Positions 1-64,000 of a DNA stretch of 64,000 nt are shown here, in pieces (the stretch's first letter is position 1; each line of letters starts with the position of its first letter). A program made the translations under genes and the position numbers. This stretch comes from an uncultured Planktomarina sp. (GTDB lineage: Bacteria > Pseudomonadota > Alphaproteobacteria > Rhodobacterales > Rhodobacteraceae). The notes under the pieces were generated by a model. That model had not been told where the DNA came from. It searched no databases and saw only the letters and a program-made list of their open reading frames with translations. The stretch lies in NCBI GenBank assembly GCA_905181815.1, contig CAJIZA010000001.1:186001-250000 (forward strand). Reading direction: 5' to 3'.

Positions 1-279
1 GCCCAGGATCGCTAGGCGCCACCCGATCTATGCAACCGCCATAATAATTAAGATCAAAAATGGGCAATTTGCAGGATTTTAGAAATTCAGATGCATTTGG
101 CAAGCTAGATTGTTATAAATTTGATTTAATGTCGAAGGTCGGGCTCGAGCTCAGACGCTTGGATCGCAGATTTGGCACAGGCGATTTTCTGGTGCTGTCA
201 GGGCGGAAACGCAAAAACTCCCCGCCAAGGCCAGGAATTTTTGTGCTTACACCGGCCGTGGGTGTGGCCGCAATAGGTC
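1..279. other. Intergenic stretch, no gene supported
   Basis: This AT-leaning stretch lies downstream of mdh and runs to the window edge. The only long plus-strand frame (60-317) runs into the 3' end of mdh and has no ribosome-binding site, so I do not call it. A short GGCC...GGCC stem at about 255-268 is too weak to call a terminator. Confidence 0.5.
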
Positions 280-1260
<981 letters not shown>

Positions 1261-1358
1261 TTAATTTGAAAGATCGGTTACACCCAAATGCGTGGCGTGC
1301 CAAGGGAACATCGTCGTAAACTTGCAGTGTGGCGAGGGTTCGCTTTTGGGCGATCGGG

Positions 1359-1383
1359 CATTTTGCTGCAATGCGGCAAAATG
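1359..1383. promoter_or_regulatory. Inverted repeat in the mdh / mcl2 divergent promoter region
   Basis: CATTTTGC (1359-1366) and GCAAAATG (1376-1383) form perfect 8-base arms around a 9-base spacer, in the roughly 200-bp gap between divergent mdh and mcl2. The position suits a dimeric repressor or activator acting on one or both genes. The TTTGC/GCAAA arms loosely recall RamB-type sites known from acetate and EMC-pathway genes in other bacteria; that link is inference from memory. Confidence 0.4.
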
Positions 1384-1442
1384 CACTTGAATTTTAACTG
1401 CGATTGGTGGCAGTTATGCGCAACATTATTACGAGGCCAAAA

Positions 1443-2315
1443 ATGACTCTACGTCCCTATCGTTCTGTTCTCTACATTCCCGGAGGCCGGGCGCGTGCGC
1501 TCGACAAAGCTCGAACCATGCCTGTGGATTCGATAATTTTCGATTTGGAAGACGCTGTGGCGCTGGAAGAAAAAGCCTCCGCTCGGGCAACTTTGGTGGC
1601 GCATCTTTTGGAAGGGGGGTATGGGCCCTGCAGTCAAATCATTCGCATTAATGGGCTGGATACCCCCTGGGCCGCCGAGGACATCGCGGCGATTGCCGAG
1701 GTCCGACCCGAGGCGGTGTTGTTGCCCAAGGTTGATAATGCCCAGATGATTGCCCAGCTAGGCGCGTTGATGGACAGGCACGAAGGCTTTGAGAACACCC
1801 AGATCTGGGCGATGATGGAAACCCCGCGCGGCATCTTGAATGCGGTCGAGATTGCCGATGCGCCGTGGATGGAGGGCATGGTAATGGGCACCAATGATTT
1901 GGCCAAGGATCTCAACACGAGATTTGATCCGGCGCGCGCGCCTTTGCTTGCCGCTTTAGGTCACTGTGTCTTAGCTGCAAAAGCGGCTGGAATCGTCATT
2001 GTGGACGGGGTTTATAATGCCTTTAAGGATGATGCAGGTCTACAAGTTGAGGCCGCTCAAGGGCGCGATATGGGGTTTGACGGCAAAACGTTGATCCACC
2101 CGGCACAAGTGGCCATTACCAATAGAGTCTTTGCGCCCACGGATGAGGAGATTGATCTGTCTGAGCGGCAAATTGCAGCCTTTAAGGCGGCTACAGCGGA
2201 GGGGTTTGGCGTTGCGGTTGTGGATGGTAAGATCGTGGAGAATTTGCATATTGAAACTGCCCGAGCCACTTTGGCCAAGGCTGCGATGATTGCAACACTG
2301 GAGGGCCGGGCGTGA
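1443..2315 (+). CDS. mcl2: CoA ester lyase family, probable (3S)-malyl-CoA thioesterase
   Basis: HpcH/HpaI aldolase (citrate lyase beta) family, 290 residues. The R. sphaeroides gene in this position, Mcl2, hydrolyses (3S)-malyl-CoA to malate and CoA in the ethylmalonyl-CoA pathway. Visible family features are FDLEDAV (about 33-39), RIN with a substrate-binding arginine near 69, the metal ligand Glu126 in METPRG, and Asp152 in MGTNDLAKDL. I start at the ATG at 1443 because ACGAGG lies just upstream and the product begins MTLRPYRSVLYIPG as in relatives; the longer frame from 1404 adds a non-family tail. It overlaps the next gene by 4 bases, so the two are probably translationally coupled. Sequence alone cannot separate thioesterase from lyase (Mcl1); the assignment rests on the sdh/mch neighbourhood. 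Confidence 0.82.
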   Translation: MTLRPYRSVLYIPGGRARALDKARTMPVDSIIFDLEDAVALEEKASARATLVAHLLEGGYGPCSQIIRINGLDTPWAAEDIAAIAEVRPEAVLLPKVDNAQMIAQLGALMDRHEGFENTQIWAMMETPRGILNAVEIADAPWMEGMVMGTNDLAKDLNTRFDPARAPLLAALGHCVLAAKAAGIVIVDGVYNAFKDDAGLQVEAAQGRDMGFDGKTLIHPAQVAITNRVFAPTDEEIDLSERQIAAFKAATAEGFGVAVVDGKIVENLHIETARATLAKAAMIATLEGRA

Positions 2316-2515
2316 AGATTTACAGATTTTTGACCGACGACGATGCGTCTAAGTTTTGCCATAAAGTGACCGAAGCCCTTTTTAAAGGATGGGAGCTTTA
2401 TGGCGATCCGACCTATGCCCATGATGCAACCGTCGGAGTGATGCGCTGCGGCCAGGCGGTCGTTAAGGAGATTGAAGGGGCGTATAGCCCTGAGATGAAA
2501 CTGGGAGCGCAATAA
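2312..2515 (+). CDS. DUF1737 small protein
   Basis: A 67-residue soluble protein, MKIYRFLTDDDASKFCHKVT at its N-terminus, with the centre LFKGWELYGDPTY typical of DUF1737. The function is unknown; such proteins often sit beside acyl-CoA enzymes. The start is a GTG at 2312 nested in the TGA stop of mcl2 (GTGA), and the stop shares a base with the ATG of the next gene (TAATG). This suggests coupled translation of three reading frames and implies expression together with mcl2 and mch. There is no signal peptide or membrane segment. Confidence 0.8.
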   Translation: MKIYRFLTDDDASKFCHKVTEALFKGWELYGDPTYAHDATVGVMRCGQAVVKEIEGAYSPEMKLGAQ

Positions 2516-3540
2516 TGAAGACCAATGCGGGATTGTTTTTTGAGGATTATTGTGTTGGACAGATCATAGATCATGCAGTCCCGCGTACGGTGGGGGCCGG
2601 TGAACGCGCGCTCTATCATGCGCTTTATCCGGCGCGCCACGCGCTCTATTCCTCCGATAGTTTTGCGCAAAGCTGCGGTTTGTCGAAAAGCCCGCTGGAT
2701 GATCTCATCGCGTTTCATGTGGTTTTTGGCAAGACGGTGCCGGATATCTCTTTAAATGCCGTGGCTAATTTGGGCTACGCGGAGGCGCGCTGGCTGCGGC
2801 CTGTTTATCCCGACGATACGCTGCGTGCGCGCTCTACGGTGATCGGTTTGAAGCAAAATTCAAGCGGCAAAACGGGCGTGGTTTGGGTGCGCAGTGAAGG
2901 GTTCAATCAGGCAAATGAGATGGTGATGTCTTTCGTGCGTTGGGTCATGGTGCGCAAGAGGGACGAAGCGGCCCCTGCACCACAAACCGTTGTGCCGGAG
3001 CTCGAGAAGGCAGTCTTGGCATCGGAATTGATTGTGCCAGATGGGTTGAGCTTCGTGGGTTATAATTCTATTTTATCAGGAAGTTCTTATCTCTATGATG
3101 ACTACAGTATAGGCGAAATGATTGACCACGTCGATGGGGTCACCCTGTCGGAAGCCGAGCATATGATTGCAACGCGCTTGTGGCAGAACACGGCGAAGGT
3201 CCATTTCGATGCCACCGCCAGGCCGCATGGTGCGCGCTTGATTTACGGCGGGCATGTGATTTCGATGGCGCGGGCATTGTCCTTCAATGGGCTGGGCAAT
3301 TTGCAAATGCTGGCGGCTATCAATGGCGGGGCCCATGTCTCTCCATGCTTTGCAGGGGATACGTTGCGCGCTTGGAGTGAGGTGCTGGATAAGGCGGAAA
3401 CCTCTCAGCCCTCCGTTGGTGCGTTGCGTTTGCGGTTGGTGGCTCATAAGGGTTTGACGCCGAATCTGCGTGGGGATAATGGCAAGTACCATAGCCACGT
3501 GTTGTTGGATCTTGATTATTGGGCCTTTATCCCGCGCTGA
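2515..3540 (+). CDS. mch: Mesaconyl-CoA hydratase (double MaoC-like hotdog)
   Basis: It probably hydrates mesaconyl-C1-CoA to beta-methylmalyl-CoA in the ethylmalonyl-CoA pathway, feeding the malyl-CoA enzymes. The 341-residue protein carries two MaoC-like halves, roughly 1-160 and 180-341. The first begins GLFFEDYCVGQIIDH, the second DYSIGEMIDHVDGVTLSEAE, giving the duplicated acyl-CoA dehydratase fold. Length (R. sphaeroides Mch is about 343) and position between mcl2 and sdhC match the experimentally studied enzyme as I remember it. It overlaps the DUF1737 stop by one base. Last gene before a 177-bp gap and the sdh promoter region. A generic MaoC dehydratase is the alternative, but the context favours Mch. 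Confidence 0.85.
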   Translation: MKTNAGLFFEDYCVGQIIDHAVPRTVGAGERALYHALYPARHALYSSDSFAQSCGLSKSPLDDLIAFHVVFGKTVPDISLNAVANLGYAEARWLRPVYPDDTLRARSTVIGLKQNSSGKTGVVWVRSEGFNQANEMVMSFVRWVMVRKRDEAAPAPQTVVPELEKAVLASELIVPDGLSFVGYNSILSGSSYLYDDYSIGEMIDHVDGVTLSEAEHMIATRLWQNTAKVHFDATARPHGARLIYGGHVISMARALSFNGLGNLQMLAAINGGAHVSPCFAGDTLRAWSEVLDKAETSQPSVGALRLRLVAHKGLTPNLRGDNGKYHSHVLLDLDYWAFIPR

Positions 3541-3576
3541 GGGCATGGCAGAAACATGTTTTATGCTCACAGGGTT

Positions 3577-3593
3577 TATTCTAGATCACAAAA
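3577..3593. promoter_or_regulatory. Degenerate TGTGATCACA-like site before sdhC
   Basis: GATCACAAAA at 3584-3593 is identical to the right half of the palindromes in front of sucC (27763-27798) and the GntR gene. The left half is poor: the ten-base core matches TGTGATCACA at 7 of 10 positions. It lies about 125 bases before the sdhC start. It could be a weak operator linking sdh to the same regulator, or chance. Confidence 0.25.
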
Positions 3594-3717
3594 CTCAAAA
3601 AATCGACGGTTAGTGCCTAGACTGCGGTAATTTGCCCGTCAAAACTGTGGCCTTTGGGGCTTGATCATGGCATGGACGGACTTAGTTACAACCTGAAATT
3701 GTTGAGAAGGATATATT

Positions 3718-4101
3718 ATGGCTGACGTAAATCGCGGCAATCGCCCGCTATCTCCTCATCTGACGATCTACCGCCCTCAAATGACTTCGATTTCTTCGAT
3801 ATTTGTTCGGATCACAGGGAACGCGCTTTTGGCCGCGACGCTTTTATTGATCGCTTGGCTCTTGGCGGCATCGACCAGCATGGCGGCATTTGAATGGATA
3901 CAGCGCGTGATCACAAGCTGGTTTGGCGATTTGGTGTTTCTTCTGTCCCTCTGGGCGCTTTGGTACCACATGCTTGGCGGGTTGCGCCATTTGATTTGGG
4001 ACACTGGCCGCGGGTTGGAGTTGAAAACGGCCGAACGTATGGGCTGGATGATGATCATCGGGTCGCTTCTGCTCACAGCTTTTACAGTAATTTGGCTATG
4101 A
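3718..4101 (+). CDS. sdhC: Succinate dehydrogenase cytochrome b556 subunit
   Basis: This is the large membrane anchor of respiratory complex II, which helps bind heme b and ubiquinone. The 127-residue protein has the family start RPLSPHLTIYRPQMTS (about 9-24), with the quinone-site Ser and Arg in the following helix, and three hydrophobic helices at about 33-53, 67-88 and 105-126. The heme-ligand histidine lies in LWYHMLGGLRHLIWD (His84; His91 is also conserved). The start has GAGAAGG 8 bases upstream. First gene of sdhCDAB, 12 bases ahead of sdhD. Confidence 0.97.
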   Translation: MADVNRGNRPLSPHLTIYRPQMTSISSIFVRITGNALLAATLLLIAWLLAASTSMAAFEWIQRVITSWFGDLVFLLSLWALWYHMLGGLRHLIWDTGRGLELKTAERMGWMMIIGSLLLTAFTVIWL

Positions 4102-4113
4102 GGAGCGCGCAGC

Positions 4114-4485
4114 ATGGCTTTTTTGACTGACAGAAAACGTGCAAGCGGCCTTGGAGCCGCAAAAACAGGCACAGAACATTTTTGGGGTATGACCATTTCC
4201 TCTGCGGCGCTGCTTATCCTCGTGCCGCTTTTTGTCTTCACCGTAGGGCCCATGATTGGGCAAGACTATGAGGCGGTCACAGTCTATTTTGCCCGCCCGA
4301 TCCCCGCATTGGTTGCGCTTTTGACCTTTGTTGTCGCACTGGTGCATTTCAAAAACGGGGTGACCGTATTGATTGAGGACTATGTACATGGCCTTGCCCG
4401 CAAGGTCTGGATTATTACCATGACCTGTGTGTCATACGCGGCCATTGCTGCGGCTGTTTTCGCCATCGCGCGCCTCGCCCTTTAA
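4114..4485 (+). CDS. sdhD: Succinate dehydrogenase membrane anchor subunit
   Basis: The second membrane anchor of complex II, 123 residues with three predicted helices (about 26-46, 57-77 and 97-119). After a short polar N-terminus it has GTEHFWGMTISSAALLI, and the loop FKNGVTVLIEDYVHG holds the family Asp-Tyr pair that contributes to the quinone/heme pocket. It is preceded by GAGGAGCGCGC close to the ATG. It lies between sdhC and sdhA with short gaps, so it belongs to the same operon. SdhD proteins diverge quickly, and the call rests on both sequence pattern and position. Confidence 0.95.
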   Translation: MAFLTDRKRASGLGAAKTGTEHFWGMTISSAALLILVPLFVFTVGPMIGQDYEAVTVYFARPIPALVALLTFVVALVHFKNGVTVLIEDYVHGLARKVWIITMTCVSYAAIAAAVFAIARLAL

Positions 4486-4503
4486 GTTTCGGAGACCATA
4501 TCT

Positions 4504-6309
4504 ATGGCTGCTTATGAATATGAAACCCATGATTTTGATGTTGTGGTGGTTGGGGCGGGAGGCGCTGGATTGCGCGCCACACTCGGCATGGCCGAACAGG
4601 GATTGCGCACGGCCTGTGTCACTAAAGTTTTCCCGACCCGTTCCCATACGGTGGCCGCCCAGGGCGGCATTGCTGCAAGTCTGGGCAATATGGGGCCCGA
4701 CAGCTGGCAGTGGCATATGTATGACACAGTCAAAGGCTCGGATTGGCTAGGCGATACAGATGCCATGGAGTACCTGGCCAGAGAAGCACCCAAGGCGGTC
4801 TATGAGTTGGAACATTACGGCGTGCCTTTTTCGCGCACTGAGGCTGGAAAAATCTATCAACGCCCGTTTGGTGGCCATACAACAGAATTTGGTGAAGGCC
4901 CGCCGGTGCAGCGCACCTGTGCCGCTGCCGACCGGACAGGTCATGCGATTTTGCATACTCTTTACGGCCAGTCTTTGAAGAATAACGCGGAATTCTACAT
5001 CGAATATTTCGCCATTGACTTTGTGATGTCCGACGATGGTGTTTGCCAAGGGGTGGTGTGCTGGAAGCTTGACGATGGCACCATGCATGTGTTCAACGCC
5101 AAAACGGTCGTATTGGCTACAGGCGGCTATGGGCGTGCCTATTTTAGCGCCACTTCTGCCCATACCTGCACGGGAGATGGCGGCGGCATGGTCGCGCGGG
5201 CGGGTTTGCCGCTTCAAGATATGGAGTTCGTACAATTCCATCCGACCGGCATATATGGCTCGGGCTGTTTGATCACCGAGGGCGCGCGCGGCGAGGGCGG
5301 ATTTCTGAGCAATTCACAAGATGAGCGTTTCATGGAGCGCTATGCGCCGAACTATAAGGATTTGGCGCCGCGCGACTATGTCTCGCGCTGTATGACGATG
5401 GAAATTCGTGAAGGGCGTGGTGTGGGGCCGGAGGGGGATCACATTTACCTCAACCTCAGTCATCTGCAGCCTGAAGCGCTGGCGGAGCGCCTGCCGGGGA
5501 TTTCAGAATCTGCTAAAATTTTTGCGGGTGTTGACGTGAGCAAAGAGCCGATCCCTGTTCTTCCGACGGTGCACTATAACATGGGTGGCATTCCAACGAA
5601 TTTCTGGGGCGAAGTGCTGAATCCAACGACCAAAGATCCCAATGCCACTGTGCCCGGTCTTATGGCTGTAGGCGAGGCGGGCTGTGCCTCCGTACATGGG
5701 GCCAACCGTCTGGGCTCGAACTCGCTGATAGATTTGGTGGTCTTCGGCCGCGCTGCCGCGATCCGTGCCGGTAAAACCGTCGATGCGGCAGCGCCAGCAG
5801 CGGCGATGAACATGACTTCGGTGGATAAGGCCTTCGACCGCTTTGACGGGCTGCGCCACGCGGCGGGACATTTGCCCACCGCAGAGCTGCGGTTAGAAAT
5901 GCAAAAAACCATGCAGGCGGATGCGGCGGTGTTCCGGACCTCGAAAACCTTGGCAGAGGGGGTCGATAAAATGACTGCTGTGGCCGATAAAATGAGCGAT
6001 ATTAAAGTCACGGACCGCAGCCTAGTGTGGAATTCTGATCTTATGGAAACCCTGGAGCTCACCAATTTAATGCCCAACGCCATGGCGACCATTGTGGGCG
6101 CAGAAGCACGCAAGGAAAGCCGGGGGGCGCATGCTCATGAGGATTACACCGAGCGTGACGATGACAATTGGCGCGTGCACACCATCGCTCGGGTGGATGG
6201 ATCAAAGGTAGATTTGAGCCAACGGCCCGTGATCACCGAACGGCTGACTACCGAAGAAGAAGGTGGAATCTCCCTGGCGCAGATCGCACCTAAAGTAAGA
6301 ACTTTCTGA
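4504..6309 (+). CDS. sdhA: Succinate dehydrogenase flavoprotein subunit
   Basis: The catalytic subunit of complex II oxidises succinate to fumarate with covalently bound FAD. The 601-residue protein (standard length) has the FAD loop GAGGAGLRA at about 17-25, the flavin-linking histidine His48 in [12 protein letters not shown], the substrate-site motifs [11 protein letters not shown] and TEGARGEGG, the active-site region [15 protein letters not shown], and the C-terminal flavin contact [18 protein letters not shown] at 4504 follows GGAGACC. Its TGA shares a base with the ATG of the small exported gene downstream, so the two are tightly coupled. Confidence 0.99.
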
Positions 6310-6611
6310 TGCGGCGTTCGGGATATTGTGTGGCGGTGGCTGTTGCGTTGATCGGGGGGGCAGCTCTGGCTGAGCTTTCCCAATCTCAGCTTTCGGCTCT
6401 GACGGTTTTGTCCCCATTAGCGCAAGAACAGTTGGATCGAAAGAATGGGCAGGTGCTTGCGGAATGTATGGTCTTAGCCGCTGAGGTGGACGAAGTGTCC
6501 CGCATCGCGGCTTTCGCTGGCATGGCGCCCAGCCCGGTCATTATCGATATGGCCAATGAAATTATCCAGCGCCCGGCGGTGCTGAGCTGTTTGACTGAAA
6601 AGCTGTCTTAG
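6309..6611 (+). CDS. Small exported protein inside the sdh operon
   Basis: A 100-residue protein of unknown function between sdhA and sdhB. The N-terminus [20 protein letters not shown] looks like a signal peptide with a probable cleavage site after ALA-E at about residue 21. The mature part is about 80 residues, mostly helical in appearance, with two cysteines (in LAECMVLAAEV and VLSCLTEK) that could form a disulfide in the periplasm. It overlaps sdhA by one base (TGATG). I recall hypothetical genes at this place in other Rhodobacteraceae sdh operons. A role in complex II assembly or stability is pure inference. Confidence 0.75.
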   Translation: MRRSGYCVAVAVALIGGAALAELSQSQLSALTVLSPLAQEQLDRKNGQVLAECMVLAAEVDEVSRIAAFAGMAPSPVIIDMANEIIQRPAVLSCLTEKLS

Positions 6612-6708
6612 GGGATGCGGGTTTTGGCATATCACCCGATGAGACAGTTGATGTCGCTTGTTTATAGGCTGCATGGCGCTGTCTGCGTCTGCTCTGTGGA
6701 GAAATAAT

Positions 6709-7488
6709 ATGGTACAACTGACACTCCCGAAAAATTCCCGCATCACCCGCGGTAAGGTTTGGCCGAAACCGGAAGGGGTGAAAAACCTGCGGGTTTTCAA
6801 GATATATCGCTGGAACCCTGATGATGGCAAAACCCCGCAGGTGGATACCTATTTCGTAGATATGGACACATGTGGGCCTATGGTTTTGGATGCTTTGATC
6901 AAGATCAAGAGTGAAATTGATCCAACCTTGACCTTCCGCCGGTCCTGCCGGGAGGGAATTTGTGGCTCCTGTGCGATGAATGTTGACGGGGTGAATACGC
7001 TGGCTTGTATTTATGGCATGGATGAGATCAAGGGGGATGTGAAAATCTATCCGCTGCCGCATATGCCGGTTGTGAAGGATCTGATCCCAGATTTGACGCA
7101 TTTTTATGCCCAGCATGCCTCGATCATGCCGTGGCTTGAGACAAAAACCAACCGGCCTGCCAAAGAATGGTTGCAGTCGATTGAGGATCGCAAGAAGCTT
7201 GATGGGCTGTATGAATGTGTGATGTGCGCCTGCTGCTCGACCTCTTGCCCGTCCTATTGGTGGAATGGGGATCGCTATCTCGGTCCGGCGGCTTTGTTGC
7301 ACGCCTATCGATGGATTATTGACAGCCGCGATGAGGCCACGGGCGAGCGATTGGATAATCTGGAAGACCCGTTCAAACTCTACCGCTGCCACACGATTAT
7401 GAATTGCACCAAGACCTGCCCCAAAGGGCTCAATCCGGCCAAATCCATCGCCTCAATCAAAGAAATGATGGTCGAACGCCGGGTCTAG
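6709..7488 (+). CDS. sdhB: Succinate dehydrogenase iron-sulfur subunit
   Basis: It passes electrons from SdhA to quinone through three clusters. The 259-residue protein shows the 2Fe-2S ligands Cys80, 85, 88 and 100 ([16 protein letters not shown]), the 4Fe-4S ligands Cys170, 173, 176 and 180 ([16 protein letters not shown] region) and the 3Fe-4S ligands around Cys227, 233 and 237 ([15 protein letters not shown]). I start at the ATG at 6709, preceded by GTGGAG; the longer frame from 6658 adds an 17-residue tail not typical of SdhB. It lies 97 bases after the small exported gene and closes the sdh operon. Confidence 0.98.
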
Positions 7489-7570
7489 GCTGCGCATGCC
7501 AGGGTGAACTTTGAAGTGTGAATTGTCAAATTGTCCGGCAAGGCCTTTGCATCCGCGCAGGCCTGTGCAG

Positions 7571-8275
7571 TTAGGCAAACGCGGCCTCTAGGGCAATCTC
7601 TACCATGTCGCCAAAGCTGCGTTCCCGATCTTCGGATGGCAGGGCCTCATGGGTGAGCAGATGATCTGAGATGGTGCAGACGGCCAAAGCGCGACGATTG
7701 TGGCGGGCCGCCAGATTGTACAACTCCGCAGTTTCCATCTCGACAGCGAGAATGCCGTGGCGGGTCATTTGCTCGCTGAGATCTGGACGTTCATCATAAA
7801 ACACATCTGACGAATAAATTCCGCCCACATGGGCATCGATGCCGCGCCCGCGCGCAGCGGCCACAGCGGCCTCCAGCAGGCCATAATCGGCGCAAGGTGC
7901 AAAGTTGATCTCTTTGAACATGCCAATGGATGGGGTGGAGAGGGTGGAGGCGGTCATTGCAATCACCACATCGCGCAGTTTGACCTTAGGGCTCATGCCA
8001 CCGGCAGAGCCGATACGGATCAAAGTTTTGGCATCATAGTCTTTGATCAGCTCATTGACGTAGATAGATAGACTCGGCATGCCCATGCCAGATCCCTGAA
8101 TGGTGACAGGGTTGCCACGCCAAAACCCCGTGAAGCCCAACATGCCGCGCACTTGGTTGACGCATTTCGCATCGTCCAAAAACGTCTCCGCCGCCCATTT
8201 TGCGCGCAGAGGATCCCCCGGCAAGAGTACAGTTTCCGCAATTTTGCCAGGTTGCGCACCAATATGAATGGTCAT
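7571..8275 (-). CDS. deoD: Purine-nucleoside phosphorylase, DeoD type
   Basis: It cleaves purine (deoxy)nucleosides with phosphate into base and ribose-1-phosphate, in nucleoside salvage. The 234-residue protein (E. coli DeoD is 239) has the N-terminal His in [10 protein letters not shown], the phosphate-binding Arg in [17 protein letters not shown] with the second phosphate-site Arg and Ser, the nucleoside-binding VEMETAELY, and the general-acid Asp in TISDHLLT. It lies 4 bases after the GNAT gene and is last in trpA-GNAT-deoD. A purine-degrading nucleoside hydrolase lies 2.6 kb away on the other strand. Confidence 0.95.
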
Positions 8276-8279
8276 GATA

Positions 8280-8720
8280 TCACCTCGAATATTTAATAAA
8301 GGGTGTCAGCGTGCCGATCCGGTCATAGAGCAAACGCGCATTTTCATTGAAATCTTGGGTCATCCAATAAACGTTTGGTGTGCCATTGGCATCTGCGGCG
8401 GCGTAGACCGCCTCGATTAAAACCCGGCCAATACCCTGCCCACGCACCGCCTCTTTGGCGTAAAGATCTTGCAGATAACACACATCTTCCGCGTACCAAT
8501 TATGTGTGTGATAAATGTAATGGACAATGCCCACGGCCGCACCGTCTAGCTCGGCGACAAGCGCATTTTGCGTCCGATTGGCCGGATTGATCAGCCGTGC
8601 GAAGGTCGTTTCATAGATCTCAGCCGCAACATCCGTGTCGTAAAACGACAGGTAATCGCTCCACATTTCCCCCCAATCGGCGCGGTCCTCAGCCACAAGA
8701 GGGCGAATTTTCAGCGGCAT
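8280..8720 (-). CDS. GNAT-family N-acetyltransferase
   Basis: An acetyl-CoA-dependent N-acetyltransferase of 146 residues; the substrate is unknown. The GNAT fold is visible: beta strand [12 protein letters not shown] at the start, then [18 protein letters not shown], and the acetyl-CoA loop [20 protein letters not shown] (about 92-111) with R-G-Q-G-I-G. The C-terminal [14 protein letters not shown] matches the usual N-x-x-A-x-x-L-Y-x-x-x-G. It sits between trpA (18-base gap) and deoD (4-base gap), so it is probably cotranscribed. Neither neighbour reveals the substrate. Confidence 0.85.
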
Positions 8721-8738
8721 ATGCGAGCTCCTTTGACG

Positions 8739-9530
8739 TTAAGCGGAATGTGCCCCGTCGGCGAGGGATTTAACAAAGGCCAAGACTTCCGCAGGGGATT
8801 TTCCTGCGCCAATTTCATCAACAATGGCAGAGCCCACAACTGCGCCATCGGCCACCGATGCGATGTCGCGCGCATTTTGCGGAGTGCGAATTCCAAAGCC
8901 AACAATGATTGGCAAATCCGTGGCCGCTTTGATGCGCGTGACTTCCGGTCCCACATTGCTGGCCTGCGCGGCTGCCGCGCCCGTGATGCCATTGATTGAG
9001 ACATAGTAGACAAAGCCGGAAGTGTTGGTGAGGACTTTCGGCAAGCGCTTGTCATCCGTGGTCGGTGTGGCCAGGCGAATGAAATTCAAGCCAGCCTTTT
9101 GAGCGGGAATGCACAATTCGCTGTCCTCTTCAGGCGGCAGATCGACCACAATCATCCCATCAATTCCTGCCTCTTTGGCCTCGGCTAGAAAACGCTCGAC
9201 TCCGCGCGAATAGATCGGATTGTAATAGCCCATCAACACAATCGGCGTTGTGTCATCGCTTTTGCGAAAGTCTCGGACCATTTGCAGAGTCTTCTCTAAA
9301 GTCATTCCGGCTCCAAGTGCGCGCTGCCCGGCTAATTGAATGGTGGGGCCATCGGCCATTGGATCTGTAAAGGGTAGGCCCAATTCAATGATATCAACAC
9401 CGGCGGCTGGCAGGCCTTTCACCACTTCCAAAGCGCTGTCGTAGGTTGGATCTCCAGCCATGATATAGGTCACAAAAGCCTTTTTCCCGGCAGCTTTGAG
9501 TTCTGAAAATTTTGCATCAATCCGTGTCAT
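8739..9530 (-). CDS. trpA: Tryptophan synthase alpha subunit
   Basis: It cleaves indole-3-glycerol phosphate to indole and glyceraldehyde-3-phosphate; the indole is channelled to TrpB. The 263-residue TIM barrel has the catalytic Glu and Asp in [19 protein letters not shown] (Glu about 50, Asp about 61), [21 protein letters not shown] in the flexible loop 6, and phosphate-binding [10 protein letters not shown]. trpB is not in the window, so trpA is separated from the rest of the pathway and leads a small operon with GNAT and deoD. It faces away from ychF across a 178-bp gap. Confidence 0.97.
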
Positions 9531-9708
9531 ATCTGGCCCTTCATATTGCTTATGTCATGACATGCCGCAAAGGCGGGCCAAGTTCAATATACTTTGGCAA
9601 AGCGCAGAGCATTCTGTGACATTTGCCGCGCCACCTTCAAAGCGCAGTTCTGCTTGCTCTGCTTGACGGGCGCAGATAAGAGCGGTTTGAAAAATGAAGG
9701 AGTGCATC

Positions 9709-10806
9709 ATGGGTTTTCGAATGGGTATCATTGGCTTGCCAAATGTCGGCAAATCCACCTTGTTTAACGCGCTGACCAAAACAGCCTCAGCGCAGGCGGC
9801 GAATTTTCCATTTTGTACCATTGAGCCTAATGTTGGCGAGGTTAACGTGCCAGACGTGCGCCTGGCCAATCTGGCACAGATCGCAAATTCAGCGAGCATC
9901 ATTCCGGCCCGTATGACCTTTGTAGACATCGCTGGGCTCGTCAAAGGGGCAAGCCAAGGTGAGGGGCTGGGCAATCAATTTTTGGCCAATATCCGTGAGA
10001 CTGATGCAATCGCCCATGTGGTACGTTGCTTTGAAGATAGTGATGTGGTGCATGTCTCGGATCACGTGGATCCCATTGCAGATGCCGATACCATCGATAC
10101 AGAGCTTATGCTGGCGGACATGGAAAGCGTTGAAAAACGACTTCAAAACATCGTGCGCAAAGTGCGCGGCGGTGACAAAGAAGCCGTGCAGCAAGAGCGC
10201 TTGCTACGGGCCGCTTTGGCTGTATTGGAGCAAGGCAAACCAGCCCGCACGGTTGAGGTCGATCCAGAAGATGCCAAGCAATGGAAAATGCTGCAACTGC
10301 TCAGCACAAAACCGATCCTCTATATCTGCAACGTGGGCGAGCTGGATGCGGCTTCTGGCAACAGCTATTCGGACGCCGTGGCGAAAATGGCCGCAGAGCA
10401 GGGCAACAGCCATGTCATCATCTCTGCGCAGATTGAAGAGGAAATTAGCCAGCTGGACGACAAAGAGGGCGAGATGTTCCTTAGAGAAATGGGACTTGAG
10501 GAAGCTGGTCTTGATCGCTTGATCCGCGAGGGCTATGCCCTTTTGGCGCTGGAGACCTATTTCACAGTTGGCCCAAAGGAGGCGCGGGCTTGGACCATCA
10601 AACACGGTACAACTGCGCCCCAGGCCGCGGGCGTTATTCATGGTGATTTCGAGCGGGGATTCATTCGTGCTGAAACCATCGCTTATGAAGATTTTGCGGC
10701 CCTAGGGGGAGAGGCCGCTGCGAAAGAGGCCGGTAAAATGTGTGCAGAGGGTAAATCCTATGTCGTACAGGATGGTGACGTGATGCATTTTCTGTTTAAC
10801 ACGTAG
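9709..10806 (+). CDS. ychF: Redox-regulated ATPase YchF (Obg-like)
   Basis: A ribosome-associated OBG-like P-loop protein that prefers ATP, linked to translation and stress responses. The 365-residue protein has the P-loop GLPNVGKST at about 9-17, switch I NFPFCTIEPNVG, the G3 motif DIAGLVKGAS, the family-specific NVGE in the G4 position that allows ATP binding, a helical insert, and a C-terminal TGS domain ending in YVVQDGDVMHFLFN. I start at 9709 because GAAGGAG ends 6 bases upstream and the family begins MGF+-GI+GLPNVGKS. The ATG at 9694 precedes that site and is not used. Confidence 0.97.
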   Translation: MGFRMGIIGLPNVGKSTLFNALTKTASAQAANFPFCTIEPNVGEVNVPDVRLANLAQIANSASIIPARMTFVDIAGLVKGASQGEGLGNQFLANIRETDAIAHVVRCFEDSDVVHVSDHVDPIADADTIDTELMLADMESVEKRLQNIVRKVRGGDKEAVQQERLLRAALAVLEQGKPARTVEVDPEDAKQWKMLQLLSTKPILYICNVGELDAASGNSYSDAVAKMAAEQGNSHVIISAQIEEEISQLDDKEGEMFLREMGLEEAGLDRLIREGYALLALETYFTVGPKEARAWTIKHGTTAPQAAGVIHGDFERGFIRAETIAYEDFAALGGEAAAKEAGKMCAEGKSYVVQDGDVMHFLFNT

Positions 10807-10846
10807 GGTCGGCACAAACGGTTCAGCTGATCGGGGAGGAGGCGTA

Positions 10847-11770
10847 ATGGCGCTTAAATTAATCATTGATACAGACCCCGGCATTGATGATGCCATGGCA
10901 ATTTTTTATGCTATCTCCTCCCCGGAGATTGATCTTCTGGGTCTGACGACGGTGTTTGGCAATGTGACGACGCCCAAAGCTACGCGCAATGCTCTGTATT
11001 TGCTGGAACAAGTGGGGATTGAGATTCCTGTGGCTGAAGGGCTACACCGTCCCCGCGTACTTCCCCCCTTTCCGCCAACCTCTGCGGTGCACGGGGTGGA
11101 GGGTTTTGGAACGCTTGACGTGCCCGCGCCCCAGCGCCACGCGCTGGCTGAGACAGCCCCTGAGTATCTGGTGCGGATGGCACGGGCGCATCGAGGAGAA
11201 CTGCTGCTCTGTCCCATTGGTCCTTTGACAAATATTGCTGCGGCCATGGAGCTCGATTCGTCTTTCTGCTCGAATCTCAAGGGCATGGTTGTCATGGGCG
11301 GCAGTCTCCGGGCAGGGGGGAATATCACCCCGGCTGCTGAGGCCAATTTCTATCATGACCCCCATGCGGCCGATTATGTGCTGCGCCATGGTTGCAATAT
11401 AACACTGGTGGGTCTGGATGTGACCAACCGTGTGATCTGCCGGCGCAGCTTCTTTGGGCGCCTGGCGTCTGAAAGTCCGAAATTGGGCGGGCTTCTGCAT
11501 GATATGGCTGAGTTTTACATCGATTTTTACGAGACTGTTGGCAAATTTGATGGATGCGGCATGCATGACCCATCTGCGCTGGTGGCCTGCATTGCGCCTG
11601 AGTTGTTCACCACCGAGCCGCATGCTCTGCGCGTAACCTGTAGTGGAGATCGCTCCGGCGAAATGATCGTAGAGGCCAATTCGACCGTCCAGCCGGTGAA
11701 TGTCTGCACGGATGTGCAAGCCGAGGCGGTAAAGCAGAATTTTTTCAAGAATGTGGCGAAACTCAGCTAA
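10847..11770 (+). CDS. Nucleoside hydrolase (inosine-uridine preferring type)
   Basis: It hydrolyses ribonucleosides to base and ribose for salvage. The 307-residue protein carries the calcium- and ribose-binding DTDPGIDDAMAI (about 8-19), the core VFGNVTTPKATRNAL, the substrate loop VMGGSLRAGGNITPAAEANF with Asn and Glu ribose contacts, and a late HDPSALV Asp that completes the metal site. The ATG at 10847 follows GGGGAGGAGGCGTA, a good ribosome-binding site. It lies 40 bases after ychF on the same strand and may be cotranscribed. The exact nucleoside range cannot be read from sequence. Confidence 0.93.
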   Translation: MALKLIIDTDPGIDDAMAIFYAISSPEIDLLGLTTVFGNVTTPKATRNALYLLEQVGIEIPVAEGLHRPRVLPPFPPTSAVHGVEGFGTLDVPAPQRHALAETAPEYLVRMARAHRGELLLCPIGPLTNIAAAMELDSSFCSNLKGMVVMGGSLRAGGNITPAAEANFYHDPHAADYVLRHGCNITLVGLDVTNRVICRRSFFGRLASESPKLGGLLHDMAEFYIDFYETVGKFDGCGMHDPSALVACIAPELFTTEPHALRVTCSGDRSGEMIVEANSTVQPVNVCTDVQAEAVKQNFFKNVAKLS

Positions 11771-11813
11771 ATCGTCCTTGTCCCCAGTTCAACTCCCCGC
11801 TAAACGTGACGTC

Positions 11814-11903
11814 GGAGACGTGGCCGAGTGGACGAAGGCGCTCCCCTGCTAAGGGAGTAGGCCCGGAAGGGTCTCGAGGGTTCGAATCCCTTCGTCTCTG
11901 CCA
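11814..11903 (+). tRNA. tRNA-Ser(GCT)
   Basis: The acceptor stem GGAGACG pairs with CGTCTCT (one G-U pair), discriminator G and an encoded CCA follow. The anticodon stem CTCCC/GGGAG presents GCT at 11848-11850 for AGC/AGU codons. The long variable arm (GCCCGGAAGGGTC region) is typical of tRNA-Ser, and GGTTCGAATCC marks the T arm. It forms the left border of the AT-richer accessory island. Confidence 0.98.
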
Positions 11904-12107
11904 CTATCCGCCTTTGTAGCACCACGCGGGGGGTCGCATATGTTCGTGGATGACGAGCGTCCATCATCCGTAAACTGGCGAGAGCTAGACGAAGCTGACA
12001 AGCCACATGAGCTCCACGTCAGCCTCATGGATCAGGTAGTGGTCAGAGCCAATATAAGAGGCGTACAGACTGCCAGATACTGCGAGGGTGGGTTCTCTGT
12101 ATCAACC

Positions 12108-12232
12108 CCTATTCTATCATTGTCGTTATCACGAGGGGATGGTACCAGTGCTATGATTTGTTAGCTTTCGAATTTTTATCAGGGGTTTAGCCTTGTAGTT
12201 TCTTTGTGGGGTTTAAGTTCCACTTAGGGATT
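12108..12232. repeat. Imperfect direct repeat, copy A (about 120 bp)
   Basis: This stretch, in the 348-bp gene-free interval between tRNA-Ser and the nuclease gene, matches copy B (about 13774-13889) in direct orientation. A 22-base segment (12119-12140) is identical to 13786-13807, followed by about 90 bases at roughly three-quarters identity by eye, sharing CCAGTGCT, TGTTAGCTT, GGGTTTAGC and a closing TTCCAC. Copy A ends about 20 bases beyond the stop of the nuclease gene, so on the minus strand it directly follows that gene. Confidence 0.85.
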
Positions 12233-12251
12233 TTGGTGTACATCCATTAAT

Positions 12252-12710
12252 CTAATACCTGTTCCAGACGTCATACTTCTCCCAAACCTTACATGAAGAG
12301 TTCCGTATCATGTAGTGTCCAAAGTCAGCGCCACCAATAGTGCAGTAGCCAACCAGTCTGTCGTAGGACTTAGCACCTGTGAGTTCACACACAGCTTGTG
12401 AGCCTTCAAACTGCTTGGCAATCTTTGTTGCATGTTTGCCTTGTTGAGTGTCGTTTTCTGGGCAATCTAGAGCTGAAAGCCTCACAGCTACGCCATTTAC
12501 TTCTATTGTGTCCCCATCTCGGACATGGGTGATGGTTCCAGTTAGATTAGTTAGTGGATTTAATTGTGCGTTAGAGGCTGATTTGGGCGCTTTGTGGCAG
12601 TGGTAAGGTTGGGAACCTGCGTGGCAGCCCTGTTTGTTCAAGCCACCACTGTGAGCCACTGCTTGAGTTGTAAGAATGGTTAGAATGGCTACAACGCTAA
12701 AGGCTCTCAT
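12252..12710 (-). CDS. Secreted thermonuclease-like protein (SNase fold)
   Basis: A predicted exported phosphodiesterase-type nuclease of 152 residues. A signal peptide (MRAFSVVAILTILTTQAVAH, cleavage near 19) is followed by a Cys/His-rich segment GGLNKQGCHAGSQPYHCH (about 22-39), often seen ahead of such domains, then an SNase-like domain: HVRDGDTIEVNG with the calcium Asp residues, VRLSALDCPE with the catalytic Arg, and KSYDRLVGYC with the second Arg. The C-terminus is short and the domain compact, so activity is not assured. It lies 7 bases after the small membrane protein gene and is followed by repeat A. The base composition is AT-richer than core genes. Confidence 0.75.
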   Translation of the reverse strand: MRAFSVVAILTILTTQAVAHSGGLNKQGCHAGSQPYHCHKAPKSASNAQLNPLTNLTGTITHVRDGDTIEVNGVAVRLSALDCPENDTQQGKHATKIAKQFEGSQAVCELTGAKSYDRLVGYCTIGGADFGHYMIRNSSCKVWEKYDVWNRY

Positions 12711-12717
12711 GGCTCAA

Positions 12718-12927
12718 CTACCACCAGTCAAGTGTTCTGCCGTTACCAGCTATGATCATCAAACAAGTGACAATATGGAGAATGATCCAGAAAGTGCGGA
12801 AGGCGAGAGCCTTGGTAACATCTGACTGCTTGATAGGAAGGAACTCAGGTTTGTCGTCATCTGTAGCTCCGACTGGCATACCAACTGTTCTGGCCCAAAC
12901 TTTGATCCACCGTCTTTGTCCACTCAT
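12718..12927 (-). CDS. Small single-span membrane protein, unknown function
   Basis: About 69 residues, with a basic N-terminal half (MSGQRRWIKVWARTVG) and one C-terminal hydrophobic helix (about FRTFWIILHIVTCLMIIAG). No family is recognised. I prefer the ATG at 12927 because GAGGACGG lies at the right distance, but the frame is open further: an ATG at 12975 gives 85 residues, and protein-like sequence (PFRYLDWVNPNTKVVDELEP) continues upstream to a TAG near 13048 without any start codon. The gene may therefore be a shortened or damaged version of a longer one. It is followed 7 bases later by the nuclease gene. Confidence 0.5.
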   Translation of the reverse strand: MSGQRRWIKVWARTVGMPVGATDDDKPEFLPIKQSDVTKALAFRTFWIILHIVTCLMIIAGNGRTLDWW

Positions 12928-12975
12928 GGTTCCGTCCTCTTCTATGCGGAATACTCTGATATTCACAATGAACAT

Positions 12976-13375
12976 AGGTTCTAGCTCATCGACAACCTTA
13001 GTGTTTGGATTTACCCAGTCTAAATATCGAAATGGACTGGCGATCTATCGCCCTTGCTTTCACAATAGAGCGAGACGGTCAGGATGAGCGGCAAGTGAAT
13101 GGCGAAAGATCACCTTATCGAAAGTGTAAGTGAAAAGGCTTGCTACACGCCCTCGCACCTATCAAGTAATAGAACCACTAGTTATTAAGACATAAGCTAT
13201 ATCACTATGGTGATATCAATAAAGTAATACCACTGTTGGTAATCAGTTAAAGTTTCTGGGACGGAAGTCGTTGAGGTTGGTACGACGTTCCATATTTCCT
13301 CGAAAGACACTAGCCCTGCCAAGAATACGGCAGGGTTTTTCTGTATAATGCGCATGAGAGCAAACAATAAGCGGT
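12976..13375. other. 400-bp gene-free interval with a terminator and a possible micro-ORF
   Basis: No ordinary gene is seen. It contains a plus-strand terminator (13314-13340), a short palindrome ATATCAC/GTGATAT (13199-13216), and a minus-strand 16-codon frame at 13243-13293 (MERRTNLNDFRPRNFN) preceded by GAGGAAAT. Just before the terminator, GTCGT and ACGAC can form a second stem (about 13267-13287). The combination could be a small plus-strand RNA, but no promoter is convincing. Confidence 0.35.
13314..13340 (+). terminator. Rho-independent terminator with no gene upstream
   Basis: CCCTGCC (13314-13320), an 8-base loop, GGCAGGG (13329-13335) and TTTTT (13336-13340) form a textbook terminator for plus-strand transcription. 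Read on the minus strand the hairpin lacks a following T-run. Every gene for 1 kb upstream is on the minus strand, so the transcript that ends here is unidentified. Confidence 0.75.
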
Positions 13376-13603
13376 TTAAGCTGGGAGTTCGCTAAAGGCT
13401 ATTGGTTGGAACCCAACATTAGCTGCATGCGCTTTATCTGCTGCGTCAAAATCAGCTTTAACTTGTGCAACCATGGCTGCTGCGAAGGAACCGCGAGTGT
13501 ATCCCCAGTCATGCAACTGGCGGTCAGAAAGGTAGGCGGCTGTACGCTTTGCTGCACTAGAGGCTTGGGCCAACATGATAGCTCTATAGATTTTAGTAAG
13601 CAT
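13376..13603 (-). CDS. DUF1127-like small protein
   Basis: A 75-residue protein with AAYLSDRQLHDWGYTRGSF in the middle, resembling the L-S-D-R-x-L-x-D-x-G-x-x-R core of DUF1127 proteins, which are small, often arginine-rich and linked in some alphaproteobacteria to RNA turnover and phosphate responses. This copy has a longer C-terminal tail (KADFDAADKAHAANVGF). I start at 13603 because AAGGAG sits 7 bases upstream; the longer frame to 13639 is not needed. It lies alone between repeat B and the 400-bp gap. The family call is by eye and moderate. Confidence 0.6.
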   Translation of the reverse strand: MLTKIYRAIMLAQASSAAKRTAAYLSDRQLHDWGYTRGSFAAAMVAQVKADFDAADKAHAANVGFQPIAFSELPA

Positions 13604-13773
13604 TTTAATCTCCTTGTTTTCATAAGAGCGTTTATCCAAGGTTATGAACTCTCACATCACACAATGTGGTATTCCCGTTATGCACTAAGCACAGGGCTAC
13701 CTAACATTGTAGTTTTCGCACCGACTCTGAAGCCCACACCCATACATCCCATTGAATAGAAATATTTAATTAC

Positions 13774-13889
13774 TCCCGTGCTATGATTGTCGTTATCACG
13801 AGGGGATATTGCCAGTGCTGCGATCTGTTAGCTTGCGAAGCATTATCTTGGGTTTAGCGTTAGTACTTTGCCGTGGGTTCTAATTTCCA
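13774..13889. repeat. Imperfect direct repeat, copy B (about 115 bp)
   Basis: Direct-orientation partner of copy A (12108-12232), with the identical 22-base core at 13786-13807. It ends about 14 bases beyond the stop of the DUF2147 gene. Thus both copies directly follow the 3' end of a minus-strand gene for a small exported protein. Copy B contains a small stem GCTT-GCG-AAGC (about 13831-13841) that is only partly kept in copy A. Confidence 0.85.
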
Positions 13890-13902
13890 CCAAGAGGGGA
13901 AG

Positions 13903-14286
13903 TTACTCTAGGCGTGTCCATTTTTGCCCACGACACAGAATCATTGCCACGCATCCGCTAACTGTAAGTATATCTTCATCAAGTGTCATATGTGATCTAT
14001 AGGTTTTATCGGTATCGGGAGCCCAGATAGTGCCACCATTATATTTCCCGTTACCTTTAATCTTCATATCATTGATTATATTGCGACCGATTATTGAACG
14101 ATTGTCATTGCCGACTACTTCTCTGATTATGCCACATAAATTCTTTTCACACGGCATGATCTCTACGTGGATGTAACCACCTGTTTCTCCAGGTTCCGAC
14201 TTCCAAACACCAAGAGCGGGTTCTGCTGCTGCCGCCGTAGTCCACATGAAAACAATTGCAGTCAAAATTGTTAAAAGATGGTACAT
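13903..14286 (-). CDS. DUF2147 exported protein
   Basis: A 127-residue predicted periplasmic protein of unknown function. A signal peptide (YHLLTILTAIVFMWTTAAAA) precedes the DUF2147 pattern: LGVWKSEPGETGGYIHVEI, then CEKNLCGIIREVV, GRNIINDMK, GKYNGGTIWAPDTDKTYRS and a closing GCVAMILCRGQKWTR. The paired cysteines (two in the CEKNLC loop, two near the end) suggest disulfides. I start at the ATG at 14286 because GGAGG precedes it by 7 bases; the longer frame from 14313 lies before that site. It is followed by repeat B and preceded by IS3 debris. AT-richer than core genes. Confidence 0.85.
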   Translation of the reverse strand: MYHLLTILTAIVFMWTTAAAAEPALGVWKSEPGETGGYIHVEIMPCEKNLCGIIREVVGNDNRSIIGRNIINDMKIKGNGKYNGGTIWAPDTDKTYRSHMTLDEDILTVSGCVAMILCRGQKWTRLE

Positions 14287-14413
14287 TACTAAACCTCCAT
14301 AAAACTTACTCACCTTTATACGGTAGCTAGACTGATATTAAATACAACTACCACAATATAATGCGTCTCAATAGTCCCAACGCGTTTGAGCCGTGTTTGA
14401 AATGCTTGTGACA

Positions 14414-14520
14414 CTAATCCGGGCAGTTGTCAGAACGTATATTTGCAGGCTTACCATGTAGAATAGTCAGCGGGTAAAGTGCGTCGAGGACTTCAGCTTG
14501 ATCCAAGCTTTGTACCGACA
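14414..14520 (-). pseudogene. IS3-family orfB remnant: integrase-core piece
   Basis: Read on the minus strand this gives LDQAEVLDALYPLTILHGKP followed by ANIRSDNCPD and a stop. It matches the DDE region of IS3 transposases (..VIDVL..LFILRG.P..IRSDNGPEF), with the catalytic Asp of SDNGPEF kept but the following Gly changed to Cys and the Glu to Asp. It lies just downstream of the orfA/orfB fusion remnant, in the expected order, within a 354-bp interval otherwise empty of genes. Confidence 0.7.
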
Positions 14521-14640
14521 TGGACGACCAAGGCCTGACGGACATGTTAGCTCATCACGGTTAACCCTTAACAAAATGTTTTGTTTTACAGTTTAACATG
14601 CACGAAATCAATCGCCCAAATGTGGTTTTGATACGAGGGA

Positions 14641-14949
14641 TCACTGGTCCGTCTTTGGGGTATCGTTGCTTGCGTTTTTATGATGCGCGGGCAATGCCAA
14701 TCCCTTTTCTCGCCATGAACGTTCAACATTCTTTCGGTTTATGTGCCAACCTTCAGCACGCAGAAATTCGCCAATCATGCGGTTGCCAAATCGTTCATAC
14801 TGCTTACGCCATCCGTAATAGTTCTTGTCGGAAATACCCGTAGTGTTACAGGCATTCATAACATCCAAGCCAGAATTGCAATGCACTTCAACTTCACGGA
14901 TCAAACGCAAAATATCATCTTCGCCATAATTCTTTCGAGCCACAATCAT
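14641..14949 (-). pseudogene. IS3-family transposase remnant: orfA fused to orfB by deletion
   Basis: The 102-codon frame begins like an IS3 orfA (VARKNYGEDDILRLIREVEV, then GISDKNYYGWRKQY, a helix-turn-helix) and switches without a stop to an orfB segment (RFGNRMIGEFLRAEGWHIN, then ERSWREKGLALP). In intact elements about 100 residues, including the leucine zipper of OrfA and the start of OrfB, lie between these parts. A clean in-frame internal deletion is the simplest reading. GGAGG precedes an ATG (14949) and a GTG (14943), so a short DNA-binding protein could still be made. Confidence 0.8.
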
Positions 14950-14991
14950 CCTCCAGAAATAACACAGTTTTACAAAATTAATGGATCAATT

Positions 14992-15255
14992 TTAAGGAGC
15001 TTGGACAGGACAAACTACACCGCTTGGTGGACCAATAGCAGGGGGGTAATCCAAGGGGTCGGATAACTCAGCTGGTGAACGTGATATGCTAACAAGTTGA
15101 GAGGCGGTAAGTAGGTAAGGTAAGATGGTATTAAATGCGGCGAACAAGCTCCGGATAGCTTCGTTACCGAACATTAAGCACAGACGACCTTGGGATTTTT
15201 TACGGTATGGCAAATAACAATGGTACATCGCACATATGCATTTGGGAGTATCCAA
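14992..15255 (-). CDS. Doubtful 87-codon ORF in a 450-bp gap
   Basis: The only sizeable frame between the IS3 remnant and the membrane protein gene. The product has a hydrophobic centre (NTILPYLLTASQLVSI) and a proline-rich end (LDYPPAIGPPSGVVCP). I recognise no family and see no ribosome-binding site before either ATG (15255 or the internal one before FGNEAIRS). It could be the tail of a decayed gene. Nothing else is visible in the gap. Confidence 0.25.
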   Translation of the reverse strand: MDTPKCICAMYHCYLPYRKKSQGRLCLMFGNEAIRSLFAAFNTILPYLLTASQLVSISRSPAELSDPLDYPPAIGPPSGVVCPVQAP

Positions 15256-15398
15256 ATAGATTTAGGGACAAAACTAATAAACCTAGGCTATCGTGCTTGT
15301 ATGGGGCTCTCCGTGCCGTTGAAAGGGATCCTTCAGAAAGCTGGAGAACGAATTGAGTTTATCCTTTAACTTGAAAGTAGCTATAAAATTCAATAAAT

Positions 15399-16151
15399 AT
15401 GAGCGTGAAACCGGAGTTTAGAGTGTTGGTAAGATTTTTAATAAACTCGTTTTTATCAGTGGTAGTACTAGCTGTATGCTTGATGTATTCATGGCGAACA
15501 CTGTCGGAGACAAATTTTCTTTTTACTCAACTATACGAATACAATGGAATTGATGAGCAAATTACCAAATATGGCCCCCAAAACAGGAACCGAATTGGCT
15601 TTGAGACTACAACGAAAGCGGAGAGGGTGATAATATTTGAGAGAATAGTTGAAGCCGTTAATAATAGTGGTATCGGCCTTGAAGAAATTGTTTATAGGGC
15701 TCCTAGTGGCGAAATAATTGATACTTTTCTTACGCAACCAGAAATCGATCATCTGAATGATGTGGCTCGATTAGTTGGTTATCTAAATAAAACATTATTA
15801 TACCTAACGGCCTTTTTATTTTTTGTGGTTATGTTTTGTTGGACATGCAAAGTTAAAAAAAACATAAACATATGGAGACCTTATACTGTGGGGAAATCAT
15901 TTGTGGGAATGCTGGCATTGTTGCTACTTTGTCTCGCCATTGTATCAGTAATTGGTCCACAAAGAGTTTTTTATTCTCTTCATGAATGGGTTTTTTTGGG
16001 TATGGCTCCTTGGCATTTTTATTTCCAGGACTCATTGATGACCACTATGCTAACTGAGCCTCTGTTTGGGAGCATATCAATTTTGTTGGTGGGAACTGCG
16101 TTTGCTATCTGGTTTTTTCTATCAGTTCTAATCAAAAGAATTTTGGGTTAG
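15399..16151 (+). CDS. Four-helix membrane protein, DUF1461-like
   Basis: A 250-residue protein with four predicted membrane spans (about 9-29, 131-150, 167-186 and 225-246). A large extracytoplasmic loop lies between spans 1 and 2, with EIIDTFLTQPEIDHLNDVAR before span 2. Between spans 3 and 4 is RVFYSLHEWVFLGMAPWHFY, recalling the F-H-x-x-F-F-x-G...W signature of DUF1461/TIGR01906 membrane proteins of unknown function. The match is partial. No clear ribosome-binding site precedes the ATG. AT-rich compared with core genes, alone on the plus strand of the island, and flanked by transposase debris, so it was probably acquired. Confidence 0.65.
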   Translation: MSVKPEFRVLVRFLINSFLSVVVLAVCLMYSWRTLSETNFLFTQLYEYNGIDEQITKYGPQNRNRIGFETTTKAERVIIFERIVEAVNNSGIGLEEIVYRAPSGEIIDTFLTQPEIDHLNDVARLVGYLNKTLLYLTAFLFFVVMFCWTCKVKKNINIWRPYTVGKSFVGMLALLLLCLAIVSVIGPQRVFYSLHEWVFLGMAPWHFYFQDSLMTTMLTEPLFGSISILLVGTAFAIWFFLSVLIKRILG

Positions 16152-16403
16152 GGGTTGCTTAGGTTGGGATCTGAATAAAGTAAACTTTCGACCTTCCCAC
16201 GGCACCAACTCAGCATCACTTGTGGACCCTGCAAGCACCATATGCATCATGGAGTAGCGAAGCTAATAGCTGTCGTTTAGTGAGTTTGGCCCACGAAAAT
16301 AAACCAAAGTTAATTTTGTTGGGCGCCACCATTCTTATTTACAGTGAGCAGCCCCATCTGACCGGTCCGAGTTGATTGTTCGTGCATAATCGGCCTCTGA
16401 TAC

Positions 16404-16634
16404 CATTGGTATGATGGTTTTAGGCGCGGGTGGGTGATAGCCCAAAGAACTTTGTGGCCTCTGTGTATTGTAATGCTTCAGTCATTCTTCGATAGTGATT
16501 TGTACTTACCGCAAGATGTAGAAGGTCTCTACATTAAGCCGCTCGTCTGTGAACCTGCCATTGTACTACTTTATATGGGCGTTCGGCCGGGGCTTGCCGG
16601 GTGGGATGTACTCAATGTGAATGTCGATCATCTG
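16404..16634 (-). pseudogene. IS3-family orfB remnant: C-terminal piece with three stops
   Basis: Minus-strand reading gives QMIDIHIEYIPPGKPRPNA, a TAG, then YNGRFTDERLNVETFYILR, TAA, VQITIEE, TGA, and LKHYNTQRPQSSLGYHPPAP. This follows the end of IS3 OrfB (..PGKP..NAY.ESYNGR.R.ECLN...F.SL..A...IE.W...YN..RPHS.LGY..P), including the catalytic Glu position lost at the TAG. It lies upstream, in minus-strand order, of the orfA piece at 14949, so it comes from a second element or a rearranged one. Confidence 0.85.
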
Positions 16635-16742
16635 CGAAACGCATCAAATATGATTGTGTGAAAAGATAGCCTGTAAGTAAAAACGCCCGTGGTCTCCATG
16701 GGCTCAAAACTTGGATCAACTGTCTCCATCGTGCGCCCCAAC

Positions 16743-17033
16743 TTAGCATATGGAGAGCCTATCAGAATAGTCAAATAACGGATCAATGTTACCGGTCAAC
16801 ACAGTGTCAATATCTAAGAATACAACGATTTCGAGCATCTTGGTAATTTCATGGTGAAACAAACACAACTTGGACCAGGCGTTTTCTGTTTTGGTAGATG
16901 TGTCAAGCCTACTCATTAGATTTGTCAAGCATATGATATTATTTTCTACACCCTTAGGATCATCCGTCATACAAATGAAATGAAAATCTAAAGAGCTCGT
17001 ACCTTTCGTGGCCCTGAATAATATGTTTACATG
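16743..17033 (-). pseudogene. Glycosyltransferase fragment (GT-A fold, N-terminal half)
   Basis: The open frame reads HVNILFRAT..., HFICMTDDPKGVENN, WSKLCLFHHEI and IVVFLDIDTVLTGNIDPLF, then stops. This resembles the N-terminal part of GT-A sugar transferases: VN-L-R, a F-x-C-x-T-D-D nucleotide-binding strand, and the metal-binding LD-x-DT-V-x-x-G-x-x-x-x-L-F (a D-x-D motif). Both ends are missing: a stop lies directly before the VN segment and the acceptor-binding half is absent. It is a decayed import next to IS3 debris. The sugar and acceptor cannot be told. Confidence 0.7.
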
Positions 17034-17159
17034 TTAACAAGAAAATTCTGTGCCCAACTTAATTGTGAGAATTGAGTGCTTCGTATTAATTAATATATTT
17101 CGCTCATTAATATCTATAAATCTGAATGGACTGGGGGCAAAATGTATAATTTATAAACT

Positions 17160-17222
17160 ATAACGTGAGCTGGAGGTTGAGTGTACTAAAGTGACAGCTG
17201 AGATACTAATCGGTTGTCTTGA
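17160..17222 (+). other. Possible 3' tail of a 23S rRNA gene (very tentative)
   Basis: The bases at about 17178-17217, with CAGCTGAGATACTAATCGG and then TGTCTTGAA, resemble the closing segment of bacterial 23S rRNA (..GAGCTAACC.GTACTAAT...GGCTTGA). It differs from the usual roseobacter tail and is AT-richer. No upstream 23S sequence is seen. It ends 15 bases before the tRNA-Ala gene, which is on the other strand. The resemblance is from memory. Confidence 0.2.
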
Positions 17223-17234
17223 ATTTTTGGGAAA

Positions 17235-17310
17235 TGGTGGACCCTAGCGGGATCGAACCGCTGACCTCCTGCATGCCATGCAGGCGCTCTCCCAGCTGAG
17301 CTAAGGGCCC
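17235..17310 (-). tRNA. tRNA-Ala(GGC)
   Basis: On the minus strand GGGCCCT pairs with AGGGTCC (one G-U pair), discriminator A and encoded CCA. The anticodon stem CCTGC/GCAGG presents GGC (17275-17277) for GCC codons. TTAGCTCAGCTGGGAGAGC is a standard D arm and GGTTCGATCC the T arm. It marks the right border of the accessory island. It is not the TGC isoacceptor found inside rRNA operons. Confidence 0.98.
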
Positions 17311-17381
17311 TTCTTTCACTTGCTGTCTAGGCAAGGCTTGGCGCGGGATCAAGAGGAAATCAGTGCGCCAAGCAAAGAAAT

Positions 17382-17705
17382 TTAGCTGTCGTCATCGTCC
17401 GAGGCTACATCTGTGATTTCATCGAGCGAAACCGTATCATCGTCGTCGTCATCAAGCACATCATCGCCCAAATCTACATCGACGTCATCATCGTCCAATA
17501 CCACGGCATCGGTATCTGTGTCGGCTTCATTCATCTTTGTTGTTTGTGCATCTTCCGCATCGGCCACCATTGTGCGACCTTTATTTGCGTCAAGCGTAAC
17601 AGTTTCGCCCGTATAGGGGCTGATGATCGGATCTTTATTCAAGTCGTAAAAACGCTTGCCTGTGGTGGGGCAGATACGTTTGGTACCCCATTGTTCGTTC
17701 GGCAT
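17382..17705 (-). CDS. TIGR02300 (FYDLN_acid) family protein
   Basis: A 107-residue protein of unknown function widespread in alphaproteobacteria. The N-terminal half carries the family signature KRICPTTGKRFYDLNKDP and SPYTGE; the single Cys and paired Thr-Gly turns suggest a half zinc-ribbon. The second half is almost entirely Asp-rich (LDDDDVDVDLGDD, VLDDDDDD), giving a strongly negative tail. It stands alone, divergent from the YgjP-like gene across about 90 bp, where both promoters must lie. Confidence 0.93.
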   Translation of the reverse strand: MPNEQWGTKRICPTTGKRFYDLNKDPIISPYTGETVTLDANKGRTMVADAEDAQTTKMNEADTDTDAVVLDDDDVDVDLGDDVLDDDDDDTVSLDEITDVASDDDDS

Positions 17706-17793
17706 GGGTTTTCCCCTCTCGCAATCGGTGACAATCTGTGCCGAGTGCCATACACAAGAGGCGGTGTCAAAGGTGAAATCTATTAATTCGTGG

Positions 17794-18513
17794 ATGTTGT
17801 GGATGAATCTGCCCTCAAATACTGCTTATCGGCAAATTACACTGCCCGGGCGGCCTGATATTACAGTGTTTCTGCGTCCGTCGCGTCGGGCAAGCCGCCT
17901 GTCACTTCGGATTTCGCGCCTCAAAGGGCAGGTGACACTTAGCCTGCCTTTGTCCTGCCCGATGGTGCAGGCGGAAAATTTTGTTTTGGAGAAAGAATCT
18001 TGGATCCGTAGGCATTTGGCCGATTTACCTCTGGCGGCCCAGGCTGGTTTTAACCGCCAGGTGCCCTTCGCGGGTCGGCAATTGACCATATGCCCCGGCG
18101 TGGGGCGTCAGGTTGAGCTGAAAGGGCATCGGTTGTTGGTGCCTGGCCGCGAGTCTTTGGTGCCTGCGCGCGTGAAAGCCTTTTTGAAGCTGCAAGCGCG
18201 CTTGGCGCTGCAGGAGGCTGTCGTTCACTATTCCAAACGTCTCGGGCGGCCTTTTGGGCGCCTGACACTGCGGGACACCACCTCGAGGTGGGGGTCTTGT
18301 TCGACACAGGGAAATTTAAACTTCTCTTGGCGCTTGATCATGGCACCACCTGAGGTATTGCGCTATGTGGCAGCCCATGAGGTGGCGCATTTGGAACAGA
18401 TGAATCACTCTGCCGCCTTTTGGACGCTTGTTGAACGCCTCTTTCCGGGCCATCAGGCGCAGCGTGACTGGCTTAAACGCCATGGGGAAGATCTGCATCG
18501 TTATCATTTCTAA
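17794..18513 (+). CDS. YgjP-like metallopeptidase-fold protein (DUF45/M48 type)
   Basis: A zinc-dependent hydrolase-fold protein of about 239 residues; the natural substrate in this family is not settled (peptidase-like or nucleotide pyrophosphatase roles have been proposed). The N-terminal half has SRRASRLSLRISRLKGQVTL, and the C-terminal half TSRWGSCSTQGNLNFSWRL followed by the zinc motif VAAHEVAHLEQMNHSAAFW: H-E-x-x-H plus a third His. The start is uncertain: ATGs at 17794 and 17803 both lack a strong ribosome-binding site, and the frame from 17656 overlaps the divergent neighbour. Its stop is about 80 bases before the GntR gene. Confidence 0.88.
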   Translation: MLWMNLPSNTAYRQITLPGRPDITVFLRPSRRASRLSLRISRLKGQVTLSLPLSCPMVQAENFVLEKESWIRRHLADLPLAAQAGFNRQVPFAGRQLTICPGVGRQVELKGHRLLVPGRESLVPARVKAFLKLQARLALQEAVVHYSKRLGRPFGRLTLRDTTSRWGSCSTQGNLNFSWRLIMAPPEVLRYVAAHEVAHLEQMNHSAAFWTLVERLFPGHQAQRDWLKRHGEDLHRYHF

Positions 18514-18570
18514 CCGGTACCTCTGAGGCGGCACGCGCTGGCTGTGGCCATTGGCGTTTGACAGGTGGTC

Positions 18571-18588
18571 CAAATGTGATCACAAATG
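18571..18588. promoter_or_regulatory. TGTGATCACA palindrome at the GntR gene start
   Basis: A perfect ten-base palindrome at 18575-18584, extended to AAATGTGATCACAAAT, ends 8 bases before the ATG at 18592. A TTGACA at 18558-18563 could be the -35 element, putting the palindrome between -35 and a poor -10 and the transcription start near the ATG. The same core occurs twice before sucC. GntR/FCD regulators bind such short palindromes, so autoregulation is a reasonable inference. Confidence 0.65.
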
Positions 18589-18591
18589 CAT

Positions 18592-19236
18592 ATGGCAGAG
18601 AAATTACAAGACAGTTATCTGGCCGCTCATGATCAGCTTTACCGCACTTTACGCATGCGGATTATGTACGGCGAAATGCGCCCGGGACAGGCGATTACCC
18701 TGCGGGGTGTGGCTAAGGAATTTGGGGTTTCAGTGACCCCGGTGCGCGAGGCGTTGAAGCGGCTGGCGGCAGAGGGCGCTCTTAGCATTTCCGTGAGTGG
18801 ACGGTTCCAAACCCCGGCTCTGACCAATGATCGAATTGAGGAGCTTGCAGCTCTGCGGGCATTGATTGAGGTGGAATTGGCCACACGGGCCTTGCCGCGG
18901 GCGCATATGGCGCTGGTTGAGCGGTTACAAACGATAAATAACGCCATTTCTGTTGCTGTGGCTAAGGCGGATGCTGTGACTTACATTCGTACCAATCTTG
19001 AGTTTCACCGCACGCTCTATTTGCGGGCACAGGCCCCTGCGATGCTGGCAACGGTCGAGACTGTGTGGTTACAAATGGGCCCGACTATGCGGGCGCTTTA
19101 TGGCCGGTTGCAACGCAAGGATCCGCCGATTCATCATCGCCTCATTCTGGCAGCCTTAAAAGCTGGCGATGAACCGGGCTTGCGGGTGGCCGTGCGGGCG
19201 GATGTCACCCAGGGGCTACGCATGTTGGCGCGTTAA
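18592..19236 (+). CDS. GntR-family (FCD) transcriptional regulator
   Basis: A 214-residue DNA-binding repressor or activator. The N-terminal winged helix (about 10-75) includes MRPGQAITLRGVAKEFGVS and VTPVREALKRLAAEGAL, the GntR recognition region; the FCD ligand domain (about 80-210) has EELAALRALIEVELA, then NLEFHRTLYL and HHRLILAALKAGD with metal-type histidines. The ATG at 18592 (or 18586) has no ribosome-binding site; a TTGACA 29 bases upstream and the operator between suggest a leaderless or very short-leader mRNA. It is convergent with lpd. The shared palindrome points to control of sucCDAB by this protein, possibly sensing a TCA-cycle acid; the ligand is unknown. Confidence 0.92.
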   Translation: MAEKLQDSYLAAHDQLYRTLRMRIMYGEMRPGQAITLRGVAKEFGVSVTPVREALKRLAAEGALSISVSGRFQTPALTNDRIEELAALRALIEVELATRALPRAHMALVERLQTINNAISVAVAKADAVTYIRTNLEFHRTLYLRAQAPAMLATVETVWLQMGPTMRALYGRLQRKDPPIHHRLILAALKAGDEPGLRVAVRADVTQGLRMLAR

Positions 19237-19297
19237 GGCTTGCACCCATTAGCGCAGGCATGAAAACAAAATAAATCGTGTGACGGCGACGGCATGC

Positions 19298-20686
19298 TCA
19301 GCTATGAATTGCCCCATTGCCACAGTCTAAAGCCGCCTCGCGCACCGCTTCGGAATAGGTGGGATGGGCGTGGCAAGTGCGGGCCAGATCTTCAGCGGCG
19401 GCGCCAAATTCCATCGCTACGCAGACCTCATGGATCAGATCTCCCGCCATTGGACCGATGATATGAGCGCCGAGAATGCGATCGGTCTCGGCGTCCGCTA
19501 GGATTTTCACAAAGCCATCGGAGGCGAAATTTGCTTTTGCTCGGCCATTCCCCATAAAGGAAAACTTGCCAGTCTTGTAAGCTCGGCCTGCCTCTTTCAA
19601 CTGCTCTTCGGTTTTGCCAACTGTGGCGACCTCTGGATGCGTGTAGATCACACCAGGGATTACGTCATAGTTCACATGTCCTGCTTGCCCTGCCAAAATT
19701 TCCGCCACGGCCATGCCTTCATCTTCGGCTTTATGGGCCAACATGGGGCCAGTGATGGCGTCGCCAATAGCGTAAACTCCGGGAACAGAGGTTGCATAAT
19801 GGGCGTCGGTTTGGATTTGACCGCGTGCAGTGAGGGTGACGCCAAGCGCGTCCAATCCGAGACCGTCGACATTGGGGCGTCGGCCCGTGGCGACAAGCAC
19901 CACATCGGCATCCACCTCATGCGTCGTGTCTTTTTTGCGTTTGATATAGGACACAGTGGCTTTGCCTTTTTTGACCACAACCGATTGCACTGCCGCGCCC
20001 ATGGTGAACTTAAGGCCTTGTTTTTTTAGAATTCTGAGGAAGGTTTTTTGAACCTCACCGTCCATACCGGGGGTGATGTCATCTAAAAATTCAATAACCT
20101 CAACCTCAGCGCCCAAGCGCGCGTAGACAGATCCCAATTCCAAACCAATGACTCCAGCGCCGATCACTACCATTTTGCTCGGAATTTTGTCCAATGCCAG
20201 GGCGCCTGTAGACGTCACGACGGTTTTTTCATCAATCTCAATTCCAGGTAGGCTGGAGGGTTTGGAGCCAGAAGCGATGATGATGTATTTTGCCTTATGG
20301 ATGTCATCGCCGATTTTGACCTGACCTGCCGTAGGAATGCTGCCCCAGCCTTTGAGCCATTCAATTTTGTTTTTCTTGAATAAAAACTCAATACCTTTGG
20401 TGTTGCCGTCAATCACCTCGGTTTTATAACCCTGCATCCTTGCCCAATCGACCTTGGGTTCATCGGCAATCAAACCCATTTTGGCAAAATTATGTTGCGC
20501 TTCATGCAATTGATGGCTGGCGTGCAGCAGGGCTTTGGAGGGAATACAGCCAACATTCAGGCAGGTGCCCCCCAGCGTATCACGCCCCTCGACACAGGCG
20601 GTTTTGAGACCCAGCTGCGCGCAACGAATAGCGCTGACATAGCCGCCGGGGCCGGAGCCGATCACAATTACATCATAAGAAGCCAT
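19298..20686 (-). CDS. lpd: Dihydrolipoyl dehydrogenase (E3), 2-oxoglutarate complex type
   Basis: It reoxidises dihydrolipoamide on SucB with NAD. The 462-residue flavoprotein has the FAD loop [15 protein letters not shown] (about 9-23), the redox pair in [13 protein letters not shown], an NAD loop [13 protein letters not shown], the second FAD contact [17 protein letters not shown], and the C-terminal His-Glu pair [10 protein letters not shown] that completes the active site of the partner subunit. AAAGGA precedes the start. It follows sucB after a 213-bp gap with only a weak CGGGC/GCCCG stem, so it is either the operon end or has its own promoter. A second, different E3 lies at 56584. Confidence 0.97.
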
Positions 20687-20899
20687 GAGGAAGGTCCTTT
20701 ATTTTCAGATCGGGCCCGGGAGCCCGTGGTTGAATTTCTATCCCAACCTCAGACTATGTGAAGCCAGAAAAAGATCATAACAGACAAATGTCCAAAATGA
20801 ACACTGTGGCCGTCGCAGGTGGCTCTTGATCTGCCGGCCTGTGAAGGGTCGCGCAGATGTGCCATCGGCCAGGCTTTTGGCCGTTGGGTCTCGAGCAGA

Positions 20900-22390
20900 T
20901 TAGAGATCCATCAACAGGCGACGTGGATCTTCTAAGGCTTCTTTTACGCGCACAAGGAATGTGACGGCACCTTTGCCATCCACGACCCGGTGATCATAGC
21001 TCAAAGCCAGATACATCATCGGGCGAATAACCACCTCACCGTTGATCGCCATCGGACGATCTTGGATCTTATGCATTCCTAATATGCCCGATTGCGGTGG
21101 GTTGAGGATAGGGGAAGACATCAGCGAACCGTAGACACCACCGTTGGAGATGGTGAAAGTGCCGCCCTGCATTTCAGCCATGGACAATTTGCCATCGCGC
21201 GCGCGCTCACCTTTTTCTGCAATGGCCTTTTCGATCTCGGCAAAGGACAAGGAATCTGCGTCGCGGATCACGGGAACCACCAATCCGGTTGGCGTGCCCG
21301 CGGCGATGCCCATGTGGACGAAATTTTTATACACGATATCTGTGCCATCAATTTCTGAGTTGACCTCTGGCACCTCGCGCAGCGCATGGCAGCAGGCGAC
21401 GGTGAAGAAAGACATAAAGCCCAATTTCACGCTATGTTTCTTTAAAAACAGTTCTTTGTATTCATTACGCAGGGCCATGACCTCTGTCATGTCAACCTCA
21501 TTATAAGTGGTCAACATGGCCGCAATGTTCTGGCTGTCCTTGAGACGCCGCGCGATGGTTTGGCGCAGGCGAGTCATCTTCACGCGCTCTTCGCGCGCTG
21601 CGTCATCTGCTGGAACAGCCGCACGAATGGGAGTGGCTGGCGGAATCGGAGTAGCCTGGGGCGCTGCTGCGGCTAGGGTTTTTTGAACGTCTTGTTTCAT
21701 CACACGATTATCTTTGCCTGTTGCGGTCACATCATTGCGGTTGAGGCCGGCTTCGGTCATGAGCTTTTTCGCTGAAGGGGCATCTTCGACATCTTGGGTT
21801 TTTGCAGTAGCGGCGGTGGAGACGCTAGCCTGTGCTGGGGCTGGATTTTTGGTGGTTTCTCCACCAATCACTGCCAATTGTCCGCCGACTTGCACAGTGC
21901 TTCCTTCGGCAGCAAGAATTTGCCCCAAAACACCAGCGGCCGGGGCGGGCACCTCTATACTCACCTTATCGGTTTCTAATTCACAGAGCATTTCGTCCTG
22001 TGCCACCGTATCGCCGAGCTTTTTATACCAGGTGGAGACGGTGGCCTCGGTGACGGATTCGCCTAAGACCGGCACCATCACTGCGATGGTTTGCGCCGCC
22101 TGCGCGAGTGCGCTTTTGGCGGGTGCTTCTACGGCAGGCGCAGAGGCTGCAGTTCCTTCGTTGATTTGTGCCAACAGCGCTTCGGTGCTGACTGTTGCGC
22201 CTTCGACGGCGACGATTTCCGCTAAAGTGCCAGCCACGGGGCTGGGCACTTCAACGGTGACCTTATCAGTCTCCAGCTCGCAGAGCATATCATCCACGGC
22301 AACGTGATCACCAGGTTTTTTGAACCACGTCGCGACGGTGGCCTCGGTCACAGATTCGCCCAAAGTGGGAACACGAACTTCGGTGGCCAT
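20900..22390 (-). CDS. sucB: 2-oxoglutarate dehydrogenase E2 (succinyltransferase), two lipoyl domains
   Basis: It transfers succinyl groups from lipoamide to CoA and forms the core of the complex. The 496-residue protein has two lipoyl domains, about 1-77 and 105-180, each with the lipoylated lysine in CELETDKV; many SucB proteins, such as that of E. coli, have only one. A linker rich in Ala/Pro and an E3/E1-binding domain ([19 protein letters not shown]) follow, then the catalytic domain ending in [13 protein letters not shown] with the catalytic His and Asp. It starts 4 bases after the sucA stop, so the two are coupled. Confidence 0.97.
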
Positions 22391-22394
22391 AATT

Positions 22395-25352
22395 TTATCC
22401 TTTCAACGTAAGCGCTTCATCGACGAGCGCGGCTTGTTGTGATTTATGTATAGAGGCAAGTCCCGTTGCGGGGGAGGCCGAGGTGGCGCGTCCGACATAG
22501 GCCGGACGGCTGTATTTGGCGCCAATGCGTGTAAGAACCCACTCGATATTTGGCTCAATAAAGGTCCATGCGCCCTGATTCTTCGGCTCTTCTTGGCACC
22601 AGACGGTTTCAGCATGTTTGAAGCGTTCCAATTCGTTGACCATTGAGATGGCGGGGAAAGGATAGAACTGCTCGATCCGCAGCAGATAGATATCATCAAT
22701 GCCTCGGGCGTCCCGTTCTTCGAGTAGATCGTAATAGACTTTGCCTGAACAGATCACCACGCGTTTGATCTTTTTATCCGCAACCAAATTTGTCTCGGAA
22801 TTACCATATTGTGCATCATCCCACAGAACTCGGTGAAAGCTGGACCCAGTGGTAAATTCTGCGCGCTTTGACACCGCCATCTTGTGACGCAACAGAGATT
22901 TTGGCGTCATTAGAACCAAAGGTTTACGGAAGGTGCGATGAACTTGTCGGCGCAAGATATGGAAGTAATTGGCTGGAGTGGTGCAGTTGGCGACAATCCA
23001 ATTGTCATGGCCGCACATTTGCAAAAAGCGCTCAAGGCGGGCGGAGCTATGCTCTGGACCTTGCCCTTCAAACCCGTGAGGCAGCAGCATCGTCAGACCT
23101 GACATGCGTAGCCATTTGCTTTCCCCGCTGGAGATGAATTGATCAAACATGATCTGCGCGCCATTGGCAAAATCGCCAAATTGAGCTTCCCACATGACCA
23201 ACGCATTGGGCTCGGCCAAGCTGTAGCCATATTCAAAGCCCAAGACTGCATATTCGGAGAGCATTGAATCGATGACCTCATACTGGCCCTGTCCTTCACG
23301 GATATTGTTGAGCGGGTAATAGCGCTCCTCGGTATCCTGATTGATCAGCCCAGAGTGGCGGTGGCTAAAAGTGCCGCGTGTGCTATCTTGTCCGGACAGG
23401 CGGACCGAATGGGCCTCTGTGAGCAAAGAGCCAAAGGCCAAAGCCTCGCCTGTGGCCCAATCAATCCCTTCGCCGCGGATCAGCGCTGTGGATTTGGCAT
23501 CCAACATGCGCTGTACGGTTTTGTGGATTGGAAAGCCCTCTGGCACTTGACAGAGGGTTTGTGCCACCTCGTCAAAGGTCTCTTCGGCGACCGCAGTGGC
23601 GCCGCGTTGGTATTCTTCACCGTGGCGATTCATTTTCGACCAGCGCCCATCCAGCCAATCGGCCTTATTGGGCTTATAGTCTTTACCGGCTTCAAATTCA
23701 GCATTCAGAAGTGATTGAAAGCTGGCTTTCATATCTTCGATTTCACCCTCTGGGATCAGGCCATCACGCACCAGGCGCTCTGTGTAGAGGGTGAGGGTAG
23801 TTTTTTGCATTTTTATCTTTTTGTACATCAGCGGATTGGTAAACATCGGCTCATCGCCTTCGTTATGACCAAAGCGGCGATAGCAGATTATATCGACAAC
23901 CACGTCTTTTTTGAACTTTTGACGGAATTCCGTGGCGACGCGGGCGGCATGGACCACGGCTTCTGGATCATCGCCGTTCACGTGGAAAATAGGTGCTTCT
24001 ACCATCAAAGCAATATCGGTGGGATAGGGGGAGGAGCGGCTGAAATGCGGCGCGGTGGTGAACCCGATTTGGTTGTTCACCACTATGTGCATGGTGCCGC
24101 CGGTTTTATGCCCTTTCAGGCCCGATAGGCCAAACCCTTCGGCCACAACACCCTGACCGGCAAAGGCGGCATCCCCATGCAGCAGGATGGGCAGAACGCT
24201 TGTGCGCTCTGTGTCGTTATTTTGATCTTGTTTGGCGCGCGCTTTTCCTAAAACGACTGGGTTGACTGCCTCCAGGTGGCTTGGGTTGGCGGTGAGCGAC
24301 AAATGCACGGAATTACCATCAAATTCACGATCAGAGGAGGCGCCGAGGTGGTATTTCACATCGCCCGATCCATCCACATCCTCTGGCTTGAACGAGCCGC
24401 CCTGGAATTCGTTAAAGATCGCGCGGTAGGGTTTGGCCATCACATTGGCCAGCACCGACAGACGGCCCCGGTGGGGCATGCCGATGATGATGTCTTTTAC
24501 GCCCAGGGCGCCACCACGTTTGACGATTTGCTCCATCGCTGGAATGAGGCTTTCGCCGCCATCAAGCCCAAAGCGTTTAGTGCCCATGTATTTGACATGG
24601 AGGAATTTTTCGAAGCCTTCCGCCTCAACCAATTTGTTGAGAATGGCCTTGCGGCCCTCGCGGGTGAAGCTGATTTCTTTGCCGTAACCTTCAATCCGCT
24701 CTTTTAGCCAAGATGATTCTTTGGGATCGGAAATATGCATGTATTGCAGGGCGAAAGTGCCACAATAGGTGCGGCGAACAATTTCCAAAATCTCACGCAT
24801 AGAGGCAAATTGCAGCCCCAAAACATTATCGAGAAAAATTGGCCGGTCCATATCGGCCTCTGTGAAGCCATAGCTGGCTGGATCCAATTCGGGGCGCGGA
24901 TCATCCTCGTGCATACCCAAAGGATCCAGATCCGCCGCCAGGTGGCCGCGAATACGGTAGGCACGGATCAGCATCAAGGCGCGCAGACCGTCGAGCACTG
25001 CGCGTTTGAGTTGATCCTCATTTAGTGACACGCCAGTTTCAGCGGCACGATTGCTGATCTTCTTGCCCGCACCGCGCGCCTCGGCCGCAGCTGGGTATTC
25101 GCCGGTAAAGGCAGATGTGAGATCATCCATCGGCATGGGTGGCCAATCGCTGCGTGCCCAAGAGGGGCCTGAAGCTTTGGCGCGCACATCCTGGTCCTCA
25201 TCGCCCATGGCTGCAAAGAAATCAGCCCATTGCGCGTCAACTGACACAGGGTCGGCGCTGTAACGGGCGTGCATTTGCTCTAGATATTCCGCGTTATGGC
25301 CTTGCATAAAGCTTGAGGCATGGAATTGATCGTTTGCAGACTGATTGGTCAT
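22395..25352 (-). CDS. sucA: 2-oxoglutarate dehydrogenase E1
   Basis: The thiamine-diphosphate subunit that decarboxylates 2-oxoglutarate and transfers the succinyl group to SucB. The 985-residue protein begins with the SucA N-terminal segment ([18 protein letters not shown], which helps bind E2), then [18 protein letters not shown], the ThDP motif region [15 protein letters not shown] through NNQIGFTT, and the transketolase-like C-terminal half with [15 protein letters not shown] and [15 protein letters not shown]. It is third in sucC-sucD-sucA-sucB, after a 155-bp gap from sucD, where an internal promoter or processing site could lie. Confidence 0.98.
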
Positions 25353-25508
25353 CGGATGACACCTCTATAAGGAACAAAAAGCGGGTTTGAACGAATAACG
25401 GCAAGGAAACTCCCAGGAATGACCTTGCCGCATTGAGTTAGCTCAAGCGCAGGGTGTGATCGTCTATCATCCAATTTGAATTTAAGCGTCATATCTGCTG
25501 CCCCCAAT

Positions 25509-26393
25509 TTACGCGTCGATCGCAGCCAAAACAGCTTCGCCAAGGCTGGCGGGGCTCTCTGCAACTACAATTCCTGCCATTCTCATGGCTTCGATCTTAT
25601 CTTCTGCGCCGCCCTTGCCGCCGGCGACAATCGCGCCCGCGTGGCCCATTCTGCGGCCTTCGGGAGCTGTACGGCCAGCAATGAAACCCGCCACGGGTTT
25701 CCAGCGGCCTTTTTTCTTTTCATCGGCCAAGAATTGCGCGGCCTCCTCTTCAGCTGAGCCGCCAATTTCGCCGATCATGATGATGGATTGGGTTTCGTCA
25801 TCTGCGAGGAACCACTCGAGCACGTCGATATGTTCTGTGCCTTTGATTGGATCGCCGCCAATGCCGACGCAGGTGGATTGGCCCAATCCCACATCCGTGG
25901 TTTGCTTTACGGCTTCATAGGTCAAAGTGCCCGAGCGGGAGACTACGCCGACAGATCCGCGGCGGTGAATATGGCCTGGCATAATGCCGATTTTGCAGGC
26001 GTCGGGAGTGATCACCCCAGGGCAGTTGGGCCCGATTAACCGGCTTGAGGAGCTTTCAAGCGCCCGCTTTACGCGCATCATGTCCAAGACGGGAATGCCT
26101 TCGGTAATGCAGACGATGACTTCCATCTGTGCGTCAATCGCTTCTAGAATGGAGTCCGCCGCAAAGGGGGGCGGGACGTAGATAACAGAGGCATTGGCCT
26201 CAGTGACAGATTTAGCCTCATGCACAGAGTTGAAAACCGGCAGATTTAAATGGGTTTGCCCCCCCTTGCCAGGGGTGACTCCCCCAACCATTTTCGTGCT
26301 ATAAGCGATGGCTTGCTCCGAGTGAAATGTGCCCTGACTGCCGGTGAATCCCTGGCAAATGACTTTGGTGTTTTCGTCAATAAGTACGGCCAT
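25509..26393 (-). CDS. sucD: Succinyl-CoA synthetase alpha subunit
   Basis: It carries the phosphorylated histidine and the CoA site of the enzyme that makes ATP or GTP from succinyl-CoA. The 294-residue protein has the Rossmann CoA-binding start ([18 protein letters not shown]), [28 protein letters not shown], the signature [11 protein letters not shown], and the active-site His in [11 protein letters not shown]. It starts 79 bases after sucC. Length and motifs are standard. Confidence 0.98.
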
Positions 26394-26472
26394 TCGGCGC
26401 TCCTCGTTCGTATGTTGGCAGTGGCACCTTGGGCCGGCTGCAAAATTCTAATTCAGCGGTCGTGGGGCCGCG

Positions 26473-27669
26473 TTACAGCGCCTTCACAGCAGCAACGATT
26501 TTCTCGGCTCCATCGCGGAGGTTGTCGGCTGCGATCACATTCAGCCCACTTTCGGTGATGATCCGCTTGCCTTCATCGACATTGGTGCCTTCCAAACGAA
26601 CGACCAAAGGCACTGTAAGCCCCACTTCTTTCACCGCAGAGACCACCCCATCAGCAATCACGTCACAGCGCATGATCCCGCCAAAGATATTGACCAAAAT
26701 ACCTTTGACTTGCGGATCAGATGTGATGATCTTGAAGGCTTCTGTCACTTTTTCCTTTGTGGCGCCGCCGCCAACATCCAGGAAGTTCGCTGGTTCAGCG
26801 CCATAGAGTTTGATAATGTCCATCGTGGCCATGGCCAGACCCGCACCGTTGACCATGCAGCCGATTTCTCCATCCAAGGCGATGTAGTTCAGGTCATATT
26901 TCGACGCTTCCAGTTCACGGGCGTCCTCCTCGGTGGTGTCGCGCAGCTCAGCGATATCTGTGTGGCGGTACACCGCATTGCCATCGAAGCCAATTTTAGC
27001 ATCTAAGACTTTCAAATCCCCACCATCAGTGATGATCAAAGGATTGATTTCCAACATCTCCATGTCTTTTTCAACAAAAGCTATGTAGAGCTGGCCCATT
27101 AATTTAACACATTGTTTTATTTGTGCGCCTTTGAGGCCAAGGGAAAAGGCAATGCGGCGGCCATGAAAGCCTTGATATCCAGTGGCTGGATCTACGGAGA
27201 AGGAGAGAATTTTTTCCGGTGTAGCCTCTGCCACCTTTTCAATGTCCATTCCACCTTCGGTAGAGGCCACAAAGGAAATGCGGCTTGTTTGACGGTCAAC
27301 TAGGATCGCAAGATAAAATTCTTTTTCAATACTGGAGCCATCTTCAATGTAAATTCGGTTGACCAATTTTCCAGCAGGGCCAGTTTGCTTGGTCACAAGT
27401 GTACGGCCCAGCATTGCTTTGGCTTCTTTTTCGGCTTCATCGACCGACCGCGCAAGGCGCACACCACCGGCAGTGCCGGCGTCGGCTTCGATAAAGCTGC
27501 CTTTTCCGCGTCCACCGGCGTGGATTTGAGCTTTCACAACCCACAAGGGACCATCCATTTCGGACGCTGCCGCTTTGGCGGCATCGGCGCTGAGTACAAT
27601 GCGGCCGTCGCTGACGGGTGCGCCGTAGCTGCGCAAAAGGGCTTTGGCTTGATATTCATGAATATTCAT
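26473..27669 (-). CDS. sucC: Succinyl-CoA synthetase beta subunit
   Basis: The nucleotide-binding subunit of succinyl-CoA synthetase, 398 residues. It opens [20 protein letters not shown] (ATP-grasp N-terminus), has [16 protein letters not shown] at about 44-59, the Mg-binding [29 protein letters not shown], and the C-terminal subunit-interface segment [18 protein letters not shown] with the conserved GGI-M-RC. First gene of sucCDAB(-lpd). Its 185-bp upstream region holds two TGTGATCACA palindromes, which makes it the best candidate target of the GntR/FCD regulator in the window. Confidence 0.98.
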
Positions 27670-27762
27670 AGAACTGGTCCTGCAATTTATTTTTCATCGC
27701 ATCTAAAACATATAAATTGTGGCGATATAGTAAATTTTTTCAGAAAATCCGTTTTTCGTACA

Positions 27763-27798
27763 TTTGTGATCACAGAAAAAAATTTTGTGATCACAAAA
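27763..27798. promoter_or_regulatory. Two TGTGATCACA operators upstream of sucC
   Basis: TTTGTGATCACAGA (27763-27776) and TTTTGTGATCACAAAA (27783-27798) lie 94-129 bases before the sucC start. Their centres are 21 bp apart, two helical turns, so two dimers would bind the same DNA face. The second site is a perfect 16-base palindrome. The ten-base core is the same as at the GntR gene start (18575-18584). Confidence 0.75.
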
Positions 27799-27854
27799 AA
27801 TAAATCAAACCTGGATTATGCACCAAACAACGGGGTGGTGCGAAGCTTTGATGT

Positions 27855-29054
27855 CTAAAAGAACGCCTGCAAGCCCGTTTGCGCCCGCCCAAGGATCAAA
27901 GCATGCACGTCATGCGTCCCCTCATATGTGTTGACCGTCTCAAGATTGGCCGCATGGCGCATGATCTGGAAACCCTCTGCAATGCCATTGCCACCGTGCA
28001 TGTCCCGGCTAACGCGGGCGATATCCAAAGCTTTGCCGCAATTGTTGCGTTTCATTAGGCTAATGAGCTCTGGGCTTGCCGTGCCGTCGTCCATCATCTG
28101 GCCCAATCGGAATGCCGATTGCAGGCCCAAGGAAATTTCTGTTTGCATATCGGCAAGCTTTTTCTGGAATAGCTGGGTTTGCGCCAGGGGTTTGTTGAAT
28201 TGTTTCCGGTCCAGACCATATCGCAGTGCGGCGTGCCAACAAAACTCAGCCGCGCCCATAACACCCCAGGCAATGCCATAGCGGGCTCGGTTGAGACAAC
28301 CAAAGGGCCCTTTGAGACCTTCGACATTCGGCAAAAGCGCATCTTCGCCCACCTCAACGTCATCCATAACAATTTCCCCGGTTACCGAGGCGCGCAGGGA
28401 GAGCTTGCCACCAATTTTTGGCGCCGATAATCCGTTCATGCCTTTTTCTAGTATGAACCCGCGGATTTTTCCTCCGTGTTCGTCTGATTTGGCCCAAACG
28501 ACAAATACATCCGCAATCGGCGCATTGGAAATCCACATCTTGGATCCAGTCAGCTTATAACCTGTTGCGGTTTTCTCAGCGCGGGTTTTCATCCCAGCGG
28601 GATCTGATCCAGCATCAGGCTCGGTCAGACCAAAGCAGCCGATCAAAGTGCCAGAGCACAGCCCAGGCAAGAACTTTTGCCGTTGGGCCTCACTTCCGTA
28701 AGCGTGGATGGGGTAAATGACCAAAGAAGATTGTACGGACATCATCGAGCGATAGCCGCTGTCGACCCGCTCTACTTCTCGCGCGATCAGACCATAGGCC
28801 GTATATGAGGCGCCAAGGCCGCCGTATTCCTCAGGAACAGTGGCCCCCAGCAGGCCCGCTTCGCCCATTTTGGGGAACAGGCCAGGATTGACCGTGGCTT
28901 CGCGGTAGGCATCAACAATCAAGGGTTGCAATTCATTTTGGGCAAACTGTGCTGCCGCATCGCGCAGCATGCGATCATCTTCGTTCAGCTGATTGTCCAG
29001 CAAGAACGGGTCGGGCCAATTAAAATCTGCCAATTGTGGTTTGAGGTCCGCCAT
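27855..29054 (-). CDS. gcdH: Glutaryl-CoA dehydrogenase
   Basis: An FAD acyl-CoA dehydrogenase that oxidatively decarboxylates glutaryl-CoA to crotonyl-CoA in lysine/tryptophan breakdown. The 399-residue protein has [19 protein letters not shown], the FAD motif [36 protein letters not shown], and the C-terminal catalytic Glu in [20 protein letters not shown], which fits GcdH better than short-chain enzymes. I start at 29054 because AAGGAAC lies 8 bases upstream; a longer frame to 29093 precedes it. Crotonyl-CoA can enter the EMC pathway. It ends just before the sucC operator region. Confidence 0.9.
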
Positions 29055-29143
29055 GGTGAATGTTCCTTGTAGGTTCGCGTAAAGTTGATCCAACCGCCGT
29101 GGGAATACAACCCCTCGTGAGGCGAAGGACCTGCGGCAAATGG

Positions 29144-29178
29144 TAGAAACAAAGAAACCCGAAGCTTGCGCTCCAGGT
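29144..29178 (-). terminator. Rho-independent terminator of infC
   Basis: On the minus strand ACCTGGAGC, a GCAA tetraloop and GCTTCGGGT (29178 down to 29157) form a nine-pair stem with two G-U pairs, followed by TTCTTTGTTTCT. It lies 25 bases after the infC stop and before the gcdH start, so it separates the two genes. Confidence 0.65.
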
Positions 29179-29202
29179 TTTCAATGCTCTCAGTGTTTGA
29201 GA

Positions 29203-29748
29203 CTATTTTGGCAGAGGGCCAACCAGCATGATCATCTGGCGACCTTCCATCTTCGGCATATTTTCAACTCGGCCAATTTCCTTAGTATCTTCTGCAACGC
29301 GCAGCAACAGATCGCGGCCCAATTCTTGGTGTGCCATCTCGCGGCCCTTAAAGCGCAGGGTAATTTTAACCTTGTCGCCATTTTCCAAAAACTTGAACAC
29401 ATTGCGCATTTTGACTTCATAGTCATGCTTATCTGTGTTCGGTCGGAATTTAACCTCTTTGATTTCAATGATCTTTTGTTTTTTGCGCGCTTCGGCTTCT
29501 TTCTTTTGGGATTCGTATTTAAATTTCCCAAAGTCCATAATCTTGCAAACAGGTGGATTGGCATTTGGTGAAATTTCTACCAAGTCCAATCCGGCGTCTT
29601 CTGCCATGATTAAGGCGCGTTCTGGCGTAACCACGCCAATGTTTTCGCCATCCTCGTCAATCAAACGAAGTTCGCTCCCACGGATGCGGTCGTTGATGCG
29701 AGGGCCGGTTTCGCGCTGCGGAGGCGCGTTGTGAGGTCTGCGGGCTAT
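29203..29748 (-). CDS. infC: Translation initiation factor IF-3, apparent ATA start
   Basis: IF-3 binds the 30S subunit and checks start-codon pairing. The frame covers the whole protein: N domain with [21 protein letters not shown] and [20 protein letters not shown], then [20 protein letters not shown] and the C domain [17 protein letters not shown], ending [12 protein letters not shown]. No ATG, GTG or TTG lies early enough to include the conserved N-terminus; the TTG at 29664 would delete GPRINDRIR. The best start is ATA at 29748 (then [16 protein letters not shown]), 9 bases after AAGGA; another ATA at 29754 is too close to it. A rare start codon fits the known autoregulation of infC through codon discrimination (AUU in E. 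coli). About 181 residues. Confidence 0.93.
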
Positions 29749-29839
29749 AGCTATCGTCCTTTTGTGGATAAATTAACGTGGCCTATCTAGCCGCGTGGCC
29801 GCATAGTTTCAAGGCGTATCTTCATGCGCGGGCTTGTGT

Positions 29840-30673
29840 CTATCCGACGAAGGCTTTCTCAATTACATAGTCGCCCGGATCGGAATTGGCCCCCTCGCGA
29901 AGGCCATAGGCCTCAAGAATGCGTTTCATGTCCGTGTTTAGCCCCATGGAGCCACAGACCATTGCGCGGTCATTTTTGGCGTTAAAATCTGCTAGTCCCA
30001 GATCGGCGAAGAGCGGGCCATCTTCTAACAACGTGGTGATACGGCCCATTTTGGCAGAGGTCTCGCGTGTTGTGGTGGGGTAATAGACGAGCTTAGATTG
30101 CGCCTCTTCGCCCACCAAAATATCATTTTTCGTCTCTTCAATTAGCTCTTGTCCAAATTTGAGCTCAGCCAGATCGCGGCAGCTGTGGGTCAAAATCACC
30201 TGTTCAAACCGCTCATAGGTTTCTGGCTCGCGTAGGAGCGAGGCAAAGGGAGCAATTCCGGTGCCTGTTGAGAAGAACCAAATGCGTTTAGCCGGGGTGA
30301 GGGCGTCATGCACCAGGGTACCGACCGGTTTGGGCCGTAAGATCACTTGATCGCCTGGCTTGATGTACTGCAATTTGCTGGTCAGCGGACCGTTTTTGAC
30401 CTTGATAGAATAAAACTGCAAGGTTTCATCCCAGGCTGGTGAGGCAATGGAATAGGCGCGTAGCAACGGTTTTTGCTTGCCTGTCACAGGATCAGGGTCG
30501 CTCATCAAACCAATCATCACGAACTCACCAGAGCGGAACCGCAATGAGGTGGGTCGGGTGACGCGGAAGCGAAACAGGCCGTCAGTGTAGTGTTCAACCT
30601 CTGTGACGGTTTGGGCGTCAGGCAAGGTCGTGGGTGTTGCTGTACTAAGTGTCACTGTACCTTGCTCGTTCAT
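29840..30673 (-). CDS. fpr: Ferredoxin/flavodoxin-NADP reductase
   Basis: It transfers electrons between NADPH and ferredoxin or flavodoxin. The 277-residue protein has an FAD-binding barrel with LLRAYSIASP (about 90-99), LTSKLQYIKPGDQVILRPKP, the NADP-binding STGTGIAPFASLLREPETY, VCGSMGLNTDMKRILEAYG, and the C-terminal VIEKAFVG stacking segment. It is last in the sulfate-assimilation operon, 69 bases after the DUF934 gene. There it probably supplies reduced ferredoxin to the sulfite reductase, which has no flavoprotein partner here; that role is inference from context. Confidence 0.93.
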   Translation of the reverse strand: MNEQGTVTLSTATPTTLPDAQTVTEVEHYTDGLFRFRVTRPTSLRFRSGEFVMIGLMSDPDPVTGKQKPLLRAYSIASPAWDETLQFYSIKVKNGPLTSKLQYIKPGDQVILRPKPVGTLVHDALTPAKRIWFFSTGTGIAPFASLLREPETYERFEQVILTHSCRDLAELKFGQELIEETKNDILVGEEAQSKLVYYPTTTRETSAKMGRITTLLEDGPLFADLGLADFNAKNDRAMVCGSMGLNTDMKRILEAYGLREGANSDPGDYVIEKAFVG

Positions 30674-30742
30674 TTAGGATCAGTTCCGGTCTATTCTGTC
30701 AAAGGCAAAAGTTCAATTGCGGCTTTCGACATTATGTTGCGA

Positions 30743-31123
30743 TTAGGCCGCAGGGTGGCGCAGGCGCGATTGGTAATCATGGGCGCGCCAGTCGGCGCGG
30801 GCCAGCCATTGCGGTTCGGGCTGTCGCCTGGCTAGTTCATGCGAAATTTCGACATCATCAAACCCAGAACGTCGCGCCATCGCGTATTGATCGGCCAGCA
30901 GATAACCGGCGAGCCTTATATGTCCGCGATAGCCGTTTTGACGCAGCCTTGCGGCAAGCGTAAAGCCGCGCCCATCGGAAAAGCCATGAAGGGTGATGCG
31001 AATGGAACGTCGCTTTAGCAGGTCAGCGGTGATCTCTTTTGGGTCAAAGTCTGACGGCAAATCTGCCGTGATTGCCCGATCATCTTGTGGCGCAAAGCCG
31101 TGGTCATTGACGACAACAGTCAT
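30743..31123 (-). CDS. DUF934 protein of the sulfite-reduction operon
   Basis: A 126-residue cytoplasmic protein of a family found almost always beside ferredoxin-type sulfite reductase and APS reductase genes. Typical segments are LPSDFDPKEITADLLKRRSI, then FSDGRGFTLAARLRQ and GYRGHIRLAGYLLADQYAMA. It has been annotated as an oxidoreductase-associated protein, but its biochemical role is not established as far as I know. It starts 7 bases after cysH, so it is cotranscribed. Confidence 0.88.
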   Translation of the reverse strand: MTVVVNDHGFAPQDDRAITADLPSDFDPKEITADLLKRRSIRITLHGFSDGRGFTLAARLRQNGYRGHIRLAGYLLADQYAMARRSGFDDVEISHELARRQPEPQWLARADWRAHDYQSRLRHPAA

Positions 31124-31130
31124 AGGATCC

Positions 31131-31853
31131 TCATGTATTTCTGGGCTTTACGGGTAAATGAATGCCGCATTCGGTTTTTGATTGCCTAGCCCAGCGGCCT
31201 GCGCGGGCATCCATGCCGGGCGGCGCGCGAAAGGTGCAATGCGCGCACCCAATCGAAGGGTAGCCTTTTTCGATTAAAGGATGTCGGGGCAGGTTATGGG
31301 TCTCAAAATAGGCATTGATATCATGCTTGCTCCAGTGGGCGAGGGGATTTAGCTTGAGCCGCCCGGCTGCATCGGCCTCCCAAATGGACAAATCAGCCCG
31401 CGTGGCGGATTGATGTCGCTTCCTGCCCGTGATCCAAGCTGAGAAGGGCAACAGCGCTTGTTGTAACGGCTCCACCTTGCGCAGGGTGCAGCAAGCATCT
31501 GTGTTGGATTGGTGCATCAGCCCCTCGGTGTCTTGCAAAAACACCCGGCCAGGATCTGGAGAGATGTGATTTACGTTTTCGAGACCAAGGTGTTTTGTCA
31601 GCTGTTTTTGATAGTTTAAAGTCGCGCGAAAGAGCATCATCGTGTCGATGAAAAGCACAGGTGTTTTGGGGGCGATGTGCGCCACCATATGAAGCAAGAC
31701 CGCGGAGTCTGCGGCAAAAGAACTGACCAAAGCAATTTTTTGCGTGATAAGAGCAAGCGCAGGCTTCAAAATGTCCTGAGCGGTCTTGTCTGCATCGCGT
31801 CGGTTGAGCAGCGCAATCCGCGCCTCGAGCGGCATATCATTCAGGTAAGGCAC
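31131..31853 (-). CDS. cysH: Assimilatory adenylyl-sulfate (APS) reductase
   Basis: It reduces APS (or PAPS) to sulfite with thioredoxin. The 240-residue protein has the PP-loop-like start region IALVSSFAADSAVLLHMV, DTMMLFRATLNYQKQL, and both cysteine pairs that ligate the 4Fe-4S cluster of APS reductases: DACCTLRKVEP and SIGCAHCTFR. PAPS-only CysH proteins lack these pairs, so APS is the likely substrate. The usual C-terminal ECG-x-H catalytic motif is present in KTECGIHLPV. It starts 3 bases after cysI. Confidence 0.95.
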   Translation of the reverse strand: MPYLNDMPLEARIALLNRRDADKTAQDILKPALALITQKIALVSSFAADSAVLLHMVAHIAPKTPVLFIDTMMLFRATLNYQKQLTKHLGLENVNHISPDPGRVFLQDTEGLMHQSNTDACCTLRKVEPLQQALLPFSAWITGRKRHQSATRADLSIWEADAAGRLKLNPLAHWSKHDINAYFETHNLPRHPLIEKGYPSIGCAHCTFRAPPGMDARAGRWARQSKTECGIHLPVKPRNT

Positions 31854-31856
31854 CGT

Positions 31857-33521
31857 TTATGCTGCTTTTTTTGCTTGTGGATAGAGAAGGGCTTTGAATG
31901 GTGCCAATCCCAGACGCCGATAGGCCGCCAGAAAGCTTTCGTTTTCGTCCGCACGCAGATGCAGATAGCCCAGTATCAATCGTTCAATCGCCGGGACAAT
32001 TTCATCCGCGCCAAAACCTGGACCAGCACGGGTGCCAATTTCAGCCTCTGCTCCTGCATCGCCGCCGAGGGTAATTTGATAGCTCTCAACGCCAGCTTTC
32101 TCGAGGCCCAAAATTCCAATGTGCCCCACGTGGTGATGACCGCAAGCATTGATGCAGCCTGAAATTTTGAGTTTCAACGGCCCTATGTCGTGTTCGAGCT
32201 TTAGCGCCTCAAAGCGTGTTGCGATCTGCTGTGCCACTGGAATGGAGCGCGCTGTTGCCAAGGCGCAATAATCCATGCCGGGGCAGGCAATGATATCTGA
32301 TATCAGCCCAATGTTTGCGGTCGCTAAATCCGCCTGGCGCAACGCTTGATAGACTTGTGGTAAATCCGCAAGATGCACATAAGGCAAGATCACGTTTTGC
32401 TCATGAGAGATGCGTAAAGCGTCATGGCCAAAATTGCGCGCAATCTGTGCCAAAGCGCGCATTTGAGCCGCGCTTGCGTCCCCCGGTGTTGCGCCGGGTT
32501 TTTTCAAACTCACAGAGACGATCGCATAGCTGGGTACTTTATGAGCGGTGATGTTCGTATCCAGCCAGGCACGAAAGGCAGGCGTTTGCGCAATGGTCTG
32601 AGCTGCGCCTGCAGGCGCGTTTGCGGGTTTGAGTTTTGGAAGCTCAAAATGCCGTTCAATGTCTTTTAAGAGCTGTAAATCGGCACCAGAAAACATAGGT
32701 TTAATCTTCGCAAACTGCGCATCCACCTTTTGTTTAATCTTGTCAATCCCATGCTCATGGGTGGTGATCTTTATTCTGGCTTTATATTTGTTGTCGCGCC
32801 GACCAAGCAGGTTGTAGGTGCTCACGACGGCCTCCAAATATGGCAACAGATCTTCCAGCGGTACAAAGGGCGATAGGGTCTTGCCAATCATCGGCGTGCG
32901 CCCCAACCCCCCACCAACGATCACTTCAAACCCACGCATCCCATTTTGCTCAGTCATGCGTAGGCCAATGTCATGCGCCTGAGTGACAGCGCGGTCATGG
33001 GGGCTGCCGGTGACGGCAATCTTGAATTTCCGCGGTAAAAATTGAAACTCTGGATGATCGGTTGACCATTGACGGATCAGCTCGGCGATCGGGCGGGGAT
33101 CGGCAATTTCATCGGCCGCGGCCCCTGCGAAATGATCGGCTGTGACATTGCGAATGGTGTTGCCACTGGTTTGAATGGCATGCATCTCCACGTCAGCCAA
33201 GGCCTGTAAAATGTTGGGCACGTCTTCAAGTTTTGGCCAATTAAATTGAATGTTTTGCCGTGTGGTGAAATGGCCATAGCCTTTGTCCCAACGCTCCGCG
33301 ATCATTGCGAGCTGGTCCATTTGGCGGCTGTTGAGGGTGCCGTAGGGAATTGCGACCCTCAGCATGTAAGCATGCAGCTGCAAATATAGCCCATTCATGA
33401 GGCGCAGGGGTTTGAACTCCTCTTCACTGAGGCTGCCATCCAGACGGCGTGCCACCTGCGCGCGAAACTGCGCCACGCGCTGAGCGACGAATTCATGATC
33501 AAAATTAGAATATTGATACAT
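31857..33521 (-). CDS. cysI: Ferredoxin-type sulfite reductase (nitrite/sulfite reductase hemoprotein)
   Basis: It reduces sulfite to sulfide at a siroheme/4Fe-4S centre. The 554-residue protein has two ferredoxin-like halves with HFTTRQNIQFNWPKLEDV, TSGNTIRNVTADHFAGAA, and the cluster-binding cysteines in CPGMDYCALA and KISGCINACGHHHVG (C-x5-C ... C-x3-C). I start at 33521 because AGGAG is 9 bases upstream and the family begins MY-Y; the longer frame from 33605 runs through the upstream DUF2849 gene. There is no CysJ flavoprotein; fpr in the same operon can fill that role. Confidence 0.94.
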   Translation of the reverse strand: MYQYSNFDHEFVAQRVAQFRAQVARRLDGSLSEEEFKPLRLMNGLYLQLHAYMLRVAIPYGTLNSRQMDQLAMIAERWDKGYGHFTTRQNIQFNWPKLEDVPNILQALADVEMHAIQTSGNTIRNVTADHFAGAAADEIADPRPIAELIRQWSTDHPEFQFLPRKFKIAVTGSPHDRAVTQAHDIGLRMTEQNGMRGFEVIVGGGLGRTPMIGKTLSPFVPLEDLLPYLEAVVSTYNLLGRRDNKYKARIKITTHEHGIDKIKQKVDAQFAKIKPMFSGADLQLLKDIERHFELPKLKPANAPAGAAQTIAQTPAFRAWLDTNITAHKVPSYAIVSVSLKKPGATPGDASAAQMRALAQIARNFGHDALRISHEQNVILPYVHLADLPQVYQALRQADLATANIGLISDIIACPGMDYCALATARSIPVAQQIATRFEALKLEHDIGPLKLKISGCINACGHHHVGHIGILGLEKAGVESYQITLGGDAGAEAEIGTRAGPGFGADEIVPAIERLILGYLHLRADENESFLAAYRRLGLAPFKALLYPQAKKAA

Positions 33522-33522
33522 T

Positions 33523-33819
33523 TTAAATCTCCTGTTTGCCGTGGCGATAATTGGACGGGCCGGTGCTGCGAAATGTCTCGCGGAAATGGCTGGCCTTTGT
33601 GCCATCGGCCTCAGTTATGACGTCGCTGAGATAGGCGCCGACGACGATATTGGCTTGCCCACGCGCAAAAGCCAGGCCCGCTTGCGCCAGATCATCGTCG
33701 GTGATCACGGACGCCTTACTCAATTCCGGGGTCCAGAGGTGCGGAAAGCGCAGGTAAATAACTTCTCCTGATCTTAAATCATTGGCGGTTACGACTTTTG
33801 AGATTGGCGTTACAGACAT
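33523..33819 (-). CDS. DUF2849 protein
   Basis: A 98-residue protein found between cysG and cysI in many alphaproteobacteria; the function is unknown. It has the family pattern VVTANDLRSGEVIYL, then LAQAGLAFARGQANIVVGAYL and ASHFRETFRSTGPSNY at the end. It overlaps cysG by 10 bases and its stop is one base from the cysI ATG, so the three are probably translationally coupled. A supporting role in siroheme delivery or sulfite reduction is suggested by position only. Confidence 0.9.
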   Translation of the reverse strand: MSVTPISKVVTANDLRSGEVIYLRFPHLWTPELSKASVITDDDLAQAGLAFARGQANIVVGAYLSDVITEADGTKASHFRETFRSTGPSNYRHGKQEI

Positions 33820-35204
33820 AGATCAGCCTCTTGGGGTTGAAAGACATGCTCGGCAGCCGACCTGGGCGATAGGCCGTAAAGCAGCACGGCGGGGCCAGCC
33901 AGGTCGTGGAGCGCCTCAGCTAGGGCGTTCAATGGAGCCTCTCGAATGACTTGCTCGGGGCGTGAGCTGTTTTCAATGATGCTGACCGGCGTGAGCGGAT
34001 CAGCCCCATGCATCAGCAAGCGCCCTTGAATAAAACGTGCAGCCTTCTTGCCCATATAAATCGCCGCAACAGCGCCCGGCTTGGCCAATGCGCGCCAATC
34101 TTGTTCTGCGTATCCGGCCATATCGTGGCCTGTGATCAGCTTAAACTGGGCGTTGCGCCCGCGTCGGGTCAAGCTGCGCCCAACGGCTGCCGCGGCGGCT
34201 GAGGCTGCGGTGATGCCCGGCACAATGTTGTAGGAAACATCATGAGCGGCAAGCGCTTCGAGTTCTTCATCCAGCCGACCAAAAATTGTTGGATCGCCCG
34301 ACTTTAAGCGGACCACCTGCGCCCCCTGCGCCACATGAGCCAGCGTCAATTGATGGATGTCTTCTTGTGCCATAGCCTGGCCAAAGCCTGTTTTGCCGAC
34401 TTCAATCATAGTGGCCTCACGACGCGCCAGCTCCAAGATGCGTGGATCCACCAGACGATCATGAAGAATCACATCGGCCTCATGCAGTAAAACGCGGGCC
34501 TTGTGGGTCAAAAGGGTGGGATCACCCGGGCCTGCACCGACGAAATCTACATGGCCATGGTTGGGGCTTGTGTCTTTAAATTCTGTGAGCATGTCATGCA
34601 AAGCGCGCTTGGCGCCCGCCTCACCCTCTGCGTGATAGGCGGCGGGGCCTTTGGAGAAATAGAATTTGCTCCAAAAATCCCGGCGTATGCGACCAAAAGG
34701 CAGCGCCAGCACCAGTGATCGGAAGGTTTGCCCAAGACTGGCCAATGCGCCAAGGTTCTGCGGCAAGCGCTCTTCGATGTCGCGTTTTATGGCCCGTGCA
34801 ACCACGGGTGCGGAGCCTTCCGTTCCAATGGCCACGATGACCGGATCTCGGTCAACGATCGCGGGGGTGATAAATTGTGATTGCTGTAAATTATCGACCC
34901 AGTTGAACCATGTTCCCGCAGCATGCGCGATCTCTTGGGTCTGCGAGTCCCGGCTGTCGTCTTCGCTTGCCGCATATATGAGATGCGCTTGGCGCGCCAG
35001 ATCCAGGGAAAGCGGCTCTTTTGAAATTTTCAATCGGCCGTCTTGCTCCCAAGCTTGGATTTGCGCCTCTGGGGCGGGATCATAAACGACCACGTCAGCT
35101 TCAGTTTTGAGCAATAGTCGCAATTTGGCAACCGCTGCGGCCCCGCCACCCACTAAGGCGATTGGCTTTTGCGCCACATTCAAAAAAACGGGAAAATATT
35201 TCAT
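33810..35204 (-). CDS. cysG: Siroheme synthase (trifunctional CysG)
   Basis: It makes siroheme from uroporphyrinogen III for the sulfite reductase downstream. The 464-residue protein joins a precorrin-2 dehydrogenase/ferrochelatase half (about 1-210; NAD loop ALVGGGAAAVAKLRLL, then AIGTEGSAPVVARAIKRDIE) to a uroporphyrinogen-III methyltransferase half (about 218-464; VDFVGAGPGDPTLLTHKA, LHDRLVDPRIL, RLKSGDPTIFGR, VPGITAASAAAAAVG, LITGH). First gene of the six-gene cysG-DUF2849-cysI-cysH-DUF934-fpr operon, divergent from an Lrp-type regulator. Confidence 0.96.
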   Translation of the reverse strand: MKYFPVFLNVAQKPIALVGGGAAAVAKLRLLLKTEADVVVYDPAPEAQIQAWEQDGRLKISKEPLSLDLARQAHLIYAASEDDSRDSQTQEIAHAAGTWFNWVDNLQQSQFITPAIVDRDPVIVAIGTEGSAPVVARAIKRDIEERLPQNLGALASLGQTFRSLVLALPFGRIRRDFWSKFYFSKGPAAYHAEGEAGAKRALHDMLTEFKDTSPNHGHVDFVGAGPGDPTLLTHKARVLLHEADVILHDRLVDPRILELARREATMIEVGKTGFGQAMAQEDIHQLTLAHVAQGAQVVRLKSGDPTIFGRLDEELEALAAHDVSYNIVPGITAASAAAAAVGRSLTRRGRNAQFKLITGHDMAGYAEQDWRALAKPGAVAAIYMGKKAARFIQGRLLMHGADPLTPVSIIENSSRPEQVIREAPLNALAEALHDLAGPAVLLYGLSPRSAAEHVFQPQEADLCL

Positions 35205-35226
35205 TATTTCGCCTCCAATGCCTCTA

Positions 35227-35268
35227 TATTAGAAAATTATTCTGGTGCTTGGCCAGATACCTGTAATA
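35227..35268. promoter_or_regulatory. Nested dyad between cysG and the Lrp-type regulator
   Basis: TCTGG (35241-35245) and CCAGA (35253-35257) face each other across 7 bases, flanked by TATTA (35227-35231) and TAATA (35264-35268). The element is in the 131-bp divergent promoter region, 23 bases from the cysG start. Lrp/AsnC proteins bind such imperfect AT-flanked dyads, so it is a candidate operator. Confidence 0.45.
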
Positions 35269-35335
35269 ATAAGGATGAAATCTTTGGAACGGGGCGCCGC
35301 GTGCGCGCCTGTTCTCATTTGAAAGGAAAAATCGG

Positions 35336-35803
35336 ATGACTGTTCGTCTGGATGTGGTGGATCGTAAAATTTTGTCTGAGCTGCAAAAGGATGCCAGCCG
35401 GTCTTTGGATGACATTGCCAAAACAATTGGGGCATCAAAAACGCCTGTTTGGAACAGAATCAAAAAACTGCGCGAAGCGGGGGTGATTAAGCGCACGACA
35501 GTTGAGTTGGATCCCGAGGCGCTTGGCTTTGAGGCCTGCTTTTTTGTGTTGATCCGCACTTCGGAACATGAGGCCGATTGGCAAGATCGCTTTCTTACTG
35601 CGTTGCAAAACCGTCCTGAAGTGCTTGAAGCGCATCGTTTGGCGGGGGAGATTGACTATATTTTGAAAGTCATTGTGCCCAACGCCCGTGCTTATGACAA
35701 ATTTTACCAGGCACTTATCTCGGAGGTGCGGGTCTTTAACGTGACTGCGCTTTTGAGCATGGAAGAGTTGAAATCTGGCGGCGGATTGAGCCTTGAGCTT
35801 TAA
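35336..35803 (+). CDS. Lrp/AsnC-family transcriptional regulator
   Basis: A 155-residue regulator with an N-terminal helix-turn-helix (about 4-60: VDRKILSELQKDASRSLDDI, then IGASKTPVWNRIKKLREAGV) and a C-terminal RAM ligand domain (about 70-150: FFVLIRTSEHEADWQDRFL, then AHRLAGEIDYILKVIV). GAAAGGA lies before the ATG. Divergent from the cysG operon, so it probably controls sulfate assimilation in response to a sulfur amino acid or intermediate; both target and ligand are inferred from position. Confidence 0.92.
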   Translation: MTVRLDVVDRKILSELQKDASRSLDDIAKTIGASKTPVWNRIKKLREAGVIKRTTVELDPEALGFEACFFVLIRTSEHEADWQDRFLTALQNRPEVLEAHRLAGEIDYILKVIVPNARAYDKFYQALISEVRVFNVTALLSMEELKSGGGLSLEL

Positions 35804-35954
35804 CGATTGTGGGGTTGATGCTGCGGCGTGTGGTTGGTCAAATTATGGCGGTCGGTGAAAGAAATGCAAAATAATGGCCAAAAGCTCTTCGTGCCGCTTG
35901 ACGCTGCCGAGCGGCTTGCTTAGAGAACGGACAGTCCTATCAAGCACACAGTTG

Positions 35955-36031
35955 GCGGTTGTAGCTCAGTTGGTTAGAGTACCGGCCTGTCACGCCGGGG
36001 GTCGCGGGTTCGAGCCCCGTCAACCGCGCCA
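35955..36031 (+). tRNA. tRNA-Asp(GTC), copy 1
   Basis: GCGGTTG pairs with CAACCGC, discriminator G and encoded CCA, 77 bases. The anticodon stem CCGGC/GCCGG presents GTC at 35989-35991. The D arm reads TAGCTCAGTTGGTTAGAGTA and the T arm GGGTTCGAGCCCC. Copy 2 follows after 24 bases. Confidence 0.98.
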
Positions 36032-36055
36032 CTGTAAGATTGTAAAGACTGATGC

Positions 36056-36132
36056 GCGGTTGTAGCTCAGCTGGTTAGAGTACCGGCCTGTCACGCCGGG
36101 GGTCGCGGGTTCGAGCCCCGTCAACCGCGCCA
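36056..36132 (+). tRNA. tRNA-Asp(GTC), copy 2
   Basis: It differs from copy 1 only by CAGC instead of CAGT in the D arm. The anticodon GTC is at 36090-36092, and CCA is encoded. The two copies have a period of 101 bases and are probably cotranscribed and processed from one precursor. Confidence 0.98.
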
Positions 36133-36181
36133 TATTATACAAAAATTTAACAACATAACGCAGTGCGACGTTGGGGTGTTC

Positions 36182-37564
36182 TTATCCATACAACTTGTGC
36201 AGGATCCGCGCCCAGCTGCGGATGCCTTTGTGAAAGCTCCGCAGGTCGTATTTTTCATTAGGACTGTGAATCGCGTCATTGTCTCGCCCAAAGCCAATCA
36301 ACATCGCATCCATCCCAAGAATTGATTTGAAATGCCCGGCGATGGGGATCGACCCGCCGCATCCAACAAATGCCGCCGGATTGGGCCATTCATCGGAGAG
36401 CGCAGCGCGGGCGGCGCCAAAGGCCGGGTTGTCGGTGGACATTTCAGACCCGGCGGAGGCGCCATGGGGTTTGAAGGTGACGCTGCAATCGGCGGGCAGG
36501 AGGGCGCCCACCATTGCGCGGAAGTTCTTGCGGATCACATGAGGCTCCTGCTGGCCAACCAATCGAAATGAAATTTTTGCATGGGCTTGGCTTGGCAAAA
36601 CAGTTTTGAAACCTGCACCGGTATAGCCGCTCCAAATGCCATTGACCTCACAGGTGGGGCGCGACCAAACCATTTCCAGTGCGCTGCGCCCTTGTTCGCC
36701 GGCCAGATCAGACAGATCCACCTGTCCTAGAAATCCTTCTTGGTCGAAGTTGAGCCCCTCCCATTGCGCGGCGATCTCAGGGGGCAGCTCTGGCACGCCA
36801 TCATAAAATCCCGGGACAGTAATGCGGCCTTGGTCGTCATGCAGAGCCGCGATGATCTTTGTCAATACTCGGGCAGGGTTCATCGCCGGCCCGCCATACA
36901 TGCCGGAGTGAAGATCTTTGGACGGGCCTGTTATGGTCAATTCCTCGCCCAAAAGTCCCCGCAGGCGCGTGACAATACCCGGGGTGTGATCGCCGAACAG
37001 GTGCGTGTCACAAACCATCGCAACATCTGCAGTTAACTCTTCCGCATTGTCATGCATGAAGGGCACCAATGATGGGGAGCCTGACTCCTCTTCGCCTTCA
37101 AAAAATAGGCTGATTTTACCGGGCAGGGTGCCATGCACTGCCTTCCAAGCGCGGCAAGCCTCGACGAAGGTCATCAGTTGGCCTTTATCATCTGACGCGC
37201 CGCGGGCGAGGATCACCGGCCCAAGGTCGCCCTGTGCCAAAGTGGGTTCGAAGGGCGAACGGTCCCATAGATCAAGCGGATCCACCGGCTGTACGTCGTA
37301 ATGTCCATAAAACAAAACATGTGGCCCTTCAGAGCCGGCATGGGCAATGACCATAGGATGACCCGGCGTGGCACGCTTGCTGGCGTCAAAGCCAATGGAC
37401 TTAAGATCCTCAACTAACCAATCGGCGGCTTTGTCACAGTCTCGACGATAAGCCGGATCCGTTGAGATACTTGGAATACGAAGTAATTTGAAGAGATGCT
37501 CGGTTGTCTGGTCGATGTGAGCGTCGATGTGAGCTAAAACGAGGTCGAGCAGAGCTGCAGACAT
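36182..37564 (-). CDS. M20-family dipeptidase
   Basis: A probable cytoplasmic zinc dipeptidase of 460 residues (CNDP/PepV-like group). The N-terminal catalytic domain has HLFKLLRIPSISTDPAYR, the first metal His-Asp in LFYGHYDVQPVDP, GASDDKGQLMTFVEACRAW with the bridging Asp, SLFFEGEEESGSPSL with the catalytic Glu pair, and MVCDTHLFGD. A lid domain (about 200-350) with DLHSGMYGGPAMNPA follows, and the last metal ligand is the His near the end (DAIHSPNEKYDL). It lies alone, with 50 bases to the tRNA-Asp pair. Confidence 0.93.
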   Translation of the reverse strand: MSAALLDLVLAHIDAHIDQTTEHLFKLLRIPSISTDPAYRRDCDKAADWLVEDLKSIGFDASKRATPGHPMVIAHAGSEGPHVLFYGHYDVQPVDPLDLWDRSPFEPTLAQGDLGPVILARGASDDKGQLMTFVEACRAWKAVHGTLPGKISLFFEGEEESGSPSLVPFMHDNAEELTADVAMVCDTHLFGDHTPGIVTRLRGLLGEELTITGPSKDLHSGMYGGPAMNPARVLTKIIAALHDDQGRITVPGFYDGVPELPPEIAAQWEGLNFDQEGFLGQVDLSDLAGEQGRSALEMVWSRPTCEVNGIWSGYTGAGFKTVLPSQAHAKISFRLVGQQEPHVIRKNFRAMVGALLPADCSVTFKPHGASAGSEMSTDNPAFGAARAALSDEWPNPAAFVGCGGSIPIAGHFKSILGMDAMLIGFGRDNDAIHSPNEKYDLRSFHKGIRSWARILHKLYG

Positions 37565-37848
37565 GGTGCCTCCAAACAGATTAGTAATGCGAATCTCCTG
37601 CTGATTGGTTAGGTATTGGCGCAGTTAGTCAAACAAAAATATGGGGTATTTTGGATCGGGTTACGGTAGTGTCGAAGGTGTTACCCGATGAAAATGTATA
37701 TTCCATAGGAAAAAAGGTGGCTAAACCTCGCTTATTGAAACAAATTATAGGCAGAAGCTCTATATTTTTTTCGCTGATATGATATGAATGTCTTATCCAT
37801 CCGGAGGCCATTGGGCGCGCCCGGGGGTAAAATGCGCAGGGCAGCTCC

Positions 37849-39081
37849 ATGATTGGCCGTAAGTCATCACGCCTAAAGAACATTAAAAAACCGTTTAAGC
37901 TTAAAGGCTTTGACGATTTTGAAGTGACTCTTGGAGATGCGATGCGTGGGGAGCGTGCGACGCGCGGTAAGTCTCTTATGGACGTGCAACATGACCTCAG
38001 AATCAAGGCCGCATACATTGCTGGAGTGGAAGATTGCGACCCTTCCGTGTTTGAAACGCCGGGATTTATCTCTGGCTATGTGCGGTCCTATGCGAAATAT
38101 CTCGGTATGGATCCGGAAGCCGCTTTTGAAATGTTTTGTAACGAAAGCGGATTTGAATCTATCCACGGCATGTCGGCGCGTGCCCTGCCCACGCGGCTGA
38201 GCCGCGAAGATCGCCTGGCCGCCTCTATTACACGCCGGCCCGCCGGGGTAATCGCCAGCACGACTCCATTTTTGCCGCCGAAAGAAAGTTTTTTCAACCG
38301 GGTCGATGTGCGGGCTTTTGTATCTTCTGCCGTGCTGATGCTTTTGCTCGGTGGGCTGGGGTATGGGGCCTATTCGGTTGTGCAAAAAATCCAGCAAGTG
38401 CAAATGGTCCCGGTTGAACAGGCGCCATTGGTGGCCTCTGATCTGGATCCTCTGCGGCCACGGAAGGCAGCCTCTCTCGAGTCTTCCGTTCAAAATGCGC
38501 AAAGCGTCGATATTTATAGCCGTATCTATCAACCGCAGGCCCTAGACGTCCCGGTTGTGGTGCCGCGGGATGGCCCAATCGCCAATATCGATCCAGACCA
38601 ACGTGGCGCTTTCGTGGCGCAAGAGCAGCCAATGGTCACCACTTTTGTTGATGAGAGCATAGATGATATTCTGGCTGATATCGTCAGTCCCGCGCCAGAG
38701 CTGGAATCTAAAGCGGCGCTACAAGTGGTCGAGAGTTTCCCCGCTCTGGTGCAGCTAGTCTCGTCACAAGGCGTTTGGTTACGGGTCAAAGATGCCGAAG
38801 GGTCGATTATTTTTGAGCGCATCATGGATGCGCGCACGCCCTATGAGGTGCCGCTCAACGATCCGCCGGCTGTGATTGAACGGGCGGGCAATGCAAGCGC
38901 GTTGTTCTTTTTGGTGAATGGTGCGCTCTATGGCCCTGCCGGGGGCACTGGGCGTGTGGCGAAAAATATTGAACTCTCCGGTGAAAACTTGACTAAAAGC
39001 TATGAGCTTTACGCTCCGCAGGATCAATCGCCGCTTTATAGTTTCCTCCTTGAGCTTGAAACTGACCGCGTCAAACCTTAG
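37849..39081 (+). CDS. RodZ-like membrane protein (HTH_25 plus DUF4115)
   Basis: A bitopic membrane protein of 410 residues, probably linking the MreB cytoskeleton to the envelope as RodZ does. A cytoplasmic helix-turn-helix (about 27-100: LGDAMRGERATRGKSLMDVQ, then KAAYIAGVEDCDPSVFETPG) is followed by a basic linker, one membrane helix (about 151-172, VRAFVSSAVLMLLLGGLGYG), a long acidic/proline-rich spacer and a periplasmic DUF4115 domain (about 300-380, LVQLVSSQGVWLRVKDAEG). It lies 36 bases upstream of ispG, the usual pairing in alphaproteobacteria. The 284-bp region upstream (37565-37848) shows no other gene. Confidence 0.87.
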   Translation: MIGRKSSRLKNIKKPFKLKGFDDFEVTLGDAMRGERATRGKSLMDVQHDLRIKAAYIAGVEDCDPSVFETPGFISGYVRSYAKYLGMDPEAAFEMFCNESGFESIHGMSARALPTRLSREDRLAASITRRPAGVIASTTPFLPPKESFFNRVDVRAFVSSAVLMLLLGGLGYGAYSVVQKIQQVQMVPVEQAPLVASDLDPLRPRKAASLESSVQNAQSVDIYSRIYQPQALDVPVVVPRDGPIANIDPDQRGAFVAQEQPMVTTFVDESIDDILADIVSPAPELESKAALQVVESFPALVQLVSSQGVWLRVKDAEGSIIFERIMDARTPYEVPLNDPPAVIERAGNASALFFLVNGALYGPAGGTGRVAKNIELSGENLTKSYELYAPQDQSPLYSFLLELETDRVKP

Positions 39082-39117
39082 CCATAAGGCAACAACCTTA
39101 ACCCGTGAAAGTGTCGC

Positions 39118-40251
39118 ATGTCTCTCAATCATATTCGCCCGTGGCGTAACATTTACCGCCGCAAAAGTAGGCAGATCATGGTTGGCTCGGTTCCGGTGGG
39201 CGGGGACGCGCCCATTACGGTCCAGACAATGACTAATACGCTGACCACTGATGTGGCTGCAACCATTGCGCAGATCCAAGCCTGCGCGGATGCAGGCGCG
39301 GATATTGTGCGGGTCTCTGTACCCGATGAGGCCTCCTCCAAAGCGCTGAAGGAAATTGTGCGTGAGAGCCCGGTTCCGATCGTGGCAGACATCCATTTTC
39401 ACTATAAACGCGGCATAGAGGCCGCCGAGGCTGGTGCGGCCTGCCTGCGAATCAACCCGGGCAATATTGGCAGCCAAGAGCGTGTGCGCGAGGTGATCAA
39501 AGCGGCTCGCGATTTTGGCTGCTCAATGCGGATCGGCGTGAATGCCGGCTCGCTTGAAAAACATTTGCTCGACAAATACGGTGAGCCTTGCCCCGATGCG
39601 ATGGTGGAAAGTGGTCTCGAGCATATTAAAATTCTGCAAGATAATAATTTCAATGAATTTAAAATAAGTGTCAAGGCTAGCGATGTCTTCATGGCTGCAG
39701 CGGCCTACCAAGCGTTGGCGGAGGCCACTGATGCGCCGATCCATCTTGGGATCACCGAAGCTGGTGGCTTGATGTCAGGCACGATCAAATCCGCAATCGG
39801 ACTGGGAAATCTGCTCTGGATGGGCATTGGCGATACGATCCGCGTCAGCCTCTCGGCCGATCCCGTGGAAGAGGTGAAGGTCGGCTATGATATCCTGAAA
39901 TCACTTGGCCTGCGCCATCGTGGGGTGAATATAATTTCTTGCCCAAGCTGCGCGCGTCAGGGTTTCGACGTGATCAAAACAGTTGAGACTTTGGAGCGCC
40001 GGCTTGAGCATATTAAAACCCCCATGTCCCTCTCGATCATCGGCTGCGTGGTGAATGGTCCGGGAGAGGCCTTGATGACCGATGTGGGCTTCACTGGCGG
40101 TGGTAATGGTGCTGGCATGGTCTATTTAGCCGGACAGCAAAGCCATAAATTGTCAAATGACGAGATGGTCGAGCATATTGTCAGCCAAGTGGAGACCCGT
40201 GCGGCACAGCTGGAGCTTGAAACGGCCGCGGCGGAGACTTTGGCCGGTTAA
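39118..40251 (+). CDS. ispG: 4-hydroxy-3-methylbut-2-enyl diphosphate synthase
   Basis: It converts MEcPP to HMBPP in the MEP isoprenoid pathway, using flavodoxin or ferredoxin. The 377-residue protein has an N-terminal TIM barrel ([17 protein letters not shown], then [39 protein letters not shown]) and a C-terminal 4Fe-4S domain with [13 protein letters not shown] and [17 protein letters not shown] (Cys residues plus the Glu ligand). It is cotranscribed with the rodZ-like gene. Its stop overlaps the convergent M48 gene by 4 bases. Confidence 0.98.
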
Positions 40252-41561
40252 GGCGTTTTTACTGCGTCCAAAATATCCTGCGCTCTTTGCCATGCCGCCG
40301 AGCCGCGCGGCAGAAGGCCTTCTGCCCGTTTGGCCTGTATGGCAGCATTTTTCATATTGCCTTTCAATGCATAGCGCTCTGCAATGGCCAAAACGGCCTG
40401 TCCCTGCTGGCCGCTGCGTGCATAGGCCGTGCCGATATCGCGTAAAATTCGTGCATCTCGACTGTCGAGGTTGCGGGCCTTTTGCAAAATTTTTAGAGCT
40501 TGCGTATTTGAATTTTTAATATTTCGCGCAAGGAGGGATCGTCCATAGCCTCCTAAAATAAGCGCATTGCTGGGCGCCAGATCGGCGGCGCTGGCATAGG
40601 CTTTTGTTGCAGTTGAAAATTTGCGGCTTTCCAACAGGATTTGTCCTTGTAGCTCGCGGTAAAATGCGTCGTTCGGATGGGTTGCGATCAGTTGGGCCAT
40701 GGTCTTTTGCGCCGAGCTGCTGCGGCCGCTGCGGTGCTCGGCTATGGCTCTGCGCATCAGATCCACGTCTGAACTGCCGGTCGCGCGCCGCATGGTCCAT
40801 TGAGGCGCCCGCAGAAAGCCTGATAACTTACCTTGGATGCGCGAAAACCAATAGGCCTGTGCGGCATCTGGCAGATATGAGGTCGCATTTGCCGCATAGG
40901 CATTAACTATGCGAATGCGGTCCCGGTTGAGCGGATGGCTGCGCGTATAGGGATCTTGATATTCCTCGCTCAGGTTAGACTGACCGATGAAGAGTTCAAA
41001 GACTTCGGCCATTGCAACGGGGTCAATTTTGGCTGCATTCATGAATCTCAATGCCGATTGATCTGCCGCGGATTCTTCAATTCGGTTATGCGCAAGCAAG
41101 ATACGATTTACCGATCCAGTTGTGCCTAGGGCTAGTCCGAGACCCGCATCTGTATGCCCAGCTCCAACCGCTGCGGCTGCAACCAATACGCCGAAGGAAG
41201 TGGCCATTTTGGCCCGTCTGGCATTGGCGAGGCGCCGCGAAATATGTCCATTGCTTATATGCGCCGCCTCATGGGCGATCACTGATTGCAACTGTGCGGC
41301 ACTTTTCAGTTTAAGCACAAGTCCGGCATGTAAAAAGATGTGTGTGTGATCAATGACAAAGGCATTCAAGCCCATGTCATTGACGACCCAAACCTTCACA
41401 CTGTCACTTTTGAGTTTTGCAGCGCGAAGGATTGGGGCGGCCAGCTGTTGCAGCCCGTGTTCGATATCTGGATCGCGTAGCAGGCTGATGCTATGGGCTA
41501 TAGAGGCGTTGAGGGCACAAAAAACGGCGAGAAAAATTACTTTTAAATAGGTCTTGAACAT
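40248..41561 (-). CDS. M48 metalloprotease with TPR tail, BepA-like
   Basis: A predicted periplasmic zinc protease/chaperone of 437 residues that may act in outer-membrane protein quality control, as BepA does in E. coli. A signal peptide ([20 protein letters not shown]) precedes the protease domain, with [20 protein letters not shown], the zinc motif [18 protein letters not shown], and the third ligand Glu in [17 protein letters not shown]. The C-terminal half has TPR-type helices ([20 protein letters not shown]). I start at 41561 because GAGGACC is upstream and the signal peptide begins there; the frame to 41756 overlaps the divergent aminotransferase gene. Confidence 0.92.
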
Positions 41562-41609
41562 GTATCGGTCCTCGGGCCATCTAATAAAGCGTTTGCGAAA
41601 GGAAAAGGC

Positions 41610-42758
41610 ATGCCATTGTCGAAACGGAGTAAAGTCGATCCTTTCATTGTTATGGACGTAATGGAAGCGGCCCGTGCCGCTGAGGCGAAAGGTCGCCGAA
41701 TTGTGCATATGGAAGTGGGGCAACCGAGCACATCGGCGCCTCTTGAGGCCCGGCAAGCCGTTGCTGCTGCGCTGCCACTTGATGCGATGGGCTATACGGT
41801 GGCCCTTGGGTTGCCGGAGCTGCGCGCCGAAATCGCAGCGCTTTATAAACGTTGGTATGATGTGGATTTGGATCCGGCGCGGGTCGTTGTGACCTCTGGC
41901 TCATCCGCCGGTTTTCTTCTGGCGTTCACCGCATTGTTCGATCCCTGCGCAAGGGTCGGAGTGGCGGCTCCTGGCTATCCCTCCTACCGGCAAATATTGA
42001 AGGCACTGGCGCTCACCGCTGTGGATATTCCAACTCACGCCAGTCAAGGCCATCAGTTGCAGGTTGCTGATTTGCAAAATCAACAGCTCGATGGGTTGCT
42101 GGTCGCCTCTCCAGGTAATCCCACGGGCACAATGATCGACAAGCCGAGTTTGGCAACTCTTGTAGATTTTGCGCAATCGCGAGACATCGGCTTTATATCA
42201 GATGAAATTTACCACGGTATTGAATACGACAAAAAAGCCGTTACGGCGCTTGAGATCACGGATCGGGGCTATGTGATCAACTCATTTTCGAAATATTTCT
42301 CGATGACCGGTTGGCGCATTGGGTGGCTGGTGGTGCCGGAAGACCATCTGCGCAGTATTGAGCGTTTGGCGCAAAATATGTTCATCTGCCCGCCGCATGT
42401 CAGTCAGCTGGCGGCTCTAGCGGCCCTGCAAAGTCATGACGAAATGCAGCAAAATCTGGCAGTCTACCGTGAAAACCGCCGTTTGATGCTGCAAGGCCTG
42501 CCAGAGGCGGGGTTAACGCAGATCGCGCCGCCAGATGGGGCGTTCTATATCTATGCTGATATTTCTGAGTTTGGCGTCGATAGTCGAAGGTTCGCGGCTG
42601 AAGTCTTGCAAGAGGTGGGGGTGGCTCTTACGCCGGGCCTGGATTTCGATCCTATTCGGGGTGGGCACACAATTCGGCTGTCCTATGCACAAGCTACAGG
42701 GGAAATCATTGAGGGGCTGCGGCGACTGAAGCGCTTTATGCAGGATCGATATCTTTAA
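41610..42758 (+). CDS. PLP-dependent aminotransferase, class I/II
   Basis: An amino-acid aminotransferase of 382 residues, fold type I. It shows VGQPSTSAPLEARQAV, the PLP-contact loop TSGSSAGFLLAF, SPGNPTGTMIDK with the cofactor Asn, ISDEIYHGIEY with Asp and Tyr, and the PLP-binding lysine in NSFSKYFSMTGWRIGWLV; the substrate-carboxylate Arg is in GHTIRLSYA. AAAGGA lies before the ATG. The substrate is not clear from sequence (aspartate/alanine-type enzymes look alike). Divergent from the M48 gene across 48 bases. Confidence 0.9.
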   Translation: MPLSKRSKVDPFIVMDVMEAARAAEAKGRRIVHMEVGQPSTSAPLEARQAVAAALPLDAMGYTVALGLPELRAEIAALYKRWYDVDLDPARVVVTSGSSAGFLLAFTALFDPCARVGVAAPGYPSYRQILKALALTAVDIPTHASQGHQLQVADLQNQQLDGLLVASPGNPTGTMIDKPSLATLVDFAQSRDIGFISDEIYHGIEYDKKAVTALEITDRGYVINSFSKYFSMTGWRIGWLVVPEDHLRSIERLAQNMFICPPHVSQLAALAALQSHDEMQQNLAVYRENRRLMLQGLPEAGLTQIAPPDGAFYIYADISEFGVDSRRFAAEVLQEVGVALTPGLDFDPIRGGHTIRLSYAQATGEIIEGLRRLKRFMQDRYL

Positions 42759-42893
42759 AATTTCAGCAAGATTTGGCCTGCATCTGGGTTATTGCTCAAT
42801 TTAAGCCGCGCTGCACGTGCATTTGGCGCAATCGTGTTTTGACCTGAGCCAGCGCACCGCCTATAGAGACGCGAAACACGGAGCCAAAATCTT

Positions 42894-44087
42894 ATGCCCA
42901 GCCTGAGCGCCCTCGGAAAATTTGTCACCAGGGCCTGCGCGCGCCTTGTGATGCTCTGCTTGCGCATCTTGGGGGCGATTTTCTCGTCGCTTACCCTTGC
43001 TGCGGTATTTGGCGCTGCGGTTTTGGGCGCGATTTTCGTGATTTATGGGCAAGGTTTGCCCAGTCACGATGAATTGGCCAGCTATCAACCGAAAACGATC
43101 AGTCGGATTTATTCGGGTGAGGGGCATATCATTGATGAATTTGCGATCGAACGGCGCCTTTTTGCATCGGCCGATGAGATACCAGATTTGGTGAAGGCCG
43201 CGTTTATTTCCGCAGAGGATAAGAATTTTTATAGCCATGCGGGCTATGATCCAGCTGGGATGGCCGCAGCCTTGCGCGACGCGATTGTCTCGCGCGGGGC
43301 CAATTTGCGCGGCGCGTCGACCATCACGCAACAGGTGATGAAAAACTTCCTGCTGGATGGGTCCCGCTCTGCCGAACGCAAAATTAAAGAGCTGATATTA
43401 GCCACGCGAATTGAAGGTACTTTGGATAAAGAAGGTATTTTAGAGCTCTATCTGAATGAGATTTTTTTGGGGCAAAATTCATTTGGTGCCGCGGCGGCAG
43501 CGCAGACCTATTTCAACAAATCCCTCGAAGTTCTTTTACCTGAGGAGGTCGCCTATTTGGCGACATTGCCCAAGGCGCCATCGAAGTACCATCCGGTGCG
43601 CCAGCGGAAGCGGGCCACAGCGCGGCGCAATTTTGTGTTGCGTGAGATGAATGAAAACGGGTTCTTGTCGGATTTTGAGTATGAGATGGCCCGCAAAAAA
43701 CCTCTCAAGACCGTTCAAAGTGGCGATTTTGCCAGCTTTCGCAGCAGCCTGCCTGGGCGGGATTACCCCACCGATGAAATACGCCGTCAACTGACCCGCG
43801 ACTTTGGTACGGCTGAATTTTTCACTGGCGGTTATTCTGTTCGCGCGACGATTGATCCGACATTGCAACAGGTGGCAGCGCAAAGCTTGCGGCTGGGGCT
43901 TGAAGATTATGACCGGGCGCAGGGGATCTATCATGGTACAGGTCAGGTGATCGCTACCGAGCAACTGGGGGATTGGCGCGCCGCGCTGAGCAAGGTTGAG
44001 GTGGCGCGGGACATTGTGATAAATCAGCTTTGGCATCCGGCCGGTTGTGTTGGAACTGATGAAAAACGATGCGCGCTTGGGTATTGA
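42894..44087 (+). CDS. mrcA: Penicillin-binding protein 1A, N-terminal part (frameshifted)
   Basis: This frame encodes the membrane anchor (about 22-50) and the glycosyltransferase (GT51) domain that polymerises lipid II: KAAFISAEDKNFYSHAGYDP with the catalytic Glu, GASTITQQVMKNFLL, ERKIKELILATRIE, LNEIFLGQNSFGAAAAA and PKAPSKYHPVR. After the PBP1A linker/OB region (to about residue 382), the frame ends in a non-family tail (GCVGTDEKRCALGY). The family sequence WHPA-VVLELM continues in the +1-shifted frame, so the gene is split by a single-base change near 44043. Alone this part would lack the transpeptidase. Confidence 0.9.
   Translation: MPSLSALGKFVTRACARLVMLCLRILGAIFSSLTLAAVFGAAVLGAIFVIYGQGLPSHDELASYQPKTISRIYSGEGHIIDEFAIERRLFASADEIPDLVKAAFISAEDKNFYSHAGYDPAGMAAALRDAIVSRGANLRGASTITQQVMKNFLLDGSRSAERKIKELILATRIEGTLDKEGILELYLNEIFLGQNSFGAAAAAQTYFNKSLEVLLPEEVAYLATLPKAPSKYHPVRQRKRATARRNFVLREMNENGFLSDFEYEMARKKPLKTVQSGDFASFRSSLPGRDYPTDEIRRQLTRDFGTAEFFTGGYSVRATIDPTLQQVAAQSLRLGLEDYDRAQGIYHGTGQVIATEQLGDWRAALSKVEVARDIVINQLWHPAGCVGTDEKRCALGY
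44037..44048 (+). other. Frameshift point in the PBP1A gene
   Basis: The sequence CCGGCCGGTTGTG gives WHPAGC in the first frame; removing one G (44043 or 44044) gives WHPAVVLELMKNDARLGI, which is the PBP1A reading and joins both parts in one 864-residue protein. The two frames overlap by 41 bases (44047-44087). A real mutation, an assembly or sequencing error, or a phase-variable G pair are all possible. Confidence 0.85.
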
Positions 44088-45489
44088 AGGGGTAGCGGGC
44101 GATGCTCACATCTTACTGGCCAGCGATGTAACTTGGGCGAAAAAGCAAAATAGCGATGGCATGATCAGCAAATCGGCGGCCAAGCGGGTCAAGGATTTGC
44201 TAACTGTTGGTGATGTGGTGTTGGTTTCGCCGGTTGTAAGCACCCAAGATGGGGTATTTGAAAATTGGTCACTGCGTCAGGTGCCAAAAATCCAAGGTGG
44301 GTTTGTGGCCATGGATGTGCATACTGGCCGGGTCATGGCGATGCAGGGCGGATTTTCTTATCAGCACTCCGTGTTCAACCGAGCCACGCAGGCTAAGCGC
44401 CAGCCAGGCTCTTCTTTCAAGCCTTTTGTCTATGCCGCTGCCCTCGACAGTGGCTATAGCCCGGCGACCATCGTAATTGACGCGCCGATTGAGGTCGACA
44501 CGCCGCAAGGGTTGTGGCGCCCCAAGAATTACTCGGATAAATTCTATGGTCCAACCCCGGTGCGTACGGGTATTGAGCAGTCCCGAAATCTCATGACAGT
44601 GCGTTTGGCTCAGGAATTGGGCATGCCAACGATTGCGCTTTATGCCGAGAAATTTGGGGTTTATGACAATATGAAGCCCTACCTTTCGGCCTCATTGGGG
44701 TCGGAAGAGACCACGCTTTACAAAATGGTGTCTGCCTATGCCATGTTCGCCAATGGCGGTGAGCGGGTGCAGCCCACGTTGGTGGACCGTGTGCAAGATC
44801 GGAACGGCAAAACAGTGTTTTTGCATGATCAACGCAGCTGTGATGATTGCCGAACCCCCAATCTGATGACGGGTCTCCTGCCCAAGATTACTTCAAACCG
44901 CGAGCGGGTGATGGATCCGGTAACGGCCTATCAATTGACCACGATGATGGAAGGGGTCGTTGAGCGTGGCACAGCCAGCCGGACGGTCAATCTCCCCGTG
45001 CCCGTCGCTGGAAAGACTGGAACCACCAATGAGGCAAAAGATGTTTGGTTCGTGGGCTTCACCAGCAATATTGCTGCGGGCTGTTATATGGGTATGGACC
45101 AGCCGCAGCCTTTGGGCCGCGGTGCTGGTGGTGGTGGGATGTGTGGGCCTGTGTTCAATCGCTTTATGGAAGTGGCGATTGAGCGCCATGGTGCCGGTGA
45201 ATTCACCTTGCCAGACAATGGCACCTTTATTAACATTAATCGCTTTACAGGCGCGCGGTTGCAAGAGGATGCAGAAGGGGATCACGTGGTCGCCGAATTT
45301 TTCCGCGATGGAAGCGAGCCGATTTTTGGTGTGGCTTTTGACGGGGGCTTTCAGGTCAGCAGCAATATGCCCATGTTCGCGGAAGGGGAGACCGAAGAGA
45401 TGCAACAGGTGATCACCTCCACCGGCAAGACGATCACTGTGGCGCCCCAGGCCTCCTTTGGCTCTTTGTCGTCCGGTGGGCTTTACTGA
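44047..45489 (+). CDS. mrcA: Penicillin-binding protein 1A, C-terminal part (transpeptidase)
   Basis: This frame holds the end of the PBP1A OB-like domain (VGDVVLVSPVVS) and the whole transpeptidase that cross-links peptidoglycan in the periplasm: active-site Ser in RQPGSSFKPFVYAAALDSG (S-x-x-K), the SRN triad in IEQSRNLMTVRLAQE, and VAGKTGTTNEAKDVWFVG (K-T-G). The tail after about residue 380 is family-typical and acidic. The ATG used by this frame (44047) is an internal Met of the true protein with no ribosome-binding site, so it is not an independent gene; it has no signal anchor of its own. Confidence 0.88.
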   Translation: MLELMKNDARLGIEGVAGDAHILLASDVTWAKKQNSDGMISKSAAKRVKDLLTVGDVVLVSPVVSTQDGVFENWSLRQVPKIQGGFVAMDVHTGRVMAMQGGFSYQHSVFNRATQAKRQPGSSFKPFVYAAALDSGYSPATIVIDAPIEVDTPQGLWRPKNYSDKFYGPTPVRTGIEQSRNLMTVRLAQELGMPTIALYAEKFGVYDNMKPYLSASLGSEETTLYKMVSAYAMFANGGERVQPTLVDRVQDRNGKTVFLHDQRSCDDCRTPNLMTGLLPKITSNRERVMDPVTAYQLTTMMEGVVERGTASRTVNLPVPVAGKTGTTNEAKDVWFVGFTSNIAAGCYMGMDQPQPLGRGAGGGGMCGPVFNRFMEVAIERHGAGEFTLPDNGTFININRFTGARLQEDAEGDHVVAEFFRDGSEPIFGVAFDGGFQVSSNMPMFAEGETEEMQQVITSTGKTITVAPQASFGSLSSGGLY

Positions 45490-45573
45490 CGAAAATCGGT
45501 TGTGGTGCTTGGCAATCGCTCCTGGCTTGGGTAGACCGATCCCATCTGAACTTCATAATCTGGTAGGTTTGAT

Positions 45574-46698
45574 ATGCGCGCAGAAATAGTCAATGTTGTG
45601 GCAGCCATCGAAAAGTCTTTGGGACTTTTGGCCAAGCGTCTAGACTACGACAGCGCGCCCTATAGGTTGGAAGAATTTAACGCTATGATTGAAGATCCCA
45701 GTCTTTGGGACGATCAAGAGCGGGCGCAAAAGCTGATGCGGGATCGCCAGATCTTAGTTGATGCCATCGCGACCTATGAGGGAATCCGCCAAGATCTGTC
45801 AGACAATATGGAAATGATTGAGCTGGGCGCTGCGGAGGCTGACGAAGAGGTCGTCAAAGATGCCGAAGAGGCTCTCAAAGCACTGAGTAATACGGCCGCG
45901 GAAAAGGAGCTCGACGCACTGCTAGACGGGGAGGCGGACAGCAACGATACCTTCCTTGAGATCAATTCTGGCGCTGGTGGGACGGAGAGTTGCGACTGGG
46001 CCTTGATGCTATCGCGCATGTATGTGCGTTGGGCGGAGAAAAAAGGGTACACGGTCGAGCTGCAATCGGAAACGGCGGGCGAGGAGGCGGGCATTAAGTC
46101 TGCGGCCTATAAAATATCGGGGCATAACGCCTATGGCTGGTTGAAGTCAGAGTCGGGCGTGCATCGCTTGGTCAGGATTAGCCCATTTGACGCCGCCGCC
46201 AAACGGCACACGTCTTTTTGCTCGGTATGGGTCTACCCTGTGGTGGATGACAATATTGAAATTGAGGTCAACCCATCCGATATTCGCATCGACACCTATC
46301 GCAGCTCTGGGGCCGGTGGCCAGCATGTGAATACGACAGATTCTGCCGTGCGTATCACCCATCACCCCACAGGGATCGTCGTGACCAGTTCGGAAAAATC
46401 ACAGCATCAGAACCGTGATATCGCGATGAAGGCCTTAAAGTCTCGCCTGTATCAAATGGAGCTGGATCGGCGCAATGCCGCGATCAATGAAGCGCATGAC
46501 AACAAAGGGGACGCCGGTTGGGGTAATCAGATCCGAAGTTATGTGCTGCAACCCTATCAAATGGTCAAAGACTTGCGCACGTCCTATGAAACCTCAGACA
46601 CCAAAGGGGTATTGGATGGGGATCTCGATGGCTTGATGGCCGCGACTTTGGCGATGAATGCCTCTGGCAAATCGCGGGCGGATGCTCAGAGCGAGTAG
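45574..46698 (+). CDS. prfB: Peptide chain release factor 2
   Basis: RF2 reads UGA and UAA stops and triggers peptidyl-tRNA hydrolysis. The 374-residue protein has the helical domain 1 (LLAKRLDYDSAPYRLEEFN), the stop-recognition SPF motif in VRISPFDAAAKRHTSF, and the catalytic GGQ in YRSSGAGGQHVNTTDSAVR. The frame is continuous from the ATG at 45574, so the programmed +1 frameshift that controls prfB in E. coli is absent. It lies 84 bases after the PBP1A gene and ends at a strong terminator. Confidence 0.97.
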   Translation: MRAEIVNVVAAIEKSLGLLAKRLDYDSAPYRLEEFNAMIEDPSLWDDQERAQKLMRDRQILVDAIATYEGIRQDLSDNMEMIELGAAEADEEVVKDAEEALKALSNTAAEKELDALLDGEADSNDTFLEINSGAGGTESCDWALMLSRMYVRWAEKKGYTVELQSETAGEEAGIKSAAYKISGHNAYGWLKSESGVHRLVRISPFDAAAKRHTSFCSVWVYPVVDDNIEIEVNPSDIRIDTYRSSGAGGQHVNTTDSAVRITHHPTGIVVTSSEKSQHQNRDIAMKALKSRLYQMELDRRNAAINEAHDNKGDAGWGNQIRSYVLQPYQMVKDLRTSYETSDTKGVLDGDLDGLMAATLAMNASGKSRADAQSE

Positions 46699-46713
46699 AA
46701 AGCCGTTGACAAA

Positions 46714-46740
46714 AAAAGGCGTGGCAAAGCCACGCCTTTT
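46714..46740. terminator. Bidirectional terminator between prfB and the bactofilin gene
   Basis: AAAAGGCGTGGC (46714-46725), an AAA loop and GCCACGCCTTTT (46729-46740) form a perfect 12-base stem with A-tract and T-tract on either side, so it can end transcription of both convergent genes. Confidence 0.92.
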
Positions 46741-46760
46741 GAACCCGGAAGGGAATTGAA

Positions 46761-47249
46761 TTATTCCTTTGCGGTGGGGGCGGCCGCGGGTTTCTTGGCC
46801 GCTCCTGGATTGAGAGGATCATCTTGGCGCTGGACGGAGCCTTCAAAATGGGCGCCGCTTTCGATGGCGATGGTTTTGTGGATGATGTCGCCCTCCACCT
46901 GTGCAGTAGAGGTCAGCCGCACTTTTAGGCCACGCACTCGGCCAACCACATGGCCATTTACCACAACATCATCAGCAATTATTTCGCCTTTAACGGTTGC
47001 ACCTTCCCCGATAGTCAAGAGATGGGCGCGGATGTCGCCGTCTACCCGGCCCTCAACTTGAATGTCACCAGTGGTTTTTAGATTGCCAGTGACGTGAAGA
47101 TCAGACGACAGGATCGATGCGGGCGGTTTTGCCTTCGGTGCTGCAGGTTTGAATTCTGCCGCTGGTTGGTTGATCGGCGCGGCTGGTTTTTCGGCTGCAG
47201 CGGCATCTGGTTTCGCGGATGGGTCGTTGATTTTGCTTTTAGAAAACAT
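46761..47249 (-). CDS. Bactofilin (polymer-forming cytoskeletal protein)
   Basis: A bactofilin of 162 residues: a short Pro/Ala-rich N-terminal arm (about 1-43), the central beta-helix domain (about 45-140: SSDLHVTGNLKTTGDIQVEG, then DGDIRAHLLTIGEGATVKG and GHVVGRVRGLKVRLT) and a Pro/Ala tail. Bactofilins self-assemble into filaments at the membrane and organise cell-wall enzymes. It overlaps the upstream M23 peptidase gene by 11 bases, the usual pairing, so the two probably act together on peptidoglycan. Confidence 0.94.
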   Translation of the reverse strand: MFSKSKINDPSAKPDAAAAEKPAAPINQPAAEFKPAAPKAKPPASILSSDLHVTGNLKTTGDIQVEGRVDGDIRAHLLTIGEGATVKGEIIADDVVVNGHVVGRVRGLKVRLTSTAQVEGDIIHKTIAIESGAHFEGSVQRQDDPLNPGAAKKPAAAPTAKE

Positions 47250-48561
47250 CTCTTCCTGCCTTAATAAATGTCATTGGGTTTACGGCTTTACCATTCACGC
47301 GGACTTCGTAGTGAAGATGGGTGCCGGTTGATCTGCCTGAGTTTCCCATATCACCGATCCTTTGTCCACGGGAAACGCGTTGGCCTTTTTTTACGCGAAT
47401 TTTTGCCAAATGGGCATAGCGAGTTTCTATACCAAACGCGTGTTTGACATAGACAACGCGGCCGTAACCGCTTCCCCATTCCGCGCGTATGACCACCCCG
47501 TCGGCGGTGGCATAAATGGGGGTTCCGCGACTTGCAGCAAAATCAGAGCCACGGTGCATCTGCCCCCAGCGCGGACCGAAGCCGCTGGTGTAACGATGGG
47601 CAGATTTCACCGGCATATCAAAGGGTGCTTTTTCCGCTGCAATGCGATAGATATTGAGTTTGTCGAGTTGAGCCAAAATGTTATTGGCACGGTCAACGGT
47701 GGGATCAACTGTGTTGAAAGCGTCGGGGGCATAGGTGATCGGGGAGAGGGCGCCACCCTGTCCCGAATAGCCGCGCCGCACTTGTTCGAGCAAGCGGTCA
47801 GTATTCAACCCGGCGTTGCGAAACATTTTGTCGAGTGGCTTAACCGAAATGCTCATCGCCTCTTCTAGCTGACGAAAAATCCGGTCGCCTTTTTCTTCTA
47901 GAAATTGAATTTCCAATTCCAAATTGGCCATTTCTTCATGTGCTTGGAAGGTGCGCCGTCGGGCGTGATCGCGTTCCACAGCCACGTCTTCCAGCGTATC
48001 GGTGACGTAATCCATTGTGCTGGCCATGGATTCTGAGAAGCTACCGTCGACAGGTTTGCCTGTATCGTCGTCAAGCTGTGCGGCCAGTTGATCCAAGTCT
48101 CGCTGCAAAAGCTCCCGTTGGCCCATGACCCGCCGCAGCGTGGCTTGCATCACTTCCATCGCGCGGTCAAGTTCGCGCCTTTGATCCTCTGATGTCAGAA
48201 GCTCAGATTGCATTTTGGACACCTGCGCGAGGGCCGTGTTGAAACGCTCCTGCGCTGTCAAAGCCTCCTGGGCGCGAGTATCGCGCTCATTGGCGAGGGC
48301 ATTCAATCGCTCTTCATAAATGGCTTGATCGCGCCGGGCTTGATCACGGAAGTTGCCTGTACCAATGGTGTCGAGCAAAACTATGGCTGTTGCAACAATT
48401 GCCCATCCGATGAAAGCGGCTGATGTGACGAGAGTGAAAATTTGTGACAACGGCGTGAGGCGAATAAAGCGCGTGCCAGTTCCACTGCGCAAAAACAGCC
48501 GTTTTTCCGGCATGAGTCGTTCCAAGAATTGTTGTGTATTTAACCGAAGTGCACTGACCAA
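47239..48561 (-). CDS. M23 peptidase with coiled coil (murein DD-endopeptidase type)
   Basis: A membrane-anchored peptidoglycan hydrolase of 440 residues. One membrane helix (about 44-66), then a long coiled coil (about 75-260, e.g. EERLNALANERDTRAQEALT), and a C-terminal LytM domain with the zinc ligands in GQMHRGSDFAASRGTPIYA (His, Asp) and GTHLHYEVRVNG (H-x-H). The start is probably TTG at 48561, because relatives have about 15 residues before PEKRLFLRSGTGTRF; the ATG at 48513 would remove them. It is coupled with bactofilin by an 11-base overlap. Confidence 0.93.
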   Translation of the reverse strand: MVSALRLNTQQFLERLMPEKRLFLRSGTGTRFIRLTPLSQIFTLVTSAAFIGWAIVATAIVLLDTIGTGNFRDQARRDQAIYEERLNALANERDTRAQEALTAQERFNTALAQVSKMQSELLTSEDQRRELDRAMEVMQATLRRVMGQRELLQRDLDQLAAQLDDDTGKPVDGSFSESMASTMDYVTDTLEDVAVERDHARRRTFQAHEEMANLELEIQFLEEKGDRIFRQLEEAMSISVKPLDKMFRNAGLNTDRLLEQVRRGYSGQGGALSPITYAPDAFNTVDPTVDRANNILAQLDKLNIYRIAAEKAPFDMPVKSAHRYTSGFGPRWGQMHRGSDFAASRGTPIYATADGVVIRAEWGSGYGRVVYVKHAFGIETRYAHLAKIRVKKGQRVSRGQRIGDMGNSGRSTGTHLHYEVRVNGKAVNPMTFIKAGRDVF

Positions 48562-48702
48562 ATCTCAATTCCAATCTACAAGGGGACGCCGAGCGCGGTA
48601 TCTTTGGGGACTGAATACCCAAATGGCCAATCTGCCGCAACGAATTTGATAGAGGTAAATCCTTTATATTAGTTGAAGTCGGCTTGTTCCTGCTCACAAA
48701 CT

Positions 48703-49533
48703 CTATTGCATGGCCGGTGGTGGCGGCATTTCATCGGTGAGGGGCCAATAAAAATCGGGTGCGATCCCTGCTTCGGCACGTTTTTCCTCGTTGAAAGGTG
48801 GTTTGAGAGGGCCGTGAAAATACTGGCGCACGAGGCCATGAAACAGAGGTTTGGGGTCTAAATTGTCCCGACCGCACAAAAAATGAAACCATTTTGAACC
48901 ATAGGCTACATGGGCGACTTCTTCGGCATAAATGACATTGAGCGCAGCGACCACTTGTGTGTCTTTTGCATTTTCGAAAATGCGGATCATGCCAGGGGTA
49001 ACGTCCAGCCCGCGCGCTTCAAGCACCATGGGCACCACCGCCAATCGGCCTAGAAAATCAGACTGCGTGTCCTGGGCTGCACGCCACATGCCCGCGTGGG
49101 CAGGCATTGCGCCGTAAAAACTGTTATGAGCTTCAAGACAGTCGCACATCAGATTGAAATGTTTACTTTCTTCATCTGCCGCCTTCACCCAATCATCATA
49201 AAATCCCAAAGGCATTGGTATATGCGAAAATCGGGCGATCAGATCCCAATGCAGATCCACTGCATTTAATTCGATATGGGCCACCGCATGCAAAAGCGCG
49301 TTGCGCCCTTCGATTGAGCCAGTTTTTCGTCTTGGTACATCCCGCGGCGCGCGCAGTTCAGGCGCGTCGGGGCGGGCGGGCATGTCCGGGGGAGTAGTGG
49401 TGCCAATGACAACAGCGTGTCCGGCAGCGCGCGCTGTGAACCATTGTGCGGCAAAATCTCGTGACAGCGCAGTTTTGGCCCGCCCGTCTGCAGTGTTGAG
49501 CACCGCGCAGGCCATTTGTGCTAAAGTCATCAT
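48703..49533 (-). CDS. DUF455 ferritin-like protein
   Basis: A ferritin-fold protein of about 276 residues with likely di-iron carboxylate sites; the function is unknown. Metal-ligand-type helices are visible: LLHAVAHIELNAVDLHWDLI (E-x-x-x-x-x-H pattern), VKAADEESKHFNLMCDCLE, MVLEARGLDVTPGMI, and IYAEEVAHVAYGSKWFHFL. The start lies at ATGATGA overlapping the stop of the peroxiredoxin gene (ATG at 49533 or 49530), so translation is coupled. The 22 extra upstream codons would run inside the peroxiredoxin gene. Confidence 0.88.
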   Translation of the reverse strand: MMTLAQMACAVLNTADGRAKTALSRDFAAQWFTARAAGHAVVIGTTTPPDMPARPDAPELRAPRDVPRRKTGSIEGRNALLHAVAHIELNAVDLHWDLIARFSHIPMPLGFYDDWVKAADEESKHFNLMCDCLEAHNSFYGAMPAHAGMWRAAQDTQSDFLGRLAVVPMVLEARGLDVTPGMIRIFENAKDTQVVAALNVIYAEEVAHVAYGSKWFHFLCGRDNLDPKPLFHGLVRQYFHGPLKPPFNEEKRAEAGIAPDFYWPLTDEMPPPPAMQ

Positions 49534-49997
49534 GATTTGAACGATTGGAGCTGGGCTAAAACCTCCTCGACATGGCTCGGGACTTTGACCTTGCGCCACA
49601 TGTGTAGCACTTTCCCGTCTGGGGAAATCAAAAACGTGGCCCGCTCGATGCCCATATAGGTTTTGCCATACATGCTCTTTTCAACCCATGTGCCGAAGGC
49701 TTCGCAAAGGCTACCTTCTTCGTCGGAAATCAAAGGGATGCGTAAATCATATTTGCCGACGAACTTGTCATGTTTTTTAACTGTGTCGCGCGACACACCG
49801 ACGACCATCGCATTTTGCGCGTCAAAGGCGGCGCGCTCTTCGGAAAACCCAATGGCTTCCTTGGTGCAGCCCGGCGTGTCATCCTTGGGGTAAAAATACA
49901 AGATCAAATACTTGCCGGCAGCATCTGCCAAAGAAAATTGGCCCCCGCCGTTGGTTGACAGGGTGAATTGCGGTGCATTATCGCCAATTGAGATCAT
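49530..49997 (-). CDS. bcp: Thioredoxin-dependent peroxiredoxin, Bcp/PrxQ type
   Basis: It reduces hydroperoxides, using a peroxidatic Cys in YPKDDTPGCTKEAIGF (about Cys46). The CTKEA form lacks the usual second Cys five residues later, so it is a 1-Cys or atypical member; another Cys appears in EEGSLCEAFGTWVEK. The 155-residue protein otherwise keeps family features (VVGVSRDTVKKHDKFVGKY, ERATFLISPDGKV). ATG at 50000 or 49997 after GAGGAT. It is coupled with DUF455. Confidence 0.94.
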   Translation of the reverse strand: MISIGDNAPQFTLSTNGGGQFSLADAAGKYLILYFYPKDDTPGCTKEAIGFSEERAAFDAQNAMVVGVSRDTVKKHDKFVGKYDLRIPLISDEEGSLCEAFGTWVEKSMYGKTYMGIERATFLISPDGKVLHMWRKVKVPSHVEEVLAQLQSFKS

Positions 49998-50080
49998 CAT
50001 ATCCTCGGTTTATCTGAGAGCCATTGTTACGAATAGGGTTTTAGGCCACGATACTTAAATTGAAAGGGGTCCGTTGCACA

Positions 50081-53000
50081 ATGGCGCAATCTGCTGAGCA
50101 AGATCAAGACAACAAAGCGCCATCGCGGCGCCGGCCGATGTCACGGCTGGCTTTGGCGTTCTATACCCTGTGCTGGTCTGCCTTGTTTTGTTTTGGGGTT
50201 TTGGTGGCGATTATGCAAGATCGCACGCTACCGGTGCCCGAGCCTTTGCGGGTTAAATTATCGCAGATCTTGAACGCCAATCCATCCTTGCCAATCGTAC
50301 GCTTTGGCCGTGCCGAGGTGGGATTGAGCGATTTATTCCATCCGCAGTTGGTACTACATTCTGTACAATTCTCAGATGGGCAGACCGGCGCAGGGGTGCA
50401 GTTTGGCGCTTTGGAGTTGGTGATCCATGGTCCGGCGCTCCTGTTTGGGCAGATCGCGCCCCAATCCCTTACTTTGTCTGATGCAATTGTCGATCTGCAA
50501 CGCCGGCCCGACGGAAGTTTCGATTTTGGCGCTGTAATCGCCGCAAATTCATCCGCGGTGAGCTCGCTAGATGAGATATTGGGTGCGACAGAGGAGTTTT
50601 TTGAACGCGATGATTTTAGCCGTCTGGCGCAGGCGCGATTGGATCAATTGACAGTGAATTATACCGACCGGGTGACAAACCGCGCCTGGACCTTAGACGG
50701 TGGGCGCCTATCTGTGCGGCGTGAGAACGGTTCGATCAGCCTGCGGGGTGACTTGGCGCTTTTGGCTGGAGGGGGAGAATTGGCCACTTTGGGATTGTTT
50801 TACAATGCCACAGGACCGGGTTCTGGAACATTGGGGGCGGAGTTTGACAATCTTTCGGCGCAAGATCTTGCGGTGCAATCTAAAGCGCTCACATGGCTGA
50901 ATTTTGTTGATGGGAACCTTTCGGGGAGTTTCCGCAGCCTGCGCGCAGCAGGCAAAGTGGGCAAGTTGAACGCCTTGCTTGATTTTGGCGCAGGCGAGTT
51001 GAGCGCTGGCCCAGAAAGCAATCCGGTCTCATATAGTGAGGCGAAAACCTATTTCACCTATGATCCAAAACGCGCCCGCCTTGATATTTCGCGGGCATCG
51101 ATCAAGAGCGACTGGGGGGCGATATCGGCTGAGGGTTATGCTTTGTTGCAGCTGGGCGGTTCGTCGCGGCGCAGCTCCAGCGGGATGGTGTTGCATCTTG
51201 ATGTGGACCGCGCAGATTTTGATAAAACACCCTGGTGGTCTGAACCGTTACGCGCGACCGCGGCCACAGGGCAGGTAAAGCTCAATTATGATCCTTTGAC
51301 ACTCGATTTGGGCCTGTTGCAGGCTAAAGTGAATGGAACCGACCTAAGTCTTTCTGGCCATGCGGTGCTCACACCCCTTGGGTGGTCCTTTGACGGGCAG
51401 GGGCGTGTGCCCTCCGTTGACATCCAAACCGTGATGAGCCTCTGGCCGGAAATGCTAAAATCCAAAAGCCGGCGCTGGTTTGGGCAAAACGTGCATAAAG
51501 GCACGATGAAAAACGTGACCGTTGATTTACGTCAAACAGCGGGAACGGCTGCGGTCTTGGCCAGCAGCTTTCAGTTTGAAGAGGCGGAAGTGAAATTCAT
51601 GCGCCACATGCCCGTGATCTCTGAGGGTCTGGGCTATGGTGTTTTCGAGCGGGATGAATTTGTTTTGGCTTTGGAGACGGGCTATGTCCAATCAGCTAAT
51701 GGCGGGCGTTTGCAGATGGATGGCTCGACCATGCGCGTGCCCAATGCGCGCTTACCAGATCCGCCAGCAATATTTAATTTGAAGGGCAGGGGGTCCGTTC
51801 CGACTGTGATGTCTCTTATGGACAATAAACCGTTTGAGATACCGACAAAAACCAAACGCGGCATTGATGATGTTTCTGGGCAGGCAGAGCTGACGATTGA
51901 GATTGAAACCCGTCTTAAACGGGGGGTTAAACCGCGTGATGTGGCCTATGATTTGACAGGCACGCTGCGCGAACTGCGCAGTGAAGTCTTGGTGCCGGGG
52001 CGCAGTTTCACCGCCGATGTGCTGCGCTTGACTGGCGCGCCAAATTTGATCGAAATTTCTGGTGCGGGGCGCGTGTCTGACATTCCATTTAAGGGAACTT
52101 GGTCACAACCTCTGGGGGCCGCAAATTTGCCCAGCCAAGTGACCGCAAATTTTGATCTGACACCGAAGAGCCTCAACGCACTTAATTTTGGATTGCCAGA
52201 CGGCAGTTTAACCGGAGCCGCAGAGGGTGCTTTGCGATTGGATATCGTGAAAGATAAGCCTGTGACTTTTGAGCTGACGTCCGATCTGACTGGCGTGCGG
52301 TTGAAATCGGCAGCATTGAACTGGTTGAAACCTGCCGCACAAACGGCGCAATTGCGGGTGCAAGGAGCTTTCAGCAAGCCAATGCAAGTGGATCTTCTGG
52401 GGCTTGAAGCGCAGGGCTTGTCGCTTGAGGGTACGGTTGAATTTGATGACCAGGGTCTCGACCGAGTTGTGCTGTCACGGTTAGATGCCGGTGATTGGCT
52501 CGATGGGGCCGCAACGTTTATCCACCAAGGGGCCGGTATTCCGATGCGCCTGCTGTTGTCTGGAGATTTAGATCTGCGCAGCTACGGGAAATTGGCGGGT
52601 GGTGATCCTGCGCGGGCGACTACGAGCGCGCCAATGCCGATGTCACTCAAACTGGGCCGGCTGCAGCTCTCCAATAATCTGTTTCTAAGCGATGTGCGGG
52701 CCGATTTTGACGGAGGTCTTGCTGTTGGAGGCCCCTTCGGCGGTCGCGTCAATGGCGGTGTGGGTATCACAGGTCAGATGTTCGGCCAAGGTGCGGGGCT
52801 GCGCCTGTCGGTCAAATCGCAGGACGCAGGTGGCGTGTTGCGCGATGCTGGACTTTTGCGACAGGCCAGCGGCGGCGAGATGACTTTAGATCTTGCGCCG
52901 CATGCGGAGGGGTGGAACGGTGCGATGAATATCAGTTCCGTCCGCGTCAATGACGCACCGGCCATTGCACAGTTGCTCAGCGCTGCATCAATTGTTGGCT

Positions 53001-53362
53001 TGCCCGATCAACTGGATGGGAAAGGCATTTTCTTTTCGACGATTGAAGGCGAATTCAACATCAACAAAGAGCTGTTCACGATCTACCGCTCCAGTGGGGT
53101 CGGTCCGTCTTTGGGCATGTCGATGGATGGTTATATCGATACCAAACGCAAACAGTTGGATCTTCAGGGTGTCTTGTCGCCCTTTTATTTGCTCAATGGC
53201 TTAGGCTCTATTCTTACGCGGCGTGGGGAGGGGTTGATTGGCTTTAATTTCACGTTGAGGGGCGCTTTAGAAAATCCACAAGCGTCGGTTAATCCTTTGT
53301 CCTTGTTCACACCTGGAATGTTCCGCGAAATCTTTCGTCGCAGACCGCCGCAGCAAGAGTAA
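50081..53362 (+). CDS. AsmA/YhdP-like giant envelope protein (DUF3971)
   Basis: A bridge-type protein of 1093 residues: one N-terminal membrane helix (about 25-46, LALAFYTLCWSALFCFGVLV) and a very long periplasmic beta-rich part, ending with an AsmA-like C-terminal region (about 940-1060, GVGPSLGMSMDGYIDTKRKQ, GLGSILTRRGEGLIGFNFTL). The YhdP/TamB/AsmA superfamily is thought to carry phospholipids between the inner and outer membranes. I start at the ATG at 50081 after AAGGGG; the TTG at 50060 is an alternative. Divergent from peroxiredoxin, 82 bases before queA. Confidence 0.87.
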   Translation: MAQSAEQDQDNKAPSRRRPMSRLALAFYTLCWSALFCFGVLVAIMQDRTLPVPEPLRVKLSQILNANPSLPIVRFGRAEVGLSDLFHPQLVLHSVQFSDGQTGAGVQFGALELVIHGPALLFGQIAPQSLTLSDAIVDLQRRPDGSFDFGAVIAANSSAVSSLDEILGATEEFFERDDFSRLAQARLDQLTVNYTDRVTNRAWTLDGGRLSVRRENGSISLRGDLALLAGGGELATLGLFYNATGPGSGTLGAEFDNLSAQDLAVQSKALTWLNFVDGNLSGSFRSLRAAGKVGKLNALLDFGAGELSAGPESNPVSYSEAKTYFTYDPKRARLDISRASIKSDWGAISAEGYALLQLGGSSRRSSSGMVLHLDVDRADFDKTPWWSEPLRATAATGQVKLNYDPLTLDLGLLQAKVNGTDLSLSGHAVLTPLGWSFDGQGRVPSVDIQTVMSLWPEMLKSKSRRWFGQNVHKGTMKNVTVDLRQTAGTAAVLASSFQFEEAEVKFMRHMPVISEGLGYGVFERDEFVLALETGYVQSANGGRLQMDGSTMRVPNARLPDPPAIFNLKGRGSVPTVMSLMDNKPFEIPTKTKRGIDDVSGQAELTIEIETRLKRGVKPRDVAYDLTGTLRELRSEVLVPGRSFTADVLRLTGAPNLIEISGAGRVSDIPFKGTWSQPLGAANLPSQVTANFDLTPKSLNALNFGLPDGSLTGAAEGALRLDIVKDKPVTFELTSDLTGVRLKSAALNWLKPAAQTAQLRVQGAFSKPMQVDLLGLEAQGLSLEGTVEFDDQGLDRVVLSRLDAGDWLDGAATFIHQGAGIPMRLLLSGDLDLRSYGKLAGGDPARATTSAPMPMSLKLGRLQLSNNLFLSDVRADFDGGLAVGGPFGGRVNGGVGITGQMFGQGAGLRLSVKSQDAGGVLRDAGLLRQASGGEMTLDLAPHAEGWNGAMNISSVRVNDAPAIAQLLSAASIVGLPDQLDGKGIFFSTIEGEFNINKELFTIYRSSGVGPSLGMSMDGYIDTKRKQLDLQGVLSPFYLLNGLGSILTRRGEGLIGFNFTLRGALENPQASVNPLSLFTPGMFREIFRRRPPQQE

Positions 53363-53444
53363 AATCCGCGGGTTTCGGGTTTGCCAAATGAATTGCCAAA
53401 TGACATGATTGTCGCTAATGGGAGCGCTTCCTAAGGGGCGTGCT

Positions 53445-54494
53445 ATGAAACTCTCAGATTTCGATTTTGACCTGCCACAAGAGCGGATCGCGCTGCGCCC
53501 GATGTCTCCACGCGGCGACGCGAAACTTTTGGTTAGCCAAGCCGGGCAAATCGAAGATGCGTTTGTTCGTGATCTCTGCAACTATTTTCGGCCAGGAGAT
53601 CGCTTGGTTTTTAACGATACTAAGGTGATCCCGGCGCGCCTATCAGGGACACGGGCGCGGCAATCGGCGCAGGGAAGGGTACAGGCGAAGATTGAAGTCA
53701 CGCTGCTGGAGCCGCAGGCCAGCGGGCGATGGAAAGCTTTGATAAAGCCTCTGCGCAAATTGGCCGTCGGTGAAGAGATCCAGTTTGCAGCTGGCCTGTC
53801 GGCGCGGTGCATTGAGAAAACTGATGACGAAGCTTTGCTCGATTTTTCAGCACAAGGCGCAGAACTGGATGCGGCATTAGATGTCAGCGGTCAGATGCCT
53901 TTGCCACCCTATATCGCGTCCAAACGAGCCGCCGATGCGCAGGATAAGAGAGATTATCAAACCGTTTGGGCCAAACATCGCGGCGCGGTGGCGGCGCCGA
54001 CAGCCTCTTTGCATCTGGATGGAGCAGCTTTGGCCGCTTTGCAGGGCCATGGGGTGACGATCAGCTATGTCACCCTGCACGTTGGGGCCGGCACCTTTTT
54101 GCCGGTCAAGGTGGAAGAGGTCCGCACCCATAAAATGCACGCAGAATGGGGCCATGTAAGTCCGCAGGCCGTGGCAGAGATAGAGCAAACCCGCGCTGCG
54201 GGCGGCCGGATTATCCCCGTGGGCACGACCGCTTTGCGCCTGATTGAGACGGCGGCGCGTGGCGGCACCCTTCGGCCTTTTGAAGGGCACACAGATATTT
54301 TCATTTACCCGGGGTTTAAGTTTCAGATCGCGGATGGGTTGATGACCAATTTCCACCTGCCGAAATCGACCCTGCTGATGCTGGTGGCCGCTCTGATCGG
54401 CAAGCCACATTTGGATGCGGTTTATGCCCATGCGGTGGCTCAGAATTATCGTTTTTTTAGTTACGGCGATGCATCATTGCTTTTTGCGCCATAA
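53445..54494 (+). CDS. queA: S-adenosylmethionine:tRNA ribosyltransferase-isomerase
   Basis: It makes epoxyqueuosine in tRNA anticodons from preQ1 and SAM. The 349-residue protein begins [19 protein letters not shown], and has [19 protein letters not shown], the central tRNA-binding part, [39 protein letters not shown] and the closing [18 protein letters not shown] start at 53445 because AAGGGG is 7 bases upstream and the family begins there; the frame to 53409 precedes it. Confidence 0.97.
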
Positions 54495-54565
54495 TATCGT
54501 TTGGGTAGAAAAAGAGCGCGTTTTCCACAGCTCCTTTTGTCCCAGTTTCATTTTAAGGAAGTGTA

Positions 54566-55822
54566 ATGTTTCAGGTTTTTTCGCGGTCTTGGGCGCTGCT
54601 TATCGGCATGATGTTGTTGATGGTTGGCAATGGGTTGCAGGGAACATTGCTCGGCGTGCGTGGAGGGATTGAAGGGTTTTCAACCTTCGAAATGTCCATC
54701 GTGATGTCGGCTTATTTTGCGGGGTTTCTTGGCGGTTCACGCCTTGCGCCTGAAATGATCCGCCGGGTGGGACACGTGCGGGTCTTTGCGGCTTTGGCCT
54801 CATTCATCTCTGCCATTTTGATTCTCTATCCTGCCTTTGCCCATCCCGTGGCTTGGGCCTTGGGGCGCGTTGTGATCGGATTTTGTTTCTCTGGGGTGTA
54901 TGTCACCGCAGAAAGCTGGCTGAACAATTCTTCTGACAATGCCAATCGGGGCAAGGCGCTCTCGGTCTATATGATCGTACAAATGTTTGGAATTGTCAGC
55001 GCGCAAGCGCTTCTGGCCATGGGGGATGCAAGTGGCTACGCCTTGTTTATTTTGTCCTCCGTTTTGGTTTCGATTTCTTTCGCACCGATTTTGCTGTCGA
55101 TTTCTCCAACGCCCGCATTTGACACTGCAAAGCCTATGCCGCTCAAAACCTTGCTGGAGACATCTCCTTTGGGGTGTTTCGGTATGTTTCTTCTGGGCGG
55201 CGTTTTCTCGGCGCAATTTGGCATGTCAGCGGTCTATGGCGTGGCGGCAGGTCTGACGATTGCGCAGATCTCGATTTTTGTTTCAAGCATCTATGTGGGT
55301 GCCTTATTGATGCAATATCCAATTGGCTGGTTTTCGGACCGCATGGACCGGCGGGTTGTGATTATGATCGTAGCCGCAGCGGGAGGAATTTTCTCGCTTC
55401 TAGCACTGTTTTTTGACTATTATTTTGGCGCTCTGCTCGTGGCCGCTTTCGTGATCGGCGGTACATCCAATCCGCTTTATTCATTGCTGATAGCCTATAC
55501 AAACGACTATCTCGATCCCGACGATATGGCCGCGGCCTCAGGAGGGTTGATATTTATCAATGGTATGGGCGCGATTGCTGGGCCTTTGGTGACCGGCTGG
55601 ATGATGGACAGTTTTGGTGCCCAGGCATTCTTTGGCATGATTGCGCTCTTAATGCTCATCCTCGCGGGTTACGCGGTATACCGGATGACTCAGCGGTCGC
55701 GGGCGGGCATCGAGGATGGTGCCTATGCGCCGGTTCTGCCCTCGGCCAGCCCGGTCGCGGTGGAGGTGGCTTCGGAATATTATATCGAGACCGCCTTGGG
55801 AGATGAAACGAATGAAACATAG
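54566..55822 (+). CDS. MFS transporter (YcaD/Fucose-type group)
   Basis: A 12-helix major facilitator protein of 418 residues; the substrate is unknown. Pairs of helices are clear, e.g. WALLIGMMLLMVGNGLQGTL (1), SYFAGFLGGSRLAPEMIRRV with the loop arginines after helix 2, LGRVVIGFCFSGVYVTAESW (4), and in the second half MFLLGGVFSAQFGMSAVYGV and IGWFSDRMDRRVVIMI with the R-x-x-D-R-R-type loop. The cytoplasmic tail (about 380-418) is acidic. 71 bases after queA on the same strand. Confidence 0.88.
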   Translation: MFQVFSRSWALLIGMMLLMVGNGLQGTLLGVRGGIEGFSTFEMSIVMSAYFAGFLGGSRLAPEMIRRVGHVRVFAALASFISAILILYPAFAHPVAWALGRVVIGFCFSGVYVTAESWLNNSSDNANRGKALSVYMIVQMFGIVSAQALLAMGDASGYALFILSSVLVSISFAPILLSISPTPAFDTAKPMPLKTLLETSPLGCFGMFLLGGVFSAQFGMSAVYGVAAGLTIAQISIFVSSIYVGALLMQYPIGWFSDRMDRRVVIMIVAAAGGIFSLLALFFDYYFGALLVAAFVIGGTSNPLYSLLIAYTNDYLDPDDMAAASGGLIFINGMGAIAGPLVTGWMMDSFGAQAFFGMIALLMLILAGYAVYRMTQRSRAGIEDGAYAPVLPSASPVAVEVASEYYIETALGDETNET

Positions 55823-55896
55823 AGTTACCTTTTTCTTTGCACTTTTGATTTAGATGCGTAGAGATTGAAGGCAGGCAGACTCACCGGAGCGGACAT

Positions 55897-56475
55897 ATGA
55901 CAACTGTAAACGAAGTTGTTGATTTTTGGCTGGACGAAGTTGGAGCAGACAGATGGTATGCAGCCGATGAGGCGCTGGATCATGAGGTGCGTAGGCGGTT
56001 CGAACAGCTCTGGTGGGACACGCTCAACGGGGCTAATGGGCTTTGGTTGACTTATGCAGCCGGCACGCTTGCCTATCTGATTTTGATGGACCAAATGCCC
56101 CGCAATATGTTTCGCAGAACAGCGCGGTCATTTGGATCGGATCGACACGCTCTCGCGGCGGCCAAAGCGGCGTTGCATAATTGCTGGGATCTAAAGATCG
56201 ACGAGCCGGCGCGGCAATTTTTCTATATGCCTTTGATGCATTCTGAGAGTCTAACAGATCAAGATCGTGCGGTGCGGTTGATCATGTCTCGCCTGCCGCA
56301 GGGCAGGACATTGCAATTGCCCCATGCCCAGGCGCATCGGGATATCATCCGCAAGTTTGGCCGCTTTCCAGAGCGTAACGATGCGTTGAACCGGCGTGCT
56401 ACGGCGCCGGAGGTCATTTACACCCAAGCGGGCGGATATGATTTCACACTCAAAAGCCTTGCGGCCAGTTCCTAA
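55897..56475 (+). CDS. DUF924 protein (TPR-like fold)
   Basis: A soluble, all-helical protein of 192 residues in the DUF924 family, whose function is unknown. It shows VVDFWLDEVGADRWYAAD at the start, LAYLILMDQMPRNMFR (the most conserved block), the DPARQFFYMPLMHSES-like EPARQFFYMPLMHSES, and HRDIIRKFGRFPERNDALNR near the end. It lies between the MFS gene and the second lpd, but the promoter of lpd separates it from the latter. Confidence 0.92.
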   Translation: MTTVNEVVDFWLDEVGADRWYAADEALDHEVRRRFEQLWWDTLNGANGLWLTYAAGTLAYLILMDQMPRNMFRRTARSFGSDRHALAAAKAALHNCWDLKIDEPARQFFYMPLMHSESLTDQDRAVRLIMSRLPQGRTLQLPHAQAHRDIIRKFGRFPERNDALNRRATAPEVIYTQAGGYDFTLKSLAASS

Positions 56476-56526
56476 AGCCTCGGCGCGGCTGCAGTGGCTC
56501 CAGCCGCGTGACCTGAAAAATTCGAT

Positions 56527-56576
56527 TTGCACAGGTTTGAATTATAGTTTAATATTAAACTAATTCAAACACGGAG
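56527..56576 (+). promoter_or_regulatory. Promoter and 36-bp inverted repeat before the second lpd
   Basis: GTTTGAATTA-TA-GTTTAAT (56535-56553) is followed directly by ATTAAAC-TAATTCAAAC (56554-56570): a perfect 17-base inverted repeat apart from a 2-base TA insert. It overlaps a likely promoter, TTGCAC (56527-56532), 17-base spacer, TAATAT (56550-56555). GGAG (56573-56576) is the ribosome-binding site of the ATG at 56584. A repressor bound here would block the promoter; as RNA it could also fold. Confidence 0.75.
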
Positions 56577-56583
56577 TTCTGTG

Positions 56584-57978
56584 ATGGCTGACAATGCATA
56601 TGATGTGATCGTTATTGGAGCGGGGCCTGGGGGCTACGTTGCGGCAATTCGTGCGGCGCAATTGGGTTTGAAAACCATTGTTGTCGAACGCGAGCACATG
56701 GGGGGCATTTGTCTCAACTGGGGCTGTATTCCCACAAAGGCGATGCTGCGCTCCTCTGAGGTGTATCATTTGATGCAGCGGGCCAAGGAGTTTGGTTTAT
56801 CTGCCCAGGGCATCGACTATGATCTCGATGCCGTTGTGGCACGGTCTCGAGCTATTGCAAAACAGTTGAACGGCGGCGTGAGCCACCTGCTGAAAAAGAA
56901 CAAAGTGACCGCCCTGATGGGGGGGGCGACAATCACGGCTCCCGGCCAGGTCTCGGTTAAAACTGCTAAGGGTGACGAGACCCTATCTGGCAAGCATATC
57001 ATCATCGCGACCGGGGCGCGGGCGCGTGAATTGCCTGGGCTGGAGGGGGATGGGGATTTGGTTTGGACCTATAAAACCGCTCTGACCCCGCCGCGCATGC
57101 CGAAAAAGCTGTTAGTGATCGGCTCCGGCGCAATTGGCATCGAATTTGCCAATTTCTATAACACGCTTTTTGTAGATACTACGGTGGTTGAGGTGATGGA
57201 CCGGGTTATGCCCGTGGAAGACGCGGAGATTTCCGCCTTCGCTCAAAAGGCTTTTGAAAAGCAAGGTATGAAAATTCGAACAAAAACCATGGTGAAACAA
57301 CTCGATCGCGGCCAAGGCTCTGTTACAGCGCATATCGAACAGAACGGCAAAGTAACAACCGAGGTTTTTGACACGGTGATCTCGGCGGTTGGGATCGTTG
57401 GCAATGTGGAGAATCTTGGGCTTGAGGCGCTTGGCATTGAAGTTGATCGCACCCATATCACGACCGATGCCTATTGCCGCACAGCTGTGGCCGGTGTCTA
57501 TGCCATCGGCGATGTGGCTGGTGCACCATGGCTTGCGCACAAAGCCAGCCATGAAGGGGTCATGGTCGCTGAAATGATCGCAGGCGGAACGCCTCATCCG
57601 GTCAAGCCCGAAAGCATTGCCGGTTGCACCTATTGCACGCCGCAGGTGGCCAGCGTCGGATATACCGAAGCACAGGCCAAGGAGGCAGGCCATGTGGTGC
57701 GCGTTGGGCGCTTCCCTTTCATCGGCAATGGCAAGGCGATTGCTTTGGGCGAGTCGGAAGGTATGGTCAAAACTGTTTTCGATGCCAAAACAGGCGAGCT
57801 TCTGGGGGCGCATATGATTGGCGCGGAAGTCACTGAGCTGATTCAAGGCTATGTGGTCGGGCGGCAGTTAGAAACCACGGAAGAAGATTTGATGCACACT
57901 GTCTTCCCACATCCCACCTTATCGGAAATGATGCATGAGAGCGTTTTAGACGCTTGGGATCGTGCCATCCACATTTGA
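56584..57978 (+). CDS. lpdA: Dihydrolipoyl dehydrogenase (E3), pyruvate-complex type
   Basis: A second E3 flavoprotein, 464 residues, with FAD loop GAGPGGYVAAIRAAQLG, redox pair GGICLNWGCIPTKAML, NAD loop VIGSGAIGIEFANFYN, VYAIGDVAGAPWLAHKASH and the active-site FPHPTLSEMMHES. The ICLNWGCIPTK form and overall pattern resemble the E3 usually linked to pyruvate dehydrogenase, unlike the [11 protein letters not shown] form at 19298. No pdh genes are in the window, so it stands alone under its own promoter with the inverted repeat. The ATG at 56584 is preferred over the GTG at 56581. Confidence 0.93.
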   Translation: MADNAYDVIVIGAGPGGYVAAIRAAQLGLKTIVVEREHMGGICLNWGCIPTKAMLRSSEVYHLMQRAKEFGLSAQGIDYDLDAVVARSRAIAKQLNGGVSHLLKKNKVTALMGGATITAPGQVSVKTAKGDETLSGKHIIIATGARARELPGLEGDGDLVWTYKTALTPPRMPKKLLVIGSGAIGIEFANFYNTLFVDTTVVEVMDRVMPVEDAEISAFAQKAFEKQGMKIRTKTMVKQLDRGQGSVTAHIEQNGKVTTEVFDTVISAVGIVGNVENLGLEALGIEVDRTHITTDAYCRTAVAGVYAIGDVAGAPWLAHKASHEGVMVAEMIAGGTPHPVKPESIAGCTYCTPQVASVGYTEAQAKEAGHVVRVGRFPFIGNGKAIALGESEGMVKTVFDAKTGELLGAHMIGAEVTELIQGYVVGRQLETTEEDLMHTVFPHPTLSEMMHESVLDAWDRAIHI

Positions 57979-58000
57979 AATCCGGAAGCATTGAGCGAGG

Positions 58001-58037
58001 CACCAGCGCAAAGCGATGTTCTTTGCGCCGGTGTTTC
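58001..58037 (+). terminator. Probable terminator after the second lpd
   Basis: CACCAGCGCAAAG (58001-58013), a 7-base loop and CTTTGCGCCGGTG (58021-58033) form a 13-position stem with one A-C mismatch, followed by TTTCTC. It lies 22 bases after the stop codon. Confidence 0.75.
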
Positions 58038-58070
58038 TCAATCCGCTCTTTTGGTGGAATAAATCTTTAT

Positions 58071-58085
58071 GTTCCCTAAAAGTTC
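58071..58085. promoter_or_regulatory. LexA (SOS) box of uvrA
   Basis: GTTC (58071-58074), seven bases CCTAAAA, GTTC (58082-58085): this is the direct-repeat GTTC-N7-GTTC LexA site known from alphaproteobacteria such as R. sphaeroides. It lies 65 bases before the uvrA ATG, within the promoter region. Confidence 0.85.
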
Positions 58086-58149
58086 TCTTTTTTTAATTGG
58101 CCCCGCTGCGAGTTAACACTATGTTGTGTTCAAAGATCCGGGGTCCAAA

Positions 58150-60996
58150 ATGGCTGAGCTAAAAAACATTGAAGTACGCGGTGCACGCGAGCACAATCTA
58201 AAGAACATAGATGTAGATATTCCCCGCGATCAATTGGTGGTCATAACCGGGCTGTCAGGTTCGGGTAAATCCTCCTTGGCCTTTGATACAATCTATGCGG
58301 AGGGGCAAAGGCGATATGTGGAAAGCCTGTCTGCCTATGCGCGACAATTCCTTGATATGATGGAAAAACCTGATGTTGATCACATCAGCGGTTTGAGCCC
58401 CGCGATCTCCATTGAGCAAAAAACTACCTCAAAAAATCCCCGTTCCACTGTCGGTACGGTGACAGAAATTTATGACTATATGCGGCTGTTGTTCGCGCGG
58501 GTTGGTACGCCGTTTTCTCCCGAAACCGGATTGCCGATTGAAGCGCAACAGGTTCAAGATATGGTTGACCGGGTCATGGCGATGGAGGAGGGCACGCGCG
58601 GCTATTTACTGGCACCCATTGTGCGCGACCGAAAGGGCGAGTACCGCAAAGAATTCGCCGAGCTGCGCAAACAAGGCTTTCAACGTGTCAAAGTAGATGG
58701 TGAGTTTTATGATTTGGATGAACCGCCTGCGCTCGACAAAAAATTCCGCCATGACATTGATGTGGTTGTTGACCGGATTGTGGTGCGTGAAGGGATCGAA
58801 ACCCGTTTGGCCGATAGTTTTCGTACGGCCTTAGATCTGGCTGATGGCATTACCATTCTTGAAACTGCACCCAATGAGGGCGACCCCGAACGCCATACGT
58901 TCAGCGAAAAATTCGCCTGTCCTGTATCGGGGTTTACCATCCCCGAAATTGAGCCGCGTCTGTTCTCCTTTAACGCGCCCTTTGGTGCCTGTCCGCAATG
59001 CGACGGGCTGGGGGTTGAATTGTTCTTTGATGAGCGGCTCGTGGTGCCCGATCAGACCTTGAAAATTTCTGATGGAGCCTTGGCACCCTGGCGCAAAGGC
59101 AAGTCGCCTTACTTTCTTCAAACGATTGAATCTATTGCTAAACATTACGAATTCAAACCCTCTGCGAAATGGAAAGACCTGCCGGAAAAGGTACAAAAAG
59201 TATTTCTTTACGGATCGGGTAAGGAAGAAATCCTGTTTCGCTACGACGAGTCCGGGCGGGTGTATCAGGTGACCCGCAGTTTCGAGGGTGTCATCCCCAA
59301 CATGGAGCGCCGCTACCGCGAAACTGACAGCAATTGGATCCGTGAAGAATTTGAGCGCTATCAAAACAACCGCTCCTGCGGCACCTGCGGCGGGTATCGC
59401 CTGCGGGCAGAGGCTTTGGCTGTGAAAATTGCCGGCTTGCATGCCGGGCAAGTGGTGCAGATGTCCATCAAAGAGGCATTTGAGTGGTGCAATTCGGTGC
59501 CGGACCAGCTGAGCAAACAAAAGCTGGCCATCGCCGGGCCGATCTTGAAGGAAATTCGCGAACGGCTTGGTTTTCTCAATAATGTCGGGCTCGAATATCT
59601 GACCTTGGCGCGCAATTCCGGCACGCTTTCGGGTGGGGAGAGCCAAAGGATTCGCCTTGCCAGCCAGATCGGTTCCGGCCTTCAGGGCGTGCTTTATGTG
59701 CTGGATGAGCCAAGCATCGGCCTGCACCAAAGGGATAATGACCGGCTTTTGACCACGCTTAAAAACCTTCGCGATCAAGGAAATACCGTCATCGTCGTTG
59801 AGCATGACGAAGAGGCCATTCGCGAGGCGGATTATGTGTTCGACATTGGACCTGGCGCGGGTGTGCATGGGGGGCAAGTGGTGGCCAAAGGCACGCCTGA
59901 ACAGATCGTCGCTAATGCGGCCTCTGTGACCGGAGACTATCTGTCTGGGCGTCGGTGCATTGAAATTCCAAAAACACGCCGGATTGGCAGCAAAAAGAAA
60001 GTCACCGTGCAAAAGGCGACGGGGAATAATCTACAAAATATTACGGTAGATTTTCCCTTGGGGCAGTTTGTTTGTGTCACGGGTGTTTCGGGTGGGGGCA
60101 AATCTACCCTGACCATTGAGACACTGTTCAAAACAGCCTCAATGAATCTGAATGGTGCCCGACAAACGCCGGCACCATGTGAGACGGTGAAAGGACTGGA
60201 GCATCTCGACAAGGTTATTGACATTGACCAACGCCCCATTGGCCGCACGCCGCGGTCAAATCCGGCCACCTATACGGGCGCATTCACACCGATCCGCGAT
60301 TGGTTCGCGGGCCTGCCCGAGGCCAAGGCCCGCGGATATAAGCCGGGGCGCTTCTCCTTTAATGTTAAAGGTGGGCGCTGCGAAGCCTGTCAGGGTGATG
60401 GGGTGATTAAAATTGAAATGCACTTCCTGCCGGATGTTTATGTCGAATGTGAAACCTGCAAAGGCGCCCGCTATAATCGCGAAACCTTGGAGGTGAAGTT
60501 CAAAGGGCAATCCATTGCTGATGTGCTGGATATGACCGTGGAGGCTGCGCAAGATTTCTTCAAGGCAGTGCCTTCGATCCGCGAAAAGATGGATGCGCTT
60601 ATGCGGGTGGGACTAGGCTATATCAAGGTGGGCCAGCAAGCGACAACACTGTCAGGAGGCGAGGCGCAACGGGTGAAGCTTTCGAAAGAGCTGTCCAAGC
60701 GCAGCACGGGTCGTACTCTATATATTCTGGATGAACCGACCACAGGTCTGCATTTTGAAGATGTGCGCAAATTGCTCGAAGTGCTGCATGAGCTGGTTGA
60801 TCAGGGCAATTCTGTCATTGTGATCGAACACAACTTGGATGTGGTGAAAACCGCAGATCACATCATTGATATTGGCCCCGAGGGTGGCGACGGCGGAGGC
60901 CAGGTGGTGGCCAAAGGCAAGCCCGAGGAGGTGGCAAAAGTTTCGAAAAGTCACACCGGTCGCTATCTCAAGGAGATGCTCGCAGCGCAAAAATAG
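58150..60996 (+). CDS. uvrA: Excinuclease ABC subunit A
   Basis: The damage-recognition ATPase of nucleotide excision repair, 948 residues. It has two ABC modules: Walker [20 protein letters not shown] and signature [16 protein letters not shown] in the first, [10 protein letters not shown] and [16 protein letters not shown] in the second; zinc-finger cysteines in [11 protein letters not shown] and [14 protein letters not shown], and CEACQGDG with [11 protein letters not shown] start at the ATG at 58150 ([20 protein letters not shown]) because the family begins there; a GTG 24 bases upstream is possible. Under an SOS box. Convergent with a PrpD gene 2 bases away. Confidence 0.98.
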
Positions 60997-60998
60997 CG

Positions 60999-62324
60999 TT
61001 ATATCCGAGGTTTGCTCAGGATCAAGTCAAGCAAAGACTGAAGCCCAGGCGCATCAAGTTGGTCAAAATTCGTGCAGAGATTTTCTATGGTTTCTGCAGT
61101 TTTGACCCCCAAAATCGGATCTGCGAATAGGTGGAATTTCTCGGCAATTTCCGCATCTGTGAGTGGCATATCGACATCGCCGCGTGGGCTGCGCGGGCTA
61201 CTTTTAAACATGCGCCCATCGCGCAGGCGGAGGCTCACCTGTGCCCAACGTTTTCCTTCGCTGATTTGGGTTAAATGTGGGTCATCAATTAAATGCGTCG
61301 CGGTACTGATGCGCAAAATTTCGGGATCATTCAGAGTCTCGGGTGCCAGTTCCGCCGGACCGATTTGCCCGCGCACAATCATGCAGGCAACAGGAAAGGC
61401 GATTGAATAGGCAAATTCATCGGCCGTTGTCGGGCGATGGCCGGCCAGGCGGGTTGCGTTGTGGAAGGTTTTTATCTCCACAGAGCTGATCTGTTGATGG
61501 GTAATGTGATGCTCGGCCATGAGATCGGCTGCGGCATCTATGCTGGGATGGGCCCAACGACAACAAGGGTAGGGCTTGTAATGGGTGTCGGTCACCAACT
61601 TCCAGGTCTCGCCCAAATCTTGCCAACGTGGCCCCTCACAGGTGAGCGCCGGAGCACCGGTGAATCCGTTGAGAGCCAAAAATCCAGCCATGACTCCTGA
61701 CGGAGCACCCCATCCAACCCCGTCGCGCACCATAGTCGGATGATCGATACAGCGCATCATCTGGCTGCGTGGACCATGATATTCGCCAATGCCTGCGGCC
61801 TCACGAATTTGCATGGGATTACAGCCAATCACCCGCGCAGTCATCGCAGCGACCCCAACCGCAGTCCAGGCTCCCGATGTATGGTAATCGGCGCAGGTGT
61901 CATGCTGTGTCAGCCCGGCACGGTAGCATATCTCATAGGCCAATGCCAAATAGGTCGCGAAATCTTGGCCGGTCATACTGCGTTCATCGGCCAGAGCCAA
62001 AAGCGCAGGAAAAATCGCAGATCCCGCATGGCCTTTGCAGGGGGAGGTGCCATCATGGGCGTCGATGCTGTCAATCGTCATCGCACCGGCCATCGCTGCG
62101 CCGGCCAGGCTTGCCAGTTGTCCATCAAAAAGACAGCGCGCGGCCGAGGCCGAAGTGGCACCGAACATTGTTCTGGCGGTTTTGGTTCCAATCCTAGCCA
62201 TGTCGGTTTGCGAGCCAATCGCAGCAACCCCAATGCTGTCGAGCAGCGAGCGTCGCAAGACTTTCAACACATCCTCTGGCAGAGCCTTGAAGGATAGGCT
62301 GGCAGCAAAGTCTTGCATCAACAT
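60999..62324 (-). CDS. MmgE/PrpD-family protein (2-methylcitrate dehydratase-like)
   Basis: A dehydratase-fold protein of 441 residues related to 2-methylcitrate dehydratase, iminodisuccinate epimerase and cis-aconitate decarboxylase; the actual substrate is unknown. Visible: RRSLLDSIGVAAIGSQTDMA, the active-site region DSIDAHDGTSPCKGHAGSAI, DYHTSGAWTAVGVAAMTARV, and KPYPCCRWAHPSIDAAADLM with conserved Cys/His. AGGAG precedes the ATG and overlaps the stop of mmsB. It is the last gene of the valine-degradation-type set hibch-mmsB-prpD. Confidence 0.85.
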   Translation of the reverse strand: MLMQDFAASLSFKALPEDVLKVLRRSLLDSIGVAAIGSQTDMARIGTKTARTMFGATSASAARCLFDGQLASLAGAAMAGAMTIDSIDAHDGTSPCKGHAGSAIFPALLALADERSMTGQDFATYLALAYEICYRAGLTQHDTCADYHTSGAWTAVGVAAMTARVIGCNPMQIREAAGIGEYHGPRSQMMRCIDHPTMVRDGVGWGAPSGVMAGFLALNGFTGAPALTCEGPRWQDLGETWKLVTDTHYKPYPCCRWAHPSIDAAADLMAEHHITHQQISSVEIKTFHNATRLAGHRPTTADEFAYSIAFPVACMIVRGQIGPAELAPETLNDPEILRISTATHLIDDPHLTQISEGKRWAQVSLRLRDGRMFKSSPRSPRGDVDMPLTDAEIAEKFHLFADPILGVKTAETIENLCTNFDQLDAPGLQSLLDLILSKPRI

Positions 62325-62333
62325 CTGGCTCTC

Positions 62334-63206
62334 CTAGGAACGTGTGCGGCCCTCGAATCGCGGCAGCATGGCGGAAAAATCTCGACCGCTACCATCTTCC
62401 TGTTCTACAAACATTTTGTAAAGTTCAGTCGCAGCCGCGCCCATGGGCGTATCGGCATCCACATCTTGTGCAGCCTGTTGTGACAAGCGCAGATCTTTCA
62501 GCATGAGATCGGCGGCAAAGCCCGGAGCGTAGCCATTATCCGCAGGACTTTGTGGCCCGACGCCGGGTGCTGGACAATAGGCATTCATCGTCCAACTGTA
62601 GCCCGAAGAGGTGCTCACCACGTCAAACATGGCTTGCCGATCTAGGCCCAGTTTATCGGCCAGGGCGAAGGCCTCGCAGGTGCCGATCATCGTGATGCCA
62701 AGTATCATATTATTGCAAATTTTTGCCGCTTGCCCATTTCCAGCGCCGCCGCAAAGCACAGCTGTGCGCCCCATGATGTCAAACAGCGGGGTCAATGCGG
62801 CAAAGCTCTCATCTGCTCCACCCACCATGAAGGTCAAAGTGCCAGCCTCAGCCCCGCCTACGCCGCCAGACACGGGTGCGTCGAGAAAGCTGATTTCCCA
62901 ATTCTCAGCGAGGCGCGCAATTTTCCGGGCCGTGGCCACGTCGATGGTGGAACAATCGAGTAAGACTGTGCCTTTGCCCATAACAGGCAGAACTTGATCA
63001 GCTACTGATTGAGCAATTTTCCCATTGGGGAGCATGGTGATGACCACATCGGCGCCCATAGCGGCCGCTTCGGCACTGGCGGCGGCGCTCGCCCCCTCTG
63101 CGGTGGTGCCAGCTGGGTCAAATCCCGCAACTCTATGGCCCGCAGCGGCCAGATTTTTGGCCATCGGCGCACCCATATTTCCAAGTCCAATAAATCCGAT
63201 ATTCAT
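62334..63206 (-). CDS. mmsB: 3-hydroxyisobutyrate dehydrogenase
   Basis: It oxidises 3-hydroxyisobutyrate to methylmalonate semialdehyde in valine catabolism. The 290-residue protein has the NAD loop GFIGLGNMGAPMAKNLAAAG (about 4-23), the substrate-binding DAPVSGGVGGAEAGTLTFMV, and the catalytic Lys in NGQAAKICNNM. I start at 63206 because GGAG precedes the ATG; the frame to 63227 overlaps the upstream gene. It starts 1 base after the hydrolase stop, so the two are coupled and catalyse consecutive steps. Confidence 0.94.
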   Translation of the reverse strand: MNIGFIGLGNMGAPMAKNLAAAGHRVAGFDPAGTTAEGASAAASAEAAAMGADVVITMLPNGKIAQSVADQVLPVMGKGTVLLDCSTIDVATARKIARLAENWEISFLDAPVSGGVGGAEAGTLTFMVGGADESFAALTPLFDIMGRTAVLCGGAGNGQAAKICNNMILGITMIGTCEAFALADKLGLDRQAMFDVVSTSSGYSWTMNAYCPAPGVGPQSPADNGYAPGFAADLMLKDLRLSQQAAQDVDADTPMGAAATELYKMFVEQEDGSGRDFSAMLPRFEGRTRS

Positions 63207-63207
63207 G

Positions 63208-64000
63208 TTAATTCTCCGTGAGATCAAGGGAATGGAGTCCCAAAGGACGCAGCATGGCGCTGGCCGCCGGCAAAAGCGGATCGGTCATCGCGTATCGCCA
63301 TTTTGGGGACTTGTCTTTGTCGATCACCATCGCGCGGATGCCTTCGATGAAATCACCTTGCTCTGCGGCTCGGTAGGTGAAACGATATTCCATGCCCAGA
63401 GCCAAAACGATATCATCCAGCCCGCGCACGCGGTGGATCAACTCAATGGTTGCGGCCATGGCCAGCGGGCTAGAGCGGCCTAGTTTCTTGCGGCAGGCCT
63501 TGGCAAAATCGCCACCAGAGTGATTGAGATTGTTGACAATATCGCCGAAATAGTCACCGCGAAAAAACTCATTCACCTGCGTTTCAATCTGCAATAGTGG
63601 AGCAGGGCCCGCAGGGCGGGCAGCCTTGGCAATTGCTGAAACATCGCCTGTGTCACAGAGGGTTCGGATCAATCTGGGCCAATCGTCTTGCGGGATAAAA
63701 TGATCCGCAAAGCCGGCAAAAATAGCATCTGCCGGTCCCATACGGCTGGCGGTTGTGCCAAGATATTCACCGAAGCGTCCGGGTGCTCGGGCCAAAAGCA
63801 AGGAGCCGCCCACATCTGGCACAAGACCAATGCCGCATTCTGGCATGGCAATTTGGCTCGATTCGCAGACAATTCTATGCGGCAGGTGGCAGCCGAGCCC
63901 CACGCCACCGCCCATTGTGAAACCGTGCAAAAAGCTGATGATCGGCTTATGGCTGGTCGCGAGTTTGGCGTTTAGGCGGTATTCATCGGTCCAAAATTGC
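63208..64000 (-). CDS. 3-hydroxyisobutyryl-CoA hydrolase (truncated by the window edge)
   Basis: An enoyl-CoA hydratase-fold hydrolase that releases 3-hydroxyisobutyrate from its CoA ester, the step before MmsB. The part inside the window (264 residues) begins at FWTDEYRLNAKLAT; it has the oxyanion-hole motif LHGFTMGGGVGLGCH, the catalytic-region MPECGIGLVPDVGGS (Glu, Asp), and the HIBCH-type C-terminal half with FIEGIRAMVIDKDKSPKW. The frame is open to position 64000, so the first 60-90 residues lie outside. Not a pseudogene. Confidence 0.93.
   Translation of the reverse strand, partial: QFWTDEYRLNAKLATSHKPIISFLHGFTMGGGVGLGCHLPHRIVCESSQIAMPECGIGLVPDVGGSLLLARAPGRFGEYLGTTASRMGPADAIFAGFADHFIPQDDWPRLIRTLCDTGDVSAIAKAARPAGPAPLLQIETQVNEFFRGDYFGDIVNNLNHSGGDFAKACRKKLGRSSPLAMAATIELIHRVRGLDDIVLALGMEYRFTYRAAEQGDFIEGIRAMVIDKDKSPKWRYAMTDPLLPAASAMLRPLGLHSLDLTEN

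Follow-up and report, generated by a model that had tools for sequence, protein, structure and literature searches.

The window analyzed here is a 64,000-nucleotide stretch of DNA from an uncultured Planktomarina sp., in which one 10-bp palindrome, TGTGATCACA, stands both ahead of a GntR-type regulator gene and, as a pair, ahead of the nearby sucC gene (Table 1). The locus raises the question of which protein reads this palindrome and with what consequence for the genes that carry it.

Table 1. Regulator, suc and sdh genes and predicted operator sites in the window
Feature	Position	Strand	Basis or remark
Decayed distal sdhC operator, TATGCTCACA	3562..3571		2 mismatches; counterparts with 0-1 mismatch in L302, L303 and L305
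Decayed proximal sdhC operator, CTAGATCACA	3581..3590		3 mismatches; 19 bp from distal site; read from sequence
sdhC; sdhD; sdhA	3718-4101; 4114-4485; 4504-6309	+	Sdh_cyt matches, ORF starts, Pfam
sdhB	6658-7488, start uncertain	+	Pfam; sdh operon as a whole 3718..7488
TTGACA, predicted -35 of regulator gene	18558..18563	+	TTGAC position conserved across loci
Single predicted operator in the promoter of the regulator gene, TGTGATCACA	18575..18584		Exact match
AkgR-type GntR/FCD regulator gene	18592..19236	+	Pfam GntR 3.9e-16, FCD 3e-16; 18592 the likely start, tool ORF begins at 18586
lpd, dihydrolipoyl dehydrogenase	19298..20686	-	Pfam Pyr_redox_2, Pyr_redox_dim; without a site of its own
sucB, E2 component	20900..22390	-	Pfam 2-oxoacid_dh, Biotin_lipoyl
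sucA, 2-oxoglutarate dehydrogenase E1	22395..25352	-	Pfam E1_dh, OxoGdeHyase_C
sucD	25509..26393	-	Pfam CoA_binding, Ligase_CoA
sucC, succinyl-CoA ligase beta subunit	26473..27669	-	Pfam ATP-grasp_2, Ligase_CoA
Proximal predicted operator, sucC pair	27765..27774		Exact match; GTGATCAC conserved at sucC
Distal predicted operator, sucC pair	27786..27795		Exact match; paired spacing conserved

The palindrome in the window

An exact search returned three copies of TGTGATCACA and no further one, in agreement with a preliminary description of the sequence, and the 21-bp distance that it gave for the sucC sites was also measured here. Measured from the sucC ATG (27669, - strand), the near edges of the two sites lie 96 and 117 bp upstream. 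Under a zero-order model, ∼0.05 exact copies of the 10-mer would be expected per window. Among the 72 palindromic 10-mers present, no other reached three copies or had two lying within 40 bp. When 1 mismatch was allowed, five matches were obtained, and 7 of 100 shuffled sequences gave as many. Given the weakness of this search relative to shuffles, the exact matches and the comparative data described below bear the weight. The same search is the one result that favors coincidence as the source of the three palindromes, a reading of negligible probability that is refuted by conservation at the same promoters in about 50 genera. The palindrome pattern is confirmed as real and well beyond chance.

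Identity of the regulator

The regulator matched PF00392 (3.9e-16) and PF07729 (3e-16), both above the cut-off, which places it in the GntR family, FCD (FadR) subfamily. FCD domains have an Asp-His-His-His metal site, which is no requirement of the Pfam family. The residues that align by eye with this site are N137, H141, H184 and D206, a putative assignment; they are identical in 126/126 class A (AkgR-type) and 20/20 class B (FCD paralog) proteins.

An ortholog in a second genome (G051) is 70% identical over 214 amino acids, adjoins sdhB and is accompanied by palindrome pairs at sucC and sdhC. A plasmid-contig stretch of this genome matches plasmids of Cereibacter sphaeroides, including 2.4.1, at 100% identity, and the gene order in the genome is sucC-mdh-mcl-mch-sdhCDAB-gntR. 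The label RSP_0981 was assigned to the ortholog from the gene order in PMC4344238, where the predicted targets of RSP_0981 are sucCD, sdh and 2-oxoglutarate dehydrogenase genes. RSP_0981 is AkgR, reported to be a transcriptional activator with GTGATCAC among its sites (PMC6365646). By sequence and gene order, the window protein is an AkgR ortholog, and GTGATCAC is its predicted operator. The earlier expectation of a TCA repressor of a kind not previously established is thereby corrected on both counts, because this type of regulator is already known (PMC6365646 and PMC4344238) and has been described as an activator (PMC6365646). In the literature listings, which did not take in the mBio 2015 AkgR paper, PMC6365646 alone linked GTGATCAC with a GntR protein, and no further paper on an AkgR-type regulator was found.

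Co-occurrence of operator and regulator

The comparative sample consisted of family genomes, one per genus, of which 59 were assessed at sucC and 61 genome-wide. The preliminary description had proposed a scan for co-occurrence of motif and regulator, and had named loss of the sucC motif from genomes that keep the regulator as the outcome that would speak against it. Upstream of sucC, GTGATCAC was kept in all 50 regulator-positive genomes and was present in 1 of 9 genomes without the regulator (Fisher p = 4e-9). When all 256 8-mer palindromes were compared, the second most frequent was found in 6/59 genomes. Genome-wide, the exact pair was found in 50/51 regulator-positive versus 1/10 regulator-negative genomes, with 0 matches for the backward pattern. 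CTAG is rare in many bacteria, and the backward pattern contains CTAG; this control is therefore not relied on alone, and the comparison with 256 palindromes is the better one. From these sequence comparisons, the regulator and its predicted operator co-occur almost without exception across the family.

The exact pair was present just twice in 37/61 genomes, and where this was checked, the two pairs stood at sucC and sdhC. At suc promoters with a site within 1 mismatch, the spacing was 21 bp in 48/51 genomes and 20 bp in 3/51. One genome (G019; 91% complete, 210 contigs) has a suc pair and no detected regulator.

A search at order level returned only highly complete genomes of the same family. 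At class level, 8/115 genomes had the pair; six of these were from outside the family, and the 21-bp spacing was seen in none of the six. In the search for the pair, G244 gave 20 control matches per strand. At a threshold of E 1e-30, the protein had a relative in 8/115 genomes, and of the six outside the family, two (G213 and G282) also had a pair.

These data bear on whether another factor could read the palindrome, the candidates being a class B FCD paralog (about 33-41% identical), a LacI-type regulator (L104:6344-7552) or a CRP-like protein. TGTGA and TCACA resemble CRP half-sites, but the half-sites of a CRP site are separated by six bases. Class B occurs widely across the family and GTGATCAC was present in 14/20 class B loci, yet in those 14 it sat inside ORFs of at least 150 amino acids. 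Moreover, the 400 bp ahead of the class B gene contained the 8-mer in 0/20 loci, 0/20 had the 10-mer, and the window's genome has no class B match at E 1e-20. The operator tracks the presence of class A and is found at the promoter of the class A gene itself. A reader other than the AkgR ortholog is very improbable, and class B was rejected both as the true AkgR and as the motif reader. Class B was not found beside an sdh or suc operon in the 20 loci, two of which had only an E2-like match (32-44% identity).

The suc and sdh promoters

Expectation-maximization (EM) placed the suc core promoter at scattered positions, as it did in the shuffled control. Many FCD proteins repress, and given this scatter, overlap of site and promoter is possible at suc; the AkgR ortholog could then be a repressor of suc, with the pair forming a repressor loop or a block on an unrecognized upstream promoter. 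This is unlikely, as AkgR is an activator according to PMC6365646, and at sdhC the pair lay upstream of the best -35 in 20/26 EM fits, at an offset of 65-68. The EM fit at sdhC, for which no shuffled control was run, put the start of transcription ∼96 bp downstream of the proximal site.

The sdhC promoters of 27 other genera were checked, and the pair was present in 24, with a spacing of 21 bp in 23 and 20 bp in 1; it was absent in 3. In the window, the sdh operator has 2 and 3 mismatches, and the 19-bp spacing of its sites recurs in L302-L304. Within the window's genus, at most one site of the sdhC pair was left in 13/17 genomes. Given this reduction, and the degenerate pair in the window, the AkgR ortholog probably ties sdh less closely to suc in the Planktomarina lineage. 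One good sdhC site was kept in 9/17 genomes of the genus, so control of sdh need not be lost. A reduced sdhC pair in this genus was not met in the literature examined, the primary AkgR paper being outside its scope.

The operator at the regulator's own gene

That regulator and palindrome belong together, as first proposed, is borne out by GTGATCAC at the regulator's own gene in 109/125 ortholog loci, comprising 80/80 nearest named and 29/45 genus-spread loci. The 16 loci that lack it all fall within the genus-spread set, and the regulator gene of L162, the R. sphaeroides-type locus, is without a site; autoregulation is therefore not universal.

Two in-frame ATGs follow the operator in the window, one at 18586, a single base past the motif, and one at 18592, with 7 bases between. 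Across loci, with ATGs sought downstream of the operator only, the first in-frame ATG lay 16-18 bp from the operator start in 99/109. This conserved distance favors the start at 18592, which fits the earlier placement of the motif 8 bases before the ATG.

TTGAC begins 17-20 bp upstream of GTGATCAC in 106/109 loci (histogram 5 + 74 + 20 + 7); in a slice one base shorter, it was found in 27/109, compared with a shuffled mean of 0.56 and maximum of 3. The operator overlaps the expected -10 of this TTGAC promoter, which suggests autorepression through occupancy of the predicted -10. It is plausible that repression by the AkgR ortholog would occur mainly at its own promoter. A Shine-Dalgarno-like motif ahead of the regulator ATG was found in 0/109 loci, but the operator itself fills that place, and the count is thus no independent evidence. 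An own-gene operator overlapping the -10 was not met in the literature examined, which did not include the primary AkgR paper.

Proposed mechanism

The scheme as a whole is that an AkgR ortholog uses GTGATCAC as its operator, activates suc from the pair and represses itself from the single site, with control of sdh loosened in Planktomarina; we assign it a probability of roughly 0.85. Here, the 21-bp spacing (two turns) would set two dimers next to each other on the same DNA face, at a position upstream of the suc promoter, from which the bound pair would activate suc transcription. At the regulator's own gene, whose promoter would probably give rise to a leaderless mRNA, one dimer on the -10 region would block RNA polymerase, and the regulator would in this way cap its own level. 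The more specific proposal that one FCD regulator produces opposite outputs from operator architecture alone (a helically phased pair activating suc and sdh, a single -10 site at a leaderless promoter mediating self-repression), with the sdh branch weakening in Planktomarina, is tentative and somewhat doubtful.

On this more specific proposal, the weakening would uncouple succinate dehydrogenase from the oxidation of 2-oxoglutarate in an ocean bacterium with a small genome. The comparison takes AkgR beyond a single laboratory species to a pattern seen across the family. The regulon appears small and clean, which makes phased-pair activation, autorepression at a possibly leaderless promoter and weakening of one branch in Planktomarina directly testable.

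Comparison with known systems

The closest known system is AkgR (RSP_0981) of Rhodobacter/Cereibacter sphaeroides, which shares with the window regulator its GntR/FCD type (70% identity), the sucC operator pair, GTGATCAC and an adjacent YgjP-like gene. The two differ in that the window has an own-gene operator whereas L162 does not, in that the sdhC pair is intact in the R. sphaeroides type and degenerate in the window, and in that the regulator gene lies beside lpd-sucBADC in the window and beside sdhB in the R. sphaeroides type.

The closest solved relative by sequence is McbR of E. coli (PDB 4p9f; E 2.2e-23), which is of the FCD type; its targets are other than those of the TCA regulator. 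CceR differs from the window regulator in protein family, ligand and motif. In R. sphaeroides, this LacI-family protein is reported to govern genes of the TCA cycle (PMC11323563). PS417_07240 of Pseudomonas simiae, the GntR-like regulator of a deoxyribonate cluster, has a proposed GTGATCAC site upstream of its own cluster, is 32% identical to AkgR and serves another pathway (PMC6365646).

lpd and further sites in the genome

The suggested targets were the suc operon and, perhaps, lpd. The former is upheld by the genome comparison, but control of lpd from its own site is not supported: the best upstream match in the window has 3 mismatches, and 3/26 loci had a site with no more than 1 mismatch, two of them exact (L064 and L166).

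With up to 2 mismatches, TTGTGATCACAA gave 171 matches per strand in the window's genome, compared with 31 for the backward control, and the survey of further targets was limited to sites with 0-1 mismatch. A paired site at about 349697-349699 of contig C3 (G000) had no evident target, and the surrounding 2.5 kb gave no Rfam match. Beyond this site and those at suc and the regulator's own gene, 13 loci with 0-1 mismatch were obtained. Twelve overlap predicted ORFs of at least 90 amino acids, L007 at the ORF edge only, and L014 is the sole locus that lies outside such ORFs.

Co-occurrence of the Operator and the Regulator

Scanning of the window revealed three exact copies of the 10-mer TGTGATCACA, and no other 10-mer palindrome reached three copies or had two copies within 40 bp of each other. 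The palindromes exceed chance expectation.

Positions of genes and predicted regulatory elements in the window
Feature	Position	Strand	Remark
mdh	280-1257	-	
Two genes, CoA-lyase type and hydratase type			
Decayed sdhC site TATGCTCACA	3562		2 mismatches
Decayed sdhC site CTAGATCACA	3581		3 mismatches; 19 bp from TATGCTCACA
sdhCDAB	3718-7488	+	
YgjP-like gene	17656-18513		
TTGACA (predicted own-gene promoter)	18558-18563		
Predicted own-gene operator TGTGATCACA	18575-18584		
Likely regulator start ATG	18592		
Exact TGTGATCACA, sucC promoter	27765		
Exact TGTGATCACA, sucC promoter	27786		
lpd-sucB-sucA-sucD-sucC		opposite to GntR/FCD gene	

The family sample comprised 61 genomes (one per genus, plus a second genome of the window's own genus). 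A protein of the window's type (class A, 47-100% identical) was present in 51 of these and absent in ten. Upstream regions of sucC were taken from 59 genomes, G037 (no sucC match) and G021 (best match 54%) being dropped. The 8-mer GTGATCAC was found ≤400 bp upstream of sucC wherever the regulator is kept (50/50 class A genomes), as against one of the nine others (Fisher p = 4e-9, a value that ignores kinship), and the runner-up among all 256 8-mer palindromes reached 6/59 genomes. Taken with the exact copies in the window, this family-wide co-occurrence argues that the palindrome pointed out in the preliminary description is a real operator and that the right regulator was named.

Where sucC promoters carry the site (n = 51, ≤1 mismatch per site), the pair is spaced by 21 bp in 48 and by 20 bp in 3; both 8-mers are exact in 50/59. 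Genome-wide, the exact pair was detected in 51/61 genomes, corresponding to 50/51 with class A and 1/10 without. The class A genome lacking it (G040) has an imperfect pair, and the genome with a pair but no class A protein (G019) is a draft. Two exact pairs were present in 37 genomes, one in ten and three or four in four; one sits at sucC and the second, where checked, at sdhC. For this check 30 of the 61 genomes were taken, and sdhA was obtained in 28; with the window's own excluded, 24/27 have the sdhC pair (≤1 mismatch per site). An order-level draw gave the pair in 101/101 genomes, all highly complete and of the same family, and a class-wide draw in 8/115, two of them from the window's family.

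Identity of the Regulator

Among named genomes, the closest copies of the regulator are in a Rhodobacteraceae isolate (99%) and in Planktomarina assemblies (up to 96%), marking the source of the window as a Planktomarina-like roseobacter. A second FCD paralogue (class B), ∼33-41% identical to class A and common across the family, was rejected as the operator's regulator: in the 20 loci examined, the 10-mer was absent, the 8-mer (14/20 loci) was confined to ORFs and missing from the 400 bp upstream of the class B gene, and this gene did not adjoin the sdh or suc operon.

In G051, which carries on another contig a stretch 100% identical to Cereibacter sphaeroides plasmids, including 2.4.1, class A adjoins sdhB in the order sucC-mdh-mcl-mch-sdhCDAB-gntR. 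PMC4344238 lists suc as RSP_0967-0962, sdh as RSP_0974-6 and a GntR regulator as RSP_0981 (AkgR), and predicts both operons as RSP_0981 targets. Given that this gene order agrees with G051, whose class A protein is 70% identical to the window's over 214 residues, the window's regulator is, on sequence and gene order, the AkgR orthologue. The system is thus of the known AkgR type, although the preliminary description was aware of no established roseobacter TCA repressor of this sort.

Among solved structures, E. coli McbR (4p9f) is closest in sequence. Residues Asn-137, His-141, His-184 and Asp-206 may correspond to the FCD metal site (aligned by eye) and are invariant in 126/126 class A and 20/20 class B sequences. 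Arg-40 is invariant in class A (126/126), with Gln there in 17/20 class B proteins, a difference that may relate to differing class A and B operators.

Predicted Promoter Architecture

In 20/26 sdhC promoters, a two-block fit (without a shuffled control) locates a -35-like element 65-68 bp past the first base of the proximal 8-mer. The sdhC pair would thus lie far upstream of the core promoter, in the manner of activator sites. Since the same fit failed to place the core promoter at suc, the corresponding geometry there is one we infer. The 21-bp spacing puts both sites on one helix face, and the paired operators at suc would lie upstream of the core promoter for the regulator to activate. The regulator is most likely an activator at suc, and a repressor role there is unlikely.

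A single operator was found at the regulator's own gene in 109/125 orthologue loci; L179 (47% identical), outside this set, also has a site. The sample is uneven, with 80/80 named loci nearest to the window and 29/45 genus-spread loci positive. The 16 negative loci include the R. sphaeroides-type locus, L162. TTGAC begins 17-20 bp ahead of the operator in 106/109 loci, and a -10 element would therefore coincide with the operator. In some genomes TTGAC seemingly overlaps the end of the upstream gene, a possible further reason for its conservation; no such overlap exists in the window. The first in-frame ATG, sought downstream of the operator, is 16-18 bp from the operator start in 99/109 loci, and a Shine-Dalgarno-like motif precedes the ATG in 0/109, its place being taken up by the operator. 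The regulator's promoter is probably leaderless and would be repressed by the regulator itself. The paired architecture across the family, this self-operator and a weakening at sdh would be additions to what the consulted literature describes for AkgR.

The sdh Branch in the Window's Genus

Twenty genomes of the window's genus were searched, giving sdhA from 18 and a readable sdhC upstream region from 17 (the L307 start was extrapolated). With an intact 8-mer or ≤1 mismatch per site counted as kept, the pair at 19-20 bp persists in 4/17, one site in 9/17 and none in 4/17, the window included. Decay in the window is recent, because two genomes with sdhA 99% identical to its own (L302 and L303) retain the pair. 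Both suc sites (≤1 mismatch) are kept in 8/8 Planktomarina-like loci whose sucC promoter could be read (L020 stops short of it), and the own-gene 10-mer in 12/13 such loci (L018-L029 and L065), L065 having the 8-mer instead. This pattern suggests that the sdh branch is weakening without loss of the regulator.

Other Sites

Exact TGTGATCACA copies at L064:12549 and L166:11992, 129-148 bp upstream of lpd, point to this gene as a possible direct target in certain genera. The window's genome has a second exact pair, 28 bp apart, at G000:C3:349699-349734 (L002:1503-1538), in a gene-poor stretch ∼2.4 kb ahead of atpB (L104:12170); G045, from the same genus, has a single exact pair, at suc. TGTGATCGCA (sucC coding strand; window 26530-26539), inside sucC and ∼146 bp upstream of sucD, recurs in L020 and L028 and probably reflects coding conservation, and CGTGATCACA within the sdhC coding sequence (3906-3915) is probably due to chance. 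CTGTGATCACAA at L014:1501-1512 (G000:C4:53183), outside predicted ORFs and 66 bp upstream of a 153-aa minus-strand ORF (977-1435), is a possible single-site target. Outside the family, L356:695-1565 (G282:C207) encodes a GntR protein that shares 36% identity with the window's, and behind it comes a GTGATCAC pair, spaced by 24 bp, that directly precedes an aldehyde dehydrogenase-like gene (judged by eye); from this case, the operator may be older than its TCA role.
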